DNA from: Methanosarcina mazei S-6
GTDB taxonomy: Archaea > Halobacteriota > Methanosarcinia > Methanosarcinales > Methanosarcinaceae
Direction: 5' to 3'
Assembly (NCBI RefSeq): GCF_000970205.1
Contig: NZ_CP009512.1
Location: 4,030,001 to 4,094,000 of the forward strand
DNA: 64,000 nt
A program made the position numbers and the translations under genes. Positions 1 through 64,000 of the stretch are shown here, one piece after another. The notes below the pieces were generated by a model, which saw only the letters and a list, made by a program, of their open reading frames with translations, was not told the origin of the DNA and searched no databases. Each line of letters opens with the position of its first letter. Within the stretch, counting starts at the first letter, position 1.

Positions 1-261
1 TCATAAACACTTCTTACGGGCCTTTCTTAAAAACGTACTTCTGAAAAAATATAATACCGAAATATAGACTTCTGGATGACCATTTCGAGGTCAGAACTTC
101 TTTTATGTTTCAGGCTGAGCCTGAAGCTTCCTTATTTTCTGACCAAGATTTATATAGTTGTCCGGCTTTGAACCTAATAATTTGCCCGGTTTCATGTATC
201 AGTTATTCCAGTAAGGGAAGATTACCTTCAAGGGATAGAAAAATCCCAAATTGTAAGGAAA

Positions 262-316
262 TTTATATATCCAGTGATAGATAAGGAGTTTAAGGCTTAA
301 TTTATTTGATGGAGAA
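262..316 (+). promoter_or_regulatory. Promoter and ribosome binding site of pcn
   Basis: A TATA-like box (TTTATATAT, 262-270) lies about 55 bp before the pcn start, placing transcription start near 290-297. A GGAGAA Shine-Dalgarno sits at 311-316, six bases before the ATG. The rest of 1-261 is AT-rich and shows no gene; a second TATA-like stretch near 150 has no clear partner. An ATG on the minus strand at positions 4-2 may begin a gene that leaves the window. Confidence 0.5.
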
Positions 317-321
317 GAATC

Positions 322-1059
322 ATGTTCAAGGCAGCAATTAATGCAGAGCTTCTGAAAGACGCAATTGCCTCACTGGCTGTAATTGTAGACGAGGTCAGAT
401 TCAAAATTAAACCCGAAGGTATTTCGGTAAAGGCGGTTGATCCCGCCAACGTTGCAATGGGGATTTTTGAGCTTGGGTCATCAGCTTTTGAGGAATATAG
501 TGCTGATGAGTGTGAAATAGGGATCGATCTGAATAAGATTACCGACCTCCTGGGAATTGCGGACAGGAACGATACAGTACGTATGGAGCTTGATGAAGGT
601 AGCAATAAGCTCCTGATTGATGTTGGAGGATTATCATATACTCTTTCTCTTCTGGACCCTTCAACAATCCGTGCAGAGCCCAGAGTTCCTCAGCTCGAAC
701 TTCCTGCCAAAGTTGTCCTGAACGGTGCAGACCTCAGGCGTGCCGTAAAAGCCGCAGAAAAAATAAGCGACCACATGCTTATGGGAGTCTCTGGCGATAC
801 TTTTTATATGGAAGCAAAGGGCGATACAGATCAGGTCCGCCTGGAAATGGGTAGAGACCAGTTAATCGACCTTAAAGCAGGTGAAGCCTGTTCCCTCTTC
901 TCCCTGGACTACCTTACAGATATAGTAAAACCCACAAACAAGGTAAATGAGGTCACTCTCTCCCTTGGAAGGGATTTCCCCATCCTGATTGATTTCGAGA
1001 TTGCAAACGGTGCGGGCAGAATCTCTTACCTGCTGGCTCCGAGAATCGAATCGGACTAA
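322..1059 (+). CDS. pcn: DNA polymerase sliding clamp (PCNA)
   Basis: The 245-aa product has the length and sequence character of archaeal PCNA. The N-terminus MFKAAINAELLKDAIASL, the central acidic interdomain stretch, and a C-terminal strand ending in YLLAPRI are all typical. PCNA forms a homotrimeric ring round DNA and tethers the replicative polymerases, Fen1 and ligase through PIP-box contacts. The ATG at 322 follows a good ribosome binding site. The gene is followed after 7 nt by priL, so clamp and primase large subunit are probably co-transcribed as a replication operon. Nothing odd was seen in the reading frame. Confidence 0.95.
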   Translation: MFKAAINAELLKDAIASLAVIVDEVRFKIKPEGISVKAVDPANVAMGIFELGSSAFEEYSADECEIGIDLNKITDLLGIADRNDTVRMELDEGSNKLLIDVGGLSYTLSLLDPSTIRAEPRVPQLELPAKVVLNGADLRRAVKAAEKISDHMLMGVSGDTFYMEAKGDTDQVRLEMGRDQLIDLKAGEACSLFSLDYLTDIVKPTNKVNEVTLSLGRDFPILIDFEIANGAGRISYLLAPRIESD

Positions 1060-1066
1060 GGATGAC

Positions 1067-2179
1067 ATGCAGGCAGAAAAACTTGCATATTACCCATTCA
1101 CTTCAGAAGCGTCTGCCTACGTTGGAAACCTGGGAATTTCCTTAGAAAGCCTGCTCAATTCGCGGGCTTACAGGGCTGCAAGAGCCCGTGGAATAGAAAG
1201 GGTAAAAGAAGCTCTTGAAGGAGAAATTAAAAAATCTCCTGTTTCGGGGGAAGCCCAGGTACTTTCAGAACTCCTTTCCTATCCATTTGCCAGGATGCTG
1301 GTCGCCTGCGTGGATGATCAACTCTTTACCCGACGTTATGCTCTGGCAGAAGCAAAGGCTGCTTATACTTTTTTGAGAAACGAAAATCCGGATTTTCTGC
1401 TGGAATTCGGAGATGATTTTGGAATTTCAGCAGATTCTCAGGATTCTTATTTCAGCATGCATTTTACGGACTATATCCGCTTTTCAAATTCCCTTAAAGA
1501 CCCTTCATGGAAACTGACAAACCGCCAGTTGAGAGCAGGCAAAATAAAAATAACAAAAGAAGAGTTTTCAAGGCTTCTTGAAGAAGCGGTCAGGGAAAGG
1601 ATTGAACAATCCTTCCCTGTCCCGGAAATCCCGCCCGAGGTATCCAGTTTCTGTTCACCTTACGCTGCCGAGATAAAGGACAAGTTCGAAGTCCAGAAAA
1701 AGAAATTCGGATCTACGGATTTCGGAGCTGTCAAACCGGAACTATTCCCCCCCTGCATTGCCTATGCGCTTGCTAACGTTCAGGGAGGAGTGAATCTTGC
1801 TCACTCGATGCGTTTTGCAATGACATCCTTCCTTCTCAATGTGGGAATGTCAGTAGATGAAATCCTGAACCTTTTCAATATCTCACCGGATTTTAATGCA
1901 GAAAAAACCCTCTACCAGATAGAGCATATCGCAGGTGCTACAGGAAATACTTACAAACCACCTGCCTGCGACACCATGAGGACGTATGGGAACTGCGTAG
2001 GAAAAGACAGGCTCTGCGAGAAAATAAGCCATCCTCTTGGATATTACGAGAAAAAAGTATTCATAAAAAATAAAGAAGGAGAAGAGGCACAGGGAAAAGA
2101 ACAGGGAAAGGAGAAGGATGATGGGAAGGAAAAGGAAAACGGGAAGGAAAGTGAAGTGAAAAAGAAGAAAGAGAAGTGA
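1067..2179 (+). CDS. priL: DNA primase large subunit PriL
   Basis: The 370-aa product matches archaeal PriL, the regulatory partner of the catalytic PriS subunit in RNA primer synthesis. Four cysteines are placed as expected for the C-terminal 4Fe-4S cluster: about C230 (in PPCIAY), C301, C310 and C317. The in-frame ORF extends upstream into pcn, but the ATG at 1067 is preferred: it lies 7 nt after the pcn stop behind a GGATGAC-type ribosome site and gives the conserved start MQAEKLAYYP. The C-terminus carries a Lys/Glu/Gly-rich tail of about 35 residues that looks like low-complexity growth and is partly encoded by a short tandem repeat. PriS is not in the window. Confidence 0.9.
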   Translation: MQAEKLAYYPFTSEASAYVGNLGISLESLLNSRAYRAARARGIERVKEALEGEIKKSPVSGEAQVLSELLSYPFARMLVACVDDQLFTRRYALAEAKAAYTFLRNENPDFLLEFGDDFGISADSQDSYFSMHFTDYIRFSNSLKDPSWKLTNRQLRAGKIKITKEEFSRLLEEAVRERIEQSFPVPEIPPEVSSFCSPYAAEIKDKFEVQKKKFGSTDFGAVKPELFPPCIAYALANVQGGVNLAHSMRFAMTSFLLNVGMSVDEILNLFNISPDFNAEKTLYQIEHIAGATGNTYKPPACDTMRTYGNCVGKDRLCEKISHPLGYYEKKVFIKNKEGEEAQGKEQGKEKDDGKEKENGKESEVKKKKEK

Positions 2180-2208
2180 AAAAGAAGAAAGAGAAGTGAA
2201 AAAAGAAG
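2153..2208 (+). repeat. 20-bp A/G-rich tandem duplication across the priL stop
   Basis: A 20-bp unit beginning GAAGTGAAAAAG is present twice (2153-2172 and 2173-2192), followed by a partial third copy. It overlaps the end of priL. Twenty is not a multiple of three, so each copy is read in a different frame, and the stop falls at the start of the next copy. Confidence 0.7.
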
Positions 2209-2268
2209 TAACAGCAAATGAATAATGTAAAACTAAATTGAAAGTCGGGACTGCCAGCCATCAATTGT

Positions 2269-2733
2269 TCATAAAAACTGCCTGACAAACTCCTCTGGCA
2301 TTAAAGTACGTTTTGAGGTTTCTTCAACCGATAACCCTTCACTCAAAAGTCTTTTTACCACACTTTCCATTGGTTCGCCAACTTCAATAATGTGCATATC
2401 AGGATCGTAAAATCTGATTACACGCTGTCCCCAGGGCTGTTCTTTTAATTCATGTACATATTCAATGGAATTCATTTCTTTCAGCTTTTTAAGAAAACTA
2501 TCTAAATCCTCTTCTTCAAAATACAATTCGGAATTATTTGATTTTTGAATAATATCATTTCTGTTTATGCCTGTTAATTCTGAAAAGTGTGGTTTTAGAT
2601 GAATTGCAAAACCACTCTCAAACGATACATTTTCGCCAAAATCGTACTGTACTTTCTGGTTGAGAACTTTTTCGTAAAAGTTTCTGGAAATTTCCATATT
2701 GTTGACAACAAAAAGTGGGCATATAAATTTCAT
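2269..2733 (-). CDS. VOC-family (glyoxalase/bleomycin-resistance fold) protein
   Basis: The 154-aa protein starts MKFICPLFVVNNMEISRNFYEKVL, the usual first beta-strand and helix of a VOC (vicinal oxygen chelate) module. It later has a strand with FYDPDMHIIEVGEPM, typical of the last metal-ligand strand of glyoxalase-like proteins. A C-terminal stretch of about 30 residues (VVKRLLSEGLSVEETSKR) resembles a small helical extension. Substrate cannot be told from the sequence; candidates are glyoxalase-like lyases or drug-binding resistance proteins. The start has a good AGAGGT ribosome site. It stands alone, convergent with priL. Confidence 0.75.
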   Translation of the reverse strand: MKFICPLFVVNNMEISRNFYEKVLNQKVQYDFGENVSFESGFAIHLKPHFSELTGINRNDIIQKSNNSELYFEEEDLDSFLKKLKEMNSIEYVHELKEQPWGQRVIRFYDPDMHIIEVGEPMESVVKRLLSEGLSVEETSKRTLMPEEFVRQFL

Positions 2734-2877
2734 ATTATTACCTCTTTTTTATAAATGAATATAATCGGATGTAATCTATCTTTTTCCAGGGATATTCAGA
2801 TTAAATAGTAGTAAATAAATTCAATAGTAATCCAAATACCCTCTCCGATATATTCATTATATTCAAAAAATAATATC

Positions 2878-2935
2878 TGTATTTATTACAACTGTATTTA
2901 TTACAACTGTATTTATTACAACTGTATTTATTACT
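2878..2935. repeat. 15-bp tandem repeat, 3.9 copies
   Basis: The unit TGTATTTATTACAAC is repeated exactly at 2878, 2893 and 2908, followed by a 13-bp fourth copy. It lies in the gene-free stretch 2734-3119. No ORF or RNA gene was seen there apart from this repeat and the next one. Confidence 0.9.
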
Positions 2936-3067
2936 TTCAGCCTTGCTAACTGAAAGTGTTTTCTATAGAAATTGCTTTAAAGTTTAAGTAAGAAAGCTCT
3001 AAAAAACAAAATAAAAGGTATTTAAAGAAAAAGATTTGAAGAGGAAATTTAAAAAAGGTTTTTTTAC

Positions 3068-3124
3068 TTTTTTCCTTCATTTTACCTTTTTTCCTTCATT
3101 TTACCTTTTTTCTTTCACTTTACC
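3068..3124. repeat. 19-bp pyrimidine-rich tandem repeat, 3 copies
   Basis: Three copies of a 19-bp unit (TTTTTTCCTTCATTTTACC) lie at 3068-3086, 3087-3105 and 3106-3124. The third copy is slightly diverged and contains the stop codon of the cbiA gene on the minus strand, so the repeat has grown up to the gene boundary. On the minus strand it reads as a purine-rich tail that could form the 3' end of the transcript. Confidence 0.85.
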
Positions 3125-4439
3125 TTTTTCTGTATTCCCTGCATTTTTGCACGAATTTATCTACAGGGAAGCTGGCAGGATGAGAATGCATATACCCCGC
3201 AAGGGTATTGTGCTCTATAAGACCGTCAAAGCCGTCCTGTATACCTTTCCCGCGGATCATTTCATATGCGAATTTTGCATCCCTGTCGCACTCCGTAATG
3301 GAGTAATGGAACTCATGGCCCCTGATATTGCGCGAAGAGAAATTTTTGTCAAGAGGTCGGGCTTCGGTATATCCGAGAGCTTTCAGCCGGTTTGTCATGC
3401 GAGTATTTGCGGGCACGACATCAGCCAGTTTATAAAAGCGGTCATCGACCTCGTAGGTCCCGCAGAGATAGAGCAAGCCACCGCATTCTGCATAGATAGG
3501 CAAACCATCAGCTGCAAGCCCTTTTAATTTCTGTGTAGTCTCCGAATTCTCGAGAGTTTCTGCGTAAAGCTCTGGATAGCCTCCCCCGAGATAAATTCCA
3601 TCAACATCCGGGACTTCCCCTGTCATAGGGCTAAAAAATACAACTTCTCCGCCGTTATCTCTAAATGCGTCAAACATATCACGGTAGTAGAAACAGAAAG
3701 CAGGGTCCCAGGCAACTCCGATCTTTAGATCCGTATCCAGACTCTGGACTACTTCGGCTTCAGAAACAGAACAGGGTTCAGCAAGTTCAAGAACTGCATC
3801 CAGGTCAACGTTTTCTTCAATAAATGCTGCCATTTCTGCGGTATTGTAGTCCTTTTCGTGTGCCATATAAAGCCCAAGGTGCCTTGAAGGGACTTCAATA
3901 TCCTTTCTTCTGGGAATTGTTCCGATAATCGGAATGTTGCCAGGAAGCGAATTTTTTACAAGTTCGGCATGGCGGGGGCTTCCTACCTGGTTCAGGATGA
4001 CACCTGCAACCCGGACTTCTGGATCGAACTCGGAATAACCTTTCAGAAGGGCTGCGGCACTTCTGGACATACCATGGACATTGATTACCAGTATGACAGG
4101 TATGTCCAGAGTCTTTGCTACGTGAGCTGAGCTCGCAACTTCCGTAGAATCAATTCCGTCAAAAAGACCCATAACCCCTTCAACGACAGCAATATCAGCG
4201 TCTGCAGATGTGCGGGCAACTGTCTGCCTGACACCTTCCGTGCCCATCAGGTAAGTATCCAGGTTTCGGGAGGGGCGCCCGCAAATGGCAGTGTGATGGG
4301 AAGGGTCAATGTAATCAGGGCCTACTTTATAGGGCTGGACTTTTAACTGCCTGTGCTTGAGGGCAGCCATAATACCCATTGAGACTGTTGTTTTTCCAAC
4401 ACCGCTATGGGTTCCTGCAATAAGTATTCCTTTTGTCAT
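3120..4439 (-). CDS. cbiA: Cobyrinate a,c-diamide synthase (CbiA family)
   Basis: The 439-aa protein has the two-domain CobB/CbiA build. An N-terminal P-loop dethiobiotin-synthetase-like domain (GTHSGVGKTT, residues 9-18) is followed by a class I glutamine amidotransferase domain with nucleophile Cys in ECGGLLYL (about residue 318) and a His in GHEFHYS. Such enzymes amidate carboxylates of a corrinoid or nickel-sirohydrochlorin using ATP and glutamine. YKVGPDYIDPSHHTA is typical of the cobalamin enzyme. The related coenzyme F430 enzyme CfbB remains possible, because Methanosarcina carries both. The start is the ATG at 4439 (MTKGILIAG); an in-frame extension of 19 residues upstream lacks family similarity. 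No strong ribosome site is present, so the transcript may be nearly leaderless. Confidence 0.8.
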   Translation of the reverse strand: MTKGILIAGTHSGVGKTTVSMGIMAALKHRQLKVQPYKVGPDYIDPSHHTAICGRPSRNLDTYLMGTEGVRQTVARTSADADIAVVEGVMGLFDGIDSTEVASSAHVAKTLDIPVILVINVHGMSRSAAALLKGYSEFDPEVRVAGVILNQVGSPRHAELVKNSLPGNIPIIGTIPRRKDIEVPSRHLGLYMAHEKDYNTAEMAAFIEENVDLDAVLELAEPCSVSEAEVVQSLDTDLKIGVAWDPAFCFYYRDMFDAFRDNGGEVVFFSPMTGEVPDVDGIYLGGGYPELYAETLENSETTQKLKGLAADGLPIYAECGGLLYLCGTYEVDDRFYKLADVVPANTRMTNRLKALGYTEARPLDKNFSSRNIRGHEFHYSITECDRDAKFAYEMIRGKGIQDGFDGLIEHNTLAGYMHSHPASFPVDKFVQKCREYRKR

Positions 4440-4813
4440 TTGGTTACTATTGTACAGATTAATATATATCAATTCGGCTGTTAAGGAGAACAGCAACCGT
4501 TTACCGAAAAGACAAATATTAAGGAGTAAACCTGGAAAAGCAAACTTAAAAAACAGAGAGAATAGAACCAGAATTCACAATTTTTAGTTTCAATGTTTTA
4601 TTTCAATGTTTTTTGATTCAACATTTTTTCTGCGAATTTCGAAATAACATGCGTTATTGATTTATATTAGCTGTAATCAGGTATTATAGTAAGTGGAACA
4701 TATCGCTACCAGATATTCTTTTAGTTACAGAGCTTTTAATTACTCCGGTTAAACGGACCATAACTCTACCAGAAAATATTATTATCTCTATAATATAAAT
4801 ACGTCAGGGAAAT
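4440..4813. promoter_or_regulatory. Divergent cbiA / moaA intergenic region
   Basis: This 374-bp AT-rich region separates the divergent cbiA and moaA genes. A TATA-like stretch at about 4790-4800 and an AGGGA ribosome site just before 4814 serve moaA. Two similar segments containing CTACCAGA followed by an A/T run (near 4707 and 4766) lie upstream of moaA and could be a repeated operator, possibly for a molybdate or pterin signal. That is only a guess. No gene was seen. Confidence 0.35.
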
Positions 4814-5833
4814 ATGAAGGACAACAATTCAGGGAAAAATTCCCTGTTTCGGGAAGAAAACGAAGAAGAAGTCCTGGTTGACCCTTACGGGCGCAAAGTA
4901 ACCGGGCTCAGGATATCGATTACTGACAGGTGTAACCTTTCCTGTATGTACTGCCATAACGAAGGAGCAGAATGCTGTACCTGCGGTCCTGTAGGGAATG
5001 AAATGAGTCCGGAACTGATTTGCAGCATAATCAGAGAAGCAGCAAAATTTGGAGTCCGTAAAGTAAAATTTTCAGGAGGAGAACCTCTTTTCAGAAAGGA
5101 TTTTGAAGATATCCTTGCCTGCCTGCCTCCTCTGAAAGAGGTTTCGGCAACCACTAACGGCATCCTGCTTGAAAAACGTGCAAAAACCCTGAAAGCTGCC
5201 GGACTCGACAGGATAAACGTAAGCCTGGACTCTCTTGACCCCGAAAAATACAGGAAGATTACCGGAGCCCCTCCGGGAACCCTTGAGAAGGTCATCAGAG
5301 GTATCAACAGCGCAGTTGAAGCAGGGTTAACTCCGGTAAAACTGAATATGGTACTCCTGAAGGGCATAAACGAGAACGAAATCGATGAAATGATGGATTT
5401 CATCCGCCCTTATAAAGGAAAAGTCATCCTGCAGCTTATTGAGCTCATGAATATAGACCCTGAGCTTTCAAAGTACACTATCGACTCAAAAACCCTTGAA
5501 AAAAGCCTCGAAGAAAGAGCAAGCGAAGTCAGGGTCCGGCACCTGCACCACAGAAAAAAATACATGATCGATGGAGTTGAGGTGGAATTCGTGCGCCCGA
5601 TGGATAATTCTGAGTTCTGCGCCCACTGCAGCAGGCTTAGAGTCACAGCCGATGGGAAACTCAGGCCCTGCCTGCTTGTGCACGATAATCTTGTTGATAT
5701 AGGAGGAGCAAATAGTCCTGAAGAGATAGAAAAACTGCTCAGGCTTGCAGTAAGCCGGAGAAAGCCTTATTATACTCCAATCATGAAAATTGAGAAATTA
5801 AAGAAAAAGAGTAACTATTCAGGTTATAGTTAA
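4814..5833 (+). CDS. moaA: GTP 3',8-cyclase MoaA (molybdopterin biosynthesis)
   Basis: The 339-aa radical SAM protein has the N-terminal cluster motif C40-x3-C44-x2-C47 (in DRCNLSCMYCHNEG). It also has a second C-terminal cluster motif C269-x2-C272-x13-C286, which together define MoaA. The enzyme converts GTP to 3',8-cyclo-GTP, the first step to the molybdenum or tungsten pterin cofactor needed by formylmethanofuran dehydrogenase. The last residues (SNYSGYS) are not native. An IS66 element begins at 5811, inside the final codons. Restoring the empty site gives an ending of KKKKE. The catalytic part is complete, so the gene is probably still active. In bacteria the MoaA C-terminus ends in Gly-Gly; this protein lacks that even in the restored form. 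Confidence 0.9.
   Translation: MKDNNSGKNSLFREENEEEVLVDPYGRKVTGLRISITDRCNLSCMYCHNEGAECCTCGPVGNEMSPELICSIIREAAKFGVRKVKFSGGEPLFRKDFEDILACLPPLKEVSATTNGILLEKRAKTLKAAGLDRINVSLDSLDPEKYRKITGAPPGTLEKVIRGINSAVEAGLTPVKLNMVLLKGINENEIDEMMDFIRPYKGKVILQLIELMNIDPELSKYTIDSKTLEKSLEERASEVRVRHLHHRKKYMIDGVEVEFVRPMDNSEFCAHCSRLRVTADGKLRPCLLVHDNLVDIGGANSPEEIEKLLRLAVSRRKPYYTPIMKIEKLKKKSNYSGYS
5803..5810. repeat. IS66 target-site duplication (left copy; right copy 7345-7352)
   Basis: The octamer GAAAAAGA stands immediately outside the left terminal repeat (5803-5810) and again immediately outside the right terminal repeat (7345-7352). Eight base pairs is the usual target duplication of IS66-family elements. The identity of the two copies suggests a recent insertion. 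Confidence 0.9.
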
Positions 5834-7344
5834 CGGCGCTCCCTTGAGCGCCGCTATAATACCCTCCAAAACAAGTAATCCGTTCTTTCTAATTGTAGAG
5901 ATGTAAGCTCTCATTCTGCAGAAAGCTTGCGCTCCTTGTGTTGTTCTGAAAGTTCCTGATATCTTTTGCTGTAGTTTCATCATCCTGATATCTCTTTCTG
6001 CCTGATTATTCTCAAACGGAACTTTCAAATCTTTCAGGAATCTCAGGATCTTTTCTTTGTGTTCTATAAACCTATCCAACAGATTCCTTGCTTTTGTCTT
6101 TGGATTCTTTCCACGTTTTCCTTGTTTTTCAGGATTTAGAGATTGTGGATTTTCCTCAATCCCTTTCATGATTATAGCATCAAACCTTTCTTCCAATGCT
6201 TTAATTTGCTCAAAGTCCAGTTCTTTGACTTGCTCCTTACATTCATCAGTATACTTTTTCATCTCAGTGAGTAATTTATTCATTTCTTTAGCCCACTGCT
6301 GTTTATAGTTCTCTTCAATTCCAGTAAGTTCTCTCTGTAAATGAGCATTACAGAGAGCATGATCACAGTCATAAACGTTGTAAGGTTTCCATCCGTCGTG
6401 AACTGCTACTCCCTTAAACTCCGGAAGAATTCCCATAGCGTCTATTGCTTCTGCTCCTCTTTTTGAGTGAGGTAAATAACAGGTGTATTTGTCATTAGAA
6501 GCTACATGAAGCCAGTGTCTTTTTCCTTCGATTTTCATACCAGTTTCATCAAAATGGACAACATAAGAAGTCATTAATTTCTCTCGAATAATGTTTTCAA
6601 AACACTCTAAATTCTGGAAACATTCTTTTTCTGCTCTAATTATCGTAGCAGGACAGATTTTTATTCCCATAATATCCTCAAAAAACTCAGAAATTCTTTC
6701 ATAGGGGATAAAATGGTGATTTTTACAGTAAATAGCTGAAGCTAAAATATTTGGACCATACTGAACTGGATATTTTACTGATTCAGGAAAAACAGCTTTA
6801 TTTATTCTTCCACAGTGAGGACAGGTCTTAATCTGGCTTTTGTGTTCTGTAACAATCAGGTTTACAGGAGGAATATCAAAGACCTGTCTTTTCTCATAGG
6901 CTTCAACTTCAACATTCTCAAGAGTATGGCCACATTCTTTGCAGCAACTCAAAGAATGTTCTATTACCTACTCAGGATCATCAACCATTTCAAGAGTTGT
7001 TCCAGGATGACCATCTTGACCTCCAGGTTTCTTTCCGCTCTTTTTACGGAGACTCTTGGGATTAGGTTTCTCCTTGACAAAAAAATCAGTAGAAGGAGGG
7101 CGACTGCTGTTACGACTGTTTTGGTTTAAACGAGATTCTAAGGCTATCAACCTTTCAGTAAGTTCTTTAATTTGAGTTTCAAGACTCACAATGTAAGCAA
7201 TGACTTCAGGGTTTGAAGCACACAAAGCAAGAATCTCTTCACGTGTAAGCATGATAACGAAACAAAATAGGATTCAATTTATATCCAATTTTTCCTCGAA
7301 AAGAGGAAAAATTGTAGCCTTTAAAAGGCTGCCTGAATAGTTAC
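5811..7344 (-). mobile_element. Complete IS66-family insertion sequence, 1534 bp
   Basis: The ends are perfect 13-bp inverted repeats: GTAACTATTCAGG at 5811-5823 and its complement at 7332-7344. They are flanked by identical 8-bp target duplications. The element carries a single transposase reading frame on the minus strand, interrupted by one in-frame TAG. There is no separate TnpA/TnpB pair, so it is of the single-transposase IS66 type (ISBst12-like organisation). Hairpin-forming sequences lie inside both ends: GGCGCTC/GAGCGCC near 5835-5852, and two palindromes between 7290 and 7330. The element sits in the 3' end of moaA and replaces its last two codons. Confidence 0.93.
5819..7252 (-). 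CDS. IS66-family transposase with one in-frame TAG (possible pyrrolysine codon)
   Basis: From ATG 7252 to TGA 5819 there are 477 codons in one frame, with a single TAG at codon 95 (6970-6968). The first 94 residues hold a leucine-rich helical N-terminus and the RPPSTD...KPGGQDGHPG linker typical of IS66 TnpC. After the TAG come VIEHSLSCCKECGH and a CxxC...CPHCG zinc ribbon. The catalytic triad is at about D235 (FDETGMK), D286 (VHDGWKP) and E419 (NQAERDIR), with the usual C-terminal GAQAFCRMRAYIST block. All catalytic parts lie after the TAG, so the product works only if the TAG is read through (as pyrrolysine in this genus) or if translation restarts. The known alternative is a CAG/AAG-to-TAG nonsense mutation. 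The TTG at 6952 is a weak internal start candidate. Confidence 0.88.
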
Positions 7345-7429
7345 GAAAAAGAAAGAATAAATAAAAGGATCAAAGAAAAAAAGAATTAAAGAAAGAAGAA
7401 AAGAGAAAAAATATTCAAGGAGAGATAAA

Positions 7430-7591
7430 ATGAAAATCGAACTTCTGGTAGACGGCAGAAAAATTCCGATGAATGAATTTGTCCAGACAATAGTGGGCAA
7501 CGTTATAAAAGCAATGGTAGAGACTCTTCACACAATCGACGGCAATTGGAAGGAAATTTCAATACACATAGAGCAGGATGAAGCAAAATAA
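7430..7591 (+). CDS. Small conserved-looking hypothetical protein, 53 aa
   Basis: An ATG at 7430 follows a good ribosome site (AAGGAGAG, about 7 nt upstream) and opens a 53-codon frame beginning MKIELLVDGRKIPMNEFVQ and ending IHIEQDEAK. The composition (alternating hydrophobic and charged residues, a beta-strand, then an amphipathic helix with FVQTIVGNVIKAMVETL, then a final strand) looks like a folded small protein. No family is recognised. Before the insertion event the gene lay directly downstream of moaA in the same direction, about 85 bp after the restored stop, so it may have been co-transcribed with moaA. It is now separated from moaA by the insertion sequence. Confidence 0.65.
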   Translation: MKIELLVDGRKIPMNEFVQTIVGNVIKAMVETLHTIDGNWKEISIHIEQDEAK

Positions 7592-7689
7592 GAAAAAAGA
7601 AAAGTTATTTAAAAGTATTTTTGAAGTAAAAAGAAAAACATTACTTGTTCAGTACAATTCTGTTCTCTTTTTTATCTGACATGTATATT

Positions 7690-7795
7690 TTGCCTGAATT
7701 ATCGAGCTCCACATATATGTTTTATCTGAATTATGGGGCAGTTCCACAGGTATATTCTACCATATCCTGTCTGAATTATGGAGCAGTTAACTGCT
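7690..7795. repeat. Degenerate repeats around CTGAATTAT, 3 copies
   Basis: Three imperfect copies of a motif reading CTGAATTAT(C/G)(G)GAGC(A)GTT occur near 7693, 7727 and 7771 in the 205-bp gap between the 53-aa gene and surE. They differ in spacing and sequence, so they are old. Nothing else was seen in the gap. Confidence 0.5.
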
Positions 7796-7796
7796 G

Positions 7797-8600
7797 TCAG
7801 AGATATCTTTCGATTTCAGAAAAATCAATCCTTGCCGTCGAGTCCAGGGAGATGGGGGTTATTGAGACATGCCCTTTCTGCATGATGGCGTGCACATCAG
7901 TCCCTTCCTCTTCTTCCCGTATAAGGTCTCCTGCAATCCAGTAATAGGGCCTTCCCCTTGGGTCACGCCTCTCTTCGACATCGGTTTTAAAGATCTTCCT
8001 CGCAAGGCGGGTAATCTCTATAGGAGTATCTTCTTCCGCATGGAAGGGAATATTGATATTCAGCAGATCAACATTTTCCGGCATTCCCCTCTTCAGCACA
8101 TTGCGGGCAATCCTGTTAACGACCTTTATCCCGGCTTCGAAGCGTTCCCTCTGATAGTCCCTGGGATCATCGAATTTCTGCCCTTCATCAAGAACCTGCA
8201 TTGAGGCAGCAATTGCAGGAACGCCATAGCTTGCAGCTTCAAGGGCTCCTCCAATTGTTCCCGAAGTGGTGATAGTATCCGTGCTTATATTTTCTCCAAT
8301 ATTGAAACCCGATAATACCAGGTCAGGCATTGCCTTCAGGATAGTAAAAACGCCGAGAATAACAGAGTCCGTAGGAGTGCCTCCCACAGCATAGGCAGGT
8401 ATGCCTCCGACGTCTGTTTTTGTGATCCTGAGAGGCTCAAAGATAGAAATAGAGCGTCCTACTCCGCTCTGCTGGACGGCAGGAGCCGAAATTGTAACTT
8501 CCCCGAGGTCAGAAACGCTGTCAAAAGCGGCTTTCAGGCCTGTCGAATAAACACCATCATCATTTGTAACAAGAATTTTTGGGACCATCAGCTTTCCCAT
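7797..8600 (-). CDS. surE: 5'/3'-nucleotidase SurE
   Basis: The 267-aa product carries the SurE signature: ILVTNDDGVYSTGL near the N-terminus (the metal-binding Asp-Asp pair), and GTPTDSV and LVLSGFNIGEN in the middle. SurE is a metal-dependent survival phosphatase that removes phosphate from nucleoside monophosphates. The C-terminal HVSITPISLDSTARIDF is also typical. The frame offers ATG at 8600 (MGKLMVPK) and ATG at 8588 (MVPK). The second is preceded by GGGAAAG at a plausible distance and may be the true start. The gene is monocistronic, convergent with the 53-aa gene. Confidence 0.92.
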   Translation of the reverse strand: MGKLMVPKILVTNDDGVYSTGLKAAFDSVSDLGEVTISAPAVQQSGVGRSISIFEPLRITKTDVGGIPAYAVGGTPTDSVILGVFTILKAMPDLVLSGFNIGENISTDTITTSGTIGGALEAASYGVPAIAASMQVLDEGQKFDDPRDYQRERFEAGIKVVNRIARNVLKRGMPENVDLLNINIPFHAEEDTPIEITRLARKIFKTDVEERRDPRGRPYYWIAGDLIREEEEGTDVHAIMQKGHVSITPISLDSTARIDFSEIERYL

Positions 8601-8941
8601 AAGTTGCAGGATAATTTAAAATTTATGGAAACGCTGTGATGATTTTATTTCTATGGTACAGACAGATGATTTCCAGATTAGATTTACATTCAGGGAGAAT
8701 TATAGAAATAAAAATAATATATTATGGCCAATATATATTATAGAAAAATGTCTGTCGAGGGTGAGAATAAATCCTGAAATCTCGAAACAGGAGGCTATGT
8801 GGAAACTGACCAGTTAGATTTCATTTTCCAAATTATAGACTAAGAGCAAGCCCGTTTCCATCAAAGGCAAAGAAATAGAGAGAAAGAGGAAAGGATTTCA
8901 ATAAACTGTTAAAATCAGAAGAAATTTAGGGAGTGGTATTG
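8601..8941. promoter_or_regulatory. surE / acetate transporter intergenic region
   Basis: The 340-bp gap holds a long A/T inverted repeat around 8715-8745, with two runs of ATATAT-type sequence on either side of a central GGCC. It probably contains the divergent TATA boxes. A minimal frame ATGTGGAAACTGACCAGTTAG near 8797, preceded by a strong AGGAGG, would encode only six residues and ends in TAG. An AGGGAG ribosome site at 8928-8933 serves the transporter. Confidence 0.35.
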
Positions 8942-9532
8942 ATGGCAGAAGCACAGGAAGTAGTAACACATGTAAATATAAAAGACAAGACTGCAAACCC
9001 CACACCATTAGGATTTACTGGTCTGGGTCTTGCTGCAGTTCTCTTAAGCCTGAGTTATATAGGGCTTTACCCTGTGGATTCGATGATCGTATCCATGGCA
9101 ATATTCCTGGGAGGCTTTGCGCAGGTCTTCGCAGGTATTATGGCATGGAAAAAAGGGAGTGTTTTTGGTGGCACGGCATTCTGTGCATTCGGGCTTTTCT
9201 GGTTTTCCTTTGCAGGACTTCTACTTATGCCTGCACTTGGCTGGATTGAGGGCCCTGAACCACTGGCACTTGCAGCGTATCTCTTCCTCTGGGGAGTATA
9301 TACATTCGTTATGCTGATAGCAACTTTGAAGCTGGGTAGTAAAGCTATAATATTTATATTTGTGACCCTTTTCCTGCTGTTCATGCTGCTGGCTATCATA
9401 AACGGTACAGGAAACACAGGCCTGCTTGTCATAGCCGGTTATGTAGGGCTTATTATGGGTCTTGCAGCCCTGTACACTGGCCTTGGGGAAGTGCTTAATG
9501 ACGCATATGGCAGAACAATTGTCCCAATTTGA
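8942..9532 (+). CDS. Acetate uptake transporter, GPR1/FUN34/YaaH (AceTr) family
   Basis: The 196-aa protein has the family hallmark NPTPLGFTG near residues 18-26, just before the first membrane helix. Six hydrophobic helices follow, with the second half carrying LWGVYTFVM and GLLVIAGYVGLI segments. Members (yeast Ato1, bacterial SatP, Methanosarcina AceP) form hexameric channels moving acetate or succinate with protons. In a Methanosarcina this fits aceticlastic growth or acetate exchange. The ATG at 8942 is chosen over the GTG at 8933 because AGGGAG ends 8 nt before it. The gene is followed by hairpins and appears to be a single-gene unit. Confidence 0.88.
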   Translation: MAEAQEVVTHVNIKDKTANPTPLGFTGLGLAAVLLSLSYIGLYPVDSMIVSMAIFLGGFAQVFAGIMAWKKGSVFGGTAFCAFGLFWFSFAGLLLMPALGWIEGPEPLALAAYLFLWGVYTFVMLIATLKLGSKAIIFIFVTLFLLFMLLAIINGTGNTGLLVIAGYVGLIMGLAALYTGLGEVLNDAYGRTIVPI

Positions 9533-9719
9533 AGATAGAAAAAATGAAAGCGTCAAAGAAATTATCAAATAAAAAGCAGTACCAAATAACACATAAAGCG
9601 AAAACAAAAAATTTAACGGCAAAAATGCCGAAGCAAAGATAAAATACAGGGCTGTTTGTTTTAAATATATTGAGCCCTGGTTTTTTTGATTTGAAAATGT
9701 CTTCTATTCCGATGTTATT

Positions 9720-9777
9720 ACCGGTTGTTTCGACACCGGTTCTCATTTTTAACATGAGATTTTTTAAGCAGGTGGGG
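9720..9777 (+). terminator. Two hairpins followed by a T run
   Basis: ACCGGT...ACCGGT (9720-9740, 9-nt loop) and CTCAT...ATGAG (near 9742-9758) form two adjacent stem-loops, the second followed by ATTTTTTAAG. They lie about 190 bp after the acetate transporter stop. They could end its transcript or delimit the structured segment that follows. Confidence 0.4.
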
Positions 9778-9786
9778 CATTAAAGA

Positions 9787-9862
9787 GGGTGGCTTGGCCG
9801 CCCTGCAATATCCGATCAGCAGGCGCCCTGCTTTAGCTGCCCGCTGACCAGTGTTCTTTTTT
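9787..9862 (+). ncRNA. GC-rich structured segment, possible small RNA
   Basis: Within a long AT-rich, gene-free stretch (9533-10870 has no convincing protein gene) this segment is much richer in G and C. A short stem GGGTGG/CCGCCC (9787-9803) is followed by a longer interrupted stem from GATCAGC (9814) to GCTGACC (9849). A run of six T ends at about 9862. A stem followed by a U run is the shape of an RNA gene end. No known RNA family was recognised, and strand is inferred from the position of the T run. Confidence 0.35.
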
Positions 9863-10028
9863 ATCGGGATTCCCCTGGTTTATCCCTGAACTTTTCTGTT
9901 TTAACAGGAGGCATTTTTGGTTCAAATACGGAAAGAGACGGAACTTCAAAGTCACATTAGCCGTATTTTAAAGTTAAACTTTAAAGAAGTTAAGTATTAA
10001 AGTGTACTTTTGATTTTAAAAAACATTT

Positions 10029-10211
10029 TTAGAACACGTTTTTAACTGTATATTCATACAGGTGATAAACACTTAAAGAGAACATTATCACCTTCATCGT
10101 CAGAAACTCCAGACTATGAAGCCATTCCCCTATCTCCATAATCGTTTCCGGTTGTACACTTCTCTGTTCTATTACGGTTTTTACGATTTCCTGTAAATTT
10201 TTTCCTAACAT
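10029..10211 (-). CDS. Doubtful small hypothetical protein, 60 aa
   Basis: The frame from ATG 10211 encodes 60 residues starting MLGKNLQEIVKTVIEQRSVQ. The N-terminal half looks like a charged helical protein. The C-terminal half (FLTMKVIMFSLSVYHLYEY) looks unlike it and could be read out of the original frame. No ribosome site of normal strength is seen, and no family was recognised. The hairpin repeats at 10236-10403 begin 25 bp upstream. It could be a short real gene, a frameshifted remnant or chance. Confidence 0.25.
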   Translation of the reverse strand: MLGKNLQEIVKTVIEQRSVQPETIMEIGEWLHSLEFLTMKVIMFSLSVYHLYEYTVKNVF

Positions 10212-10235
10212 TTTATCTTAACCCCACTGATAATG

Positions 10236-10403
10236 TATTCTATTAGACGTTACCTCAAAGCATTTCCTGTTTGAAAATGCCCTGTACGAGATATTCTTTT
10301 ATCCAACATTGTCTCAAAAGAAGTCTTCTGTTTGAAGACTTCCTGCATAGCATACACTATCCGACGTAGTCTTGAAGAGGCATCTCCATGTCGAAAATGC
10401 CAT
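10236..10403. repeat. Three 56-61-bp degenerate tandem repeats, each with a hairpin
   Basis: Units begin at 10236 (TATTC), 10292 (TATTC) and 10353 (TACAC). Each carries a hairpin in the same relative place: GCATTT/AAATGC (10260-10280), GAAGTCTTC/GAAGACTTC (10320-10342) and GGCAT/ATGCC (10379-10401). The loops share TGTTTG or ATGTCG-like sequence. The arms differ between units, but both arms change so that pairing is kept. Strand and function are unknown. Confidence 0.6.
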
Positions 10404-10870
10404 ACTTTACCCCACCGACTCTAGCTTTAGAAGCTCGTCATATTAAAACTTGTTGAGCTTGTATAAGAGAATTTTATATGAAGACCTTAATAATTTACAG
10501 GCTCTTCACTGAACTTTTTAATCATGAAATTGGAAAAAGAGGATGGGTATTGATAGCAAAAGAAGCAAAGAAAACAGAAAAGACCTTAGAAGTCCTGGAT
10601 TGAAAAAAAAACAATTAACAAACGTTTATTCCGACCCGAATTTATTATGTGAAATGAGACCTGAGCGCAAATCTCTCAGGCATACATAACTTTCTTCATA
10701 ATAATATCCTTCAGATTTGTCTCGAAAAGTAAACAGGGGATAAAACCCAAAGAAATTAAAAGAATGATCGAAACGCAAATATCTAAAAATGAATACCCTG
10801 AAAGATGATATCAACTGGCGCAGAGATAAGTTTTAAAAAAGTATATATCACAATTTAAATTATTATTTTC
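10404..10870 (+). promoter_or_regulatory. Gene-free region ending in the promoter of the CPBP gene
   Basis: About 450 bp with no supported gene. Short frames on both strands lack ribosome sites. A TATA-like AAGTATATATC lies near 10840-10850, 20-30 bp before the ATG at 10871, so the downstream transcript is probably leaderless. A run GGGTATTGATAGCAAAAGAAGC near 10546 resembles the start of the acetate transporter gene but is not a usable frame. Confidence 0.35.
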
Positions 10871-11695
10871 ATGAAAAACGAAGACCCTGATCGTTCATTT
10901 TCACTGAAAGTTTATTTGCTAATCATCATTGTGCTTTCATGGCCTTTTCAGATCGCCTACCCATTTTTAGGGGAAGCTTTTAAGCCGCTTCTTTTATTAT
11001 CAATGATTATGGTCGCTGTCGGCACTTATATTGCCGGCAAGTTTGTGTTCAGGGACGGGTTTGAAAACGCTGGCTGGCAATGGGGCAAACCCAGGCATTA
11101 TGCATACGCTTTTGGACTTGCATTGTTTTTGTGGGCTTTCCCGAGAGTTGTTGAACAGCTATTGGGAATTTATGAAGCCCCTCAGGATATAAGCGCCAGG
11201 ACAATTCTAATTGAGTTTTTACTTAGCTTCACAATCACACTCATTCCAGCTTTTAGTGAAGAGTTAGGTTGGCGTGGATATTTGCTGCCCCGCTTATTCG
11301 CCCGATATACGGCCCGCAAAGCACTGCTTCTGCACGGCTTTGTCACCTGGGTCTGGCACCTGCCAGTTGTGGTTGTGATGGGAACGCAGATAGCCGGCAA
11401 TCCTCTTGTTTCAGTGCCGCTTGTTATGCTTGTCAGTTTAGTACCGACGATTATGCACGCAGTTGTATTTGCTTACATCTGGTCAAGCACGCAAAGTTTA
11501 GCCGTATCGACCGTTTACCATGCCGCGTTTGATGAGGTTCGTGATTCCATTGAAGGGACGATTGGTTTAGGTCCGCTTTCACAAAACTGGCAAATGCTCA
11601 TTCTTACTATTTTAGGAATTGCACTATTATGGAAAGCAAAATGGAAAAAAAGAGCTAACGAAAGCCTTTTTTGCGGATTCCATCCTAATCTTTAG
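10871..11695 (+). CDS. CPBP-family intramembrane metalloprotease
   Basis: The 274-aa membrane protein has about eight hydrophobic segments. It carries the CPBP (Abi/CAAX prenyl protease 2-like) motifs in order: EELGWRGYLLPRL (EExxxR, near residues 129-141), a His in WVWHLP, and HAVVFAYIW and TVYHAAFD further on. These Glu and His residues bind the catalytic zinc in the eukaryotic enzyme Rce1. Archaeal members are of unknown substrate; roles in protein maturation or bacteriocin-type immunity are known in bacteria. No ribosome site precedes the ATG, but a TATA box stands at leaderless distance. The gene ends in TAG at 11695. An MNT-type nucleotidyltransferase remnant overlaps its end on the other strand. 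Confidence 0.85.
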   Translation: MKNEDPDRSFSLKVYLLIIIVLSWPFQIAYPFLGEAFKPLLLLSMIMVAVGTYIAGKFVFRDGFENAGWQWGKPRHYAYAFGLALFLWAFPRVVEQLLGIYEAPQDISARTILIEFLLSFTITLIPAFSEELGWRGYLLPRLFARYTARKALLLHGFVTWVWHLPVVVVMGTQIAGNPLVSVPLVMLVSLVPTIMHAVVFAYIWSSTQSLAVSTVYHAAFDEVRDSIEGTIGLGPLSQNWQMLILTILGIALLWKAKWKKRANESLFCGFHPNL

Positions 11696-11850
11696 TTTTT
11701 CCGTATGACACATCTCTAAGAGCCTTATCTCTAAAACCTGTCAAACCTCTGGAAAGATCTACAATATCAACAGTGTAGGGTATATTAAGATCATCTATTT
11801 TTTCTTTTAATAAAGTCCATTATTGACTTTGAGTCAGGCTTTAAGGAGTT
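11685..11850 (-). pseudogene. Remnant of a minimal nucleotidyltransferase (MNT) C-terminus
   Basis: Read on the minus strand from 11819 to the TAG at 11687-11685, the frame gives LLKEKIDDLNIPYTVDIVDLSR and then RDKALRDVSYGKTKD. This is like the C-terminal end of small pol-beta-type nucleotidyltransferases (MntA-like, often paired with HEPN proteins). A stop codon stands just upstream at 11822-11820. The preceding bases continue a similar protein in another frame (SKSIMDFIK), which implies a frameshift. The active-site GSxARG part is missing, so this is a decayed fragment. The rest of 11851-12079 shows no gene. Confidence 0.5.
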
Positions 11851-12079
11851 TTAAGAAGATTTCTACGCTGTGATTAAGTCTGAAGAATGTCACTATGGAA
11901 AACTTGATCGATGAAGCTAAACCTTTACCATCAAATATCGTTTTCTATCTCCTCAACCCCTCGTCTCAGAGCAGTGCAAATTTAATATAATGATTCCCTT
12001 TATCCATCTATTATTTCTAACAAATCAAAAATTCACGATTACCCTGTATCCCCCAATCAATATTAAGAGGACTTATAAA

Positions 12080-13948
12080 ATGGACAAATACGAAAAAGTA
12101 TTCGAGCTGGCAAAACGCCGCGGCTTTTTATGGAATTCATTTGAGCTGTATGGCGGAAGCCGCGGGTTTTATGATTACGGGCCTTTAGGGAGCACGCTGA
12201 AAAGGCGCATAGAGCAGATCTGGAGAGAGTTTTACGTAATTCAGGAAGGGCATATGGAAATCGAGTGCCCGACCATAGGTATCGAGGATGTTTTTGTCGC
12301 ATCAGGGCACGTTGGAGGCTTTTCTGACCCCCTGTGCGAATGCAAGAAATGTGGAGAGGCTTTCCGGGCAGACCACCTGGTGGAAAACGTCATGGATGCG
12401 GCAGGGACCCTGAGCGCAGAACAGCTCACAGAAGTCATAAAGGAAAAGGGGATCACCTGTCCCGAGTGTGGCGGAGAGCTCAACGACGCTTATGAATTTA
12501 ACCTGATGTTCAAGACCACAATCGGGCCCGGAACCGGAAGGCAGGGTTACCTCAGGCCGGAAACAGCGCAGGGGATGTTTGTTGACTTCCAGAGGCTTTC
12601 CCGATTCTATAGAGACAAGCTGCCTTTTGGGGCTGTGCAGATAGGCAAATCTTACAGGAACGAAATTGCACCAAGGCAGGGTGTTATAAGGCTCAGGGAA
12701 TTCACTCAGGCTGAATGTGAACTCTTTGTTGACCCGAGGAACAAGAAGCACTCCAATTTCGAGCGCTTCGCGGAAAAAGAACTTGTTCTTTACTCACAGG
12801 CAGCCCAGCAAACAGGTGAACCGATCAGGATGACAGTTCGCGAAGCTGTAGAAACCGGCGTTATCGCCCACGAAGTCCTAGGTTACAACATCGCTCTTAC
12901 AAACGAGTTTCTGACAAAAGTAGGGATCGAACCTGCAAAGCTCAGGTTCAGGCAGCACCTGAAAGACGAGATGGCACACTACGCAATCGACTGCTGGGAT
13001 GCCGAAATCGAAACAGACCGCTTCGGCTGGGTTGAAATTGTGGGCATTGCAGACAGGACTGATTATGACCTTAAAGCCCACGCAAGGGTCAGCAAGACAG
13101 ATCTTTACGTTTACGTAGAGTATGACGAGCCCAAAATGGTGACCCGTTTTGTTGTGAAACCGAATATGGGCAAACTCGGCCCCCTCTTCAAGGGCAAAGC
13201 AAAAGCCGTTGCAGACGCCTTAAAACAGCTTTCGGAAGAAGAGCTCTCAAAGGACCAGATCACAGTTACAGTAGACGGAGAAGAACTGTCTGTAAGTTCG
13301 GATGTAGTGGATTTTGCCGAAGAGACCGTAAAGGTCAGCGGAGAAAACGTCATTCCTCACGTCATTGAGCCTTCTTATGGTATAGACAGGATCTTCTACG
13401 GTACCATGGAACACGCCTTTGACGAAGAAAATGTTGCTAAGAAAGCAGCAGAATCCGGTCTCAAAGGTGCAGAAGAAGCAGAAGGTGCAGAGAAAACAGA
13501 AGGTGCAGAGAAAGCAGAAAAGGCAGAAAAAGGACCGGAAGCAACAAAGGATGAAACTGAGGGAGAAGGTGAAGAAGAAACCCGCCTTGTGATGCACTTC
13601 TCAAGTTCAGTAGCCCCTGTTCAGGTAGCGGTCCTCCCGCTTCTTACCAGGAAAGAGCTTGCAGACCCTGCAAAAGAGATCGTTGCAAAACTCAGGGAAA
13701 AGAACCTGCTCGTCAATTACGACGACTCCGGGACCATCGGGCGCCGCTACAGGAGAAATGATGAAATCGGGACTCCATACTCGGTTACTGTTGATTATGA
13801 TACCCTTCAGGACGGGACCGTCACAATCAGGGACAGAGACTCCATGCGCCAGATAAGGGCTCCAATCAGTGGAATCGAAAACGTGCTCTACGAACTGATC
13901 TACAGGGGCAGAAATTTCGAATCTGCAGGTAAACCCTTTAATTTCTAA
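12080..13948 (+). CDS. glyS: Glycyl-tRNA synthetase (archaeal/eukaryotic type)
   Basis: The 622-aa class II synthetase starts MDKYEKVFELAKRRGFLWNSFE and has the GGSRGFYDYGPLG block, the motif 2 region (FRQ- and REFTQAECE), EPSYGIDRIFY near motif 3 and a C-terminal anticodon-binding domain (APVQVAVLPLL). It charges tRNA-Gly. The ATG at 12080 follows AGAGGA. A longer frame from 11990 adds 30 residues without similarity. An insertion of about 40-45 residues, almost all Glu, Ala, Lys, Gly and Thr, lies between the motif 3 region and the anticodon-binding domain. It is encoded by short repeats (GCAGAGAAA and relatives, 13464-13580). It is probably a surface loop. Confidence 0.95.
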   Translation: MDKYEKVFELAKRRGFLWNSFELYGGSRGFYDYGPLGSTLKRRIEQIWREFYVIQEGHMEIECPTIGIEDVFVASGHVGGFSDPLCECKKCGEAFRADHLVENVMDAAGTLSAEQLTEVIKEKGITCPECGGELNDAYEFNLMFKTTIGPGTGRQGYLRPETAQGMFVDFQRLSRFYRDKLPFGAVQIGKSYRNEIAPRQGVIRLREFTQAECELFVDPRNKKHSNFERFAEKELVLYSQAAQQTGEPIRMTVREAVETGVIAHEVLGYNIALTNEFLTKVGIEPAKLRFRQHLKDEMAHYAIDCWDAEIETDRFGWVEIVGIADRTDYDLKAHARVSKTDLYVYVEYDEPKMVTRFVVKPNMGKLGPLFKGKAKAVADALKQLSEEELSKDQITVTVDGEELSVSSDVVDFAEETVKVSGENVIPHVIEPSYGIDRIFYGTMEHAFDEENVAKKAAESGLKGAEEAEGAEKTEGAEKAEKAEKGPEATKDETEGEGEEETRLVMHFSSSVAPVQVAVLPLLTRKELADPAKEIVAKLREKNLLVNYDDSGTIGRRYRRNDEIGTPYSVTVDYDTLQDGTVTIRDRDSMRQIRAPISGIENVLYELIYRGRNFESAGKPFNF

Positions 13949-14116
13949 ATTAGAATTAATTGAAGAATGAATTAAGGGAATAATTATAACCTGTAAATTC
14001 CTGAGCTGCGGGCTGAGAAGCCTACAGCAAAATATTTAATTTTTTATTACTTTTTTATAATTGAAATAAAGCCCTGAAATAAATAAACCTGAAAAAATAA
14101 GCGATCCTGAATCAAA

Positions 14117-16711
14117 ATGAAAGAAAGTCTTTTTCCTGAGAAACCGGAATGCATGAAGCATCCATTGATAAAGCCCGACACAGTGGAGCAGAGGCTTTAC
14201 CAGCTCAACCTTGCAGGAGAAGCCCTTAAGGGTTCAAGCCTTGTTGTACTTCCTACGGGACTTGGAAAAACCATAATAGCTCTTTTTGTAATTGCCTCCA
14301 GACTCCAGCGTTTCGGAGGAAAAGCCCTTATTCTCTCTCCTACGAAACCCCTTGTTGAGCAGCACGCAGCTTTTTTCAAAAAGGTGATGGCTCTTCCCGA
14401 AGAAGAGGTTCTGGCTTTTACTGGCAGCATTCCCCCCGCAGAGAGAGAAAGGCTATGGGAACAGGGAAAACTGATAGTATCAACCCCGCAGGTAATTGAA
14501 AACGACATCCTTACAAGGCGGATCAGCCTTGAGAACGTTAGCCATATCACTTTTGACGAAGCCCACAGGGCAGTCGGAAACTATGCCTATACCTTTATTG
14601 CGGAGAAGTATTTTGAGAGTGCGAAAAATCCGCATGTGCTCGGAATTACAGCAAGCCCGGGAAGTTCGGATGAGAAGATATCAGAGGTCTGTGAAGCCCT
14701 GCATGTCCAGAATGTAGCCGTGAAAACGGAAAAAGATAGGGATGTCCGCCCATATGTGCAGGAAAAAGAAATCGAATGGCTTCAGGTTAATCTTCCCGCA
14801 GAGATGGCAGAAATCCGGAGCTATCTTGAGAAAATTTTCGACGACAGGCTTGCAATTATCAGGAACCTGGGCTTTTCTGCAGGCAGCGGGAAATATGTCT
14901 CCAAAAAAGACCTGCTGCTCCTCCAGAAAAAGCTTCAGGGAGAAATCAGGGTAGGAGGAGACCCTGCAGTCTTTTCTGCCATGTCCGTGGTCGCAGAGAT
15001 GATGAAGGTGAACCATGCAGTGGAAATGGTGGAAACCCAGGGGATAGAAGCCCTCAGAAAATATCTGGAAAAACTCGACGCTGAAGCTTCTTCGAGCAAA
15101 GCGAGCAAGGCTGCAAAAAGGTTAATGGACGATCTCTATATGCGGAAGACCCTTTACCGGGCAAAAGAATGCGAGGTTGAACATCCAAAACTGGAGCTTG
15201 CGCGGAGAATCGTATGCGAGCAACTAGAAGGTAACCCGGACTCGCGAGTAATTGTTTTTACAAACTACAGAGACAGCGCTGAAATGGTGGTTAACGCTCT
15301 TTCCAGAGTTTCCGGAGTTAATCCTGTCCGTTTTGTGGGGCAGGGCTCTCGCCATAAGGATAAAGGGCTCACGCAAAAACAGCAGGTTGAAATCCTTGAA
15401 AGGTTCAGGGCCGGGGAATATAATGCCCTGGTAGCCACGTCGGTTGCTGAAGAAGGTCTTGACATTCCCGCCACAGACCTTGTTCTGTTTTACGAGCCTG
15501 TCCCTTCTGAGATAAGGAGCATCCAGCGCAAAGGCAGGACAGGCAGGCAGCACAAAGGCAGAGTGACCGTTCTCGTGACAAAAGGCACAAGAGACGAGGC
15601 TTATTACTGGAGCAGCAAAAACAAGGAAAAAAGAATGCTGAACAGTATGCACGGACTTGAAGCTGTCCTGGGCCCGAAAAATGTCAAAAAAAGCTCTGAG
15701 CTTTCCGATTTTGACAGTGTGTCTTTTATTTCAGACTCAAAACCGGAATCAAAACAAAACATAAAACTGGACTCTTACCCAGAATTTCAAGGAATTGAAA
15801 GCGAAAGTATGGATAAAATCGAAAGTGGGAGCCTGGAAAATACTGAAGACTTCCCTATAACTGATTTTGGGGATCCCGGAAAAACTGAGGGAAAAAACGG
15901 AAAAGATAGCGAGATAATTTCACACACGAAGGACATAAAACTGCAAAAAAATTCAGATGAGATTGGAAAGAAAGAAGAAAACGAGAAAGATTATGCAAAC
16001 ATAAAAGAAAAGCAAAAAACCCTTGTTGATTTCGGAACCGCATCAGGAGAAAGCTCAGACAGCCTCCTTAAAATTATAATCGACCACAGAGAAACAAAAA
16101 GCGGGGTTGCGAAAACTCTGGACAGACTCGGCATGGAACTCAGATTTATGGCTCTTGAAATCGGAGACTATATCGTGAGCGACCGCCTTGCAGTGGAAAG
16201 GAAACGTACAGATGACTTTGCATGTTCCCTGATTGACGGAAAACGCAACCTTTTTGCCCAGCTCTCTGACCTGGCAAGAGTTTATGAAAAACCTGTTCTG
16301 ATAATTGAAGGGGAAGACCTTTTCACTTCAAGGCAGATTAACCCGAATGCTATTTATGGTTCCCTTGCATCCATTGCAATAGATTTTGGGGTATCCATCC
16401 TCTATTCCCGCGACGAAGAGGAAACCGCATCTATTTTGAAAATACTTGCAAAGAGGGAGCAGACAGAAAATAAACGTGAAATCAACCCTCACGGGAAAAA
16501 GTCTGCCAGCACTCTTGCAGAACAGCAGGAATACCTCATCTCTTCAATCTCGAACATCGGGCCTAAAGCAGCCAGAAACCTTCTCTCGTATTTCGGCTCG
16601 GTAGAGGCTGTTATGAGGGCTGATATCGAGGAGCTGAAGAAAGTAAAGCAAATAGGCCCAAAAACGGCGGCCAGAATCCGGGAAGTTCTTGAAAGCCCAT
16701 ATAAAGGATAA
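14117..16711 (+). CDS. hef: Hef helicase/nuclease (FANCM-XPF-like fork repair protein)
   Basis: The 864-aa protein fuses three parts. First is an SF2 helicase with Walker A PTGLGKT (residues 46-52) and a DEAH box (in FDEAHRA, about residue 149), with motif VI at RKGRTGRQ. A charged, poorly conserved linker follows (about 520-650). The C-terminal part is an XPF/ERCC4 nuclease with the ERKRTDD catalytic motif near residue 693, then tandem helix-hairpin-helix segments (IGPKAARNLL, IGPKTAARI). Hef unwinds and cuts stalled forks and branched DNA and binds PCNA in other archaea. All key residues are present. The gene stands alone downstream of glyS after 168 bp without a gene. Confidence 0.95.
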   Translation: MKESLFPEKPECMKHPLIKPDTVEQRLYQLNLAGEALKGSSLVVLPTGLGKTIIALFVIASRLQRFGGKALILSPTKPLVEQHAAFFKKVMALPEEEVLAFTGSIPPAERERLWEQGKLIVSTPQVIENDILTRRISLENVSHITFDEAHRAVGNYAYTFIAEKYFESAKNPHVLGITASPGSSDEKISEVCEALHVQNVAVKTEKDRDVRPYVQEKEIEWLQVNLPAEMAEIRSYLEKIFDDRLAIIRNLGFSAGSGKYVSKKDLLLLQKKLQGEIRVGGDPAVFSAMSVVAEMMKVNHAVEMVETQGIEALRKYLEKLDAEASSSKASKAAKRLMDDLYMRKTLYRAKECEVEHPKLELARRIVCEQLEGNPDSRVIVFTNYRDSAEMVVNALSRVSGVNPVRFVGQGSRHKDKGLTQKQQVEILERFRAGEYNALVATSVAEEGLDIPATDLVLFYEPVPSEIRSIQRKGRTGRQHKGRVTVLVTKGTRDEAYYWSSKNKEKRMLNSMHGLEAVLGPKNVKKSSELSDFDSVSFISDSKPESKQNIKLDSYPEFQGIESESMDKIESGSLENTEDFPITDFGDPGKTEGKNGKDSEIISHTKDIKLQKNSDEIGKKEENEKDYANIKEKQKTLVDFGTASGESSDSLLKIIIDHRETKSGVAKTLDRLGMELRFMALEIGDYIVSDRLAVERKRTDDFACSLIDGKRNLFAQLSDLARVYEKPVLIIEGEDLFTSRQINPNAIYGSLASIAIDFGVSILYSRDEEETASILKILAKREQTENKREINPHGKKSASTLAEQQEYLISSISNIGPKAARNLLSYFGSVEAVMRADIEELKKVKQIGPKTAARIREVLESPYKG

Positions 16712-16803
16712 GCTGCAGGTTTCTTTTCTCTTTTCCAGCAGCAATTTTATTTTCAGTGACAGGGCTTTTGCGGCCAAGTCTTTATAGGCATTTAACAGGT
16801 CTT

Positions 16804-17418
16804 TTATATCTTTCTTAGCCTCTCTACCAGCCCGATGCTTTTATCTATCAGTTCCAGATGTTCGGCAATGCTGCGCGGGTTCTTTTCATTTTGCAGGGAA
16901 GCTGCAATGTTTACCATCTTTTTAAAGAGAAGGTTTTCCAGTGCCTTACAGTCTCCATCAGTTGCAGAAATGCCGGACGATTCAGTACTTCTTGCCCGGA
17001 CTTCAGGTTTAGCCTGAATTTCAGGGACTATACTTTCCGTTTCTTCGGTTTCATAAAGGGTCTCAGTGAATTCTTCTTCCTCAGACGGGAGAGTTTTCTC
17101 TTCTTCCTCTTCAATTTCCGATGCCCTTTGTCCGAACCGGGTTTTCTGTCTGCGTACCTGCACTTTCTTTCTGGGCTCAAAAGAGGGCCTTTCCCTTTCA
17201 CTGGAAGGTCTGGCTTCTGGAGCCTGGACTTCTGCCGCAGGTTCGGGAGCCGCAGTTTCTCCCCCTTCTTCCCGAACATCACATATAGGGCAGATTACTG
17301 TTCCCTGATAACGAAACTTGGGGGCTCCGCATATTTTGCAATGTTCAGCGAGCATCGTGCCGCCAAGTTCCAGAAAACGGGCTATTCTTTTTACTTTCAT
17401 GTCTTTATCAGAATCCAT
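16804..17418 (-). CDS. Zinc-ribbon protein of the autoantigen p27 (SSSCA1) family
   Basis: The 204-aa protein has an N-terminal helical lead (RIARFLELGGTMLAEHC) and a four-cysteine zinc ribbon CKICGAP...VICPICD. This matches the Auto_anti-p27 family found across archaea and in human SSSCA1 (ZNRD2). The middle (about residues 50-150) is an acidic, Pro/Glu-rich disordered linker. The last 45 residues form a helical segment (NLLFKKMVNIAASLQNEKNP...LVERLRKI). The molecular role in archaea is unknown. The ATG at 17418 follows GGAAGG. Converging with hef; about 90 bp separate them. Confidence 0.8.
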   Translation of the reverse strand: MDSDKDMKVKRIARFLELGGTMLAEHCKICGAPKFRYQGTVICPICDVREEGGETAAPEPAAEVQAPEARPSSERERPSFEPRKKVQVRRQKTRFGQRASEIEEEEEKTLPSEEEEFTETLYETEETESIVPEIQAKPEVRARSTESSGISATDGDCKALENLLFKKMVNIAASLQNEKNPRSIAEHLELIDKSIGLVERLRKI

Positions 17419-17663
17419 ACGCCTTACCTTCCTTTTTACATAGTTTTCAGATCATTTTGTAAGGTTTTTCCTGTAACTCCCTCTATATGAAGTTACCTTT
17501 ATAAAACATAAAGAAGAAAAGACCTGTACATAAAATCGTAAGGCTGAGACACTGAAGCTATCAGGCTCGTGGGTCACCGATAATATTTTATATAACAAGC
17601 CTGTCTTACACTAATTTATTAGCTCTAATTTTTATATCATAACTGACTGCGAAGGTGATTCAA

Positions 17664-17936
17664 ATGTCATCAAATGATTCATCAGAAGTTATCAGACAAT
17701 GTCTTCAAGTCCTAGAAAGTATAACCAGCGACTCTTCAGTTCCACGAAATATCAGGCGTTCTGTGAATGAAATTATGGATATCCTGAACAACGAATCCGA
17801 ACCTCTCTTCCTTAGAGCAGCATCGAGCATTTCCATTCTAGAAGATATAAGCAATGACCCGAACCTTCCTCTGCACACGAGGACTTTGATCTGGAACCTT
17901 TCAAGCCAGCTCGAAACCATTCCGGTAGATGAGTAA
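17664..17936 (+). CDS. UPF0147 family protein
   Basis: The 90-aa protein is all-helical and carries the UPF0147 pattern: [37 protein letters not shown] and [17 protein letters not shown]0147 proteins are small, widely conserved archaeal proteins of unknown function. The ATG at 17664 lies behind GAAGGTGAT. An in-frame GTG at 17655 overlaps that ribosome site and is less likely. A TATA-like TTTTATATAAC near 17587-17597 is well placed as its promoter. Confidence 0.88.
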
Positions 17937-18621
17937 AGCCAGAGAAAAACAGAAGAATTTTTCTATTCCGTAAAAAATTCTCCAGAGAGCATTTTAAAAG
18001 AAAATCCTCTCCGGAAAGAAAAAGCTCAGATTCGTTTCTTGAGACGATTCTGTAAAAAAATCCTGAACTTAACCTTATTCTAAAAAAAGAAATATAAAGG
18101 AAGTGACCTGGCAAGTTTGATAGTCACGTCCATCTGATTTTGGAATTAAACCAGAGGTAAAGGATACCGATAAGATAAAAGCCAGAAATAAACCTCTTTT
18201 CTATCTTTTTTCTATCTTTTTTCTCTTTTTTTATTTTTTTAGATATTCTTCCCTTTTCCTGTATTTTATCTTCTATCTTTAGTCTCTATTTTATTCTCTA
18301 TTTTTATCCGTTTTACTGAATCGGACTTTAAATTCAAATTAAATTTTGCTGCCGACAGAATAATTAATATAGATAAGTTGATACATAAAAAAGAACATAA
18401 AAAGAGAATTAGAGAAATAAAAGATCTCAAAATGGGATTTTACAATATCAAAAAATTGAGAATATTGGCGAGGCGATAAAGAGAGGGAAATAAAAATAGC
18501 ACATTGCAATGCTGAACCAGCGTAAAGACATGAATTAAGGTCAAAACACATTCTGAAATTTTTGAAATAAAACTATAAAAACCTGAAAAAAATAAAAAAT
18601 TGAATCTGGGGGAAGAAATCA
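17937..18621. other. Gene-free 685-bp region upstream of the translin gene
   Basis: No supported gene. An imperfect inverted repeat (CAGATTCGT with ACGATTCTG, about 18028-18053) follows the UPF0147 gene and could be part of its transcript end. From 18200 to 18310 the sequence is a pyrimidine run made of TTTTCTATC-like repeats. The last bases hold GGGGGAAG, the ribosome site of the next gene. Confidence 0.4.
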
Positions 18622-19254
18622 ATGCTGGAAGAAATTTCTAGCCATATAAGGGAAAATCTTGAGGTTAAAGACAGGATCAGGGAAGATGGACTGAAAATTT
18701 CAAGGGAAATTGTAAGAGAGTGCAGGACAGCAAGTTTTGCCCTGCATGGGAAAGACTTTGAGAAAGCGGGTAAAAGTATAGAAGCAGCCGGAAACTCTTT
18801 AAAAAAGCTTGTAGCCCGGTTTGAAGGGCATGCTGACATTTACCACGCAGGATTTGTAGAACATGCACAGCAGGAGTATTCGGAAGTTGCAGTCCTCTAC
18901 AGCCTGCTTAAAGACGAAGGAAAAACACAGGACTTTCCTTCTCCTGATGAACTGGGGGTTGAATATGCTGCATACCTTAATGGGCTTGGGGATGTGGTGG
19001 GAGAGCTCAGAAGGCATATTCTTGACCTTATAAGGGCGGAAGCCTTTGAAAAAGCCGAAGTGTTTTTAGGTATCATGGAAAATATCCATGCAACCCTTAT
19101 GGAATTTGACTATCCCGATGCAATCACAGGGGGGCTCAGACGAAAGACTGATGTGTCCCGCTCCCTGATAGAAAAAACACGCGGCGATGTCGTAAACTCA
19201 ATTCAACAGAAAAAACTTGAAGTTGCTATGAAAAGCCTAGAGACCAGGCTGTAA
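18622..19254 (+). CDS. Translin family protein
   Basis: The 210-aa helical protein has the translin pattern: an N-terminal helix with KDRIREDGLKISREIVRECRT, then GELRRHILDLIR in the middle and FDYPDAITGGLRRKTDV with SLIEKTRG near the end. Translin proteins form octameric barrels that bind single-stranded nucleic acid; with TRAX in eukaryotes they form the C3PO RNase. Archaeal translins are thought to act in RNA handling. The ATG at 18622 follows GGGGGAAG. The gene stands alone; neighbours in the same direction are hundreds of bases away. Confidence 0.85.
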   Translation: MLEEISSHIRENLEVKDRIREDGLKISREIVRECRTASFALHGKDFEKAGKSIEAAGNSLKKLVARFEGHADIYHAGFVEHAQQEYSEVAVLYSLLKDEGKTQDFPSPDELGVEYAAYLNGLGDVVGELRRHILDLIRAEAFEKAEVFLGIMENIHATLMEFDYPDAITGGLRRKTDVSRSLIEKTRGDVVNSIQQKKLEVAMKSLETRL

Positions 19255-19410
19255 AAAGATGAAAAAGAAGAGATAACCTGGATGCAAAACCTGAGTTAAA
19301 ATAATCAAATAAAAATAAGGTTTAAAAATAATTCTCTCCTTCAGTGCCTTACAGAACTGCAGGCTATAAGTAGAATCAGGCTGAGAGGAAGAGCAGGATA
19401 ATCTTCACAA

Positions 19411-19443
19411 TAACTCCAGAGCCATTTGTTATTTCTGGAGTTA
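19411..19443. repeat. Perfect 10-bp inverted repeat downstream of translin
   Basis: TAACTCCAGA (19411-19420) and TCTGGAGTTA (19434-19443) are exact complements separated by 13 nt. The site lies 157 bp after the translin stop and 175 bp before sepS. A T-rich but not uniform stretch follows. It may be a transcript end or a regulator site. A TATA-like CATATAAATG near 19550 is the probable sepS promoter. Confidence 0.55.
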
Positions 19444-19617
19444 CATATAATTTTATTGTTTAGTGAAGTTACATTACAATTCGACACCCCGTTACCTGAA
19501 ACCCCTTATCCGGCTTACCGTACCGGCATTCAAACAGCTCAACATATACATATAAATGATAAAACCCTAAGGGTCTGATAGATCCGAATTCCAGTAATCA
19601 GTTACAAGAGGATATAT

Positions 19618-21237
19618 ATGAAATTTGATCCAGAAAAAATAAAAAAAGATGCAAAGGAAAATTTTGACCATGCCTGGAACGAAGGCAAAAAAATGGTCAA
19701 AATGCCTACACTTAACGAGCGCTACCCGAGGACAACCCTGAGATACGGGAAGGCTCACCCTGTTTACGATACAATCCAGAAACTGAGAGAAGCCTATATG
19801 CGTATGGGTTTTGAAGAGATGATGAACCCTCTTATAGTTGATGAAAAAGAGGTCCACAAGCAGTTCGGAAGCGAGGCACTCGCAGTACTTGACCGCTGTT
19901 TTTATCTTGCAGGTCTGCCCCGCCCCAATGTGGGGATTTCTGACGAACGCATCGCACAGATAACCGAAATCCTGGGTGATATAGGAGAAGAAGGCATAGA
20001 CAAAATCAGGAAAGAACTTCACGCTTATAAGAAAGGAAAGATTGAAGGAGACGACCTGGTTCCCGAAATCTCTGCAGCCCTCGAAGTTTCGGATGCCCTT
20101 GTAGCTGACATGATTGACAGGGTTTTCCCTGAGTTTAAAGAACTTATCCCCCAGGCAAGCACAAAAACCCTGCGCAGTCATATGACAAGCGGCTGGTTCA
20201 TTTCCCTGGGAGCCCTGCTTGAGAGGGAAGAGCCTCCTTTCCACTTCTTCTCAATAGACCGCTGTTTCAGGCGCGAACAGCAGGAAGACGCTTCAAGGCT
20301 TATGACCTATTATTCCGCTTCCTGTGTGATAATGGATGAAGATGTGACTGTAGACCATGGTAAAGCAGTGTCAGAAGGGCTTCTCTCACAGTTCGGTTTC
20401 GAAAAGTTCCTTTTCAGGCCGGACGAGAAGCGCAGCAAATATTATGTCCCTGACACCCAGACCGAGGTCTTCGCTTTCCATCCGAAACTGGTAGGTTCTA
20501 ACTCAAAATACTCTGATGGCTGGATCGAAGTCGCAACTTTCGGCATATATTCTCCTACAGCCCTTGCTGAATACGATATTCCGTATCCCGTAATGAACCT
20601 CGGGCTCGGAGTGGAAAGGCTTGCCATGATCCTGCACGATGCGCCCGATGTCCGCTCTTTGACCTACCCTCAGATCCCGCTGTACAGTGAGTGGGAAATG
20701 CCTGACAGCGGACTTGCAAAGCAAGTTTTTGTAGATAGAATGCCTGAAACCCCTGAAGGGCAGGAAATTGCATCTGCAGTGGTTGCCCAGTGTGAACTGC
20801 ACGGAGAAGAGCCAAGCCCCTGTGAGTTCCCTGCCTGGGAAGGCGAGGTTTGCGGAAGAAAGGTTAAGGTTTCCGTAATCGAGCCTGAAGAAAATACAAA
20901 GCTCTGCGGGCCTGCCGCGTTCAATGAAGTAGTTGCCTATCAGGGAGACATTCTGGGAATTCCAAACAACAAGAAATGGCAGAAAGCTTTTGAAAACCAC
21001 TCTGCAAGGGCAGGCATACGCTTTATAGAGGCTTTTGCAGCCCAGGCTGCCAGAGAAATCGAAGAGGCTGCAATGTCCGGAGCAGATGAGCATATTGTCA
21101 GGATTCGGATTGTCAAGGTCCCCTCGGAAGTCAACCTGAAGATGGGAACTACTGCCCAGAGATATATCACAGGCAAAAATAAAAAGATAGATATCAGAGG
21201 CCCGGTCTTCACCTCGGTAAAAGCGGAATTCGAGTAA
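19618..21237 (+). CDS. sepS: O-phosphoseryl-tRNA(Cys) synthetase SepRS
   Basis: The 539-aa class II synthetase has SepRS features: the start MKFDPEKIKKDAKENFDHAW, RYGKAHPVYDTIQKLREAYMRMGFEEM, the motif 2 RCFRREQQEDASRL stretch, and the SNSKYSDGWIEVATFGIYSPTAL and NLGLGVERLAMI (motif 3) blocks. SepRS charges tRNA-Cys with phosphoserine, which SepCysS then turns into Cys-tRNA. This is the methanogen route to cysteine. SepCysS is not in the window. The length equals the usual one for the family. The ATG follows CAAGAGGA. A DUF169 gene follows after 45 bp in the same direction and is likely co-transcribed. Confidence 0.97.
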   Translation: MKFDPEKIKKDAKENFDHAWNEGKKMVKMPTLNERYPRTTLRYGKAHPVYDTIQKLREAYMRMGFEEMMNPLIVDEKEVHKQFGSEALAVLDRCFYLAGLPRPNVGISDERIAQITEILGDIGEEGIDKIRKELHAYKKGKIEGDDLVPEISAALEVSDALVADMIDRVFPEFKELIPQASTKTLRSHMTSGWFISLGALLEREEPPFHFFSIDRCFRREQQEDASRLMTYYSASCVIMDEDVTVDHGKAVSEGLLSQFGFEKFLFRPDEKRSKYYVPDTQTEVFAFHPKLVGSNSKYSDGWIEVATFGIYSPTALAEYDIPYPVMNLGLGVERLAMILHDAPDVRSLTYPQIPLYSEWEMPDSGLAKQVFVDRMPETPEGQEIASAVVAQCELHGEEPSPCEFPAWEGEVCGRKVKVSVIEPEENTKLCGPAAFNEVVAYQGDILGIPNNKKWQKAFENHSARAGIRFIEAFAAQAAREIEEAAMSGADEHIVRIRIVKVPSEVNLKMGTTAQRYITGKNKKIDIRGPVFTSVKAEFE

Positions 21238-21282
21238 AATAAGCCGGCAAACAGAAATAATAATGCAGAACGGAAGGGCTGT

Positions 21283-22014
21283 ATGCAAAATGAAGGTGTC
21301 CCGTCACCAGGATATTCAGAAATCAGGAGACTGATGGAAACTGGAGAGCCTGTGTGCATAACCTTTGAAACAGAGGAAGGGGATGTGAAAAAAAGGCTTC
21401 ATGGAACAATGCCCTTCCAGAAATCAGTTCCTGAAGAAAAAACATCCGGAGAAGAAAGGAATGAACTCCCCGGGAAATCCGGCTTCCTTTTTTGTGAACT
21501 TGTGCAAAAAACCCGCATGGGAGAAAAGTTCAGAATTTCAGGACAGAGCTGTTCTCCCGGAGATTATGTCCTTGGGCTTTCCGAAAAGAGCCCTGCTGAA
21601 TATTATCTCAGGTCCGGCAGGTACAGTAATAAACAGGATGCAGAAAAAGCAGCTCTATCCCTTCCGAGATTAAAGAGAAAATTTCATTCCATTGTGATAG
21701 AACCCTTATCAGTTAATAGAGGTATTTTTGATGTGCTTATTCTCTTTCTTAAACCTGAGAGAGCCATGAGAGTTGTCCAGGCAAATGCCTATTCCGGAGG
21801 GAAAAGGACAGTAATGGATACAATGGGTGCAGCCTCAATCTGTGGAGACTGTACCGTATTTGCTCTTGAACAGGGCATAAGTTTATCTTTCGGGTGTAAA
21901 GGGTCAAGAAAACACACTGGATATAAAGATTTTGAAGTTCCCCTGGGAATTGCTTTTGAAAAAATAAAGGAAATTGAAGAAGGGCTTTCAAAGATCCCCG
22001 AAACAACAGAGTAA
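21283..22014 (+). CDS. DUF169 family protein
   Basis: The 243-aa protein shows the DUF169 pattern: an N-terminal helix followed by a strand with PVCITFETEEGD, then a Cys-rich middle (LFCELVQKTRMGEKFRISGQSCSPGDYVLGL), YYLRSGRYSNKQDAEKAALSLPRL, PERAMRVVQANAY and a C-terminal CGDCTVFALEQG...SFGCKGSRKHTGYKD. Several conserved Cys suggest metal or cluster binding, but the function of DUF169 is unknown. The ATG at 21283 is preceded by CGGAAGGG. Its position 45 bp after sepS suggests shared expression; whether that reflects a link to cysteine or tRNA-Cys is only inference. Confidence 0.75.
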   Translation: MQNEGVPSPGYSEIRRLMETGEPVCITFETEEGDVKKRLHGTMPFQKSVPEEKTSGEERNELPGKSGFLFCELVQKTRMGEKFRISGQSCSPGDYVLGLSEKSPAEYYLRSGRYSNKQDAEKAALSLPRLKRKFHSIVIEPLSVNRGIFDVLILFLKPERAMRVVQANAYSGGKRTVMDTMGAASICGDCTVFALEQGISLSFGCKGSRKHTGYKDFEVPLGIAFEKIKEIEEGLSKIPETTE

Positions 22015-22066
22015 AGATGCTGAACAGTAATGTAGTAGCGCAGGGTGAATTACATCTCTTGGCTTT

Positions 22067-22783
22067 TTAGAATAATTTATCGAAGAAGTTCACCACGCTT
22101 TCCAGCCCGATAGCCTCCAGTTGTCCCGGAGAAACAACTGCAACGGTTGCCAGAAGACAGATCATAACGAGTGCGAAGACAAAGGTCTTCAATAAAAAAG
22201 AACTCATTGAAGAGTGTTTTTTGCGTCTGGTACCATCAACCTCTTCCACAAGCCCTTCATACCTGACCTTAACACTTGACCAATCGGCATTGCTGCCTGA
22301 CTTGCCTGAGGAGCCTTCATTTTCCGTGTCCTGGCTCTTTCCGGAATAAACATATTTGGACCAGTCAACGGTATCAGATTCGGAAGATGAGGTTGATTGA
22401 CCGGCACTCAGCGGGTCGCTTCCGGATTTGAAGGATACATAGGAAATAGTGGTTGTTCTGAAAGGAGATTTAGAACCTGAGGGGAGATCGGGAATTTCTG
22501 GAACCTGCGGGTTCTGGTCAGTCCCCTGGCTATTGCTTTGGCTTTCAGGGGCAGAGGAGAGTTCAGTCACCTTCTCTTCCGGAGGCAGGGACATATCATA
22601 TGCTTTTCTTTTTTGAGGGTCTTTGAGGGTTTCGTAAGCCTCTTTGATTTTTATGAATTTTTCATGGGCATCAGGAGACCTGGCTCTATCCGGATGATAT
22701 TTTTTTGCAAAATAATGATACTTATCTTCGATTTCCTCAAGACATGCGCTTCTGGGAATATCGAATAATTGATAATAGTCCAC
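22067..22783 (-). CDS. Membrane-anchored J-domain protein
   Basis: The 238-aa protein begins with a J-domain: MDYYQLFDIPRSACLEEIED, the HPD tripeptide at residues 30-32, and FIKIKEAYETLKDPQKRKAYD. A long Ser/Gly/Pro-rich linker follows, and one hydrophobic helix (FLLKTFVFALVMICLLATVAVV) lies near residues 196-218. No Gly/Phe region and no zinc fingers are present, so it is a class C J-protein tied to the membrane. The GTG at 22783 is chosen as start because GGGGAGG lies six bases upstream; a TTG at 22828 extends the frame less convincingly. It lies downstream of, and in the same direction as, the lidless Hsp70 gene, so the two likely work as a pair. Confidence 0.85.
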   Translation of the reverse strand: MDYYQLFDIPRSACLEEIEDKYHYFAKKYHPDRARSPDAHEKFIKIKEAYETLKDPQKRKAYDMSLPPEEKVTELSSAPESQSNSQGTDQNPQVPEIPDLPSGSKSPFRTTTISYVSFKSGSDPLSAGQSTSSSESDTVDWSKYVYSGKSQDTENEGSSGKSGSNADWSSVKVRYEGLVEEVDGTRRKKHSSMSSFLLKTFVFALVMICLLATVAVVSPGQLEAIGLESVVNFFDKLF

Positions 22784-22810
22784 TGCTTTCCTCCCCTGAA
22801 CCATTCTATT

Positions 22811-22880
22811 ATTGACCCGTTGATCCAATATTGACCCTTTGATCCAATGGTCTGTTGATATATTGATCGTTGATCTATTG
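22811..22880. repeat. 19-bp tandem repeat between the Hsp70 and J-protein genes
   Basis: Two near-identical 19-bp units (ATTGACCC(G/T)TTGATCCAAT, 22811-22829 and 22830-22848) are followed by decayed copies with TTGAT(A/C) pieces up to about 22880. The first unit overlaps the ribosome-site side of the J-protein gene, so the array fills the 160-bp gap between the two chaperone genes. Confidence 0.7.
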
Positions 22881-22944
22881 AACCTTTATTTGAGACGTGA
22901 ATTTGTTGAAATTCAGCGCTTCTGGATACTGGTGTATCACATTA

Positions 22945-24423
22945 TCAGTCATTGAGACCCTGGGGCCTTTCTATAGTGACACTCCTCATAATTCCCGTCC
23001 CAAGATCTTTGGCTGTAGCATTTATTATTCCGTTAGCATCAATGTCAAAAGTAACCTCTATCCTTGGAATTCCCTTTGGAGAAGGCGGGATATTATCGAG
23101 GACAAGCGTTCCTAAAGTAACGTTTTTCGATGCAGCCCTTTCTTCTCCCTGAAGGATTTTACCCCTGACAACCCTCTGGTTATCATAATGTGTGGTAAAG
23201 GTTTTACTATTTCTTGTGGGAATTGTCGTATTCTTTGGAATTATCGGAGCCATCAGATCTCCCACGGTTTCAAACCCGAGGGTAAGAGAGGTAACATCAA
23301 GAAGCACAAGGTTGCCCGAATCAACTTCTTCCCTTGGAGATTTGAGGTAATCATTTCCAAGAATTCCAGCCTGGACGGAAGCCCCCATTGCTACCACTTC
23401 ATCAGGGTTGATGTTCTGAAGAGCCTTTTTTCCCATGAACCCTTCCACAGCTTTCACCACAGCAGGTATCCTGGTGGACCCTCCAACAAAAATAACTTCA
23501 TCAATTTCCGAGGGTGAAAGCCTTGCATCCTGCAGGGTTTTTTCTATAATTGAAATGGTTTTCTTAACAAGGTCTTCAGTCATTTTATTGAACTGCTCTC
23601 TTGTTATATCTATGTCCAGGTTTTTATTTTCGAAAATATACGGCAGGTTAACATTTGCGGTTTCGAGAGTTGATAGGTCGATCTTACAGCGTTCCGCAGC
23701 CTCTCTAATGCGCTGCATCGCCTGAGGTATATCTGAGAGGTTTTTCCCCTCGGCTTCCTGGAACCTGGCAAGTAAGTGTTCAACAATCCGCGTATCGAAA
23801 TCGTCGCCGCCGAGCTCTGTATCCCCGCTTGTGGCAAGGACTTCAAAAATCCCGTCTTTAATTTTAAGAATGGAGACATCAAAAGTCCCGCCCCCAAAGT
23901 CATAAACCATAATTTTCCGGTTATTAATCCCGTCCCTCAGACCATAAGCGAGCGCAGCTGCAGTAGGTTCATTTATAACTCTAAGCACTTCGAGCCCTGC
24001 AAGTTCGCCTGCCTTTTTTGTTGCAAAGCGTTGAGAATCGTTAAAATAAGCGGGGACAGTTATTACCGCTTTTTCAACGGCGTCCCCCAGGTATTTCTCA
24101 GCATCATGTTTTAATTTTTGAAGGATCTTTGCGGAAATTCCGTGAGGAGTGAATTTTTCATTGTTCAGTGTCACCCTGTAATCGGGTTTCCCCATATGCC
24201 TCTTGATAGAATGAACGGTATTCTCAGGATTGGATACCATCTGCCTTTTGGCAAGGTCCCCTACAAGTAACTCGTTCTTTTTTGAAAAACCTACAACAGA
24301 AGGCGTAAGCCTCTTCCCTTCGGAATTGGTGATGACCTTGGGTTCACCAAGTTCAATTATCGCCATACAAGAATTGGTGGTTCCCAGGTCGATGCCCAGT
24401 ACTTTTCCTCTGATATTTGCCGT
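22945..24423 (-). CDS. Lidless Hsp70 (DnaK-like) chaperone with probable ACG start
   Basis: The 492-aa product contains a full Hsp70 ATPase domain and the beta-sandwich substrate domain. ATPase motifs include [24 protein letters not shown] and [10 protein letters not shown]. The substrate domain runs to [23 protein letters not shown] and RPQGLND. It stops where canonical DnaK begins its helical lid, so about 110-130 residues are absent. No ATG, GTG or TTG is in frame before the conserved GIDLGTTN motif. The frame fits a start at ACG 24423, giving [18 protein letters not shown], with GGGGGTG six bases before. An internal ATG at 24366 would remove the first phosphate loop. A J-domain gene follows in the same direction. 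Canonical dnaK is presumably elsewhere. Confidence 0.85.
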
Positions 24424-25383
24424 TGGCGCACCCCCAAGATTTTTATAATGTCGTGAAGAGATATTAATTTTTCTACTATAGTTAGAGCATACAAATTTAG
24501 AATTAAAGTATAGTGATCAGACAAATAGATAGTATAATATTTACTCAGATATTAAATATTCTCCCTAGATTTTTTTAGTAATACAAAGAGATAAGATTAA
24601 AAAAACTTTTCGCCAGAAAGGATAAACGGAATCAAAACTTCAACTTATCTCAAACAAAATTAAATCTTTGCATGTCAATACTGGATTTATATACAGCATA
24701 GCAGATAATAAAAGAGTAAATAAGAGAAAAACGAAAGAACAAAACTTCAGATAAAATATTAACAATAAAAAGAGATAATATTTTACAAAATTCTAGTAAG
24801 TATATTATAGAATTTTTAAGAGATTTTTTGTTCTTATCCTTAATTTTTTTTATTTTTAACCTTGGGCTATTTTATATTTTATTATTTAATTTTTGTTTTT
24901 ATTTTTGAGTTTTTTTAGATTTCGTCCTTGAGTTTTTTAGATTTTATCATTGAGTTTTTTAGATTTCGTCCTTGAGTTTTTAGATTTCATCTTTGAGTTT
25001 TTAGATTTCATCCTTGAGTTTTTTAGATTTCATCCTTGAGTTTTTTAGATTTTATCACTGAGTTTTTTGTTCTTATCTTTTGTTTTAGCACCTTATTTCC
25101 ATATGTTCTGTATTGCTGAGTTATTTGCCCCTTTTATTCTGAAAGAAACCCGGAACCGAAAGTATGTATCCATATACACCCGGTTTTTAATCCTGTCTTT
25201 TCTATGAGAGAGATTCAGTATAAGAAGGGACTATATTGGGCTATTTCTTGAATAACTAAAAGGTCAGAGCACACTTATCCTGTAGAGGTTGATGGGATGA
25301 GTTTATATAGAAGTACAAACATGTAAAATGCGATTTTAATTCCAGAGCAATTCCAAACTCACACTAATAAGGAGGATTAAATA
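24424..25383. other. 960-bp divergent region between Hsp70-like and thermosome genes
   Basis: Very AT-rich, with no supported gene. It must hold the divergent promoters of the two chaperone genes. A T-rich tandem array fills 24905-25080. A GATTATTAA-type A/T stretch around 24540-24560 lies at promoter distance from the Hsp70 gene. AAGGAGG (25371-25377) just before 25384 is the thermosome ribosome site. Confidence 0.4.
24905..25080. repeat. 22-bp T-rich tandem repeat, about 8 copies
   Basis: Units starting TTGAGTTTTTTAGATTT recur at 24905, 24928, 24950, 24972, 24993, 25014, 25036 and 25058 with periods of 21-23 bp. Units differ at a few positions (CGTCC, TATCA, CATCC endings). There are no spacers, so it is not a CRISPR array. 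It lies between the divergent chaperone genes. Confidence 0.9.
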
Positions 25384-27039
25384 ATGGCAGGACAGCCAAT
25401 ATTCATTTTAAAAGAAGGAAGTAAGAGAACAAGAGGCAGGGATGCCCAGAGCAACAACATTATGGCTGCAAAAGCAGTAGCAGAAGCAGTCAGGACCACC
25501 CTTGGTCCCAAAGGTATGGACAAGATGCTTGTGGACTCGATGGGCGACGTGGTCATTACAAACGATGGAGCAACCATTCTCAAAGAGATGGACATCGAGC
25601 ACCCTGCAGCAAAGATGGTGGTAGAAGTATCCAAGACCCAGGACGATGAAGTAGGAGACGGAACCACCAGTGCAGCTGTTGTCGCAGGTGAACTCTTAAA
25701 CAAAGCCGAGGACCTGATCGAACAGGAAATTCACCCGACAATTATTGCATCCGGATACAGACTGGCAGCCGAGAAAGCTATTGAGGTTCTTAACTCCCTG
25801 GCAATGAGTGTAGACATGGGTAACAGGAACCTTCTGCTCAGCATTGCCGAAACTGCCATGACCGGAAAAGGTGCGGAGTCCTCCAAAAAGCTTCTTGCTG
25901 AAATTGCCGTGGATGCCGTTACAAGCGTTGTCGACACAAACGGTAAGATGTCAGTTGACAAGGAAAACATCAGCGTTGTCAAGAAAGTCGGCGGCAAAAC
26001 CGAAGATTCCGAGCTCATCCCAGGCATGATCATTGACAAGGAAAGAGTCCACACAAATATGCCTGAGAAAGTAAAGGATGCAAAGATCGCCCTCCTGAAC
26101 ACCGCAATCGAACTTAAAGACACCGAAGTGGACGCAGAAATCTCAATCACCTCTCCTGACCAGCTTCAGTCCTTCCTTGACCAGGAAGAGCAGATGCTCA
26201 AGAAGATCGTCCAGAAAGTTATCAACAGCGGCGCAAATGTAGTATTCTGCCAGAAGGGTGTCGAAGACCTCGCCCAGCACTACCTTGCAAAAGCAGGTAT
26301 CTTCGCAGTCCGCAGAGTCAAGAAGAGCGATATGGAAAAACTCGCAAGAGCAACTGGCGGCAAACTCATCACCAACCTTGACGAGATCGTCCCCGAAGAC
26401 CTTGGCTTTGCCAAACTCGTTGAAGAGAAGAAGGTTGGCGGCGACAGCATGACCTTTGTCACAGGCTGCGACAACCCGAAGGCTGTTACCATTCTTCTGC
26501 GCGGTGGCACAGAACATGTGGTTGACAGCATCGACAGCGCTCTTGAAGACGCCCTCCGCGTAGTAGGAGTTGCAATCGAAGACGAAAAGCTCGTTGCAGG
26601 CGGCGGCTCACCTGAAGTTGAGGTTGCTCTCAGGCTACAGGAATACGCAGCAACCCTCGAAGGCAGGGAACAGCTTGCAGTAAAAGCTTACTCCGAAGCT
26701 CTTGAAGTTATCCCCAGGACTCTTGCAGAGAACGCAGGTCTCGACCCGATAGACATGCTCATGGAGCTCCGCTCCCAGCACGAGAAAGGCATGAAGACTG
26801 CAGGTCTCAACGTTTACGAAGGCAAGGTCGTTGACATGTGGGAGAACTTCGTAGTCGAACCCCTCAGAGTCAAGACCCAGGTAATCAATGCAGCCACAGA
26901 GTCTGCAGTCATGATCCTCAGGATCGACGACATCATTGCTTCTACCCGTGCAGCAGGCCCAAGCCCTGAAGAAATGGGTGGAATGCCAGGAATGGGTGGA
27001 ATGCCGGGAATGGGCGGAATGCCACCAGGAATGATGTAA
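25384..27039 (+). CDS. Thermosome subunit (group II chaperonin)
   Basis: The 551-aa protein has the group II chaperonin features: [48 protein letters not shown] near the N-terminus, [15 protein letters not shown], and a C-terminal Gly-Gly-Met repeat tail. It forms double-ring folding chambers with a built-in lid. Codon use is very regular with many C-ending codons, unlike much of the window, as expected for an abundant protein. The ribosome site AAGGAGGATTAAATA precedes the ATG. Several subunits exist in Methanosarcina; which one this is cannot be told here. A terminator hairpin follows. Confidence 0.95.
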
Positions 27040-27082
27040 ATTCCTGAAAAAATGAGAAAAACCGAAAACTGATTGAATCCAG

Positions 27083-27115
27083 AAAAGGTGCAGTATCTTT
27101 ACTGCTCCTTTTTTA
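27083..27115 (+). terminator. Terminator of the thermosome gene
   Basis: AAAAGGTGCAGTA (27083-27095) pairs with TACTGCTCCTTTT around a TCTT loop, followed directly by a T run. It lies 43 bp after the thermosome stop codon. Confidence 0.7.
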
Positions 27116-27204
27116 AAATTCAGTCAGAAAATGCTCCAGGTCTGAAAGAAGTTTTCCGAACTCTCAACGGAAAATCCATGTGAATCTACGTTCTTTTTTC
27201 TCTT

Positions 27205-28326
27205 TCAGGCTTTTTTAAGGCAATTAAGGATGTCTTCAGCTTCATATTTTGTTTTTATTATCCGTGTCCTGCCTCTCTTGCCTTTGCCTGTAAAATCGGC
27301 ATCAACATAGTTAAGGGTCTGAAGCCTGTTGACCATTCCGTAAAAGCGGGTGTATCCTAACTGTGTAAGCTCATGAAAGGATTTATAGAGCTCTCCAGCT
27401 TTAATTTCATCTTTCTTTGCTATCAGTTCAAGCAGCTGTTTTTCAGGATCCGAAAGGAGGCTTATTCCCCTGCAAAGGTGGAGCAGTTTGGATGCCTCAT
27501 ATGCTTTTTCAACGTCCTCAAATAAAATCATGCGTCTTCCTTTGCGTTCGGCATTAAAGCCCGAACGTCTGAGAAGGTCAATTCCAACCCTCAAGTCTCC
27601 TGTCTTTTCCACATAAGAGACAACAAGTTTCAGAACTTCATCAGAAATTACTTTCGGATAAAAACCGTACCTGACTCTGTCCTTCAGGATATCCAGAATC
27701 TCTCCTTCCTCATATCTTGGGAAAGATACTTCTTCAGGCAGAAAAACAGAGTTAACTCTTGAATCCAGGCAGTAAAGGTCAGATGCGTCATTTACGATCC
27801 CTATAACCCCGATCTTTGCCCCTGGATACTGCTCATGAGCCCTTAGCAAAGAATACATTACTTCATTGGCATGGCCTTCGCAGCAGAGATAATTAAGGTC
27901 GTCCAGCGCTATAATCAGGACTTTCTCCGAGGAAACCAGGAAATTTACAACGGTTTCAAAGAGCTTCCTAAAAGCAATCCCGGAATTAGGTGGAGAGATC
28001 CCGAAAAGTTGCCTGTAAATCCTTGACATCACGGCAAAACGTGTAGAATCAATCTGGCAGTTGACCTTTACAGTAACAACATTTGGAGCATGAGCTTCAA
28101 CTTCTCTGAATGTTTTCATGATTGCACTTGTTTTTCCTGTACCTGGAGGCCCGACCAGCAAACAATTTAAAGGACGCATACCGCGCAGAGCCGGTTTAAG
28201 TGCAAACCTGAGCGCGTTTAACTGCGAATCCCTGTGGGGAAAGTATTCCGGGAGATAATCCGGCTCAAGTACCGAAAGGTCCTTAAATAGGGTTTCGTCC
28301 CAGAGTAGTATATCGTTACCTGTCAA
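27205..28326 (-). CDS. cdc6: Orc1/Cdc6-type replication initiator
   Basis: The 373-aa AAA+ protein has Walker A GPPGTGKT (about residues 59-66), Walker B ALDDLNYL near residue 140, sensor-type motifs and a C-terminal winged helix with ELTQLGYTRFYGMVNRLQTLNY. Orc1/Cdc6 proteins bind origin repeats and load the MCM helicase. Its start is TTG at 28326, with AAGGAG ten bases upstream. Methanosarcina has more than one Cdc6; the origin-linked copy is elsewhere as far as this window shows. No clear origin recognition boxes were seen upstream. The palindrome CCTGT/ACAGG at 28402-28415 is the only site of interest. Confidence 0.88.
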   Translation of the reverse strand: MTGNDILLWDETLFKDLSVLEPDYLPEYFPHRDSQLNALRFALKPALRGMRPLNCLLVGPPGTGKTSAIMKTFREVEAHAPNVVTVKVNCQIDSTRFAVMSRIYRQLFGISPPNSGIAFRKLFETVVNFLVSSEKVLIIALDDLNYLCCEGHANEVMYSLLRAHEQYPGAKIGVIGIVNDASDLYCLDSRVNSVFLPEEVSFPRYEEGEILDILKDRVRYGFYPKVISDEVLKLVVSYVEKTGDLRVGIDLLRRSGFNAERKGRRMILFEDVEKAYEASKLLHLCRGISLLSDPEKQLLELIAKKDEIKAGELYKSFHELTQLGYTRFYGMVNRLQTLNYVDADFTGKGKRGRTRIIKTKYEAEDILNCLKKA

Positions 28327-29085
28327 GGAAACCTGCTCCTTTTTAATTGGATGTGTATTTTAATGCGGCATTTTTATCGCCCAATTTTTATCAGTGGATT
28401 TCCTGTGATTACAGGATACTGATTTTGAGTGCTGGACTGTAAAAGTATCTGATTGCTTATGCCTGACTGATAGGATCTGACCAATTCTAATAACGCAGTC
28501 TAATCAGACAGAGAATTCAGTGAAATTAAAGTTTCTAATTCCACAGTTTTTAACACAGGATTTAAGAAGTCAAATCTCTGATTTTAATATAAACGGGTTG
28601 AATTTTTGTAGATATAGCTATTTCTCTGTTTAAATTTTTCATAAATATGTTCTATTACGTTTTAGCTTTTTTGAATTATTACGAATAATGAGCTTTTGAA
28701 TTATCACAAATAATGAGCTGCTTCTGAACAGGCATCCCGTAGTTCTGGCAGACTGTCAAGAAAGCTGATAATCAGGTACATCAATAACCTGGCTCTGATA
28801 AAGAGAGAAATCTATAATTTACGCTGATAAATGTATTTAAATCTAATTTGTAAAAAGGATATTTATTAACTGAAGGAAAAAACGGATAAAAGAAGAATTA
28901 AAATAGAAACAGCTAAAAAGTAAATAGAAAGCAGTAAAGAAACAAATATTGTTAAAATTAGCCAAAAATAAACGTGAAAATATTACTGAGCCTTTATTAA
29001 AAAATAATTTCATATCCGAAAAACAGAAACATTTGAAAAACAGGACCATTAGTGCCAGGTATTCATAGAGGAGCGGGGAGAAAAT
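28327..29085. other. 760-bp intergenic region between cdc6 and the CYTH-CHAD gene
   Basis: No gene was seen. It contains the palindrome CCTGTGATTACAGG (28402-28415), a 27-bp direct repeat at 28664-28717, and AT-rich DNA. A GGAGCGGGGAG stretch just before 29086 is the ribosome site of the next gene. It could hold a Cdc6-linked origin, but no origin boxes were recognised. Confidence 0.35.
28664..28717. repeat. 27-bp direct repeat, 2 copies
   Basis: Two adjacent copies of a unit reading AGCTTTT(TT)GAATTAT and then (T/C)AC(G/A)AATAATG lie at about 28664-28690 and 28691-28717. They differ at two or three bases. Within each copy ATTAT and ATAAT form a small inverted repeat. Confidence 0.65.
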
Positions 29086-31674
29086 ATGGAAATAGAATCT
29101 AAATTTTTGGTGCCTGAAGAGAAAGATTTTAAAGAACTTGAAAATCTCTCCAGGCTTGCTTCTTATACAATTTCTGAAGTTAAGGCCCAGCTGAATGAGG
29201 ACTCTTTTCTTGATACTGAAAATAAAGACATAATGGCTTCAGGGTATTACCTGAGAGTGAGAAAATCCTCAGGAGAAAAAGGGAAATGGATTACTATCAA
29301 AAGCCTGGGAGGTTTTAAAGCCGGAACCCACAGGAGGGAAGAATACGTCAGCTTTCTGCCTGAAGGGCTGTCTGTGCTCGAATGCCCCGACCTTAGAATC
29401 AGGAATATGATTTTCGAATTTACTTCAGGGCTTGACCTGTTTCCTTTAATCACCCTCAAACAGAAAAGGATGATTCGCCAGTTAAAGCTTGAAGGAAAAC
29501 CGATAGCTGACCTGTATCTGGATAAAGTGAACCTCAAAAGCGAGAGCAGGAAAAAAATATACAGCGAGTTTGAAGTCGAACTCAAAAGCGGAGGGACTGC
29601 TGAAGACCTTGAAACTATCCGGGATTTCCTGCTGAGCCATTACAACCTTGTGGAAAATCCTTTTTCAAAATTTGAAAGAGCCTATATGTTCAGGGAAAAT
29701 CTCCCGGAAAAAACCCTGCTTGACCTGAGGGAAAGAGCCGTCTGTACACAGGTGGCTAACTACAAAAACATATACGGCAAACAGGCTAAAATTCTGCTTT
29801 TACTTGACAGTGGAAGTACTCAAGCAGAACTCAGCCTTTTACTCAAAATTCCGGAACCTGAAATTGAAGCCCTGGTCTCGCGGTTTGAAAAAGAAAGGCT
29901 TTCTATCTTTCCGTTTACAGGAGCCAAAAAGAAAACCCTGGAAAAAAAACTGATGTTTTATTTTCAATCCGGAAAAGGGAGTCCAGAAAACGGATGGACA
30001 GAAATTGGTTACGAAGAATGGACTCCCGAAGCCCTCTTAAAATTCTACGGAATCAGCATAGAGAAAGCAGAAAATATAACTTCAGGAGCTCTTGCCCTTT
30101 TTGATGGGTTTTCCGCCTATCACGGCCTTGGAAAAGAAGAAAGGGAGCTGCTGAGGCTTGCATCCCTTCTGCAAAATATTGGAAGTACGGCACGTAAGGA
30201 AGAAGAATCCCCTATTAGCAGGGAGATTATCCTTACTCACCCCCTTAAAGGCCTGAAGCTTCATGAGTTAAAGATACTGGCTTTGATTGTGGAACTCCAG
30301 GAACCTTCAATAAGTGAGAAAAATCCATGTCTGGCTCTTGAAGAGATAAATATCGACCTCTCTCCTGCTTTCCAGAACAAATCCCTCACCCTTGCGGCTT
30401 TTCTGCAAATAGCTAACGCTTTAGAAACCGAAAATCATATGTATTTGCCCTGCGGGTTCAGACAGCTTGAAGGGACAGTTGAAATAGAACTTATGGGAGC
30501 TAACGCTGAAAAAACTGCAAAAAGAGCGGAAAAAAGAAGCGAGCTGTGGGAATGCCTTTTCAGCACGAATTTGCGGTTTATTCAGGCAAAAGAGCCGTTT
30601 GAAGCCAAAAAATCAGAGAAAAAGTCAGAAGAAACCCGGGAAAAAGCAGAAAAAAGAGCTGAAAAGAGGAAAAGAAAAGAGACACAAAAATACACGGTCA
30701 GTCCGGAAGACCCCATGGCTTTTGTTGCTCACAGGATCTTTGCATATCAGTTTTCCCAGATGCTTGCACACGAAAAAGGGACAAGAAAAGGAGAAGATAT
30801 AGAAGACCTGCATGACATGCGCGTTGCGGTCCGCAGGATGAGGGCAGCAGCAATAGTTTTTGATGAATATATTGAATCTGAAAAAGTTGAACCTCACATT
30901 AAGGGTCTTAAGAGAACTCTCGGAGCCCTGGGAGGAGTCCGGGACCTGGATGTTTTCCGGGAAAAGGCGGAAGATTATCTGAAAACCCTGCCTCCAGGGC
31001 GTGAACATGACCTTGACCCTCTTTTTCTTATACTTTCAGAGGAAAGGGAGAAAGCCAGAGAAGAAATGCTTGACTACCTTGACAGTGAAAAATACAGCCG
31101 TTTTAAAAAAGACTTTTCGGAGTTTCTGGACTTTCCTGAAAGCTGGGTTCTTCCGACAACTACGGAAAAACATGATTCTCTTCCGCACAGGGTAAAGGAC
31201 GTTCTTCCCTCGATCCTTTACGCCCGTCTGGCGAATATAAGCGCCTATTCCGAATGGGTTGAAGGTCCCTATGTTTCGGTTGAGAGGCTGCACAGGCTCA
31301 GGATTGCTGCCAAAGGATTGCGTTATACACTTGAGTTCTTTGAAAACGTGCTCGGAAAAGAGGTTGAAAGCCTGATTAAGGACTTTAAAGCCCTTCAGGA
31401 CCACCTTGGAGACCTTCATGATGCAGCCGTCGCAGCTGAAATGCTGGGGACTTACATAAAGACAGGCGCCTGGAAACTTACAGAAATTGAAAAGGTATCA
31501 GATAAAAAGCAGGTTCCCGAAACCTCTGAAGGAATTGAAGCTTATCTTGCATACAGGGAAGCAGAACTTTTAACTTTGCTTGACACCTTTCCGGAATCCT
31601 GGGAAAAAGTCCGGACAGGCGAATTCAGAAAAAAAATTGAGGGTGCGATCAGAAGCCTGTATGAGAGCCCATGA
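29086..31674 (+). CDS. CYTH - degenerate HD - CHAD fusion protein (polyphosphate related)
   Basis: The 862-aa protein has three parts. Residues 1-200 form a CYTH domain (MEIESKFLVPEE, then YYLRVRKSS and KSLGGFKAG, with the EFEVELK strand), a triphosphate-binding tunnel fold. Residues about 215-530 resemble the HD-type C-terminal domain of Ppx/GppA, but the expected LHDIG is LQNIG (about 360-366), so the metal site is missing. A Lys/Glu-rich linker follows. Residues about 548-860 form a CHAD domain with LHDMRVAVRRMR and GALGGVRDLDVF, whose His and Arg residues bind polyphosphate in known cases. Its convergent neighbour is ppx, with ppk1 next, so a role in polyphosphate sensing or turnover is likely. 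Confidence 0.88.
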   Translation: MEIESKFLVPEEKDFKELENLSRLASYTISEVKAQLNEDSFLDTENKDIMASGYYLRVRKSSGEKGKWITIKSLGGFKAGTHRREEYVSFLPEGLSVLECPDLRIRNMIFEFTSGLDLFPLITLKQKRMIRQLKLEGKPIADLYLDKVNLKSESRKKIYSEFEVELKSGGTAEDLETIRDFLLSHYNLVENPFSKFERAYMFRENLPEKTLLDLRERAVCTQVANYKNIYGKQAKILLLLDSGSTQAELSLLLKIPEPEIEALVSRFEKERLSIFPFTGAKKKTLEKKLMFYFQSGKGSPENGWTEIGYEEWTPEALLKFYGISIEKAENITSGALALFDGFSAYHGLGKEERELLRLASLLQNIGSTARKEEESPISREIILTHPLKGLKLHELKILALIVELQEPSISEKNPCLALEEINIDLSPAFQNKSLTLAAFLQIANALETENHMYLPCGFRQLEGTVEIELMGANAEKTAKRAEKRSELWECLFSTNLRFIQAKEPFEAKKSEKKSEETREKAEKRAEKRKRKETQKYTVSPEDPMAFVAHRIFAYQFSQMLAHEKGTRKGEDIEDLHDMRVAVRRMRAAAIVFDEYIESEKVEPHIKGLKRTLGALGGVRDLDVFREKAEDYLKTLPPGREHDLDPLFLILSEEREKAREEMLDYLDSEKYSRFKKDFSEFLDFPESWVLPTTTEKHDSLPHRVKDVLPSILYARLANISAYSEWVEGPYVSVERLHRLRIAAKGLRYTLEFFENVLGKEVESLIKDFKALQDHLGDLHDAAVAAEMLGTYIKTGAWKLTEIEKVSDKKQVPETSEGIEAYLAYREAELLTLLDTFPESWEKVRTGEFRKKIEGAIRSLYESP

Positions 31675-31717
31675 CAGATTCCCAGTTTATTTTTGAAACA
31701 ACTTTAAACCGAAAAAA

Positions 31718-31760
31718 CCAGTTTTGAAAAGGTTCCAGTTTTGAAAAGGTTCCATTTCTG
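31718..31760. repeat. 17-bp direct repeat, 2 copies plus a part
   Basis: CCAGTTTTGAAAAGGTT occurs at 31718-31734 and 31735-31751, followed by a partial third copy (CCATTTCTGG). It fills the 111-bp gap between the convergent CYTH-CHAD and ppx genes. Confidence 0.75.
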
Positions 31761-31785
31761 GAAGAGTCCCGTTCACGAATAAGTT

Positions 31786-33417
31786 TCAGTCCCTTGGCAT
31801 TTCCTCAATTTCAACATTTCCTTTGAAAATTAATGGGGTTCCCGCAGTCTGTTCTATAATTGCCTTGGACTGGAGAGAATATCCGAAAATTTTCTTAAAG
31901 TACTTTTTATGTTTCTCGACTTCCCAGATTTCGAGCTGACATTCCTTCTGAGCATGCATCTCAAGCACAAGGCTCTCTGTGGAGGCTATATAGAAACGGA
32001 CATGGGACACTATGCCGGTATGGGAGCGGTCAAGCCCTTCGGCAATACGGAGCAGGGCACTGAGCGCCCTTATACTTTTTACAGATTCTTTGCTCAACCC
32101 TTCAAGGTTGGGGTGTTTCTTTTTAGGAGTGTTTTTTCTGTGGAAATAGGCAAGATTTGCAATGATTTCGATTTCTTCAGGCTGGAAACCAGGCAGGTTG
32201 CTCTCTCTTATAAGGTGATAGGCATGTGCCTGATGAGTATCGTATGAGAGGAATGTTCCTATGTCGTGCAGGGTTGCACCGTATTCGAGAAGCTCTCTCT
32301 CACTCTCCTCAAACTCATAGATGCCGAGAGCCTGAATACTGTCAAAGAGTTCAAGAGCGAGCCTTGAAACTGTATGGGCATGTTCCTCATCAAAATTGCA
32401 GGCAAGGCCGAGCTGCATAATGCTGCGCTTCCTTACCGACATCTGAGTGACCAAATACGAGAACTCACTCTTCGAGATATAGTCTACGAGAAGGCCTTCC
32501 CTTAACCCGCGCTTACTGACCGTAATCTCGGAAAGTCCGAGTTCTTCCATAAAAGTCTCTATAATTGCAGCCCCTGCAAGGATTATGTCTGCTCTCTGTG
32601 AGTTTATTCCGGGGAATTTACGTCTTTCTTCAAGCGAAAGGGCACACATTGCCCTGACAATCTTCTTCAGGTCTTCATACTCAAGTTTCTCAAAGCTTTC
32701 ATGAGCTGTCTTATGCAGGTAAACAAAGGCGATTTTGGCAAGGTTTTCAATAGTTCCCGAACTTCCAATTACAAAATTTACCGTATATCTGGAAAGCTCT
32801 TTAATTATGTCCGCACTCTTGCGCCGGATGTACGCCTTGATCTGTTCATAACGTTCCTCAGAGACAGGGCCGGTTTCATCCGGAAGGAACATATTTGTCA
32901 GGCGAATTGACCCAAGGTTAAGGGAGTGAAGAAAATAATACTGGTTCTGGTCACCTACAGACACTTCAGTGCTTCCGCCCCCGATGTCGATAAAAATGGC
33001 TTTTGAGTTTCCGAGTCTGAGCCCGCTCGAAACCCCCAGATAAATCAGACGGGCTTCTTCCGAACCTGAAATCGTGCAGACCTCGAGGTTTGCTTCCTTT
33101 TTAATCATTTCAAGGAGCTGGACTTTATTGCTTGCGTCCCGGGTCGCAGAGGTAGCCACGGCTATAATCTCTTCTACCCTGTAAGCCCTTGAAAGCTCCA
33201 TAAACTTCTTACAGACAAAGGCTGCCCGCTCCATAGCTTCTGGCTGGAGGATCCTGTCTATAAACTCCTTTTCTCCAAGCCTCACCGTTTCCTTCTGTTT
33301 GGTCAGGGGCTGGTAAGACCCATTAGGATTGATCCGGACCAGAAGAAGCCGGACCGAGTTGGTCCCTATATCAATAAACGCAACAACCCTGCCTTCTGAA
33401 ATTTTCTCGGGTTCCAT
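31786..33417 (-). CDS. ppx: Exopolyphosphatase (Ppx/GppA family)
   Basis: The 543-aa protein starts with the ASKHA fold (FIDIGTNSVRLLLV), followed by AVATSATRDASN, the second phosphate loop FIDIGGGSTEVSVG and GSSGTIENLA. The C-terminal half carries an HD domain with the intact motif LHDIGTFLSYDTHQAH (about residues 378-394). Enzymes of this type remove terminal phosphate from polyphosphate or hydrolyse pppGpp. With ppk1 upstream in the same direction and a CHAD-domain gene opposite, polyphosphate is the likely substrate. The ATG at 33417 opens MEPEKISEGRVVAF; no strong ribosome site was seen. Confidence 0.93.
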   Translation of the reverse strand: MEPEKISEGRVVAFIDIGTNSVRLLLVRINPNGSYQPLTKQKETVRLGEKEFIDRILQPEAMERAAFVCKKFMELSRAYRVEEIIAVATSATRDASNKVQLLEMIKKEANLEVCTISGSEEARLIYLGVSSGLRLGNSKAIFIDIGGGSTEVSVGDQNQYYFLHSLNLGSIRLTNMFLPDETGPVSEERYEQIKAYIRRKSADIIKELSRYTVNFVIGSSGTIENLAKIAFVYLHKTAHESFEKLEYEDLKKIVRAMCALSLEERRKFPGINSQRADIILAGAAIIETFMEELGLSEITVSKRGLREGLLVDYISKSEFSYLVTQMSVRKRSIMQLGLACNFDEEHAHTVSRLALELFDSIQALGIYEFEESERELLEYGATLHDIGTFLSYDTHQAHAYHLIRESNLPGFQPEEIEIIANLAYFHRKNTPKKKHPNLEGLSKESVKSIRALSALLRIAEGLDRSHTGIVSHVRFYIASTESLVLEMHAQKECQLEIWEVEKHKKYFKKIFGYSLQSKAIIEQTAGTPLIFKGNVEIEEMPRD

Positions 33418-33759
33418 TTACGACCACCTGAAAGCCCTGCCTTTCGTTTTTCTTGAAGGATTCGAGAGCTTCATAAGCTTCACAATATTCGTTCACATTT
33501 TTATTCTATTTGAGACTTGTTTTGGTCTTTTATTTTCCTTATTTGTATCTTTCTATATATGTAAAATTGTAAGTTCAAAAACCCTGCCCATGTGAATCTC
33601 TTGAAATTTATATAAAGGTTCTATATTGAAAAGGAAAAACAGAAAATTAGCAAAAAGAAAGCAGAAAGGAAAAAAGAATAGTAGAATAAAAGGAAAAAAA
33701 GACGAATACAGGTGAAAAAAAGAAGAAAAAAGAAAAATTTAGATTTCCTCAAATTTTTT
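33418..33759. other. 340-bp gap between ppk1 and ppx
   Basis: An A-rich gap on the + strand (long runs of AAAAGGAAAAAAG from about 33600 to 33750) that carries no supported gene. Since both neighbours are read leftward, it contains the end of the ppk1 transcript and any separate promoter of ppx. A possible TATA-like TATATATG appears near 33552-33560. Confidence 0.35.
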
Positions 33760-35955
33760 TCAGCGTTCTGTTTTAATATCCCAGCTGCCCCTATTCTCAA
33801 GCATCCAGACCTGGGAATCCAGCTCTTCTTCTTCGGGCTGCGGATAAATCCTTTCAGTCCGTCCGTTTGGAAGCAGGAGTCGGGCTTTTACATTATCTTT
33901 CAGATGGATACCGAGAATGATGTCGCGCATGACAGGTATATAGTCCTGGGACACCGGGAAGAGGACTTCGACCCTGTTGTCAAGGTTGCGGGGCATAAGG
34001 TCGGCGCTTCCCAGGAAGATTTCCTCTTTTCCGCCATTCCTGAAATAATATATTCTTGAGTGCTCAAGAAAACGCCCGACTATCGAAGTTACTCTGATAT
34101 TTTCGCTCAGCCCGTAGATGCCGGGTCTGAGGCAGCAGATACCCCTGACAATAAGGTCTATCTTTACTCCGGCCCGTGAAGCCCTGTAAAGCTCACGGAT
34201 GCACTGGTAGTCCACAAGGGAATTCATCTTGAAGATCAGATGACCGTTTCCGAACTTCTCGTGCACATCAATTTCGCGCCTGATACGTTCAAGAATCTGA
34301 TGTCTCATTGTCTGGGGAGCTACCAGGAGTTTAATATAATGGTCTTTCCTTGAATAGCCTGTAAGGGCATTGAAAAGGTCGGAAATATCTTTTCCTATGA
34401 AGGAATCGCTTGTCAGATAGCCGCAGTCAGTATAGATCTTTCCTGTAACAGCATTGTAGTTTCCAGTGCTCATATGCACATAATACCTGATGCCGCCTTC
34501 TTTTTCAGCCCTTACTATCAGGCACATCTTGGCATGGGTTTTGCGGCCAGGGAAACCATAGGCTACATGTACCCCTTTACGTTCAAGCTCTTTTGCCCAG
34601 CCAATGTTGTTTTCTTCGTCAAAACGGGCTTTGAGCTCAACAAGGACTGCAACCTGCTTGCTACGGTCTGCAGCTTTCATGAGAGCCTGGATGATCCTGG
34701 AGTTATCGTCTACCCTGTATAGCGTCATTTTAATTGCCAGGACATCAGGGTCGTCAACGGCTTCTTCTACCAGGTCGATTACAGATTCAAAACTGTCATA
34801 AGGGTGATGGAGAAGGATATCATTCTTTTTTAAGGCTGCAAAAATATTTTCTCTATCAGCCATTCGGGGATGTTTTTTCTGCTCGAAAGGCTCGTATTTA
34901 AGCTCAGGGCGGTCAATCTGGGCAAGCTTCATAAGGCTTGAAAGCCCCAGAGGCGCAGCCGACCTGAACATAAGTGGGCGTGTAAGATCCAGATTCTTGA
35001 GGAGGATATCAGAAACCTTCTCAGGCATAGTGTAATCGGTTTCAAGCCGGACAGCGGGCCCGAAGTAATTTCTTCCTACCCTTTGCTTTACAGCAGTAAG
35101 GAGGTCTTTATCCCCGTCTTCATCAAACCCGAGATCTGCATCTCTTGTGATCCTGAAAGGGTAAGCTCCGAGGATTCGCTGGCCTGGAAAGAGAAGGTCG
35201 AGATTTGCAGCAATTAGCTGTTCAAGCCACACAAAGCGTCCCGTCTTCAGTTCTTCAAAACTGGAAATTATTTTTTCCTGTTTTCCTTCAGGCACAACAA
35301 TGAGCCTTGAGAACATCGGAGGGATCTTGACCCTCGCAAAACGCTCGCCATATTCCGGGTCATCAATAAGTACTGCAAGGTTAAGACTGAGGTTTGAGAT
35401 GTGCGGGAAAGGATGACCTGAGTCGAACCCGAGAGGAGTTAGCAGAGGAAAAATATTTCTTTCAAAATAATCTCTGAGTTTCTCCCTATCTTCTCCGGAA
35501 AGTTCAAAGTAATTAAGGACTTCAATCCCATTTTCCCTGAGGGCGGGTTCAAGTATTTCATTCCAGCAGCTATCATTGATAGGGAGCTGCCTTAAAAGTT
35601 CTTCCCGGATAACTCGAAGCTGTTCCTGGGCCACTTCGTCTATGCAGTCTTCCTTTATCCCTTCCGTAATACGTTTCTGAACCCCGGAGACTCTGACCAT
35701 AAAAAATTCATCAAGGTTACTCCCGAAGATAGAAAGAAATTTGACTCTTTCAAGCAGAGGATTGCGTTCATCCAGAGCCTCTTCAAGCACTCTGGCATTG
35801 AACTGGAGCCAGCTGTATTCCCTATCCGCATAAAAGCACGGGTCACTCAGGTCAGGCATGCCTGATACTTCAACCCGGGTTCCTTCAACACTATCCGTAA
35901 CCAATCTATCAAAATCTGCGCACTGAATTGGGAAGTTCCGTTCCATTCCTATCAC
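33760..35955 (-). CDS. ppk1: Polyphosphate kinase 1
   Basis: The 731-aa protein has the four-domain Ppk1 build. The N-terminal part holds SWLQFNARVLEEALDERNPLLERVKFLSIFGSNLDEFFMVRV. The middle has an Arg-rich head. The catalytic phospholipase-D-like pair follows, with the histidine segments KTHAKMCLIVR and YYVHMSTGNYNAVTGKIYTD, and a C-terminal SADLMPRNLDNRVEVLFPV. Ppk1 makes polyphosphate from ATP and is autophosphorylated on histidine. The start is probably the GTG at 35955; an ATG at 35946 follows too closely on AGGA to use it. It lies upstream of ppx in the same direction. Confidence 0.94.
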   Translation of the reverse strand: MIGMERNFPIQCADFDRLVTDSVEGTRVEVSGMPDLSDPCFYADREYSWLQFNARVLEEALDERNPLLERVKFLSIFGSNLDEFFMVRVSGVQKRITEGIKEDCIDEVAQEQLRVIREELLRQLPINDSCWNEILEPALRENGIEVLNYFELSGEDREKLRDYFERNIFPLLTPLGFDSGHPFPHISNLSLNLAVLIDDPEYGERFARVKIPPMFSRLIVVPEGKQEKIISSFEELKTGRFVWLEQLIAANLDLLFPGQRILGAYPFRITRDADLGFDEDGDKDLLTAVKQRVGRNYFGPAVRLETDYTMPEKVSDILLKNLDLTRPLMFRSAAPLGLSSLMKLAQIDRPELKYEPFEQKKHPRMADRENIFAALKKNDILLHHPYDSFESVIDLVEEAVDDPDVLAIKMTLYRVDDNSRIIQALMKAADRSKQVAVLVELKARFDEENNIGWAKELERKGVHVAYGFPGRKTHAKMCLIVRAEKEGGIRYYVHMSTGNYNAVTGKIYTDCGYLTSDSFIGKDISDLFNALTGYSRKDHYIKLLVAPQTMRHQILERIRREIDVHEKFGNGHLIFKMNSLVDYQCIRELYRASRAGVKIDLIVRGICCLRPGIYGLSENIRVTSIVGRFLEHSRIYYFRNGGKEEIFLGSADLMPRNLDNRVEVLFPVSQDYIPVMRDIILGIHLKDNVKARLLLPNGRTERIYPQPEEEELDSQVWMLENRGSWDIKTER

Positions 35956-36623
35956 GCATGACCTGGGTTTTGTATCTTTTCAGACCTGTCCCCAAAAATA
36001 TCAGAAGATCTGGACATAAGATTTTTGCCTGTTTTATAATTTGACATAATTACCGTATGTTTGTTCAGTATAATTAGCAGGGCTGAAGGAAAGGTGACCT
36101 GAATCCGTTTAGCAATCAAAATATTCAGGTTCAGGATAAACTGAACCTAATTGCGTATCAACCCATTAATAACCGTTCCACCTGCTAAGGTTTTCAGATT
36201 CCTGTCTGAGACGAGGTGCATCTTCATATAAAGTTATCGGAGATGCATTGACAATAGGACGTATATAGACTTTTGGGTTAATAGAAACGTAAAAGCTATT
36301 CGAACTCCTAATAAACTCACTACTATTTATTAATATATAGTACTAAAGATTTATAACACTATCTCTTAGAAAATAAAAAAAATAAACAAAAGAAAAATGT
36401 TTAAGACCTGCGAAAAAGAAAATAACGGGATATGATTACAGTAAGACTATCAAAAAAGCCAGAAAAATGTAGCATGTACTCAAAATATAATATGTACGTG
36501 AGATGCGGTATATGTGTGAGATGTGGCATGTAAGCGAAATGAAAATATTTTAAAAGAAACCCGGAAGTAGAAAAAGATTGGAAAAATTCAATAGTTTTTA
36601 ATTTCTCCAGAGCCAATGAGTTT
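35956..36623. other. 670-bp gap between MutS-like gene and ppk1
   Basis: No gene was seen. It contains an exact 8-bp inverted repeat AGGTTCAG (36127-36134) / CTGAACCT (36141-36148) that could be a regulator site or transcript hairpin upstream of ppk1. It also has A/T-rich DNA around 36300-36400 and a short run of GTGAGATG-like repeats near 36495-36530. Confidence 0.4.
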
Positions 36624-38747
36624 TCAATTTTTAAATTTATTCTTTAAATGAGCATAAAACTCCTGCTCTTTTCCTGTTGTCTTCCTCAGCAACCTTTCCA
36701 CAATCAGTTCGGGAGTACTCCTTGCAACACGATTGTATATAGGATTTCTATTTACTATAAGTTCCAGGCTGGAATCCAGCCCTTCGGCTTCGATCCCGTC
36801 TACCCTGATTTCTGTCTCTGTGTTTTCAAGGATAAGCTCGGAGAGGTGGGAAACAAAAATCCCGAGGCTCTCTTCACTCCGGGCAAGATATTCAAGTATC
36901 CCCGCTATAATCCGGGCTGAGGCTCCGGGTTCGGTAATTGATTCCAGTTCATCGGCGAGCACAAGTTTCCCGGAAGCTTCGGAAAGCACTGAGAACTGTT
37001 TAAGGGTGGTTTCAAAAGCTCCTGCATCAAGAGTCCCTTTTGATTTTCCGAAATAATAGAATTCCTCCACAGGTCCGAGTTCAAGCTTCATTGCCGGGAC
37101 AGGAAAGCCCATGTGACCGAGAACCACACACTGAGCAAGGAGTTCGAGCAGGGAGGTTTTTCCTCCTGAGTTCACCCCGCTTAAAAGTACGACCCGGTTT
37201 TCCATATCCACAGGAGAAAAGCTCGTTTTTCCAACGGAATAGCTTACAGGATCAATTTCTCCGTATCTGGCTTTTAAAAAGAGATTTTCCCCGGCTTCAA
37301 AGCCTATTCCGGCTTCAGGAACGATTACCGGCATCTTCAGCCGGAACTGTGAGGCAAAACATGCTATTGAAAACCCCAGGTCAAAGTCTAAAATCTCCTT
37401 TACAAGCTTTTCTACAGGCTGGCGGAAAACTGAGAGGGTTTTTGCAAGCTCCCTTTTGCGGGAAAGCCTTGTTTTTTCAAGGGACATGCTCAGTTTTTGC
37501 CTGAAAAGCTGCAGTTGAGCCTGTTCTGCCCTGAGAGGATAGGATATTTCATCGGAAAAGAGGGAATCAAGCATCAGCTTTTCCTGCTTCTGGAAATCGA
37601 GCTTTTCCGAAAGTTCCTCTTTTAGTGCTTCGATTTCACCTGTATAGACTCTCTGCAGCTCTTTTGCCAGCAGGTCTTTGATCTCCATCCCTCCACTCAC
37701 AAGCTTGATGAGTTCCTGCCCGCTCAGGGTGAGAGAGCTTGCTTCCAGCGTCCGGTTCATGCGCTGGTTTGCCTCGTTTAAGGTAGAGGTGAGTATGGGA
37801 TCAAGGTTTTTCAGTGCGGTTTCAAGCCTGTCAAGTTCGGGGTCAAGCCCTTCAACGGGCTTTCCATCCTCTCCAACCTTCAGAAGGGCAGTTTTGAGGT
37901 CTTCGAGCTCGGCGTCTGAGAGATCTTCAAAAAAGCTGAAACCCGCAATCCTGAGAGTGGATACTATATTCAAACAGGCAAGGACGCAGTCCAGGTTTCT
38001 GGCAAAAAAAGCCAGCTCTACCTCAGGCAGGATCTGCCAGAACTCGGCTTTTGAGGGGTCCTGGAAAAGCTCTGGCTCAAGCCCTTCAGGAAGGTCAAAG
38101 CTGAGAAAATTATCATCAAATACAATAACACTGGAGTATCCTCTTGCAAGGTCCACAAACTCGGAAAAACTCTCTACCGCCTGAACAGTCAAGAATGCCT
38201 GAAACCTTTCCCTGGCTGCATCCAGAATTTTCCGGTCTCCTGAAAGAATTATCCTGTCCCTCGCCCTCAGGTTTCCAGGCACAGGCTTCAGTTTCTTCAC
38301 CCTTAAAAGGAGAGCGATAAACTCCTTATCTGCAGAAAGGACGTCTGCGATTTTCAGATAATCTGCAACAAAAGCCCGCCTCTCTTCAATAAGGTCCATA
38401 CGGGACGCAGGAAATGGATAAAAGAGGTCCATCCTGTCCCTGGCATGTGAGGTATGAGCAAAAGTTTTTATGAGCTCAAGAAGGCGGGAGTACAGGTCAA
38501 GGGCTTCTTTTGTCTTCAGAAAATCGGAAATTGCACACCCTTCAGCCCTGCCTCTGGCATCCCTGGCCAGGGAAAGAGCAAATGTATGGCTGACACCATT
38601 TACCTCGGAAAGCGAAGCTATATCACCTTCAAGGATTGCCTGGAGAGCTGCATCTTCGCTCCCGAAGTGCTCGACAAGCCTGCCGGCTACTCGCTCACCT
38701 ATTCCGTTAAGTTCCCGTAGACCTGAGAGTTGCTGAAAAGCTGCCAT
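36624..38747 (-). CDS. HhH-MutS-like ATPase (archaeal MutS2/MutS5-type)
   Basis: The 707-aa protein starts with a helix-hairpin-helix pair (LRELNGIGERVAGRLVEHFG, LSEVNGVSHTFALSLARD). It continues with a long helical core and coiled coil (about 350-430). It ends in a MutS domain V ATPase with Walker A SGVNSGGKTSL near residue 520 and LVLADELESITEPG as the Walker B region, then VSHLSELI. The mismatch-recognition domain I of MutS1 and the Smr nuclease of bacterial MutS2 are both absent. It may act on branched DNA, as MutS4/5-like proteins do. The ATG at 38747 is taken as start; an in-frame TTG lies two codons upstream. Confidence 0.85.
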   Translation of the reverse strand: MAAFQQLSGLRELNGIGERVAGRLVEHFGSEDAALQAILEGDIASLSEVNGVSHTFALSLARDARGRAEGCAISDFLKTKEALDLYSRLLELIKTFAHTSHARDRMDLFYPFPASRMDLIEERRAFVADYLKIADVLSADKEFIALLLRVKKLKPVPGNLRARDRIILSGDRKILDAARERFQAFLTVQAVESFSEFVDLARGYSSVIVFDDNFLSFDLPEGLEPELFQDPSKAEFWQILPEVELAFFARNLDCVLACLNIVSTLRIAGFSFFEDLSDAELEDLKTALLKVGEDGKPVEGLDPELDRLETALKNLDPILTSTLNEANQRMNRTLEASSLTLSGQELIKLVSGGMEIKDLLAKELQRVYTGEIEALKEELSEKLDFQKQEKLMLDSLFSDEISYPLRAEQAQLQLFRQKLSMSLEKTRLSRKRELAKTLSVFRQPVEKLVKEILDFDLGFSIACFASQFRLKMPVIVPEAGIGFEAGENLFLKARYGEIDPVSYSVGKTSFSPVDMENRVVLLSGVNSGGKTSLLELLAQCVVLGHMGFPVPAMKLELGPVEEFYYFGKSKGTLDAGAFETTLKQFSVLSEASGKLVLADELESITEPGASARIIAGILEYLARSEESLGIFVSHLSELILENTETEIRVDGIEAEGLDSSLELIVNRNPIYNRVARSTPELIVERLLRKTTGKEQEFYAHLKNKFKN

Positions 38748-38806
38748 ATTCAAAACACTTTAAACGAATCAGTTGAGTTCAGGGGTAAAACCCTATTTTT
38801 ATCTTT

Positions 38807-39787
38807 TTATTTAAACAAAAGAGAAAGTTCTTTTTCAAGATAGGGCTGCATGGAAGCCGTATATCCGTGTGTTTCATCAGTAGTATTGTACATTGCCTTT
38901 GGCTCTTCTGCGAGGGCAAAAGTCCTGAGTGCCTGTTCATGAGATATTACAGTATCGTTAAAGGAATGGATCATAACAAGCTTTGAAGGCGGAAGCGCAC
39001 TGAGGTAAGTTTCCGGGTCAATTGAACAATAGAGCCGATAAGCTTCAGAGTCAGCAATTTGTGAAGGGTCGAGCTCTTCTGTGCCGTCCCCCGATGTGCT
39101 TATCCCTATAGCCCCTTTAAGGGAAGGCTCAAGGGCACAGGCGATAATCGCAAACCTGCCTCCGTTACTTTCCCCGAGGACTGCAAGCCTTTCCGGGTCG
39201 ATTTCAGGCTGAGCAGAAAGCACATCTGCGGCTTTGAGAACATCATAGATCATAAGGTATTCGACAGGGTCAAGACCAACTTTGAAAAGTTCAAGGTCTC
39301 TTTCTATATTTATTGCGCCCTGGTTTCGCTGGTCAAAAGTAAGGGATGCATACCCCATTCTTGAAAGTTCTGAAGCCAGTCCCTGTTCCCCTTCTTTACT
39401 GACCCCTGCACCCGGAAGCAGGATTATTCCCGGAGAAGGAGAAGAAGTGTCTGCAGGAATCCTGAGCAAAGCTTCGACTTTATCGCCTCCGCTTTCAAAA
39501 GAGACCAGTTTCAAAATATCCGGACTTTCAGGCGAATAAAAGTCTTTAATTTCCTGAAGTGTAAATACAGGTTCTCCTCTTTCTGAAAAAGATAAAATTC
39601 CTGCTTCTGAAAGCTCCCAGGGAAGATTCCCATATGTGGAATTGGAAGGATTATAAAGTACCCCGAAGACACCCACAACTATCATGAGAAAACCCAGAAG
39701 AAAAATTGCGGGTTTAAAAGTTCTGGCGCCAGAAGACGATCTTTTCGTTTTTCCAATTACTTTTTTTCCAGAACCATTCTTGCTCAA
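38807..39787 (-). CDS. Membrane-anchored alpha/beta hydrolase
   Basis: The 326-aa protein has one N-terminal membrane helix (AIFLLGFLMIVVGVFGVLY) and an outward-facing alpha/beta-hydrolase domain. An oxyanion-type ILLPGAG, the nucleophile elbow GESNGG, an acid in SFNDTVISHEQA and the catalytic His in ETHGYT are visible. This resembles dienelactone-hydrolase or acyl-peptidase-like enzymes; the substrate is unknown. No ATG fits the start. A TTG at 39787 follows AGGG and is preferred; a TTG at 39811 directly adjoins the secG stop. The gene overlaps or abuts secG in the same direction, so the two are translated from one mRNA. Confidence 0.78.
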   Translation of the reverse strand: MSKNGSGKKVIGKTKRSSSGARTFKPAIFLLGFLMIVVGVFGVLYNPSNSTYGNLPWELSEAGILSFSERGEPVFTLQEIKDFYSPESPDILKLVSFESGGDKVEALLRIPADTSSPSPGIILLPGAGVSKEGEQGLASELSRMGYASLTFDQRNQGAINIERDLELFKVGLDPVEYLMIYDVLKAADVLSAQPEIDPERLAVLGESNGGRFAIIACALEPSLKGAIGISTSGDGTEELDPSQIADSEAYRLYCSIDPETYLSALPPSKLVMIHSFNDTVISHEQALRTFALAEEPKAMYNTTDETHGYTASMQPYLEKELSLLFK

Positions 39788-39811
39788 GAGTACCCTGCCA
39801 GAAAAAAGCAA

Positions 39812-39979
39812 TTACGGCCAGAAGCCGTTTACAGCACTTAAGAATATTACTGCTATGCCCACAAGAGCACCTGCGATCAGCACTGTTTTGGGCTGGATGT
39901 GAATTGCATTTTTGTCAGCTTCGTAGTAGCGCATGAGCCCTGCGGAAGACTGAAGTCCGGAACCTGATTTTTTAGCCAT
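39812..39979 (-). CDS. secG: Preprotein translocase subunit SecG (Sec61-beta)
   Basis: This 55-aa gene is too short for a default ORF search. It starts at ATG 39979 with an AGGTG ribosome site, and its product MAKKSGSGLQSSAGLMRYYE is typical of archaeal Sec61-beta. A cytoplasmic N-terminus with the SAGLMRYYE stretch is followed by a single C-terminal membrane helix (TVLIAGALVGIAVIFLSAV). It is the small third subunit of the Sec translocase beside SecY and SecE. The hydrolase gene follows directly. The upstream gap 39980-40375 contains repeats. Confidence 0.9.
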   Translation of the reverse strand: MAKKSGSGLQSSAGLMRYYEADKNAIHIQPKTVLIAGALVGIAVIFLSAVNGFWP

Positions 39980-40375
39980 GAGTAAGACACCTGTATGAAT
40001 GCAATGTAATGCTAATTAGTTAATTGTTACGTTTTAATTGGAAGATTTAGCTTACTGGAGATTTAACTCCATATATTAATATTAATATTAATATTAATAT
40101 CATATTCGCTTTATCTGGATTCTCTGTAATTTTTAAGCATCCTCACTGTAATAATTTTGAACTGCTCATTTAGATAGTAAATTTTGAACTGCTTATTCAG
40201 ATAGTACCAGATAGTACCAGAGAATTTATAGTTTTCATATAATTTACAGTTCTCATATATAAATCATGCAGAGCAAGATCGTGCCCGTTTCCGGGATAGT
40301 TCTGTATATTATAAAAGCAAGCCTCCGATTTCAGGATATCAAAATCAGATACCAGAAACAGAGACCTGAGGACTC
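39980..40375. repeat. Repeat-rich gap between secG and mtnA
   Basis: No gene was seen in this gap of nearly 400 bp. (TATTAA)n repeats lie at 40074-40100 after a small GGAGATTTAACTCC hairpin. Two 27-bp copies starting TTTTGAACTGCT(C/T)ATT sit at about 40155 and 40182, followed by two copies of CAGATAGTAC near 40199-40218. The last 50 bp hold the end of mtnA's transcript. Confidence 0.7.
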
Positions 40376-41395
40376 TCAGACGAGAACCTCATCCAGCAGG
40401 ATAGGCGGATAAAATACACCTCTTTCTGTGATCAATGCGGTTACATTTTCCATGGGGGTTGCATCAAAAGCAGGGTTATAAACAGGAACGTCTTCAGGGG
40501 CAAGCTGCTGGCAACCTGCAAACCGCAGTTCGTCAGGATTTCGCATTTCGATCTTTATGCTCCCTTCCCAGCCTTCAAAATCAAAAGTAGAGACAGGAGC
40601 TGCCACATAAAAGGGGATTTCATGTTCTCTCGCAAGGATAGAATGCGTGTAAGTGCCTATCTTGTTAAACACAACATCCTGGGTTATCCGGTCAGCCCCA
40701 ACAAGCACACTGTTTACAAGCCCCTGGCGCATTGCCCAGCCAGCCATGGAATCCGCAATAAGGGTTACGGGGATTTTGTCCTGCATGAGCTCCCAGGTAG
40801 TGATCCTGCTTCCCTGGTTCAGAGGTCTTGTTTCACAGGCAAGGACTTTAATCTCTTTACCGTCAGCAATAGCCGAACGCACCACTCCGAGGGCTGTGCC
40901 CCAATCAACGCAGGCAAGCCTCCCAGCATTGCAGTGTGTAAGTACGGTATCCCCGTCTTTCAGAAGTTTTGCTCCGTATTTACCTATCAGCTTATTTGTT
41001 TCGATATCTTCTTCTGCAATATCCCTGGCTTCCTGAAGAGCAATATCGCGTATGCCCCGGAAATCAAATGCATCAGAAATTGCATTTAAAACTCTGTCCA
41101 CACCCCATGCCAGGTTCACGGCTGTAGGGCGAGTGGATTTAAGGGCTTTTGCCGCAACCTTAAGGTCTTTTGTCATGGATTCGATATCTTTTGCCCCACT
41201 CAGGTAAGCTGCCAGGGCAATTCCGAAACCTCCTGCAGCACCCAGCGCTGGTGCGCCCCTGATCCTGAGAGACTGTATAGCCTCACATAAAGAACTCAGG
41301 GTTTTGCATTCTATTACTTTATATTCTTGCGGGAGTAAGGTCTGGTCTACCAGAACCACAGAATTGGACTCTTCATTCCAGTCGATTGTCCTCAT
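40376..41395 (-). CDS. mtnA: S-methyl-5-thioribose-1-phosphate isomerase (MtnA family)
   Basis: The 339-aa protein belongs to the eIF2B-like isomerase family. MtnA signatures are RIRGAPALGAAGGFGIALA, STRPTAVNLAWGV, THCNAGRLACVDWGTALGV, ETRPLNQGSRITTWEL and VGADRI. MtnA converts methylthioribose-1-phosphate to methylthioribulose-1-phosphate in methionine salvage. In methanogens the same fold also acts on 5-deoxyribose-phosphate after S-adenosylmethionine use. The ATG at 41395 (MRTIDW) is preferred over GTG 41404 because GGAAAGTG lies upstream at suitable distance. The gene stands alone. Confidence 0.9.
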   Translation of the reverse strand: MRTIDWNEESNSVVLVDQTLLPQEYKVIECKTLSSLCEAIQSLRIRGAPALGAAGGFGIALAAYLSGAKDIESMTKDLKVAAKALKSTRPTAVNLAWGVDRVLNAISDAFDFRGIRDIALQEARDIAEEDIETNKLIGKYGAKLLKDGDTVLTHCNAGRLACVDWGTALGVVRSAIADGKEIKVLACETRPLNQGSRITTWELMQDKIPVTLIADSMAGWAMRQGLVNSVLVGADRITQDVVFNKIGTYTHSILAREHEIPFYVAAPVSTFDFEGWEGSIKIEMRNPDELRFAGCQQLAPEDVPVYNPAFDATPMENVTALITERGVFYPPILLDEVLV

Positions 41396-41943
41396 TAAAA
41401 TCACTTTCCGATGTAAACACCAGCTTCTGCCGGAGAATTTACCGACTTTCTTTTCAAGCCACCCATCAGATAAAAACTTATTCGGCGTCCTTTTTCAGGC
41501 GAGAGTTTTTTCCAGAAATTTATCTGCTAGCCAGTTCAAAAGCCAAAATAAAAGGTTCAAATTAAAGGACATCTGCCCCCATATAAAAAGAATAAATAAT
41601 CGATAGTTTGAAAGCCTGAGATAAGATTAATATTTTTTATTTTAATTTAAGCTAGGCAAATTTTGAAGTACGATTTAGATATATATAAATAAGCATAATA
41701 ATTCATTCACAAAGAGCAAAGTTAGATATAATAGATTTATAAAGTAACAGTACAAATAAGGGAAGATTTTAAATTTATAGCTGAGATACAGGAAGATTTG
41801 TAATTTCAGGAATTATATTTCATAATTTCAGAGACCTTGAATCCGTAAATCTCTGAATATACATTCTGGGAGTTTAAAAATCTGTCTTTACATTCAATTT
41901 ATGGTTTATGAGAGTCAGGGTATTCATCGGAGAGTAAGCGCTT
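41396..41943. other. 550-bp divergent region between mtnA and ino1
   Basis: AT-rich and gene-free. It separates divergently read genes and must hold their promoters. TATA-like TATATATAAATAAG near 41680-41693 and GATATAATAG near 41725 are candidates for the rightward gene. A further ATTTATGG lies near 41898. No repeat or RNA structure stands out. Confidence 0.35.
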
Positions 41944-43044
41944 ATGACAAAAATAAAAATAGCAATTGCAGGAATCGGGAACTGTGCAAGCTCTTTGATA
42001 CAGGGCATCGAGTACTATAAAACCGAAGATAAAGATCCCATAGGGCTAATGCATCGGGAACTCGGAGGGTACAGGCCCGGCGATATCAAAGTTGTTGCCG
42101 CCTTTGACATTGATGCCAGGAAGGTGGGAAAGGATGTATCAGAGGCGATATTTGCCCCCCCGAACTGCACAGCGGTTTTTTGTCCTGATGTCCCCCTCAC
42201 AGGTGTGAAAGTAAAAATGGGCAGGGCACTTGACGGAGTCTCTGACCATATGAAGAACTACGGGGAGAATTATACATTTATTGTCAGCAAGGAGCCTGAA
42301 GCCACAAAAACAGATATTGTTAAGGAACTGAAGGATTCGGGCGCAGATATGCTCCTCAATTACCTCCCTGTCGGCTCCGAAGAAGCTGTACGTTTTTATG
42401 CCGAGTGTGCACTTGAAGCAGGGGTGGCTTTTATCAATAATATGCCTGTTTTTATTGCAAGCAATCCTGAATGGGCGAAACGGTTTGAAGAAAAGAATAT
42501 CCCCATTATAGGCGATGATATAAAAGCCCAGCTTGGAGCGACCATCACTCACAGGGTTCTTGCAGACCTGTTTGAAAAACGCGGTGTAAAGCTCGAAAGG
42601 ACTTATCAGCTGAATACCGGAGGAAACACTGATTTCCTAAATATGCTTAACAGGAGCAGGCTTGCTTCCAAACGTGAATCAAAGACCGAAGCTGTCCAGT
42701 CTGTCCTTTCACATAAACTCGAAGACGAAAACATCCATATAGGCCCAAGCGACTATGTTGCCTGGCAGAAAGATAACAAGGTTTGTTTCCTCAGGATGGA
42801 GGGCAAACTCTTCGGGGATGTGCCCATGAACCTTGAACTCAGGCTTTCAGTGGAAGATTCGCCTAACTCCGCAGGTGTAGTTATTGACGCTATCCGCTGC
42901 TGCAAGCTTGCCCTTGACCGCGGGATAGGAGGAGTACTGTACTCCCCGTCTTCCTACTTCATGAAACATCCGGCTATCCAGTACCCTGATGATGTGGCGT
43001 ATCTCAGGACTGAAGAGTTTATAGCCGGCACCAGAGAACGTTAA
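41944..43044 (+). CDS. ino1: Myo-inositol-1-phosphate synthase
   Basis: The 366-aa protein has an N-terminal NAD-binding motif ([20 protein letters not shown]), [63 protein letters not shown] and [11 protein letters not shown]. These are family marks of the short archaeal and actinobacterial inositol-1-phosphate synthases. The enzyme makes inositol-phosphate from glucose-6-phosphate, here for archaetidylinositol membrane lipids or inositol-based solutes. The ATG at 41944 has GGAGAG about 9 bases upstream. A good terminator follows; the gene appears to be a single unit. Confidence 0.9.
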
Positions 43045-43100
43045 CCCGGCGGGAAAAACCCTTAAGGAGAGAAGTTACTGCAAAAACAGTGATGCCAGAA

Positions 43101-43130
43101 TCCCGGATTTTTCCGGGAGCTTTACGTTTT
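43101..43130 (+). terminator. Terminator hairpin downstream of ino1
   Basis: TCCCGGA (43101-43107) pairs with TCCGGGA (43112-43118), followed by GCTTTACGTTTTT. It lies 57 bp after the ino1 stop, between the convergent ino1 and radB genes, and may serve both. Confidence 0.6.
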
Positions 43131-43149
43131 TCTGTTATGAGATATTTTT

Positions 43150-43818
43150 TTAACGAATCCCTTCTGCTGTAATTGTAAATTCCGCACTTGAGCCTTCAGG
43201 TCGGGAGCGGTGTTTGTAAAGAACGGCACGCCTTGTACCCTCGCCTGTTTTTTCCAGCCGGATAATCGTTTTTGAGATATGCTCAAGGGAACTTCCTCCC
43301 AGCGGGCGCACTCCTCCTCCGACAACATCCGAATATACCTGATTTGTTATAAGTGCGGCAAAACCATGTTTTCGGGCAAGAGCATGTAAGAACCCTATCT
43401 GGTTAGCAAGCTCTCTCCGGCTTTTTATTCCGGTCTCGTCATCCTCCAGCTCATACCTGTAATACGAAGTTGCGGAGTCCAGGACTACGAGCCCGACATT
43501 TTCGCCTGCTATCCTTTCGACCTCTCTTACGGATGAATATTGCTCTTCGAAGCTGAGAGGCTCATAGATAATTATGCTCCTGGCTATTTCCTTTGCATTT
43601 TCTCCTGCGATCTGCTTGAAACGAACAGGAGAAAGCCCTTCAGTATCGATGAAAATGACTTTCTGTCCCTGCTTTACACATTCCACTGCAAGCTGGATAC
43701 AAATATTTGTTTTTCCGGTTCCTGCTGCTCCGAAAACCTGGGTTACGATTCCTCTCTCGAAACCTCCCCCCAGAAGCTCATCAAGGGGTTTACAACCGGA
43801 AGATAATAGTTTCTCTAT
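43150..43818 (-). CDS. radB: RadB recombinase paralogue with probable ATA start
   Basis: The 222-aa protein is a RecA-fold core with Walker A GAAGTGKT (residues 31-38), Walker B LVVLDSATSYY, and the RadB-type LITNQVYSDV and GGSSLEHISKTIIRLEK segments. It lacks the N-terminal HhH domain of RadA, as is usual for RadB. RadB assists RadA-driven recombination. The conserved start IEKLLSSGCKPLDELLGGG is preceded by ATA at 43818, and a good ribosome site (GAGGTG) lies seven bases before it. No ATG, GTG or TTG is present at that place. In-frame starts further upstream (TTG or ATG at about 43859-43992) would add a segment without similarity. The gene is therefore annotated with an AUA start. Confidence 0.85.
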   Translation of the reverse strand: MEKLLSSGCKPLDELLGGGFERGIVTQVFGAAGTGKTNICIQLAVECVKQGQKVIFIDTEGLSPVRFKQIAGENAKEIARSIIIYEPLSFEEQYSSVREVERIAGENVGLVVLDSATSYYRYELEDDETGIKSRRELANQIGFLHALARKHGFAALITNQVYSDVVGGGVRPLGGSSLEHISKTIIRLEKTGEGTRRAVLYKHRSRPEGSSAEFTITAEGIR

Positions 43819-44139
43819 GACGTGACACCTCTTTTTACACTTGAGAGAGGTATGAAAGACCAATGATATAATGTTTTTTTTGTAATTTTTTGTCATTTTC
43901 TGAAAAGAGAGCTCCAGAGTATGAAAAAAGTAAAAAGAAGCAGAAAGAAATGAAAGAGAAAAATAGAAGAGAAATACGAAGTCATTTATCAATATATTAT
44001 AATGTATTCAGGGAATAAAACCAGGTATTTGCTCTCCTTACCTGCAAGCATTAAAGTGCCTTTCAGGTTAGATAAAGTCTTCTACACGTGAAAATATTCT
44101 CATAAATTAAGCATTTTTTAAAAAACAGATTCGACTAGA

Positions 44140-44184
44140 TTTGTTATCAGATTTGATAACAAACCTGTGTCTTTGTATACAAAG
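44140..44184. promoter_or_regulatory. Two perfect palindromes between radB and nrdH
   Basis: TTTGTTATCA (44140-44149) and TGATAACAAA (44154-44163) form a perfect inverted repeat with a 4-nt gap. Seven bases further on, CTTTGTATACAAAG (44171-44184) is a second perfect palindrome. They lie in the 749-bp gap between the divergent radB and nrdH genes, and they are strong candidates for regulator binding sites. The rest of the gap holds no supported gene. A doubtful minus-strand frame (44545-44276) has no ribosome site. Confidence 0.45.
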
Positions 44185-44567
44185 TGAGACGGTTATTGTA
44201 TCCAGAGATGGGTTGAAAAACCGTTATAAGTAAGATCGGGCATTTAGAATAATTACCTGGAAATAAAGATTAACTTTACTCAGTAGAGTAAAAAATGATA
44301 TCTAAAGGGGCACTCTTTAGAAACTGCATGCCCTGTTCCGATATTGCTGACTGGTCTGGAAGGGTTATTATACAATTAGTGGGTTGGCTAAGGAATGGTA
44401 CCCGTGCAGGGTTTTGTTTTGTTGCTTTGATGCGCTCTGCGCCAGCACAATCCTCCTCTGCACACCAGAAATAAAAGTGTAATGTAAGAAAGATGCATGC
44501 CAGAGGCATGTTAAATATTAAGCAAAAATAAGAAAATTGTACCATAAAATAAGTAGGGGCGCAAAGT

Positions 44568-44822
44568 ATGGCAAAAGTAATAGTTTACACAACAGAACGT
44601 TGTCCTAAATGCAATAAATTGAAGAAATTTCTGGAAGCAAATGCAGTACCTTTCGAAGTAGCAGATATGTCTACACCTGAGGCACTGACCGAGCTGCGTT
44701 TCAACGGGGTCTTTACAGTGACAGCGCCTGTTTTACAGATTAATAATGACACTTTCCTGACTCATGACGAGCTCTTCCGTGGAGACGAAGTGGACTCGGA
44801 AAAACTCCTTGGAATTGTATAA
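44568..44822 (+). CDS. nrdH: Glutaredoxin-like NrdH redoxin
   Basis: The 84-aa thioredoxin-fold protein starts MAKVIVYTTERCPKCNKLKKFL with the redox pair C12-P-K-C15 and a cis-Pro segment (TVTAPVLQI). It lies directly upstream of nrdD. In Methanosarcina barkeri an NrdH of this operon was shown to supply electrons to the class III ribonucleotide reductase, receiving them from a ferredoxin-dependent disulfide reductase. That is established knowledge; the match here is by context and motif. The ribosome site AGGGG lies about nine bases before the ATG. A 79-bp gap separates it from nrdD. Confidence 0.9.
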   Translation: MAKVIVYTTERCPKCNKLKKFLEANAVPFEVADMSTPEALTELRFNGVFTVTAPVLQINNDTFLTHDELFRGDEVDSEKLLGIV

Positions 44823-44901
44823 CAGGTATCTGAAAATTTAAAAACAAATAAAAACTTTGCAGATTCCATCCTATCATTAACCGATTACCGAAGATGAGAA
44901 A

Positions 44902-47286
44902 ATGACAGGCGAGATTTTCTTAACCGATGACGAATTGTCTGACAGCCAGCCAGTGCGAAAGGCACTTACCGGGCTTTCTATCTCTTCCCTCCCTAAAAAT
45001 GACAAGTTATCTGACAACCAGCCCGTGCAGAAGACACTTGATGGGCTGTCTGTCTCTCCCCTCCCCAAAGTCAGGACAACAGAAGGTTTCATTCTCAACT
45101 GGGACAGGAATATCATTGTAAGCCAGCTTCTGAAAGAAACAAAATTGAGCGAGATCTTTTACAGCAAGCCCGCAATCACAAAAGAAGAAGCCATTGACAT
45201 TGCAAAAGAAGCTGAAAAAATCATCCGAAAAATGAATATCAAGTTCCTATCAGGCCCTCTTATACGGGAAATAGTAAACAATATTCTGCTTGACAGGGGG
45301 CATGTGGAATGGAGAAACATTATGACAAGAGTCGGGGCATCCGTCTACGATGCTTATGAAATCGACTCAGGATACGGCTTCGGGGCAAACGACAATGCAA
45401 ACCAGCTGAACAATGCCGAGACGTCCCACAAGAGAAAAGCCGACAAAATGTCCAAAGAGCAAAACCTCCTCCTGATGCCAAAAGAGCTTTCAGACCTGCA
45501 CTTAAACGGCGACTTCCATATCCATGACCTTGAATACATGGGCACAAGGCCTTTCTGCCAGGACTGGGACCTTCGATACTTCTTCTACTATGGGCTCATG
45601 CCTGATGGAGTGGGCACACAGTCAAGTGTTGCAAAACCCGCAAAGAATGCAGAGGTAGCTTTCCTTCATGCTGTTAAGGCAATGGGCTCAGCTCAGACTA
45701 ACTTTGCAGGCGGGCAGGGATTTTACAATTTCCTGACTTTTATTGCACCCTATCTGGAAGGCAAATCCGGGAATGAGATCAAACAGCTTATGCAGATGTT
45801 CGTTTATGAAATGATGCAGATGATGTGTGCAAGAGGCGGACAGACTGTTTTCTCCTCAGTCCAGCTTTCCCCCGGTGTCCCGAAGCTCTGGAAAAATATC
45901 CCGGTTGTTGCCATGGGCATGGTCTGGGACGGAAAGCAGGCACCTCTCAGGACATACGGCGAATTCGAAACAGAAGTTCGCCTCGGATTTAAGGCTCTTA
46001 TGGACGTTATGCTTGAAGGAGACGCCTGGGGCAAGCCTTTCAGTTTCCCCAAGCCTGAGATTTCTCTCGAACCCGACTTCATGGAAGAAGACGAAGATTT
46101 CAACAGGGCTCACCCCGAACTTCCGACTTATAAAGAACTTTACAGGCTGACCTTTGAACTGGCTGCCAAATTCGGGACCCCTTACTTTGATAACCAGCTT
46201 CCCGAGTACAGAGGCGCAGGAGAAGGAATTTCATGTTACCAGTGCTGTGCTTACCAGTTCTCTGCAAACCCCACAGATGATAAAGAATTTGATGACAAAC
46301 TGCACTTCAGGGATGGAAAGCACTTTTCAATGGGCTCGTGGATGGTCCTGTCTTTAAACTGCCCGAGGGCCGCATACAGGGCTGAATATGATGATGAGAA
46401 GCTGTTCACAGAACTCAAGAATCTGATGAACAGAGGTGTGGAAGTCTTCAAAATCAAGAGAAAATGGATGAACAGCCTGATAAAGAAAAACAGAATTCCC
46501 TTTGCAGCTCAGTGCCCCAAAGACCCGAATACCGGGGAAAAAGGAGCAATGGCTGTGGACTTTGACAGCCTTGTATATACAATAGGGGTTGTGGGAATCA
46601 ATGAGATGGTCCAGTACCATACAGGCTACCAGATACATGAGTCTCCTGTTGCGTACAAGCTTGCTATCAGGGCTATGTTCGAAATGAAGATGCATGCCCA
46701 GAAGCTTTCGAAAGAAAATAGCATGGAAATTGCCCTTGCAAGGACTCCGGCAGAAACTACAGCCCAGCGCTTTGCAGTGTCTGACCTCCTGCACAGGGAA
46801 TATGCTGATAAAGCAAAGCTCACGATTAAAGGCGACCTGAAAACCGCAATGAAGGAGTTTAACGAGACTCGCGACCTGCCGATTTACTATACCAATGGTA
46901 CCCATATACCGCCAGGGGCTGATGTCTCCCTGCCTGAAAGGATAAAGTATGAGCATACTTTCTTCCCGATAGTTGACGGAGGAAATATTATGCATATCTG
47001 GCTTGGAGAGGGAAAGCCCGATCCCGACGGTCTGCAGGAGCTTGCCATGCATATAGCAAAGAACACACAAACAGGTTACTTTGCCTTCACAAGGGACATG
47101 ACCGTGTGCACTGATGAAGGGTATGTAGCAGCCGGTCTGCTGGACAGATGCCCTAAATGCGGGTCCGAAAATGTTCAGCACCTCTCAAGGATTACTGGAT
47201 ACCTCCAGTCCGTAGAAGGCTGGAACAGGGGCAAACGCCAGGAACTCAGGGACAGGAAAAGATACGGTACAAGGGAGCTCAGATGA
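44902..47286 (+). CDS. nrdD: Anaerobic (class III) ribonucleoside-triphosphate reductase NrdD
   Basis: The 794-aa protein reduces ribonucleotides to deoxyribonucleotides with a glycyl radical. The radical Gly is at about residue 766 in RITGYLQSVEGWNRGKRQE. A CPKC zinc pair stands 10-15 residues before it, and finger-loop and HLHD-type motifs (DLHLNGDFHIHDLEYM) are in the middle. GISCYQCCAYQ supplies active-site cysteines. An ATP-cone-like N-terminal segment (ILNWDRNIIVSQLLKETKLSE) is present. Before it lies a tandem duplication of 24 codons (LSDSQPVRKALTGLSI / LSDNQPVQKTLDGLSV) that is not part of the usual family. Electrons should come from nrdH; activation from nrdG. Confidence 0.95.
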   Translation: MTGEIFLTDDELSDSQPVRKALTGLSISSLPKNDKLSDNQPVQKTLDGLSVSPLPKVRTTEGFILNWDRNIIVSQLLKETKLSEIFYSKPAITKEEAIDIAKEAEKIIRKMNIKFLSGPLIREIVNNILLDRGHVEWRNIMTRVGASVYDAYEIDSGYGFGANDNANQLNNAETSHKRKADKMSKEQNLLLMPKELSDLHLNGDFHIHDLEYMGTRPFCQDWDLRYFFYYGLMPDGVGTQSSVAKPAKNAEVAFLHAVKAMGSAQTNFAGGQGFYNFLTFIAPYLEGKSGNEIKQLMQMFVYEMMQMMCARGGQTVFSSVQLSPGVPKLWKNIPVVAMGMVWDGKQAPLRTYGEFETEVRLGFKALMDVMLEGDAWGKPFSFPKPEISLEPDFMEEDEDFNRAHPELPTYKELYRLTFELAAKFGTPYFDNQLPEYRGAGEGISCYQCCAYQFSANPTDDKEFDDKLHFRDGKHFSMGSWMVLSLNCPRAAYRAEYDDEKLFTELKNLMNRGVEVFKIKRKWMNSLIKKNRIPFAAQCPKDPNTGEKGAMAVDFDSLVYTIGVVGINEMVQYHTGYQIHESPVAYKLAIRAMFEMKMHAQKLSKENSMEIALARTPAETTAQRFAVSDLLHREYADKAKLTIKGDLKTAMKEFNETRDLPIYYTNGTHIPPGADVSLPERIKYEHTFFPIVDGGNIMHIWLGEGKPDPDGLQELAMHIAKNTQTGYFAFTRDMTVCTDEGYVAAGLLDRCPKCGSENVQHLSRITGYLQSVEGWNRGKRQELRDRKRYGTRELR

Positions 47287-47329
47287 GTTCCCCTAGCTCT
47301 TTTTTACACAAATAAGCTGGAATATAAAA

Positions 47330-48121
47330 ATGGGAACTGCTATGAGAGTAAATTACGCAGGTGTCGTCCCTCTTTCAACCCTTGACTGGACAGGAAAGTC
47401 TGCATTCACTATCTTTTTCCGAGGATGCCCTCTACGCTGCCCTTATTGCCAGAACCATCCGTATCTTGAGGGGACCGGGCTTGTAGAACTTGAATTTGTG
47501 GAAGAAAAAATTAAAAGCTCGAAGCCTTTTGTAAGCGCGGTTGTTTTTTCGGGAGGGGAACCTCTTATGCAGGCAGGTATCGTGGACCTTGCTGAGTTTG
47601 CAAAGAATCTCGGGCTTTCCGTGGGGATTCACACAAACGGCTGCTACCCTGAAAGGGCAGCCGAAATGATCGAAAGAAAACTTGTTGATAAGTTTTTTAT
47701 TGATGTAAAAGCTCCTCTCGACGATCCCGAGCTCTATGGAAAGGTTGCAGGATATGAAAGTGGAGAAACGAACATTTCCCCTTCAAGGACGCCTGAGAAG
47801 ATTACTGCAGCCGTCGCAAAAACTATTAAGACTGCAGATGCCAGCGGGCTGGAGTTTGAACTCAGAACAACCGTCTTCAGAGACTTTATAGGAGGCGAAG
47901 AGGAAATTTCCCGAATTGTGACCTGGATCTCGGAAAACGTGAAAAATAAAGACGTTACCTATGTTTTGCAGCAGGGTATCCCGGAACATAGCCTTCAGGA
48001 AAATCTAAGAGATATCAGAGTTCTGGGAAGGGAAGAACTTTTTGAGCTTGGAAAAATAGCAAAGAGCCACCTGAAAAAAGTAAGAATAAGAACAAAAGAA
48101 GAAGGCGAAGAAGTTGTTTGA
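47330..48121 (+). CDS. nrdG: Anaerobic ribonucleotide reductase activase NrdG
   Basis: The 263-aa radical SAM protein has its 4Fe-4S motif C33-x3-C37-x2-C40 (in RGCPLRCPYCQN) and the SAM-binding FSGGEPLMQAG and HTNGCYPE segments. It makes the glycyl radical on NrdD. It is longer than the bacterial NrdG (about 155 aa), as archaeal class III activases usually are. An ATG at 47330 and one at 47342 are both possible; the first follows TGGAAT and the second GGGAA. The gene follows nrdD after 43 bp in the same operon. Confidence 0.92.
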   Translation: MGTAMRVNYAGVVPLSTLDWTGKSAFTIFFRGCPLRCPYCQNHPYLEGTGLVELEFVEEKIKSSKPFVSAVVFSGGEPLMQAGIVDLAEFAKNLGLSVGIHTNGCYPERAAEMIERKLVDKFFIDVKAPLDDPELYGKVAGYESGETNISPSRTPEKITAAVAKTIKTADASGLEFELRTTVFRDFIGGEEEISRIVTWISENVKNKDVTYVLQQGIPEHSLQENLRDIRVLGREELFELGKIAKSHLKKVRIRTKEEGEEVV

Positions 48122-48199
48122 TTTGTCGAAACCATCAAGCAGTTTTATTCAGGCTATTATTAAACAACATTCCGGGCCAAACCATCAGATTTATAACGA

Positions 48200-48338
48200 T
48201 AACTGGCTACTTTAGCAAAATTTACTGAATAATTTTACAAAATTTACCCGAAATTGACTACTTTTGGAGAGTTTACCGGTAATTGACTACTTTAGCAGAG
48301 TTTACCGGAAATTGATTGCTTTAGCAGAATTTACTATT
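48200..48338. repeat. 29-bp tandem repeat, about 5 decayed copies
   Basis: Units like ATTGACTACTTTAGCAGAG, then TTTACCGGA, recur at 48252, 48281 and 48310, with two more decayed or shortened copies at 48200-48251. They lie in the 800-bp gene-free gap (48122-48920) after nrdG. Confidence 0.85.
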
Positions 48339-48424
48339 GAATCCTGCCGAAAAGATAACACCGGCATTTTTATTAGCATTCTGCTGGCACTTTTTAATTA
48401 TTTAGTTTCATTTTCAGGAATTTG

Positions 48425-48529
48425 TTTAAAAATGATAAATTTTATCTTTTGTACAGTTTTATTACACTTTTTTGAATTTATTTAAAAATGATCAATTTTA
48501 TCTTTTGTACAGTTTTATTACACTTTTTT
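48425..48529. repeat. 56-bp tandem duplication
   Basis: A 49-bp stretch starting TTTAAAAATGAT is repeated at 48425 and 48481 with one base change. It is A/T-rich and has no gene. Degenerate repeats of ATTCTTGCTGT follow at about 48727 and 48746. The gap ends with AAAATGACC at the thiL start. Confidence 0.9.
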
Positions 48530-48920
48530 TACAGGAAAAATTGTCCAGGAAGAAAGTCAGGAAAAACAGGTTATAGGTTCAAATTGATTTGAAGTTTACA
48601 AAAGTCTTATACATGTGGAAAATAAAAAGAAATTGATTCAACCCCTGTAAACCCCTGCTTATATCCGGGTTCCGAAGAGAGAAAAGACTGATATCCTGGA
48701 GCGTTTTCCAGAGTACATTCATTAATATTCTTGCTGTGTATCCGATATGTTCTTGCTGTATATCCGATAGATATCGAAAAGTCCTTTACAGTTGCCACAA
48801 AATTTTTGTGTAACTTTCAGGGTTACAAAAATTAAATAAAGGAGATTGACTCAGTCAATCTTAGCCCAAAAAAGGGAAAACATCTACAAAAAAGAAATAG
48901 GAAGTAATCGCTTCTAAAAA

Positions 48921-49940
48921 ATGACCATGAAAGAAACAAAAGTGTCTTCAATCGGAGAGCGTGCTTTAATCTCGCGCTTATCTGAGATTTTCAATGCCCC
49001 TGATGGAGAGGAAAGAAGACAGGAAGAAGTCCTGATAGGTGCCGGTTCTGATGACTGTGCTGTCCTTGACCTGAAAGGTGAAGACTACCTGGTTGTTACG
49101 ACTGATATGCTTCACATGACCACAGATTTTCCTGAAGGGATGACCCCCTGGCAGATGGGCTGGATGTCTGCAGCCGTAAACCTGAGCGATATAGCTGCCA
49201 TGGGTGCAGAGCCCACAGGGCTGCTAATGGCAATAGGCATGCCTTCGGATACCGAAATCGCTTTTGTCGAAGAGCTTGCAAAAGGAATACAGGCATGTGC
49301 CGCGTTCTGCGGGACTTCTGTTATAGGAGGCGACCTTGATACCCATGCCGAGCTGACAATTACAGGGACAGCCCTGGGAAGAGTTAAAAAAAGTCAGCTC
49401 CTCCTTCGAAAAGGGGCAAAACCCGGAGACCTTGTCTGTGTTACGGGATATGCAGGATCAGCCGGAGCTGCCCTTAAAGCGGTCCAGTTAAAAAAACCGG
49501 TGAGTAAAAACGTCCTGAAAGCTCTTTTTGAACCGATCCCACGTACAAGGGAAGCTAAACAGCTTGCTGAGTCGGGTGCGGTCACGTCCATGATGGACAC
49601 GAGTGACGGACTTGCTATGTCTCTTTACGACCTTTCCAGGCAGAGTAAAACAGGATTTAAAATCCGGGAAAATGCCCTTCCAATTCTCCCGGAAGTCAGG
49701 AAGTTTGCCTCAGGTCCAGAAGAACTTCTGGAATTTGCACTTTATACAGGCGGAGACTTCGAACTTATTTTTACAATTGATCCGGAACGCCTAAAAAAAG
49801 TACAAAATATATGTAACTTGACTATCATAGGAGAATGCACAGAGTATGAAACTGGTATCATGCTTGAATCCCCGGAATGCAGGCTGACAGCTATAAAACA
49901 GCTGGGATACCAGCAGCTAAAAGCCGAAACGGCTGATTAG
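48921..49940 (+). CDS. thiL: Thiamine-monophosphate kinase ThiL
   Basis: The 339-aa protein belongs to the PurM/SelD-like ATP-grasp fold family. It has the ThiL pattern: IGAGSDDCAVLDL (metal-binding Asp pair), TTDMLHMTTDFP, MGWMSAAVNLSDIAAMGAEPTGLL, GGDLDTHAELTITGTALG and SMMDTSDGLAMSL. It phosphorylates thiamine monophosphate to thiamine diphosphate, the last step in making the cofactor. The ATG at 48921 (MTMKETK) is taken; an ATG three codons on is also possible. It stands alone, 173 bp before the surface protein. Confidence 0.94.
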   Translation: MTMKETKVSSIGERALISRLSEIFNAPDGEERRQEEVLIGAGSDDCAVLDLKGEDYLVVTTDMLHMTTDFPEGMTPWQMGWMSAAVNLSDIAAMGAEPTGLLMAIGMPSDTEIAFVEELAKGIQACAAFCGTSVIGGDLDTHAELTITGTALGRVKKSQLLLRKGAKPGDLVCVTGYAGSAGAALKAVQLKKPVSKNVLKALFEPIPRTREAKQLAESGAVTSMMDTSDGLAMSLYDLSRQSKTGFKIRENALPILPEVRKFASGPEELLEFALYTGGDFELIFTIDPERLKKVQNICNLTIIGECTEYETGIMLESPECRLTAIKQLGYQQLKAETAD

Positions 49941-50113
49941 CTTTCCTGAATAACTGACGTTAATCCCCCATATATTAAAAGCCTGAAATGAAAGAAAAAA
50001 TTAAGAAATAAAGACTGGAAGGCTTATACTACCATAAAAATAGACAGAACTTCAGGCTGAATTGACTGATTAATAATTATATAATTTATGCACAAGGTTC
50101 AGAAGGATAGAAT

Positions 50114-53100
50114 ATGAAAAAAGATGGTCTACAAATATTTACAGCAATTCTGGTGCTGGGACTATTATTCTGTGGGACTGCAGGCGCAGTTCCGATTGTA
50201 ATAGGAGAGATTACCCCCTCACAGAATTCTACTGTTACAGGGACGGTGGGAGCAACTCAAACATTCACCATTCCTTTAAACGAAACAGCCAGCGTTATAT
50301 GGACTGAAAATGGCACGTCCACAACAATACCCACTGGTGACGGCAACATCGCAACTCTCAATCATGTTATCCAGACTGGCTCGTACCCGGTGACAGCTTC
50401 CATAGACGGTGCAGGGCAAATATCATCCTGGAATGTTGAAAGTACACCAGGAGTACCGGTTATCACTTTATCTAACCCTTCGTCGTCAAGTGTCAGCGGT
50501 AATGTAGGAGAATCAAGAACATTCACTGCGACTGTAGAGCCGGCAGCCGATATGTCATGGTACCTTAATGGAAATTTCCTTTACACAAATGCGTCTGTTG
50601 TTGAGTCTTCATATACAAACAGTTCTGCAGTAGCAGGCACATACACACTTGAAGTAAGAGCACAGAACTCTAATGGAGCTGCAGAACCAAAATCCTGGAC
50701 ATGGACAGTAGGTTCTTCAACAAATGGGATTCCTGTAGAGGTCAATCCTGCAGAAGGAAAAGTTGAAGTATCACAGGGAGAGACCAGGAATTTCTATGTT
50801 AATTCCACAAACAGCCAGAACATAAAAGTGGAATGGTTTGTCAATGATGAAACATCGTCCAGGAAAACTCAAGACGGTGTGACCTCATCGCTATATGAAT
50901 TCAAGGAGAGCAATTCAGGTTCTTATACGCTTAAAGCAGTAGTCACTGATCCCAGCGGCAATTATGATGCAGTGACAAAGACATGGAACGTAACAGTCCA
51001 GTCCAAATATTATTCAAGCGGGAACAGGATCTGGGATGAAGGCCTTGGGTTATCCAGAACATATACCTGGAATGCCCAGAGTTATTCGGGCTTCTATTAC
51101 GACCTTGATTCCGGAGTGTCTTCTGAAGAGATGACCATCAAGGATATAGGCAGAAATATAGATTCCGGAAACATCGAGTACATTACAAGGCCTACTGAAA
51201 CCGACTTTGAGTACAAAGGCTGGGGTTCATACCAGATAATAGGGTTCATGGCAGAGAAATACTTTGCAGGCTACAATGATAACACTACAATTGAAAGTGT
51301 GGACGATGTAAGCCTGATATCAGATGGTGTACTTGCCAAGATCCTGATTGACAGCGATGACAAAGCGTCCGCATATTCAGGAGATTCCTTTGAACTTGAA
51401 GATGGATATGCACTGAACATTGTTGAAGTCGATGTTAATGGTAATAGTGTCTGGGTCCAGCTTGAAAAGGATGGAGATGTGGTAGATGACAATTTCATTT
51501 CCTCCGGTCAGGACTATGTTTATGAAACCGAAGTCGGAGAGGCAGAAGACGTACCAATAATCATAATCCATTTCGGCACGGTTTTCGCAGGCACAGAGAC
51601 CTCTGCTGTCTTCATACAGGGTATCTTCCAGGTATCTGACACTTATGTGGAGCTTGCAAGTGGAGATTCCTTCGGGGAAATGGAAGTTACCTCCCTCAGC
51701 AGCAATGAAATAAAAATGAAAAATGAGGACGATATAAGCCTTGACAAAGGTGACACAATCGACCTTATGGGCAAGATACAGATTCAGGTAGCTGACGACA
51801 GCACATTGCGCTTTGCCCCAATACTTGACACCTCTGAAGAAGGAATTTATGAACTGCGCGGGACTGTTTATGATAAGGATGTCGATGGAGACTCCCTTCC
51901 AACCTGGACACCCCTTAACTTTGAAGGCTTTTACTACAGCATAGATGAGGGAATAGGAACCGAACAGCTGGAAATTAAAGAGTTGAAGGACAGGACCATT
52001 CCAGACGGAGCACTGGTCTACACATCCAGACCTCAGCCCGTTCAATTTGAACACAAATCCTGGGGCAATTTCACAGTTGTAGGTTTCATGGCAAAGAAAT
52101 ACTTTGCAGGATACCCCGAGGGTGCCGTTGGAGGTAAAATTGACGACGTGAGCCTTCTTTCGGACAGTGTCCTTTCAGAAGTCCTTACAGACAGCGATGA
52201 TAAACGGTCCATGTACTCAGGAGACTCCTTTGAACTTGAAGAAGGCTATTCACTGAACATCCTGGAAGTGGACATTAATGGAAATAGCGTCTGGGTCCAG
52301 CTTGAAAAGGATGGAGATGTAGTAGATGACGATTTCATCACTTCAGGAGCTGACTACGTCTACGAAACTGAACTGGGAGAAGCAGAAGATATACCCGTAA
52401 TCATTGTCCATTTCGGCACGGTTTTTGCAGGCACAGAGACCTCTGCTGTCTTCATAGAGGGAATCTTCCAGATCTCGGATGAGTACATCGAAATTAACAG
52501 TGGAGACACCTTCGATGAGATGGAGATCACCAGTGTCTCGTCAGACAGCATCACAATGAAGAATGAAGATAGCATCGGGCTTGGTGAAGACGAAACAGTC
52601 GATGTTATGGGTGATGTCAAGTTCAAGACAGCTGACGACAAAACTCTCAGGTTCTACCCCTTCGTTGAGGTTGAGACTGAAAGTAACTCCAGCAGAGAAC
52701 TTAAGATCAACCTGCCTGGTGAAGTCATAATAGGCGATACCATCAATATCGAAGTAACTGCAGCTGATAATCCAATTGAAGGCATTACAGTAAAGGTCAA
52801 TACAACCAGCCTGGGCAAGACAAATGCAGATGGAATTGTCGAGTACACAGCTGAAGAAGAAGGAACCTTCAAGATCACCGCAGAGAAAGATGGGTATACT
52901 ACAGCAAACAAGAACATGAAAGTTATTCCTCCGAAAGAGAAAATGAGCCTCAATATTACTCCTGAAACGGTATATGTGGGAGACACAATCACAATAGAGG
53001 CCTTAAAGACAGTAGGAGGAAACCCGATTGAGAATGTAAATATCTCTATAGACGGCACTGCTGCTGGAAAGACCGGCTCTGACGGAAAGTTCACATATGC

Positions 53101-53608
53101 CACAGAAGAAGTCGGTAAAATCAAGATAAGTGCTACCGCAGAGGGCTTCCTTGAAAAAAGCGTTGATGTTGACGTAAAAGACTATGAAGCTATCTTCAAG
53201 TTCTCCAACCTGGTAGTTGACCCGATAGAGGTCAGAGCCGGAAAGGAGGCAAAGATAACTGTTGACGCCACAAACGAGGGTAATGCTGCAGGGGAATATA
53301 ATGTGGAATTGTTTGTTAACGACACCTCGGTTGATTCCCAGCAGATTGCTCTTGATGTGGGAGAAAGCATAACATTAACCTTCGAACACAGCGAAGAAAC
53401 TCCAGGCGAGTATAGCGTAAAAATAGCGGATCAGGAAACTACCTATACGGTAAAAGAAAAGTCTTCTGCTCTGCTTTACGTCCTGCTAGGTATTATCCTG
53501 CTACTGGTCGGCGGGATAGCATACATGTTTACCAAGGGAGGCTGGACTGTGGCAACTCTCCAGGCCAAGGTAGACGAACTCGTTAAATCAGCAAACCTGA
53601 AAAAATGA
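50114..53608 (+). CDS. S-layer family (DUF1608) surface protein with membrane anchor
   Basis: The 1164-aa protein has a signal peptide (to about residue 25, ending in FCGTAGA), several Ig/PKD-like modules (26-300) and two tandem S-layer family duplication domains. The domain copies run at about 302-573 and 576-850; both carry FAGY and FGTVFAGTETSAVFI signatures. Two further beta-sandwich modules and a CARDB-like module (about 1032-1115) come next. One hydrophobic helix (LLYVLLGIILLLVGGIAYMF, about 1117-1139) is followed by a charged cytoplasmic tail. It resembles the Methanosarcina S-layer protein but is longer and adds Ig modules, so it may be a minor or condition-specific surface layer or adhesin. 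Many NxT/NxS sites suggest N-glycosylation. Confidence 0.88.
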   Translation: MKKDGLQIFTAILVLGLLFCGTAGAVPIVIGEITPSQNSTVTGTVGATQTFTIPLNETASVIWTENGTSTTIPTGDGNIATLNHVIQTGSYPVTASIDGAGQISSWNVESTPGVPVITLSNPSSSSVSGNVGESRTFTATVEPAADMSWYLNGNFLYTNASVVESSYTNSSAVAGTYTLEVRAQNSNGAAEPKSWTWTVGSSTNGIPVEVNPAEGKVEVSQGETRNFYVNSTNSQNIKVEWFVNDETSSRKTQDGVTSSLYEFKESNSGSYTLKAVVTDPSGNYDAVTKTWNVTVQSKYYSSGNRIWDEGLGLSRTYTWNAQSYSGFYYDLDSGVSSEEMTIKDIGRNIDSGNIEYITRPTETDFEYKGWGSYQIIGFMAEKYFAGYNDNTTIESVDDVSLISDGVLAKILIDSDDKASAYSGDSFELEDGYALNIVEVDVNGNSVWVQLEKDGDVVDDNFISSGQDYVYETEVGEAEDVPIIIIHFGTVFAGTETSAVFIQGIFQVSDTYVELASGDSFGEMEVTSLSSNEIKMKNEDDISLDKGDTIDLMGKIQIQVADDSTLRFAPILDTSEEGIYELRGTVYDKDVDGDSLPTWTPLNFEGFYYSIDEGIGTEQLEIKELKDRTIPDGALVYTSRPQPVQFEHKSWGNFTVVGFMAKKYFAGYPEGAVGGKIDDVSLLSDSVLSEVLTDSDDKRSMYSGDSFELEEGYSLNILEVDINGNSVWVQLEKDGDVVDDDFITSGADYVYETELGEAEDIPVIIVHFGTVFAGTETSAVFIEGIFQISDEYIEINSGDTFDEMEITSVSSDSITMKNEDSIGLGEDETVDVMGDVKFKTADDKTLRFYPFVEVETESNSSRELKINLPGEVIIGDTINIEVTAADNPIEGITVKVNTTSLGKTNADGIVEYTAEEEGTFKITAEKDGYTTANKNMKVIPPKEKMSLNITPETVYVGDTITIEALKTVGGNPIENVNISIDGTAAGKTGSDGKFTYATEEVGKIKISATAEGFLEKSVDVDVKDYEAIFKFSNLVVDPIEVRAGKEAKITVDATNEGNAAGEYNVELFVNDTSVDSQQIALDVGESITLTFEHSEETPGEYSVKIADQETTYTVKEKSSALLYVLLGIILLLVGGIAYMFTKGGWTVATLQAKVDELVKSANLKK

Positions 53609-53655
53609 AACGATAAAAAGCAGAGAAAAGTCCAGATAAAAAAAAGTTTAAATTT

Positions 53656-53686
53656 CCCGCGTTAAATAAAAACGCGGGTTTCTTTT
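53656..53686 (+). terminator. Strong terminator of the surface protein gene
   Basis: CCCGCGTT (53656-53663) pairs with AACGCGGG (53671-53678), followed by TTTCTTTT. It is 48 bp after the stop codon and lies between convergent genes. Confidence 0.85.
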
Positions 53687-53720
53687 CTATTTTTAAAAGC
53701 ACTGTTTAAAATCGCTCTTT

Positions 53721-54251
53721 TTATTCCATTTTCTTGAGCGCGCGCTCAATAGCATCTATCAGACTGTTCTTCGGAGCTATGGTTGTAACCGGGATGTTAA
53801 GGATTTTTTCCACTGTAGGACCTACGATAGGAGCGCAGACCAGGGCTTTTGCCCCGTCCCTTTCGGCATTTACAGCAGAGATAATTGCATCTTCCATAGA
53901 TGTTGCCGAGTATTCCCTGATGGTGACAAGCCTGCCACCGATCTTTTTCTTTGTTTCCACGATATTGTCAAGTACGGATCTGGCTGCAATTACAGCGATA
54001 AATTCTCCACTATCTGATTCCTTAATATCACGGATAGTTTTTACAATCTGACGAAGGGTTTTTATGTTAGGGTCCCGGTTACCCGATAGGATCTTATAGA
54101 GGGTGCTCGGGGGGATGTTCGCCTTTTTCGCAAAATCCACTGCAGTCAGGTTAAGGTCTTCCTTAATAACAGCGGAAAGTGTTTTCTGAAACACTTCGTC
54201 GGACTCAAATGCGGATTTGATGACCTTGTCTGCAACATTCATTAAATTCAA
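53721..54251 (-). CDS. HTH transcriptional regulator with C-terminal sensor-like domain
   Basis: The 176-aa protein has an XRE-type helix-turn-helix near residues 30-70 (LTAVDFAKKANIPPSTLYKILSG). A C-terminal alpha/beta domain of about 100 residues (FIAVIAARSVLDNIV, ALVCAPIVGPTVEKILNIPVTTIAP) follows, as found in a conserved archaeal regulator family. Its ligand is unknown. An inverted repeat just upstream of the start (54260-54304) suggests autoregulation. It is divergent from the ABC importer genes and may also control them. Confidence 0.8.
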   Translation of the reverse strand: MNLMNVADKVIKSAFESDEVFQKTLSAVIKEDLNLTAVDFAKKANIPPSTLYKILSGNRDPNIKTLRQIVKTIRDIKESDSGEFIAVIAARSVLDNIVETKKKIGGRLVTIREYSATSMEDAIISAVNAERDGAKALVCAPIVGPTVEKILNIPVTTIAPKNSLIDAIERALKKME

Positions 54252-54259
54252 CCTCTGAT

Positions 54260-54304
54260 CCTGTAAAAGATTTTGACAAATATTGAGAATTTACGTTTTA
54301 CAGG
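54260..54304. promoter_or_regulatory. Inverted repeat upstream of the HTH gene
   Basis: CCTGTAAAA (54260-54268) and TTTTACAGG (54296-54304) are exact complements with a 27-nt spacer, starting 9 bp upstream of the HTH start at 54251. A TATA-like AAGTATATATAG at about 54378-54390 lies upstream in the gap. Confidence 0.45.
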
Positions 54305-54565
54305 AGTTTTTATTCCTAAATGAGAAATATATCCAGAAGTATTAATACATTTGGGTTATAATAGAAACGCATTTGAGAAAGTATATATAGCAAATTTCAG
54401 ACAATATTAACACGTAAGAGGTTAATCTCTATTTTCACGGTGATTCTTCTTTCAATGAGAAAATGAAAGGATGGGAGGGGGATGGCTTTTTGAATAAATG
54501 TAAAAAAAGCCAGCAAAAAGGGAGTGAAAAATCTGCAAGATTTTCCTGAAGAGAACCCTATCCCA

Positions 54566-54591
54566 GTAGATCTTATTTAGCAGGTAGATCT
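54566..54591 (+). promoter_or_regulatory. Direct repeat of GTAGATCT before the ABC operon
   Basis: GTAGATCT occurs at 54566-54573 and 54584-54591, each with the AGATCT palindrome, with starts 18 bp apart and 36 bp before the next start codon. It could be an operator for the importer genes or part of the promoter. Confidence 0.35.
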
Positions 54592-54626
54592 ATAGTGTAA
54601 GAAGAGGCAATTATTGAGGTGAAGTT

Positions 54627-55616
54627 TTGAGAAAATCAAGCATACTTATACTTGCTTTACTGCTGATCGCATCTATCTTCGTATCTGGCTGTGCTGATAA
54701 TGAAGATGAAATTACTGAACTGAACATCGGCTACCAGCCGAGTACGCATCAGATTGCATATATGACTGCCTATGAGAAAGGGTGGTGGCAGGAAGATCTT
54801 GCACCTTACGGGATCACAAAAATAAATGAATATCAGTTTCCTACAGGCGCTCCGGAAATGCAGGCTATGATGGCTGGAAACCTGGATGTAGCTTATGTTG
54901 GAGCAGCCCCTGCTATTACAGCCCTCAGCCAGGGTCTCGATGCAAAGATTGTTGCACCTGTACAGATAAATGGTTCAAGCATTGTTCTCAGGCCTGAGCA
55001 CGAGTATGAAAGCCCTGAAGACCTGAAAGGGCTCAGTATTGCTACCTTCCCGCCAGGAACAATCCAGGACACCCTGATCAGAGACTGGCTTAAGGATAAC
55101 GGGCTTAATCCTGAGACAGATGTAAAAATTCTTGGGATGGCTCCGGGAGATGCTGTCACCGCTATTTCAGCCAAACAGGTCGATGCTGTCTTCCTGCCAC
55201 ATCCCTCACCTTCTGTAATCGAAGCTGAAGGCAATGGGCGTACGGTTGTACAATCTGGAGAGATGAGTCCGAACCATGCCTGCTGTGTGCTTCTTATTAG
55301 CGGAAAACTTATCAGAGATCACCCTGATGTCGTGGAACAGATTGTAAAGACCCACATTAAGGCAACCGAATATAATCAAGAAAATCAGGATGAAGCTGCC
55401 CAGATCTACTCAAACAAAACCACAGAGAATGTAGAAGTTATAAAGAAATCTCTTGAGGAATGGGATGGAGCCTGGATAACAGACCCTGAACTGATTAAAA
55501 ATTCAACTGTCGAATATGCAAATATCCAGTATGAACTTAATTACACCCAGAAGCCTCTGACAGAAGAAGAAATATTTGACACAAGTTTCTACGAAAAAGC
55601 AGAAAATGAAGAATAA
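54627..55616 (+). CDS. ABC transporter substrate-binding lipoprotein (TauA/SsuA/NMT1 type)
   Basis: The 329-aa protein has a lipoprotein signal (ILALLLIASIFVSGC, with Cys near residue 22). Its periplasmic-binding fold contains IGYQPSTHQIAYMTAYEKGWW, MQAMMAGNLDVAYVGAAPAI, GLSIATFPPGTIQDTL and AKQVDAVFLPHPSPSVI. This fits the nitrate/sulfonate/taurine or thiamine-precursor binders. It sits outside the membrane and hands the ligand to the permease encoded next. The substrate cannot be read from sequence; a sulfonate such as taurine or coenzyme M precursors, or a pyrimidine, are reasonable. The start is TTG at 54627 with GAGGTG a few bases upstream. A hairpin terminator follows, which may raise its expression over the others. 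Confidence 0.88.
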   Translation: MRKSSILILALLLIASIFVSGCADNEDEITELNIGYQPSTHQIAYMTAYEKGWWQEDLAPYGITKINEYQFPTGAPEMQAMMAGNLDVAYVGAAPAITALSQGLDAKIVAPVQINGSSIVLRPEHEYESPEDLKGLSIATFPPGTIQDTLIRDWLKDNGLNPETDVKILGMAPGDAVTAISAKQVDAVFLPHPSPSVIEAEGNGRTVVQSGEMSPNHACCVLLISGKLIRDHPDVVEQIVKTHIKATEYNQENQDEAAQIYSNKTTENVEVIKKSLEEWDGAWITDPELIKNSTVEYANIQYELNYTQKPLTEEEIFDTSFYEKAENEE

Positions 55617-55684
55617 AAGAAGAAATAGAACAGATAAAGTGAAAAGTAAAAGGAACAATTAAATAAATTATTGAATATGTTAAG

Positions 55685-55714
55685 CTGCCCCAAATATAAA
55701 AGGGGCAGTTTTGA
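55685..55714 (+). terminator. Partial terminator between binding protein and permease
   Basis: CTGCCCC (55685-55691) pairs with GGGGCAG (55702-55708), followed by TTTTG. It lies 69 bp after the binding-protein gene and 74 bp before the permease. Such a hairpin could give more binding protein than permease. Confidence 0.6.
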
Positions 55715-55781
55715 ACTTTAACCATCCTGAAAACAGAAAACTGCCGGAAAGATAAAAAACTAAGAATCCTTTTAATAAGAC

Positions 55782-56570
55782 ATGAAAATTAATTTCATAA
55801 AAACAATCGAAGAAAAAGGCATTGAAGCATTATCTCTTGTAATCGCGGTTGCCATATGGCAGCTTGTAGCGGATAGAATTGTACAGAACAAACTGCTTCT
55901 GCCAAGTTTTTATGATGTGGTAAACTCTTTTACCGTGATTGTTAAAAATGGACTAATTTATACGGATACCCTGACAAGTTTACTCCATTTCTCAATTGGT
56001 ATTGCAGCTGCTTTTATACTTGGTATTCCTCTTGGAATAATCATGGGGTGGTTTAAAACGGCAAACAGGGCAATCGACCCTATAATAGAAATCCTGCGTC
56101 CGATCCCTCCTCTTGCCTGGATCCCTTTTGCAATAGTATGGTTCGGGCTCACACATCAGGCAGCAGGTTTCGTTGTGTTTGCAGGGATGATCTTCCCAAT
56201 AATTATTAATACCTACACTGGTTTTAAGAACGTTCCACGAGTCTATATTGAGGCAGCAAAGGTTCTTGGCTGTACACGTAATATAGACCTCATCCGCTAT
56301 ATTGCGATCCCTTCAGCTATGCCTTCGATTGCTGCAGGGATAAGGATTGCAATGGGTGTAGGCTGGATGTGCCTTGTAGCAGCAGAGATGTTTGGAGTAA
56401 GCAATAGAGGGCTTGGTTACCAGATATGGCACAATTATTACCTGCACAGAATGGATTTCGTGCTTGTATATATGCTCCTGCTGGGGTTCATAGGTCTTTT
56501 CATAGACCGTTTCTTCAGATACTATGTAGATGAAAAGCTTCTCAGATGGAAGTCAGGGACTGTGATGTAA
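55782..56570 (+). CDS. ABC transporter permease (TauC/SsuC type)
   Basis: The 262-aa protein has six membrane helices and a BPD-type ABC permease loop, seen in EAAKVLGCTRNIDLIRYIAIPSAMPSIAAGIRIAMGVGWM. It forms the membrane channel of the importer. It resembles SsuC/TauC (sulfonate or taurine) and ThiX permeases. A possible ATG start at 55782 lacks a strong ribosome site. The ATPase gene starts two bases after its stop, so the two are translationally coupled. Confidence 0.88.
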   Translation: MKINFIKTIEEKGIEALSLVIAVAIWQLVADRIVQNKLLLPSFYDVVNSFTVIVKNGLIYTDTLTSLLHFSIGIAAAFILGIPLGIIMGWFKTANRAIDPIIEILRPIPPLAWIPFAIVWFGLTHQAAGFVVFAGMIFPIIINTYTGFKNVPRVYIEAAKVLGCTRNIDLIRYIAIPSAMPSIAAGIRIAMGVGWMCLVAAEMFGVSNRGLGYQIWHNYYLHRMDFVLVYMLLLGFIGLFIDRFFRYYVDEKLLRWKSGTVM

Positions 56571-56572
56571 AA

Positions 56573-57337
56573 ATGGGTAGAGTAAGTGTAAAAAACGTTT
56601 CACGCATCTTCACCAAAAAAGAAGATGGGTCCGGAACCGAAGCTCTGCATAATATAAGTTTTGATGTGCAGGATGGAGAGTTTATCTGCCTCCTCGGGCC
56701 TTCAGGCTGCGGGAAGACAACACTGCTTAGAATAACTGCAGGTCTTGAGACCCTTACCTCAGGAGAAATCACACTCAATGGAGTTCCCATAACAGGTCCT
56801 GACCCAAAAAGAGGTATGGTTTTCCAGCAATACTCTCTGTTTCCCTGGAGAACCGTTATAGACAATATTACTTTTGGTCTGGAAATGCAGGGAATTGATA
56901 AGACCAGAGCTCGAAAACAGGTTGAAAAATACCTGGAACTTGTAGGCCTGGAGCAGTTTAAAAACAGCTATCCTCATGAGCTGTCAGGAGGCATGCAGCA
57001 GAGAGCTGCCATTGCAAGAGCCCTTGCTAACGAGCCTGAGGTGCTCCTCATGGACGAACCCTTTGGAGCTCTTGACGCTCAGACCCGGAACGTACTTCAG
57101 GACGAGCTCCTGAAGATATGGGAACAAAAACATGTAACATTCCTTTTTGTAACTCACAGCGTGGACGAAGCTGTAGTCCTCTCTGACAGAATAATAGTTA
57201 TGACTTCAAGGCCGGGAAGGATAAAGGAAATCGTAAAAGTGGAAATACCCCGCCCTAGAAGCCGAACCAGTCCGGAAGTAAACCGCCTGAGGGATCACAT
57301 CCTCAAACTTCTGGAAGAAGAAAGGTTTACCAGGTAA
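56573..57337 (+). CDS. ABC transporter ATP-binding protein (TauB/SsuB type)
   Basis: The 254-aa protein carries Walker A GPSGCGKTT, the Q-loop FQQYSLFPW, signature LSGGMQQRAAIARAL, Walker B VLLMDEPFGALD and the H-loop in THSVDEAV. It drives the importer. The ATG at 56573 lies just after the permease stop; an in-frame ATG at 56546 overlaps the permease end and is less likely because it adds residues with no similarity. No strong ribosome site was seen, fitting translational coupling. Confidence 0.9.
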   Translation: MGRVSVKNVSRIFTKKEDGSGTEALHNISFDVQDGEFICLLGPSGCGKTTLLRITAGLETLTSGEITLNGVPITGPDPKRGMVFQQYSLFPWRTVIDNITFGLEMQGIDKTRARKQVEKYLELVGLEQFKNSYPHELSGGMQQRAAIARALANEPEVLLMDEPFGALDAQTRNVLQDELLKIWEQKHVTFLFVTHSVDEAVVLSDRIIVMTSRPGRIKEIVKVEIPRPRSRTSPEVNRLRDHILKLLEEERFTR

Positions 57338-57380
57338 GTTACTGGAAAAAATGAAAAACGAGTTTTGAACGAGCCGAAAA

Positions 57381-57809
57381 TTATTTTTCGGCCCTAATAA
57401 TTACTTTTGTTAACGGCTCCACTCTTTTTACAGCAACTTTTCCAACAAGCTCAAGAGTTCCTCCCGCTTTTACTGAACCAAGAGAACAGCCAGGCCTCAC
57501 ACGAATATCTCCTCCACAGACTGCAATATTTATCCTTGCCCTGTCAAGAAGAACAAGTTCGGATACTGTTTCTATATTACCCAGAACTTTTGCTGCTGCA
57601 CAGATAATGGCACTTCCAGCTTTCACGTTGCCCTGAACAATAGAACCTTTCCCGAGTTCAAGTCTGCCTGATACGGTGAGATTTTTCCAGAACTTTACTT
57701 CCGGTCCGACAATAACGTTGCCGTCCAGTGTAAGGTCTTCTTCCAGAAAAGCCCTTTTTTCAATCACGTAAGTGTTGGACCGGGGGTGGTACTTAATAAA
57801 GCGCGTCAT
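57381..57809 (-). CDS. Bactofilin-like polymer-forming protein
   Basis: The 142-aa protein is rich in repeated Val, Gly and Ile with evenly spaced strands (LTLDGNVIVGPEVKFWKNLTVSGRLELGKGSIVQGNVKAGSAIICAAAKVLGNIETVSELVLL). This is the beta-helix pattern of bactofilins and other polymer-forming scaffolds. Bacterial bactofilins form filaments that shape cells. It lacks the usual flexible tails and may be a non-polymerising relative. It lies convergent with the ABC importer operon and shows no shared strand. Confidence 0.7.
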   Translation of the reverse strand: MTRFIKYHPRSNTYVIEKRAFLEEDLTLDGNVIVGPEVKFWKNLTVSGRLELGKGSIVQGNVKAGSAIICAAAKVLGNIETVSELVLLDRARINIAVCGGDIRVRPGCSLGSVKAGGTLELVGKVAVKRVEPLTKVIIRAEK

Positions 57810-58155
57810 TGGAAATTACTCCGGGTTACTGTCCCCAGCTATCGATTGAAGAAAGCCGTAAACAATTTGCTTTTATGGCTATGTAAAAACTTTGCCAATT
57901 GGATTTCAAAGTATGATTGAACATCTATTATATAATATCATCGTATGTTCACTAACAGAAGCCTCAATAAGAAACCGGCAAAATAATAGTGTACGGACTA
58001 AGAAAAATCAAATTGAAAAAAAAGACCGGCTAGAAAAAGTGATTCCGCGATACTCAAAGCCGGAAATTAGTGTGATTTTGAAATTAAGAGTAAAAAAGAC
58101 TGAAAAATTATAAGTAAATATTTTTCAGCCTGCTTTCTTTTTTAAATTGTCCTGT
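57810..58155. other. 346-bp gap between bactofilin-like gene and TRAM array
   Basis: No gene was supported. A rightward frame (57892-58113) has neither ribosome site nor known motif. The leftward promoter of the bactofilin-like gene should lie at 57810-57880. The A-rich stretch 58080-58140 probably marks the end of the TRAM transcripts. Confidence 0.35.
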
Positions 58156-58362
58156 TTATTCAACAAGGCTGGCAAAACCGTATTTGGGGAGTACCCTTTC
58201 GATTTTGATCCTTACTTCGTCGCCTACTTTGGTGCCCGGGACAAAGATTACAAAACCCTCTATGCGGGCAATGCCGTCTCCCTGGCGAGCGAGGTCCTGA
58301 ATTGTAACGTCGTAAACTTCGCCTTCTTCAACAGGAACAGAGCCACTTTCTTCTCTGAACAT
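58156..58362 (-). CDS. Single-domain TRAM protein, copy 1 of 4
   Basis: The 68-aa protein is a TRAM domain: MFREESGSVPVEEGEVYDVT, then IQDLARQGDGIARIEGFVIF and IERVLPKYGFASLVE. TRAM domains bind RNA; single-TRAM proteins of methanogens have been linked to cold response and RNA chaperoning. In all four genes the pattern AAAGGAATGGTTTTCATG shows a ribosome site nine bases before the second ATG, so the start is MFREE rather than MVFMFREE. This copy is the most diverged at the C-terminus and the last in the transcript direction. It may be expressed with the other three. Confidence 0.88.
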   Translation of the reverse strand: MFREESGSVPVEEGEVYDVTIQDLARQGDGIARIEGFVIFVPGTKVGDEVRIKIERVLPKYGFASLVE

Positions 58363-58423
58363 GAAAACCATTCCTTTAATCAGGTTAAAACTTGGTATAA
58401 CCAGGTGTTTTCTCAACCCAAAC

Positions 58424-58630
58424 TTACTCGACAACGCTTGCAAATGCAAACTTGGGAAGTACTCTTTCGACTTTAATGCGAACTTCATCGCCTACTTTAG
58501 TGCCCGGGACAAAGATTACAAACCCTTCTATGCGAGCAATGCCATCTCCCTGGCGAGCAATATCCTGAATTGTAACATCGTAGACTTCGCCCTCTTCGAC
58601 AGGGACTGAGCGACTTTCTTCTCTGAACAT
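58424..58630 (-). CDS. Single-domain TRAM protein, copy 2 of 4
   Basis: The 68-aa TRAM protein starts MFREESRSVPVEEGEVYDVT. It shares VIFVPGTKVGDEVR with copy 1, while its C-terminus (VERVLPKFAFASVVE) matches copies 3 and 4, so it looks like an intermediate. Starts of neighbouring copies are 268 and 271 bp apart. The ribosome site AAAGGA precedes the ATG at 58630 by nine bases. A separate gap of about 60 bp lies between genes, enough for individual promoters. Confidence 0.88.
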   Translation of the reverse strand: MFREESRSVPVEEGEVYDVTIQDIARQGDGIARIEGFVIFVPGTKVGDEVRIKVERVLPKFAFASVVE

Positions 58631-58694
58631 GAAAACCATTCCTTTAATTTACTTTAGTTAAATCTTTAGTGTTAATTTAATACCCCTTATTGAG

Positions 58695-58901
58695 TTACTC
58701 GACAACACTTGCAAATGCAAACTTGGGAAGAACTCTTTCGACCTTAATCTGGACTTCGTCACCAACACTGGTGTTAGGGACAAAGACTACAAAACCCTCA
58801 ATACGAGCAATGCCGTCTCCCTGACGGGCGATGTCCTGAATTGTAACATCGTAAACTTCACCCTCTTCGACAGGGACCGGGCGACTTTCTTCTCTGAACA
58901 T
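58695..58901 (-). CDS. Single-domain TRAM protein, copy 3 of 4
   Basis: The 68-aa TRAM protein starts MFREESRPVPVEEGEVYDVT. From residue 21 on it is identical at the protein level to copy 4, with VVFVPNTSVGDEVQ instead of VIFVPGTKVGDEVR. This points to a second duplication or gene conversion between these two. Its start and spacing follow the same pattern as the other copies. No separate terminator was seen between the copies. Confidence 0.88.
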   Translation of the reverse strand: MFREESRPVPVEEGEVYDVTIQDIARQGDGIARIEGFVVFVPNTSVGDEVQIKVERVLPKFAFASVVE

Positions 58902-58967
58902 GAAAACCATTCCTTTAATTTACTAACAAAATTTAAAATACTGCGTAATTATTCTCTCAACCCAAAC

Positions 58968-59174
58968 TTACTCAACAACGCTTGCAAATGCAAATTTCGG
59001 AAGTACCCTTTCGACTTTAATCTGGACTTCGTCGCCTACACTGGTATTCGGGACAAAAACCACAAAGCCTTCGATACGGGCAATGCCGTCTCCCTGGCGA
59101 GCAATATCCTGAATAGTTACGTCGTAAGTTTCACCCTCTTCAACGGGCACAGAAATACGTTCATCTCTAAACAT
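58968..59174 (-). CDS. Single-domain TRAM protein, copy 4 of 4
   Basis: The 68-aa TRAM protein starts MFRDERISVPVEEGETYDVT. Its N-terminus is the most different, while its core equals copy 3. It is first in the direction of transcription. The ATG at 59174 follows AAAGGAATGAATCTA. An upstream gap of 550 bp carries the likely main promoter of the array. Confidence 0.88.
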   Translation of the reverse strand: MFRDERISVPVEEGETYDVTIQDIARQGDGIARIEGFVVFVPNTSVGDEVQIKVERVLPKFAFASVVE

Positions 59175-59183
59175 TAGATTCAT

Positions 59184-59724
59184 TCCTTTGACTTCTATTA
59201 ATCAGCTTATTAAAGCTCCATGGACAGAACAGAAAAGAGTAAAAACAGTACTTTACAGGCCAAACTTGAAGAACCAAATTCAGGAAGTACACATTCTACT
59301 TAATCTATTACAGTGACTAAGCCCCAATAGAGCTTCGGATAAGTCAATTAATTGGTCATACTCATATTCGCTTGTATATAACGTTTTGCTTTAATTCATC
59401 AAAAAAAGAAAAATAGAGAAGTTAGGAAACTACCCCGAATCTGATTTCCGGAGTTCAGGAATCTTACTTCAAAAACAGGATAAGTAATGAGAAATTATTA
59501 ATAATTAATATAAAAAATAAAACTAATCTGAATAAAATTGTATATTACAATAAAAAATGATTCCTTAACATAAAAGTAAAATTTTCTTGAGATTCTGATG
59601 AATACAGAAAAAAATCCTGATTTCTGGTTATGAAGAAATATGGAAATTGCCTGCATAGGCGCAATCTATAAATATTTGAAAATACATTCTGAGAGTCGCT
59701 CATTAAATGAGAACAATAATGCGT
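59184..59724. other. 540-bp gap between TRAM array and tRNA-Lys
   Basis: No gene was seen. The right half is AT-rich (59480-59600). It should contain the leftward promoter of the TRAM array and the rightward promoter of the tRNA. An A/T box near 59665-59680 (ATAAATATTTG) lies at tRNA promoter distance. Confidence 0.35.
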
Positions 59725-59798
59725 GGGCCCGTAGCTTAGTCAGGCAGAGCGATGGACTCTTAATCCATAGGCCGGGGGTTCAAATCCCTTCGGGCCCG
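59725..59798 (+). tRNA. tRNA-Lys (CTT anticodon)
   Basis: The 74-nt sequence folds as a tRNA. The acceptor stem GGGCCCG pairs with CGGGCCC, and discriminator G is at 59798. The D-arm is GCTTAGTCAGGCAGAGC. The anticodon stem ATGGA/TCCAT has loop CTCTTAA, placing anticodon CTT for lysine codon AAG. The T-loop is TTCAAAT. No CCA is encoded. No intron was seen. A T-rich stretch (AACTTTTTCTGG) follows as terminator. Confidence 0.95.
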
Positions 59799-60081
59799 CT
59801 GATCTCAAACTTTTTCTGGCAATTTTTATCTTTATACCTCTTTTCTATGCTTTCTTTTAATGCTCGATTATTTCCACTTTCGGTGAATTTCCACTATTCG
59901 ATGAATTCTTACTTTTCGATCACCTGAGAGATAAACCTGAAATGAAGGAAGAGTTATCAATCAGGAAAGATAAAAACGCACATGATATTCTTCGAATAAC
60001 ATGCCCATAAAATGAAAGTACTTGAAAGCACTTTCATGCCAAATTAAAAATAAAAAGAAGAAAAGATGGAGTGCAACCCTG

Positions 60082-60252
60082 ATGCCAAAAGTAAGCGTGG
60101 AGATCCCTCAGGAACTCCTTGATGACCTTAACAAGCACGTAGGAGACAACAAGAAGTTTGTAAGTCAATCGGATGCTATCCGAACCTCTATTCGTAAAAT
60201 GCTTGATATGATGGACGAGATTGATAGGAGACATGGTAGGCTTAATGAGTGA
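60082..60252 (+). CDS. Ribbon-helix-helix DNA-binding protein
   Basis: The 56-aa protein has the ribbon-helix-helix (CopG/Arc/NikR N-terminal) pattern: MPKVSVEIPQELLDDLNKHV as the strand and first helix, then FVSQSDAIRTSIRKMLDMM as the second helix. Such proteins bind DNA as dimers and often control nearby genes or act as antitoxins. No toxin gene was seen beside it. The ATG at 60082 follows GGAG about ten bases upstream; a longer frame from 60022 overlaps the ribosome site. It stands alone; the gap 60253-60513 holds no gene. Confidence 0.85.
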   Translation: MPKVSVEIPQELLDDLNKHVGDNKKFVSQSDAIRTSIRKMLDMMDEIDRRHGRLNE

Positions 60253-60513
60253 ATCCCTGGCATATGAAACTCTATCCGACAAAAAATCTTATTAAACTAA
60301 AAACTACAAAAATACCACCCCTTTATTTCTACTGTGTTCTGGGATCAGTAGACTAATTTTATGAGATTTACAGGGAGTAGCAGATTTTCTTCTGGAAAAA
60401 ATGAGGGTTGACTATAATATAATCAGAGAAGTTTCTGATTTTTCGGCGGGTTATTGAAAGAAAAATCTTCAGACTTAAAAAGAAAGAGGACCTAAAAAGA
60501 AAGGTTTTCAGGG

Positions 60514-61548
60514 TTAAAGATTTTCCCTGAAATTTTTGATACCCTGTGCGACGTTTGAAAGCAGGATAAAAGCTATTCTCTGGTTAGGCCATGAACCCAG
60601 GCCGCAGTCAGGACCCACATATTTGATCAGACTGCCAAAACGCCTGTATGCCAGCTTCAACCTTTTTTCAATAACTTCCGGAGTTTCCAGCTGCGAAACG
60701 ATTTCAGGGATATATTGCTGATCTTTCCAGATGTTGGTACAGTATTTCTCATTGAGAATTCCAGCAAGGGAAAAAATATCCGTTCTTGCAATTCCAATCC
60801 TCAGGAAAGAATCGGTGTCTTCAAGCATCTTTTTGTCAATAAGCTCAAGGTAAGAAGGAGTGCCTGCAGACTCAACGCCTATTACATTGATTGTGGTGGT
60901 CTCACAGGCATAATTGTAATAAAGAGGGGAATGAAGATGGATCTCCACGTCAGCTCCCCATTTGCTTGCAGCCTTAGAAGCTTCTGTAAGGGCGGAGATA
61001 ACATCGTTTTCATCAAAGGCAAGTTCAGGATTGAGTCCTATGCTTGGCTCGTCAATTGAAACCGTTGCGATCTTAAAGTGTTTTGCAGATTTCATCGAGT
61101 TCCGGACAAACCTGTTTATGCTCTTTGCAAAAAGAGTGTATATATCCGTATACCTGGTGCCTCCGAACTCTTTCAGGTAAAGTTCGGTTGGGCCGGTCAC
61201 ACAGATACGGACCTTTAAGGTCTCCCCGAATTTTTCTTTATAAGCTTTTGCTACCGTCTCTATAGCCTCAAGCTCTTCAATCCTTGCGCATTCCAGTTTT
61301 ACCTCAAAGGGACTGTCTGTACAGTTAGAATCCCGGATAACCTTCAGGAACTGCTCGTTCATGTCCTGATACTGGGGATAGGTAGGAACTTCTACGCCTG
61401 CATCGATTTTCTGCTGAAAAGCATCATTGATTACAGTAAAAAGTTTCTCATCTTCTGCTCTCGTTTTAAAGGCATTCTGCACCCATTCCCTGCTAACTCC
61501 TTCAGGGAGTGGATAGCTTCCTATATCATCAAAGATGATTTCTTTCAT
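60514..61548 (-). CDS. MetE C-terminal-like (core methionine synthase family) protein 1
   Basis: The 344-aa protein matches the barrel of cobalamin-independent methionine synthase. It has an N-terminal DDIGSYPLPEGVSREWV, the IDEPSIGLNPELAFD stretch, and zinc-site segments HLHSP (H204, H206), NVIGVES (E226) and GPDCGLGSW (C315). Canonical MetE uses His-Cys-Glu-Cys; here the first Cys is His. Members of the short 'core MetE' family take methyl groups from methylated corrinoids or proteins. Methionine synthesis or methyl transfer is likely, but the reaction is uncertain. It is the downstream one of two paralogues read leftward. Confidence 0.8.
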   Translation of the reverse strand: MKEIIFDDIGSYPLPEGVSREWVQNAFKTRAEDEKLFTVINDAFQQKIDAGVEVPTYPQYQDMNEQFLKVIRDSNCTDSPFEVKLECARIEELEAIETVAKAYKEKFGETLKVRICVTGPTELYLKEFGGTRYTDIYTLFAKSINRFVRNSMKSAKHFKIATVSIDEPSIGLNPELAFDENDVISALTEASKAASKWGADVEIHLHSPLYYNYACETTTINVIGVESAGTPSYLELIDKKMLEDTDSFLRIGIARTDIFSLAGILNEKYCTNIWKDQQYIPEIVSQLETPEVIEKRLKLAYRRFGSLIKYVGPDCGLGSWPNQRIAFILLSNVAQGIKNFRENL

Positions 61549-61689
61549 GCTCTCTAGTATACCTGTAAGAATTTATTATTATTGGAAAGACAGTAAAATT
61601 ATAAAATAACAGATGAGAAATACTATGAGAATATCTTCTCAAAGGAGAACAATTCATCTGTTTATCCGTTGATTTTTTTCGAGTTGCCC

Positions 61690-61795
61690 CCCCTTCCGGA
61701 GTTATTCATCTACCCGGGCTGTTAATTTGCCTGAATTGTCCATTTTCCGGAGTTGTTCATTTACCTGGATTGTAACTTTCCGGAGCTATTAGAGG
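61690..61795. repeat. 33-bp degenerate tandem repeat, 3 copies
   Basis: Units starting TTCCGGAGTT(A/G)TTCAT at 61695 and 61751, and a shorter third one (TTTCCGGAGCTATTA) at about 61781, lie in the 240-bp gap between the two MetE-like genes and overlap the stop of the second. An additional ACC(C/T)GG(G/A)(C/T)TGT element lies in each of the first two units. Confidence 0.65.
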
Positions 61796-62829
61796 TCTTT
61801 CATCTCTGCATTAAATGCATTGATGCCTTTTGCCGTATTTTCAAGCAATCTGAAAGCAAGCTCCTGGTCCGGCCAGAATGCTAGCCCGCAGTCAGGACTT
61901 GCGTATTTTATACGGTCCCCAAGAATAGAGCAGGCTTTTTCAAGCCTTTTTTGTATTATATCAGGAGTTTCAAGTTCCGTGACGATTTTTTGCATATATT
62001 CTTTTTCTTTCCAGGCGTTAACTCCATAGGTCTCGTTAACCATGCCTATGAGGCTTGAAATATCAGTCCGTGAGACCCCGAGCCTTATATAAGTATTCGA
62101 ATCTTCCAGAATTTTTTTGTCCATAAGGTCTATATAAGAAGGAGTTGCAGCGTATTCAAACCCCATAACGTTGATAGGGGTCTCGCAAATGAGTTTGTAC
62201 TTTAAAGGAGAGTGCAGGTGGATCTCCACATCAGCCCCCTGTTTCCGCGCGTAAGTGGAAGCCAGAGTAAGGGCAGAAACAATATCTAAGTCAGAAAACT
62301 GAATTTTATCGTTCATTCCAAGGCTTGGTTCATCCAGGGCGATAACCTTAATTTTGAAGTTTTTCGCAGCTTTAAACGCCTGCTTTATGAAGTTCTCAAT
62401 ATTCAGAGCCATGATATGGTATGCATCTGAGAAAGCCGTTGCCCCGAAAGCCTGAAGGTAAAGGTCAGTTGGACCGGCAACACAAACTCTAACCTCCAGA
62501 GTCTTGCCTGTCCTTTCTCTGTACTGTTTTGCAACCTCATCAATTATCTCCAGCTCAAGGATTTTTGCGTTCTCTTCTTTTAAGACGTAGGGCTCATAAC
62601 AGTTTTTCTCATCTCTGATAATGTCAAGAAACTGTCCTATCATATCTCTAAACTGCGGATAAGTGGGAACATGAACTCCAGCGTCTATTTTTCTCTGAAA
62701 AGCGTCACTTACCAGAGAAAAGAGTTTTTGGTCCTCAGTTCGGCTCTCGGCTGCAGCTTTCACCCATTCCCTCGTAAAACCTTCAGGTGTTGGGAGACTG
62801 CCTCCATCGATAAAAATGATCTCCTGCAT
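61789..62829 (-). CDS. MetE C-terminal-like (core methionine synthase family) protein 2
   Basis: The 346-aa paralogue starts MQEIIFIDGGSLPTPEGFTREWV and has LDEPSLGMNDKIQF. It has the same zinc-site variant as its neighbour: HLHSP (H204, H206), NVMGFEYA (E225) and SPDCGLAFW (C314). The two share most blocks and probably came from a tandem duplication, though they have diverged by about half their residues by eye. Two copies suggest separate methyl donors or acceptors. Its ATG is at 62829. No separate promoter element was identified in the gap. Confidence 0.8.
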   Translation of the reverse strand: MQEIIFIDGGSLPTPEGFTREWVKAAAESRTEDQKLFSLVSDAFQRKIDAGVHVPTYPQFRDMIGQFLDIIRDEKNCYEPYVLKEENAKILELEIIDEVAKQYRERTGKTLEVRVCVAGPTDLYLQAFGATAFSDAYHIMALNIENFIKQAFKAAKNFKIKVIALDEPSLGMNDKIQFSDLDIVSALTLASTYARKQGADVEIHLHSPLKYKLICETPINVMGFEYAATPSYIDLMDKKILEDSNTYIRLGVSRTDISSLIGMVNETYGVNAWKEKEYMQKIVTELETPDIIQKRLEKACSILGDRIKYASPDCGLAFWPDQELAFRLLENTAKGINAFNAEMKDL

Positions 62830-63143
62830 ATTTGTATGTAAGATTGATCGAGTATTATAAGTATTGGAATTACTCCGAATAATAAACTTAAGGAACAGAT
62901 AATAAAATAAAACTTTTAAAAGAATAATATATAAAAATATTTAACAGTATAAATATAAAAATAAATTTAAAGTAACAAAGAGTATAGAGTTTAAGGGAGT
63001 TTTAAGAGCTTTGCCCGGAACAGGCATATTCGAAATTTAACATTTCGGTCTTTCTCTTAAATTGTTAAAATAATTCAGGAGCTGCAGAGAAGTTTAAAAT
63101 TACCACATTGTTTAAGATGTCAGGTTTTTGGGGGGTTTGGGTT
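62830..63143. other. 314-bp gap between MetE-like 2 and the asparagine-synthase-like gene
   Basis: The region is AT-rich with no gene. A small hairpin CGAAAT/ATTTCG lies at about 63029-63046. The G-rich GGGGGGTTTGGG just before 63144 (63129-63140) is the probable ribosome site of the next gene. Divergent promoters are expected near 62870-62960. Confidence 0.35.
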
Positions 63144-64000
63144 ATGAAAACTGAAATAAAATTACTGAATGAGTATTATCCCTGGCAAGAAATAAAACTC
63201 AAGGGAGCCAGATGCTATCTAAAAGGAAATGTATTTCTGGAGAATGAATTTCTGAGTACGGAAAGGCTTGCTGAGTTAATATCTTCATTAATCTGTAAAG
63301 AGGAACAGGAAAAGGAAACGAGAAATTTCCTTAAGAAATTAAACGGGGTATTTGCACTTGTTGCCGAAACTAAAGATATTATTTTTTGTGTTGTTGATAA
63401 AACAAGAAGCACTCCTCTGTTTTATGTAAAAACAAAAAATAGTTTTATTGTATCAGACAGTGCCCATTATTTAAAAGATAAAATTAACCCGCATCTGAAT
63501 GAGGAAAATGCTGCAGAGTTTATGGTTGCAGGTTATGTAACAGGCAATGAGACCTTATTTGATGATATAAAACAGGTAAGAAATGCAGAATTTTTAATTT
63601 ATCAAAAAAATGACGGGCTTCTGAAGTCCTGTTGCTACTTCAAATTTTTACACGGGAATTATTACGAACTGCCTGAAAATGCATTGCTTGAGATTTTTGA
63701 CCGGACACTTGTAAATGCTTTCTCAAGGCTTGTAAAAAGCACCAGTCAACAGGGAAAAACGCTGGTTGTTCCGCTAAGCGGCGGGCTTGATTCTCGCATC
63801 ATTGTTGCAATGCTGAAGAGGCTTGGAGCTAATGATGTCATATGTGTAAGTTACGGGAGAAAAGGTTGCCGGGAGTCAGAAATAAGCAAAAATGTGGCAG
63901 AAGCTCTCGGGTATGAGTGGATTTTCGTAGAATCTACAGCAAAAAAATGGCGTGAAAATTATAATTCAAAAGAAGCGGACCTGTTCCGGATTTGGGCTGC
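63144..64000 (+). CDS. Asparagine-synthase-like protein, 5' part
   Basis: The frame runs off the window after 285 codons. It has a class II amidotransferase-like N-terminal half (FLKKLNGVFALVAETKDIIF, then DKTRSTPLFY, NENAAEFMVAGYVTGNETLFDDIKQVRNAEFL) and the ATP-pyrophosphatase P-loop VPLSGGLDSR near residue 213. The usual nucleophile Cys2 is absent; the first Cys is at position 24. It may therefore take ammonia or modify a sugar or peptide, rather than use glutamine, as in asparagine-synthase-like enzymes of surface polysaccharide clusters. The ATG at 63144 follows a G-rich ribosome site. The next gene to the right would help decide its role. Confidence 0.75.
   Translation, partial: MKTEIKLLNEYYPWQEIKLKGARCYLKGNVFLENEFLSTERLAELISSLICKEEQEKETRNFLKKLNGVFALVAETKDIIFCVVDKTRSTPLFYVKTKNSFIVSDSAHYLKDKINPHLNEENAAEFMVAGYVTGNETLFDDIKQVRNAEFLIYQKNDGLLKSCCYFKFLHGNYYELPENALLEIFDRTLVNAFSRLVKSTSQQGKTLVVPLSGGLDSRIIVAMLKRLGANDVICVSYGRKGCRESEISKNVAEALGYEWIFVESTAKKWRENYNSKEADLFRIWA

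Follow-up and report, generated by a model that had tools for sequence, protein, structure and literature searches.

The gene pair

The window, a 64,000-nucleotide stretch of the Methanosarcina mazei S-6 genome (4.14 Mb, a single contig), contains two related genes on the minus strand. The first, at 60514..61548, encodes a core MetE-like protein of 344 amino acids and is mesC of class A, the ancestral copy. The second, at 61789..62829, is mesC of class B, a duplicate on a long branch, and encodes 346 amino acids. Class B lies upstream of class A on the same strand, with an intergenic gap of 240 bases (61549..61788, minus strand). The two proteins are 54% identical. Class A starts with FDDIGSYPLP, which matches the single copies of other genera, and class B is marked by the stretches FIDGGSLPTP, GFEYAA and YASPDCGLAF.

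Both proteins match NCBIfam model NF004712 (PRK06052, 'methionine synthase') above its cut-off of 387, with 606.6 bits for class A and 598.3 bits for class B. The named control above this cut-off is Methanosarcina acetivorans. No Pfam model matches either protein at E<=0.001. Judged by sequence, the pair belongs to MesC, a family of folate-domain-free ('core') methionine synthases found in the Methanosarcinales and relatives. A first-pass annotation of this DNA had proposed placing the pair in a tree of the MetE and core-MetE families. In such a tree MesC is one clade, with support 100, apart from the MesA/MetE side.

Among the 29 genomes with a fetched B copy, 28 have B and A as neighbours. 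The exception is G007, of the genus Methanosarcina, where a metF-metV-pterin-binding gene cluster precedes class B (locus L070, G007:C39:1-5300) on the same strand, about 0.46 kb upstream of it. A linkage of class B to metF was rejected, as it occurs in this single genome.

The surroundings hold other features. A few kb from the pair, at 54627-57337, is an SsuA-type sulfonate ABC transporter, with binding protein, permease and ATPase. A tandem of four small TRAM-domain-like frames lies on the minus strand (window 58156-58488 and L013:160-1202); relatives have these too. Just beyond the end of the window, a PYLIS_5 element (L013:7705-7804) sits beside a transposase-like frame (L013:7998-8855). 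At the gathering threshold, Rfam finds only tRNA and PYLIS_5 on loci L012 and L013, and nothing at the mesC genes.

Putative zinc and homocysteine residues

Each protein carries an HLH motif (H204, L205, H206), at 60931..60939 in copy A and at 62212..62220 in copy B. The putative zinc ligands of copy A are H204, H206, E226 (60871..60873) and C315 (60604..60606), the last within a PDCGL motif. In copy B the putative glutamate and cysteine ligands are E225 (62155..62157) and C314 (61888..61890, again in PDCGL). All of these positions are on the minus strand. Both copies also have S11, Q59 and D166, which correspond in the alignment to the residues that bind homocysteine through its amino and carboxyl groups.

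Conservation was assessed on 125 distinct sequences from fetched loci, which represent a part of the 181 MesC genomes of the phylum. Two of these sequences are fragments of one broken gene (L071), and were excluded from the counts and from the tree (n = 123). The pattern His-His-Glu-Cys (HHEC) is present in 110/110 full-length sequences: 30/30 in class A, 29/29 in class B and 51/51 among single copies. It is therefore not a matter of chance. A third class, C, has HYEC in 13/13. S11, Q59 and D166 are unchanged in every class wherever they are readable, including 29/29 for B and 13/13 for C. Two rows were trimmed before the serine column by the choice of start, and their upstream frame shows the serine.

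Where exactly H206 stands relative to MetE depends on the alignment. In all four MAFFT modes (4/4), H206 falls on Cys643 of E. coli MetE, and the other ligands fall on His641, Glu665 and Cys726. The column facing H206 contains 25 Cys and 4 His among 29 sequences. Profile alignment with hhalign agrees with this register when MesC is set against MesA (99.2%), or against MesA plus further PF01717 proteins (99.8%). Against the 12 further PF01717 proteins alone, however, hhalign (99.4%) puts H206 on the zinc histidine and E226 on an aspartate, and a HMMER alignment to 1u1h likewise pairs H206 with the zinc histidine. Because these two alignments disagree, it is likely rather than proven that H206 occupies the MetE cysteine position. 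The alignments used 44 MesC, 17 MesA and 12 further PF01717 proteins; the latter two sets come from 17/20 MesA loci and 12/23 PF01717 loci, the remainder being wrong-frame or MesA again.

On this likely register, both copies have the MesC residues, with histidine at the Cys643 position and the equivalents of His641, Glu665 and Cys726. This agrees with the first-pass annotation, which held that both paralogues have HLH in place of HxC and keep the Glu and the last Cys. Its view that this marks a distinct class and not a mutation also stands. The class already had a name, MesC (PMC7857596). The HxH zinc site by itself is thus an expected and already published trait of the family.

His-x-His in MesA-like proteins

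HxH is also found in another branch. Four MesA-like proteins of family f6 (L162, L163, L165, L166) have His-Pro-His, with Glu and Cys kept. The His-Pro-His loci are L162, L163, L165, L166 and L176-L181, from peat-bog archaeal MAGs; among named genomes, six such loci turned up, all in MAGs titled bog, fen or SPRUCE. Like MesC, these proteins have an IGVE.A stretch and keep Glu and Cys alongside HxH, but in the tree they group with MesA/MetE. HxH therefore either arose twice or predates the split.

The same peat-bog genomes have a second, more diverged MetE-like protein (L169:2916-3920, L171:2638-3642, L174:1834-2838). By eye, its gene adjoins an apparent methenyl-H4MPT cyclohydrolase gene.

Fold

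Copy A was modelled with AlphaFold2 from a 44-sequence alignment, giving a pLDDT of 94.5 and a pTM of 0.92. In structure the model comes closest to the B12-independent methionine synthase 3rpd (Z 28.6) and to the C-terminal half of MetE, 1xdj (Z 28.1). MetE and MesD structures span Z 22.9-28.6. Next come the M. mazei methyltransferase structures 4ay7/4ay8 (Z 21.4-21.8) and UROD (about 21). The model was also compared using Foldseek. A sequence-profile search gave 1u1h as its sole match, at E 5.2e-4.

The proteins are not MetE itself, which has two barrels, an N-terminal half that binds folate, and HxC...E...C: at 344 and 346 amino acids they have the length of a single barrel, they have HxH, and the genome has no PF01717 match. 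Nor do they show the traits of the coenzyme M methyltransferases (MtaA/MtbA), a UROD-family sequence and an HxC...C zinc site: no Pfam model matches, HxH comes with Glu, and the structural match is weaker than that to MetE.

Classes A, B and C

In the tree of the 123 sequences, which was made with a quick method, class A groups with the single copies. Classes B and C together share a branch of 0.59 changes per column, with support 100, and C is nested inside B with support 99. Of the three classes, A is ancestral; B arose as a lineage-specific duplicate, and C branched off from B. Median dN/dS within the classes is 0.066 for A, 0.067 for B and 0.122 for C. From this last value it follows that class C is still constrained, by purifying selection.

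M. mazei S-6 has three MesC copies. The third, of class C, is located outside the window at C1:1002710-1003723, within L012:8705-9748 (C1:1002704-1003747); in it His-Val-Tyr replaces HLH and Arg250 has become Gly. Within the window's genus, 10/23 genomes have class C and G091 has a broken copy; in genus g11 the class is present in 3/4. Its location differs between genomes. In G091 (L071, G091:C549) the gene is split by stops into two fragments.

The M. mazei S-6 class C gene is directly downstream of the cobalt-transport genes cbiM, cbiQ and cbiO. Membership of a cobalt-transport operon is a weak proposition for the class, as cbiMQO is beside class C in 4/13 loci only. The distance from cbiO to mesC is about 1 kb in three of these four. 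For 7 of the other 9 loci, no cbi genes were found upstream in a flank of at least 3.8 kb; L066 and L067 had shorter flanks.

An alternative reading is that classes B and C are no longer ordinary methionine synthases. They could use another donor protein or thiol, leaving A alone as the housekeeping enzyme. Besides the long branch and the cbi genes, fixed changes among the sequence neighbours of active-site residues would fit this: I9 to G or E, S227Y and G318A in both classes, with H206Y and R250G in class C alone (13/13). Against it, S11, Q59 and D166 are intact in both classes, as is HHEC in all of class B, and the cbi neighbourhood is common to just four genomes. We place this explanation on the unlikely side. 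Because the homocysteine residues are kept, any divergence of B and C would more likely concern the donor protein or regulation than the acceptor.

A more specific idea concerns class C. It might be an enzyme in its own right, with His-Tyr-Glu-Cys at the metal site and without a conserved arginine, maintained by selection, passed between Methanosarcina lineages and having a role under special conditions, for example cobalt shortage. Taken with the HxH of the peat-bog MesA-like proteins, the second zinc ligand of core methionine synthases would then be freely exchangeable. If true, class C would work in making methionine, or in transfer from another corrinoid. This idea is doubtful.

Distribution and genome content

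NF004712 matches are found in 98/100 Methanosarcinaceae genomes, and in 181/392 genomes of the phylum. When 100 genomes were compared for MesC and for MesA/MetE-type proteins (NF002119, E<=1e-40), 48 had MesC only, 49 had the other only, none had both, and three had neither. These three are G139, G162 and G163, of which G139 does have a PF01717 match.

The M. mazei S-6 genome has no PF01717 match at E<=10, no MesA match over the cut-off, and no match to PF02574, the MetH homocysteine domain, at E<=1. MesC is therefore the only detectable methionine synthase there. PF03599 matches this genome four times, twice in full and twice in part (CdhE-like). Wood-Ljungdahl CdhD/CdhE is thus present in a host where no other methionine synthase was detected.

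Across the phylum, CdhD (PF03599, E<=1e-40) is found in 176/181 genomes with MesC, versus 70/211 of those without. Fisher's test gives p 3e-45, a value not corrected for relatedness. The five MesC genomes without CdhD are G025 (listed as 99% complete), G200, G298, G325 and G343; here, parts may be missing from the assembly. A literature search on strains without CdhDE returned nothing useful.

Proposed reaction

Family, fold, conserved residues, the lack of other detected synthases, the mutual exclusion with MesA/MetE and the co-occurrence with CdhD are all computed. We infer zinc, homocysteine as the substrate, and the identity of the methyl donor. H204, H206, E226 or E225, and C315 or C314 would coordinate zinc inside a barrel of the MetE type. 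Homocysteine would bind the zinc as a thiolate, placed by S11, Q59 and D166. Methyl transfer to the thiolate from a methylated corrinoid protein would then produce methionine; the likeliest such protein is CdhDE, the corrinoid iron-sulfur protein. That MesC acts as a corrinoid-dependent methionine synthase we put at roughly 80%. For CdhDE as its main methyl donor we have a mild preference.

The methyl group in Methanosarcina might also come from methyl-tetrahydrofolate, either directly or via a corrinoid protein other than CdhDE. Methyl-THF could feed the reaction in the Methanosarcinaceae, because methylene-THF reductase (PF02219) is encoded by all 82 of the 82 high-quality genomes of the family, and by 96/100 overall. 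M. mazei S-6 carries an apparent purN-glyA-folD-folP-metV-metF cluster, in which metF, metV and folP were named through Pfam matches of their counterparts in a relative, and purN, glyA and folD by eye. G007 has class B close downstream of metF, as noted above; it is the only compared genome with metF beside mesC. Outside the Methanosarcinaceae, however, 12 of 25 chosen MesC genomes have PF02219, with none among the 8 tested from f8 or the 3 tested from f5. Since MesC genomes without PF02219 exist, methyl-THF is rejected as a general donor. The folate half found at the N-terminus of MetE is also absent from MesC proteins. For Methanosarcina itself we regard this donor as quite improbable.

That the pair are coenzyme M methyltransferases is highly improbable: 4ay7/4ay8 do match the fold, but MetE and MesD are closer, the residues for the homocysteine amino and carboxyl groups are conserved, MesC occurs in f8 genomes as well, separate HxC UROD-like proteins recognised by eye in the genome fit coenzyme M methylation, and no alternative methionine synthase was detected. 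Coenzyme M as the acceptor is thus disfavoured by both residues and gene content.

The first-pass annotation had suggested that the altered ligand set might tune donor or acceptor, perhaps towards a corrinoid or towards another thiol such as coenzyme M. The corrinoid half of that suggestion fits the CdhD co-occurrence and a prediction by Price et al. (PMC7857596), and the coenzyme M half is not supported. As a whole, that interpretation is partly supported. MesC appears to be the sole methionine synthase of a major methanogen group. The comparison of classes makes further tests possible, such as the effect of His, Tyr or Cys as second ligand on rate or donor, and why there are two or three copies.

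Comparison with known systems

MesA shares the zinc and homocysteine residues with MesC, save for the cysteine of HxC. It differs in having HxC rather than HxH, in forming a separate clade (support 100), and in never co-occurring with MesC in 100 genomes.

MesB, the core-MetE of Dehalococcoides, uses methylcobalamin in vitro, with CoFeSP as its proposed donor (Deobald et al. 2020, PMC7005905). Like MesC it is a core enzyme without the folate half. By that paper's description it is set apart by HxC, and by Asp in place of Glu (PMC7005905). A 2025 paper mentions core-MetE in passing (PMC12478193).

MesC itself was defined by Price, Deutschbauer and Arkin in 2021, with MA_0053 (UniProt Q8TUL3) as type protein (PMC7857596). 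In the MesC passages of that paper, most MesC proteins have His instead of Cys643, Methanosarcina has two or three copies of which two are near each other, and a corrinoid donor is predicted. No enzyme assay of MesC was found in the open literature searched. The ligand numbers given there, 204/206/225/314, are those of copy B, and those passages show no difference from the window genes.

The tyrosine variant is noted by Price et al. in two Methanosarcina proteins (PMC7857596); here 13 full-length sequences with this residue form a clade, and each of them also has R250G. Beyond those passages, the present analysis adds the A, B and C classes, a class C with His-x-Tyr and Arg250Gly under purifying selection, and HxH in peat-bog MesA-like proteins.
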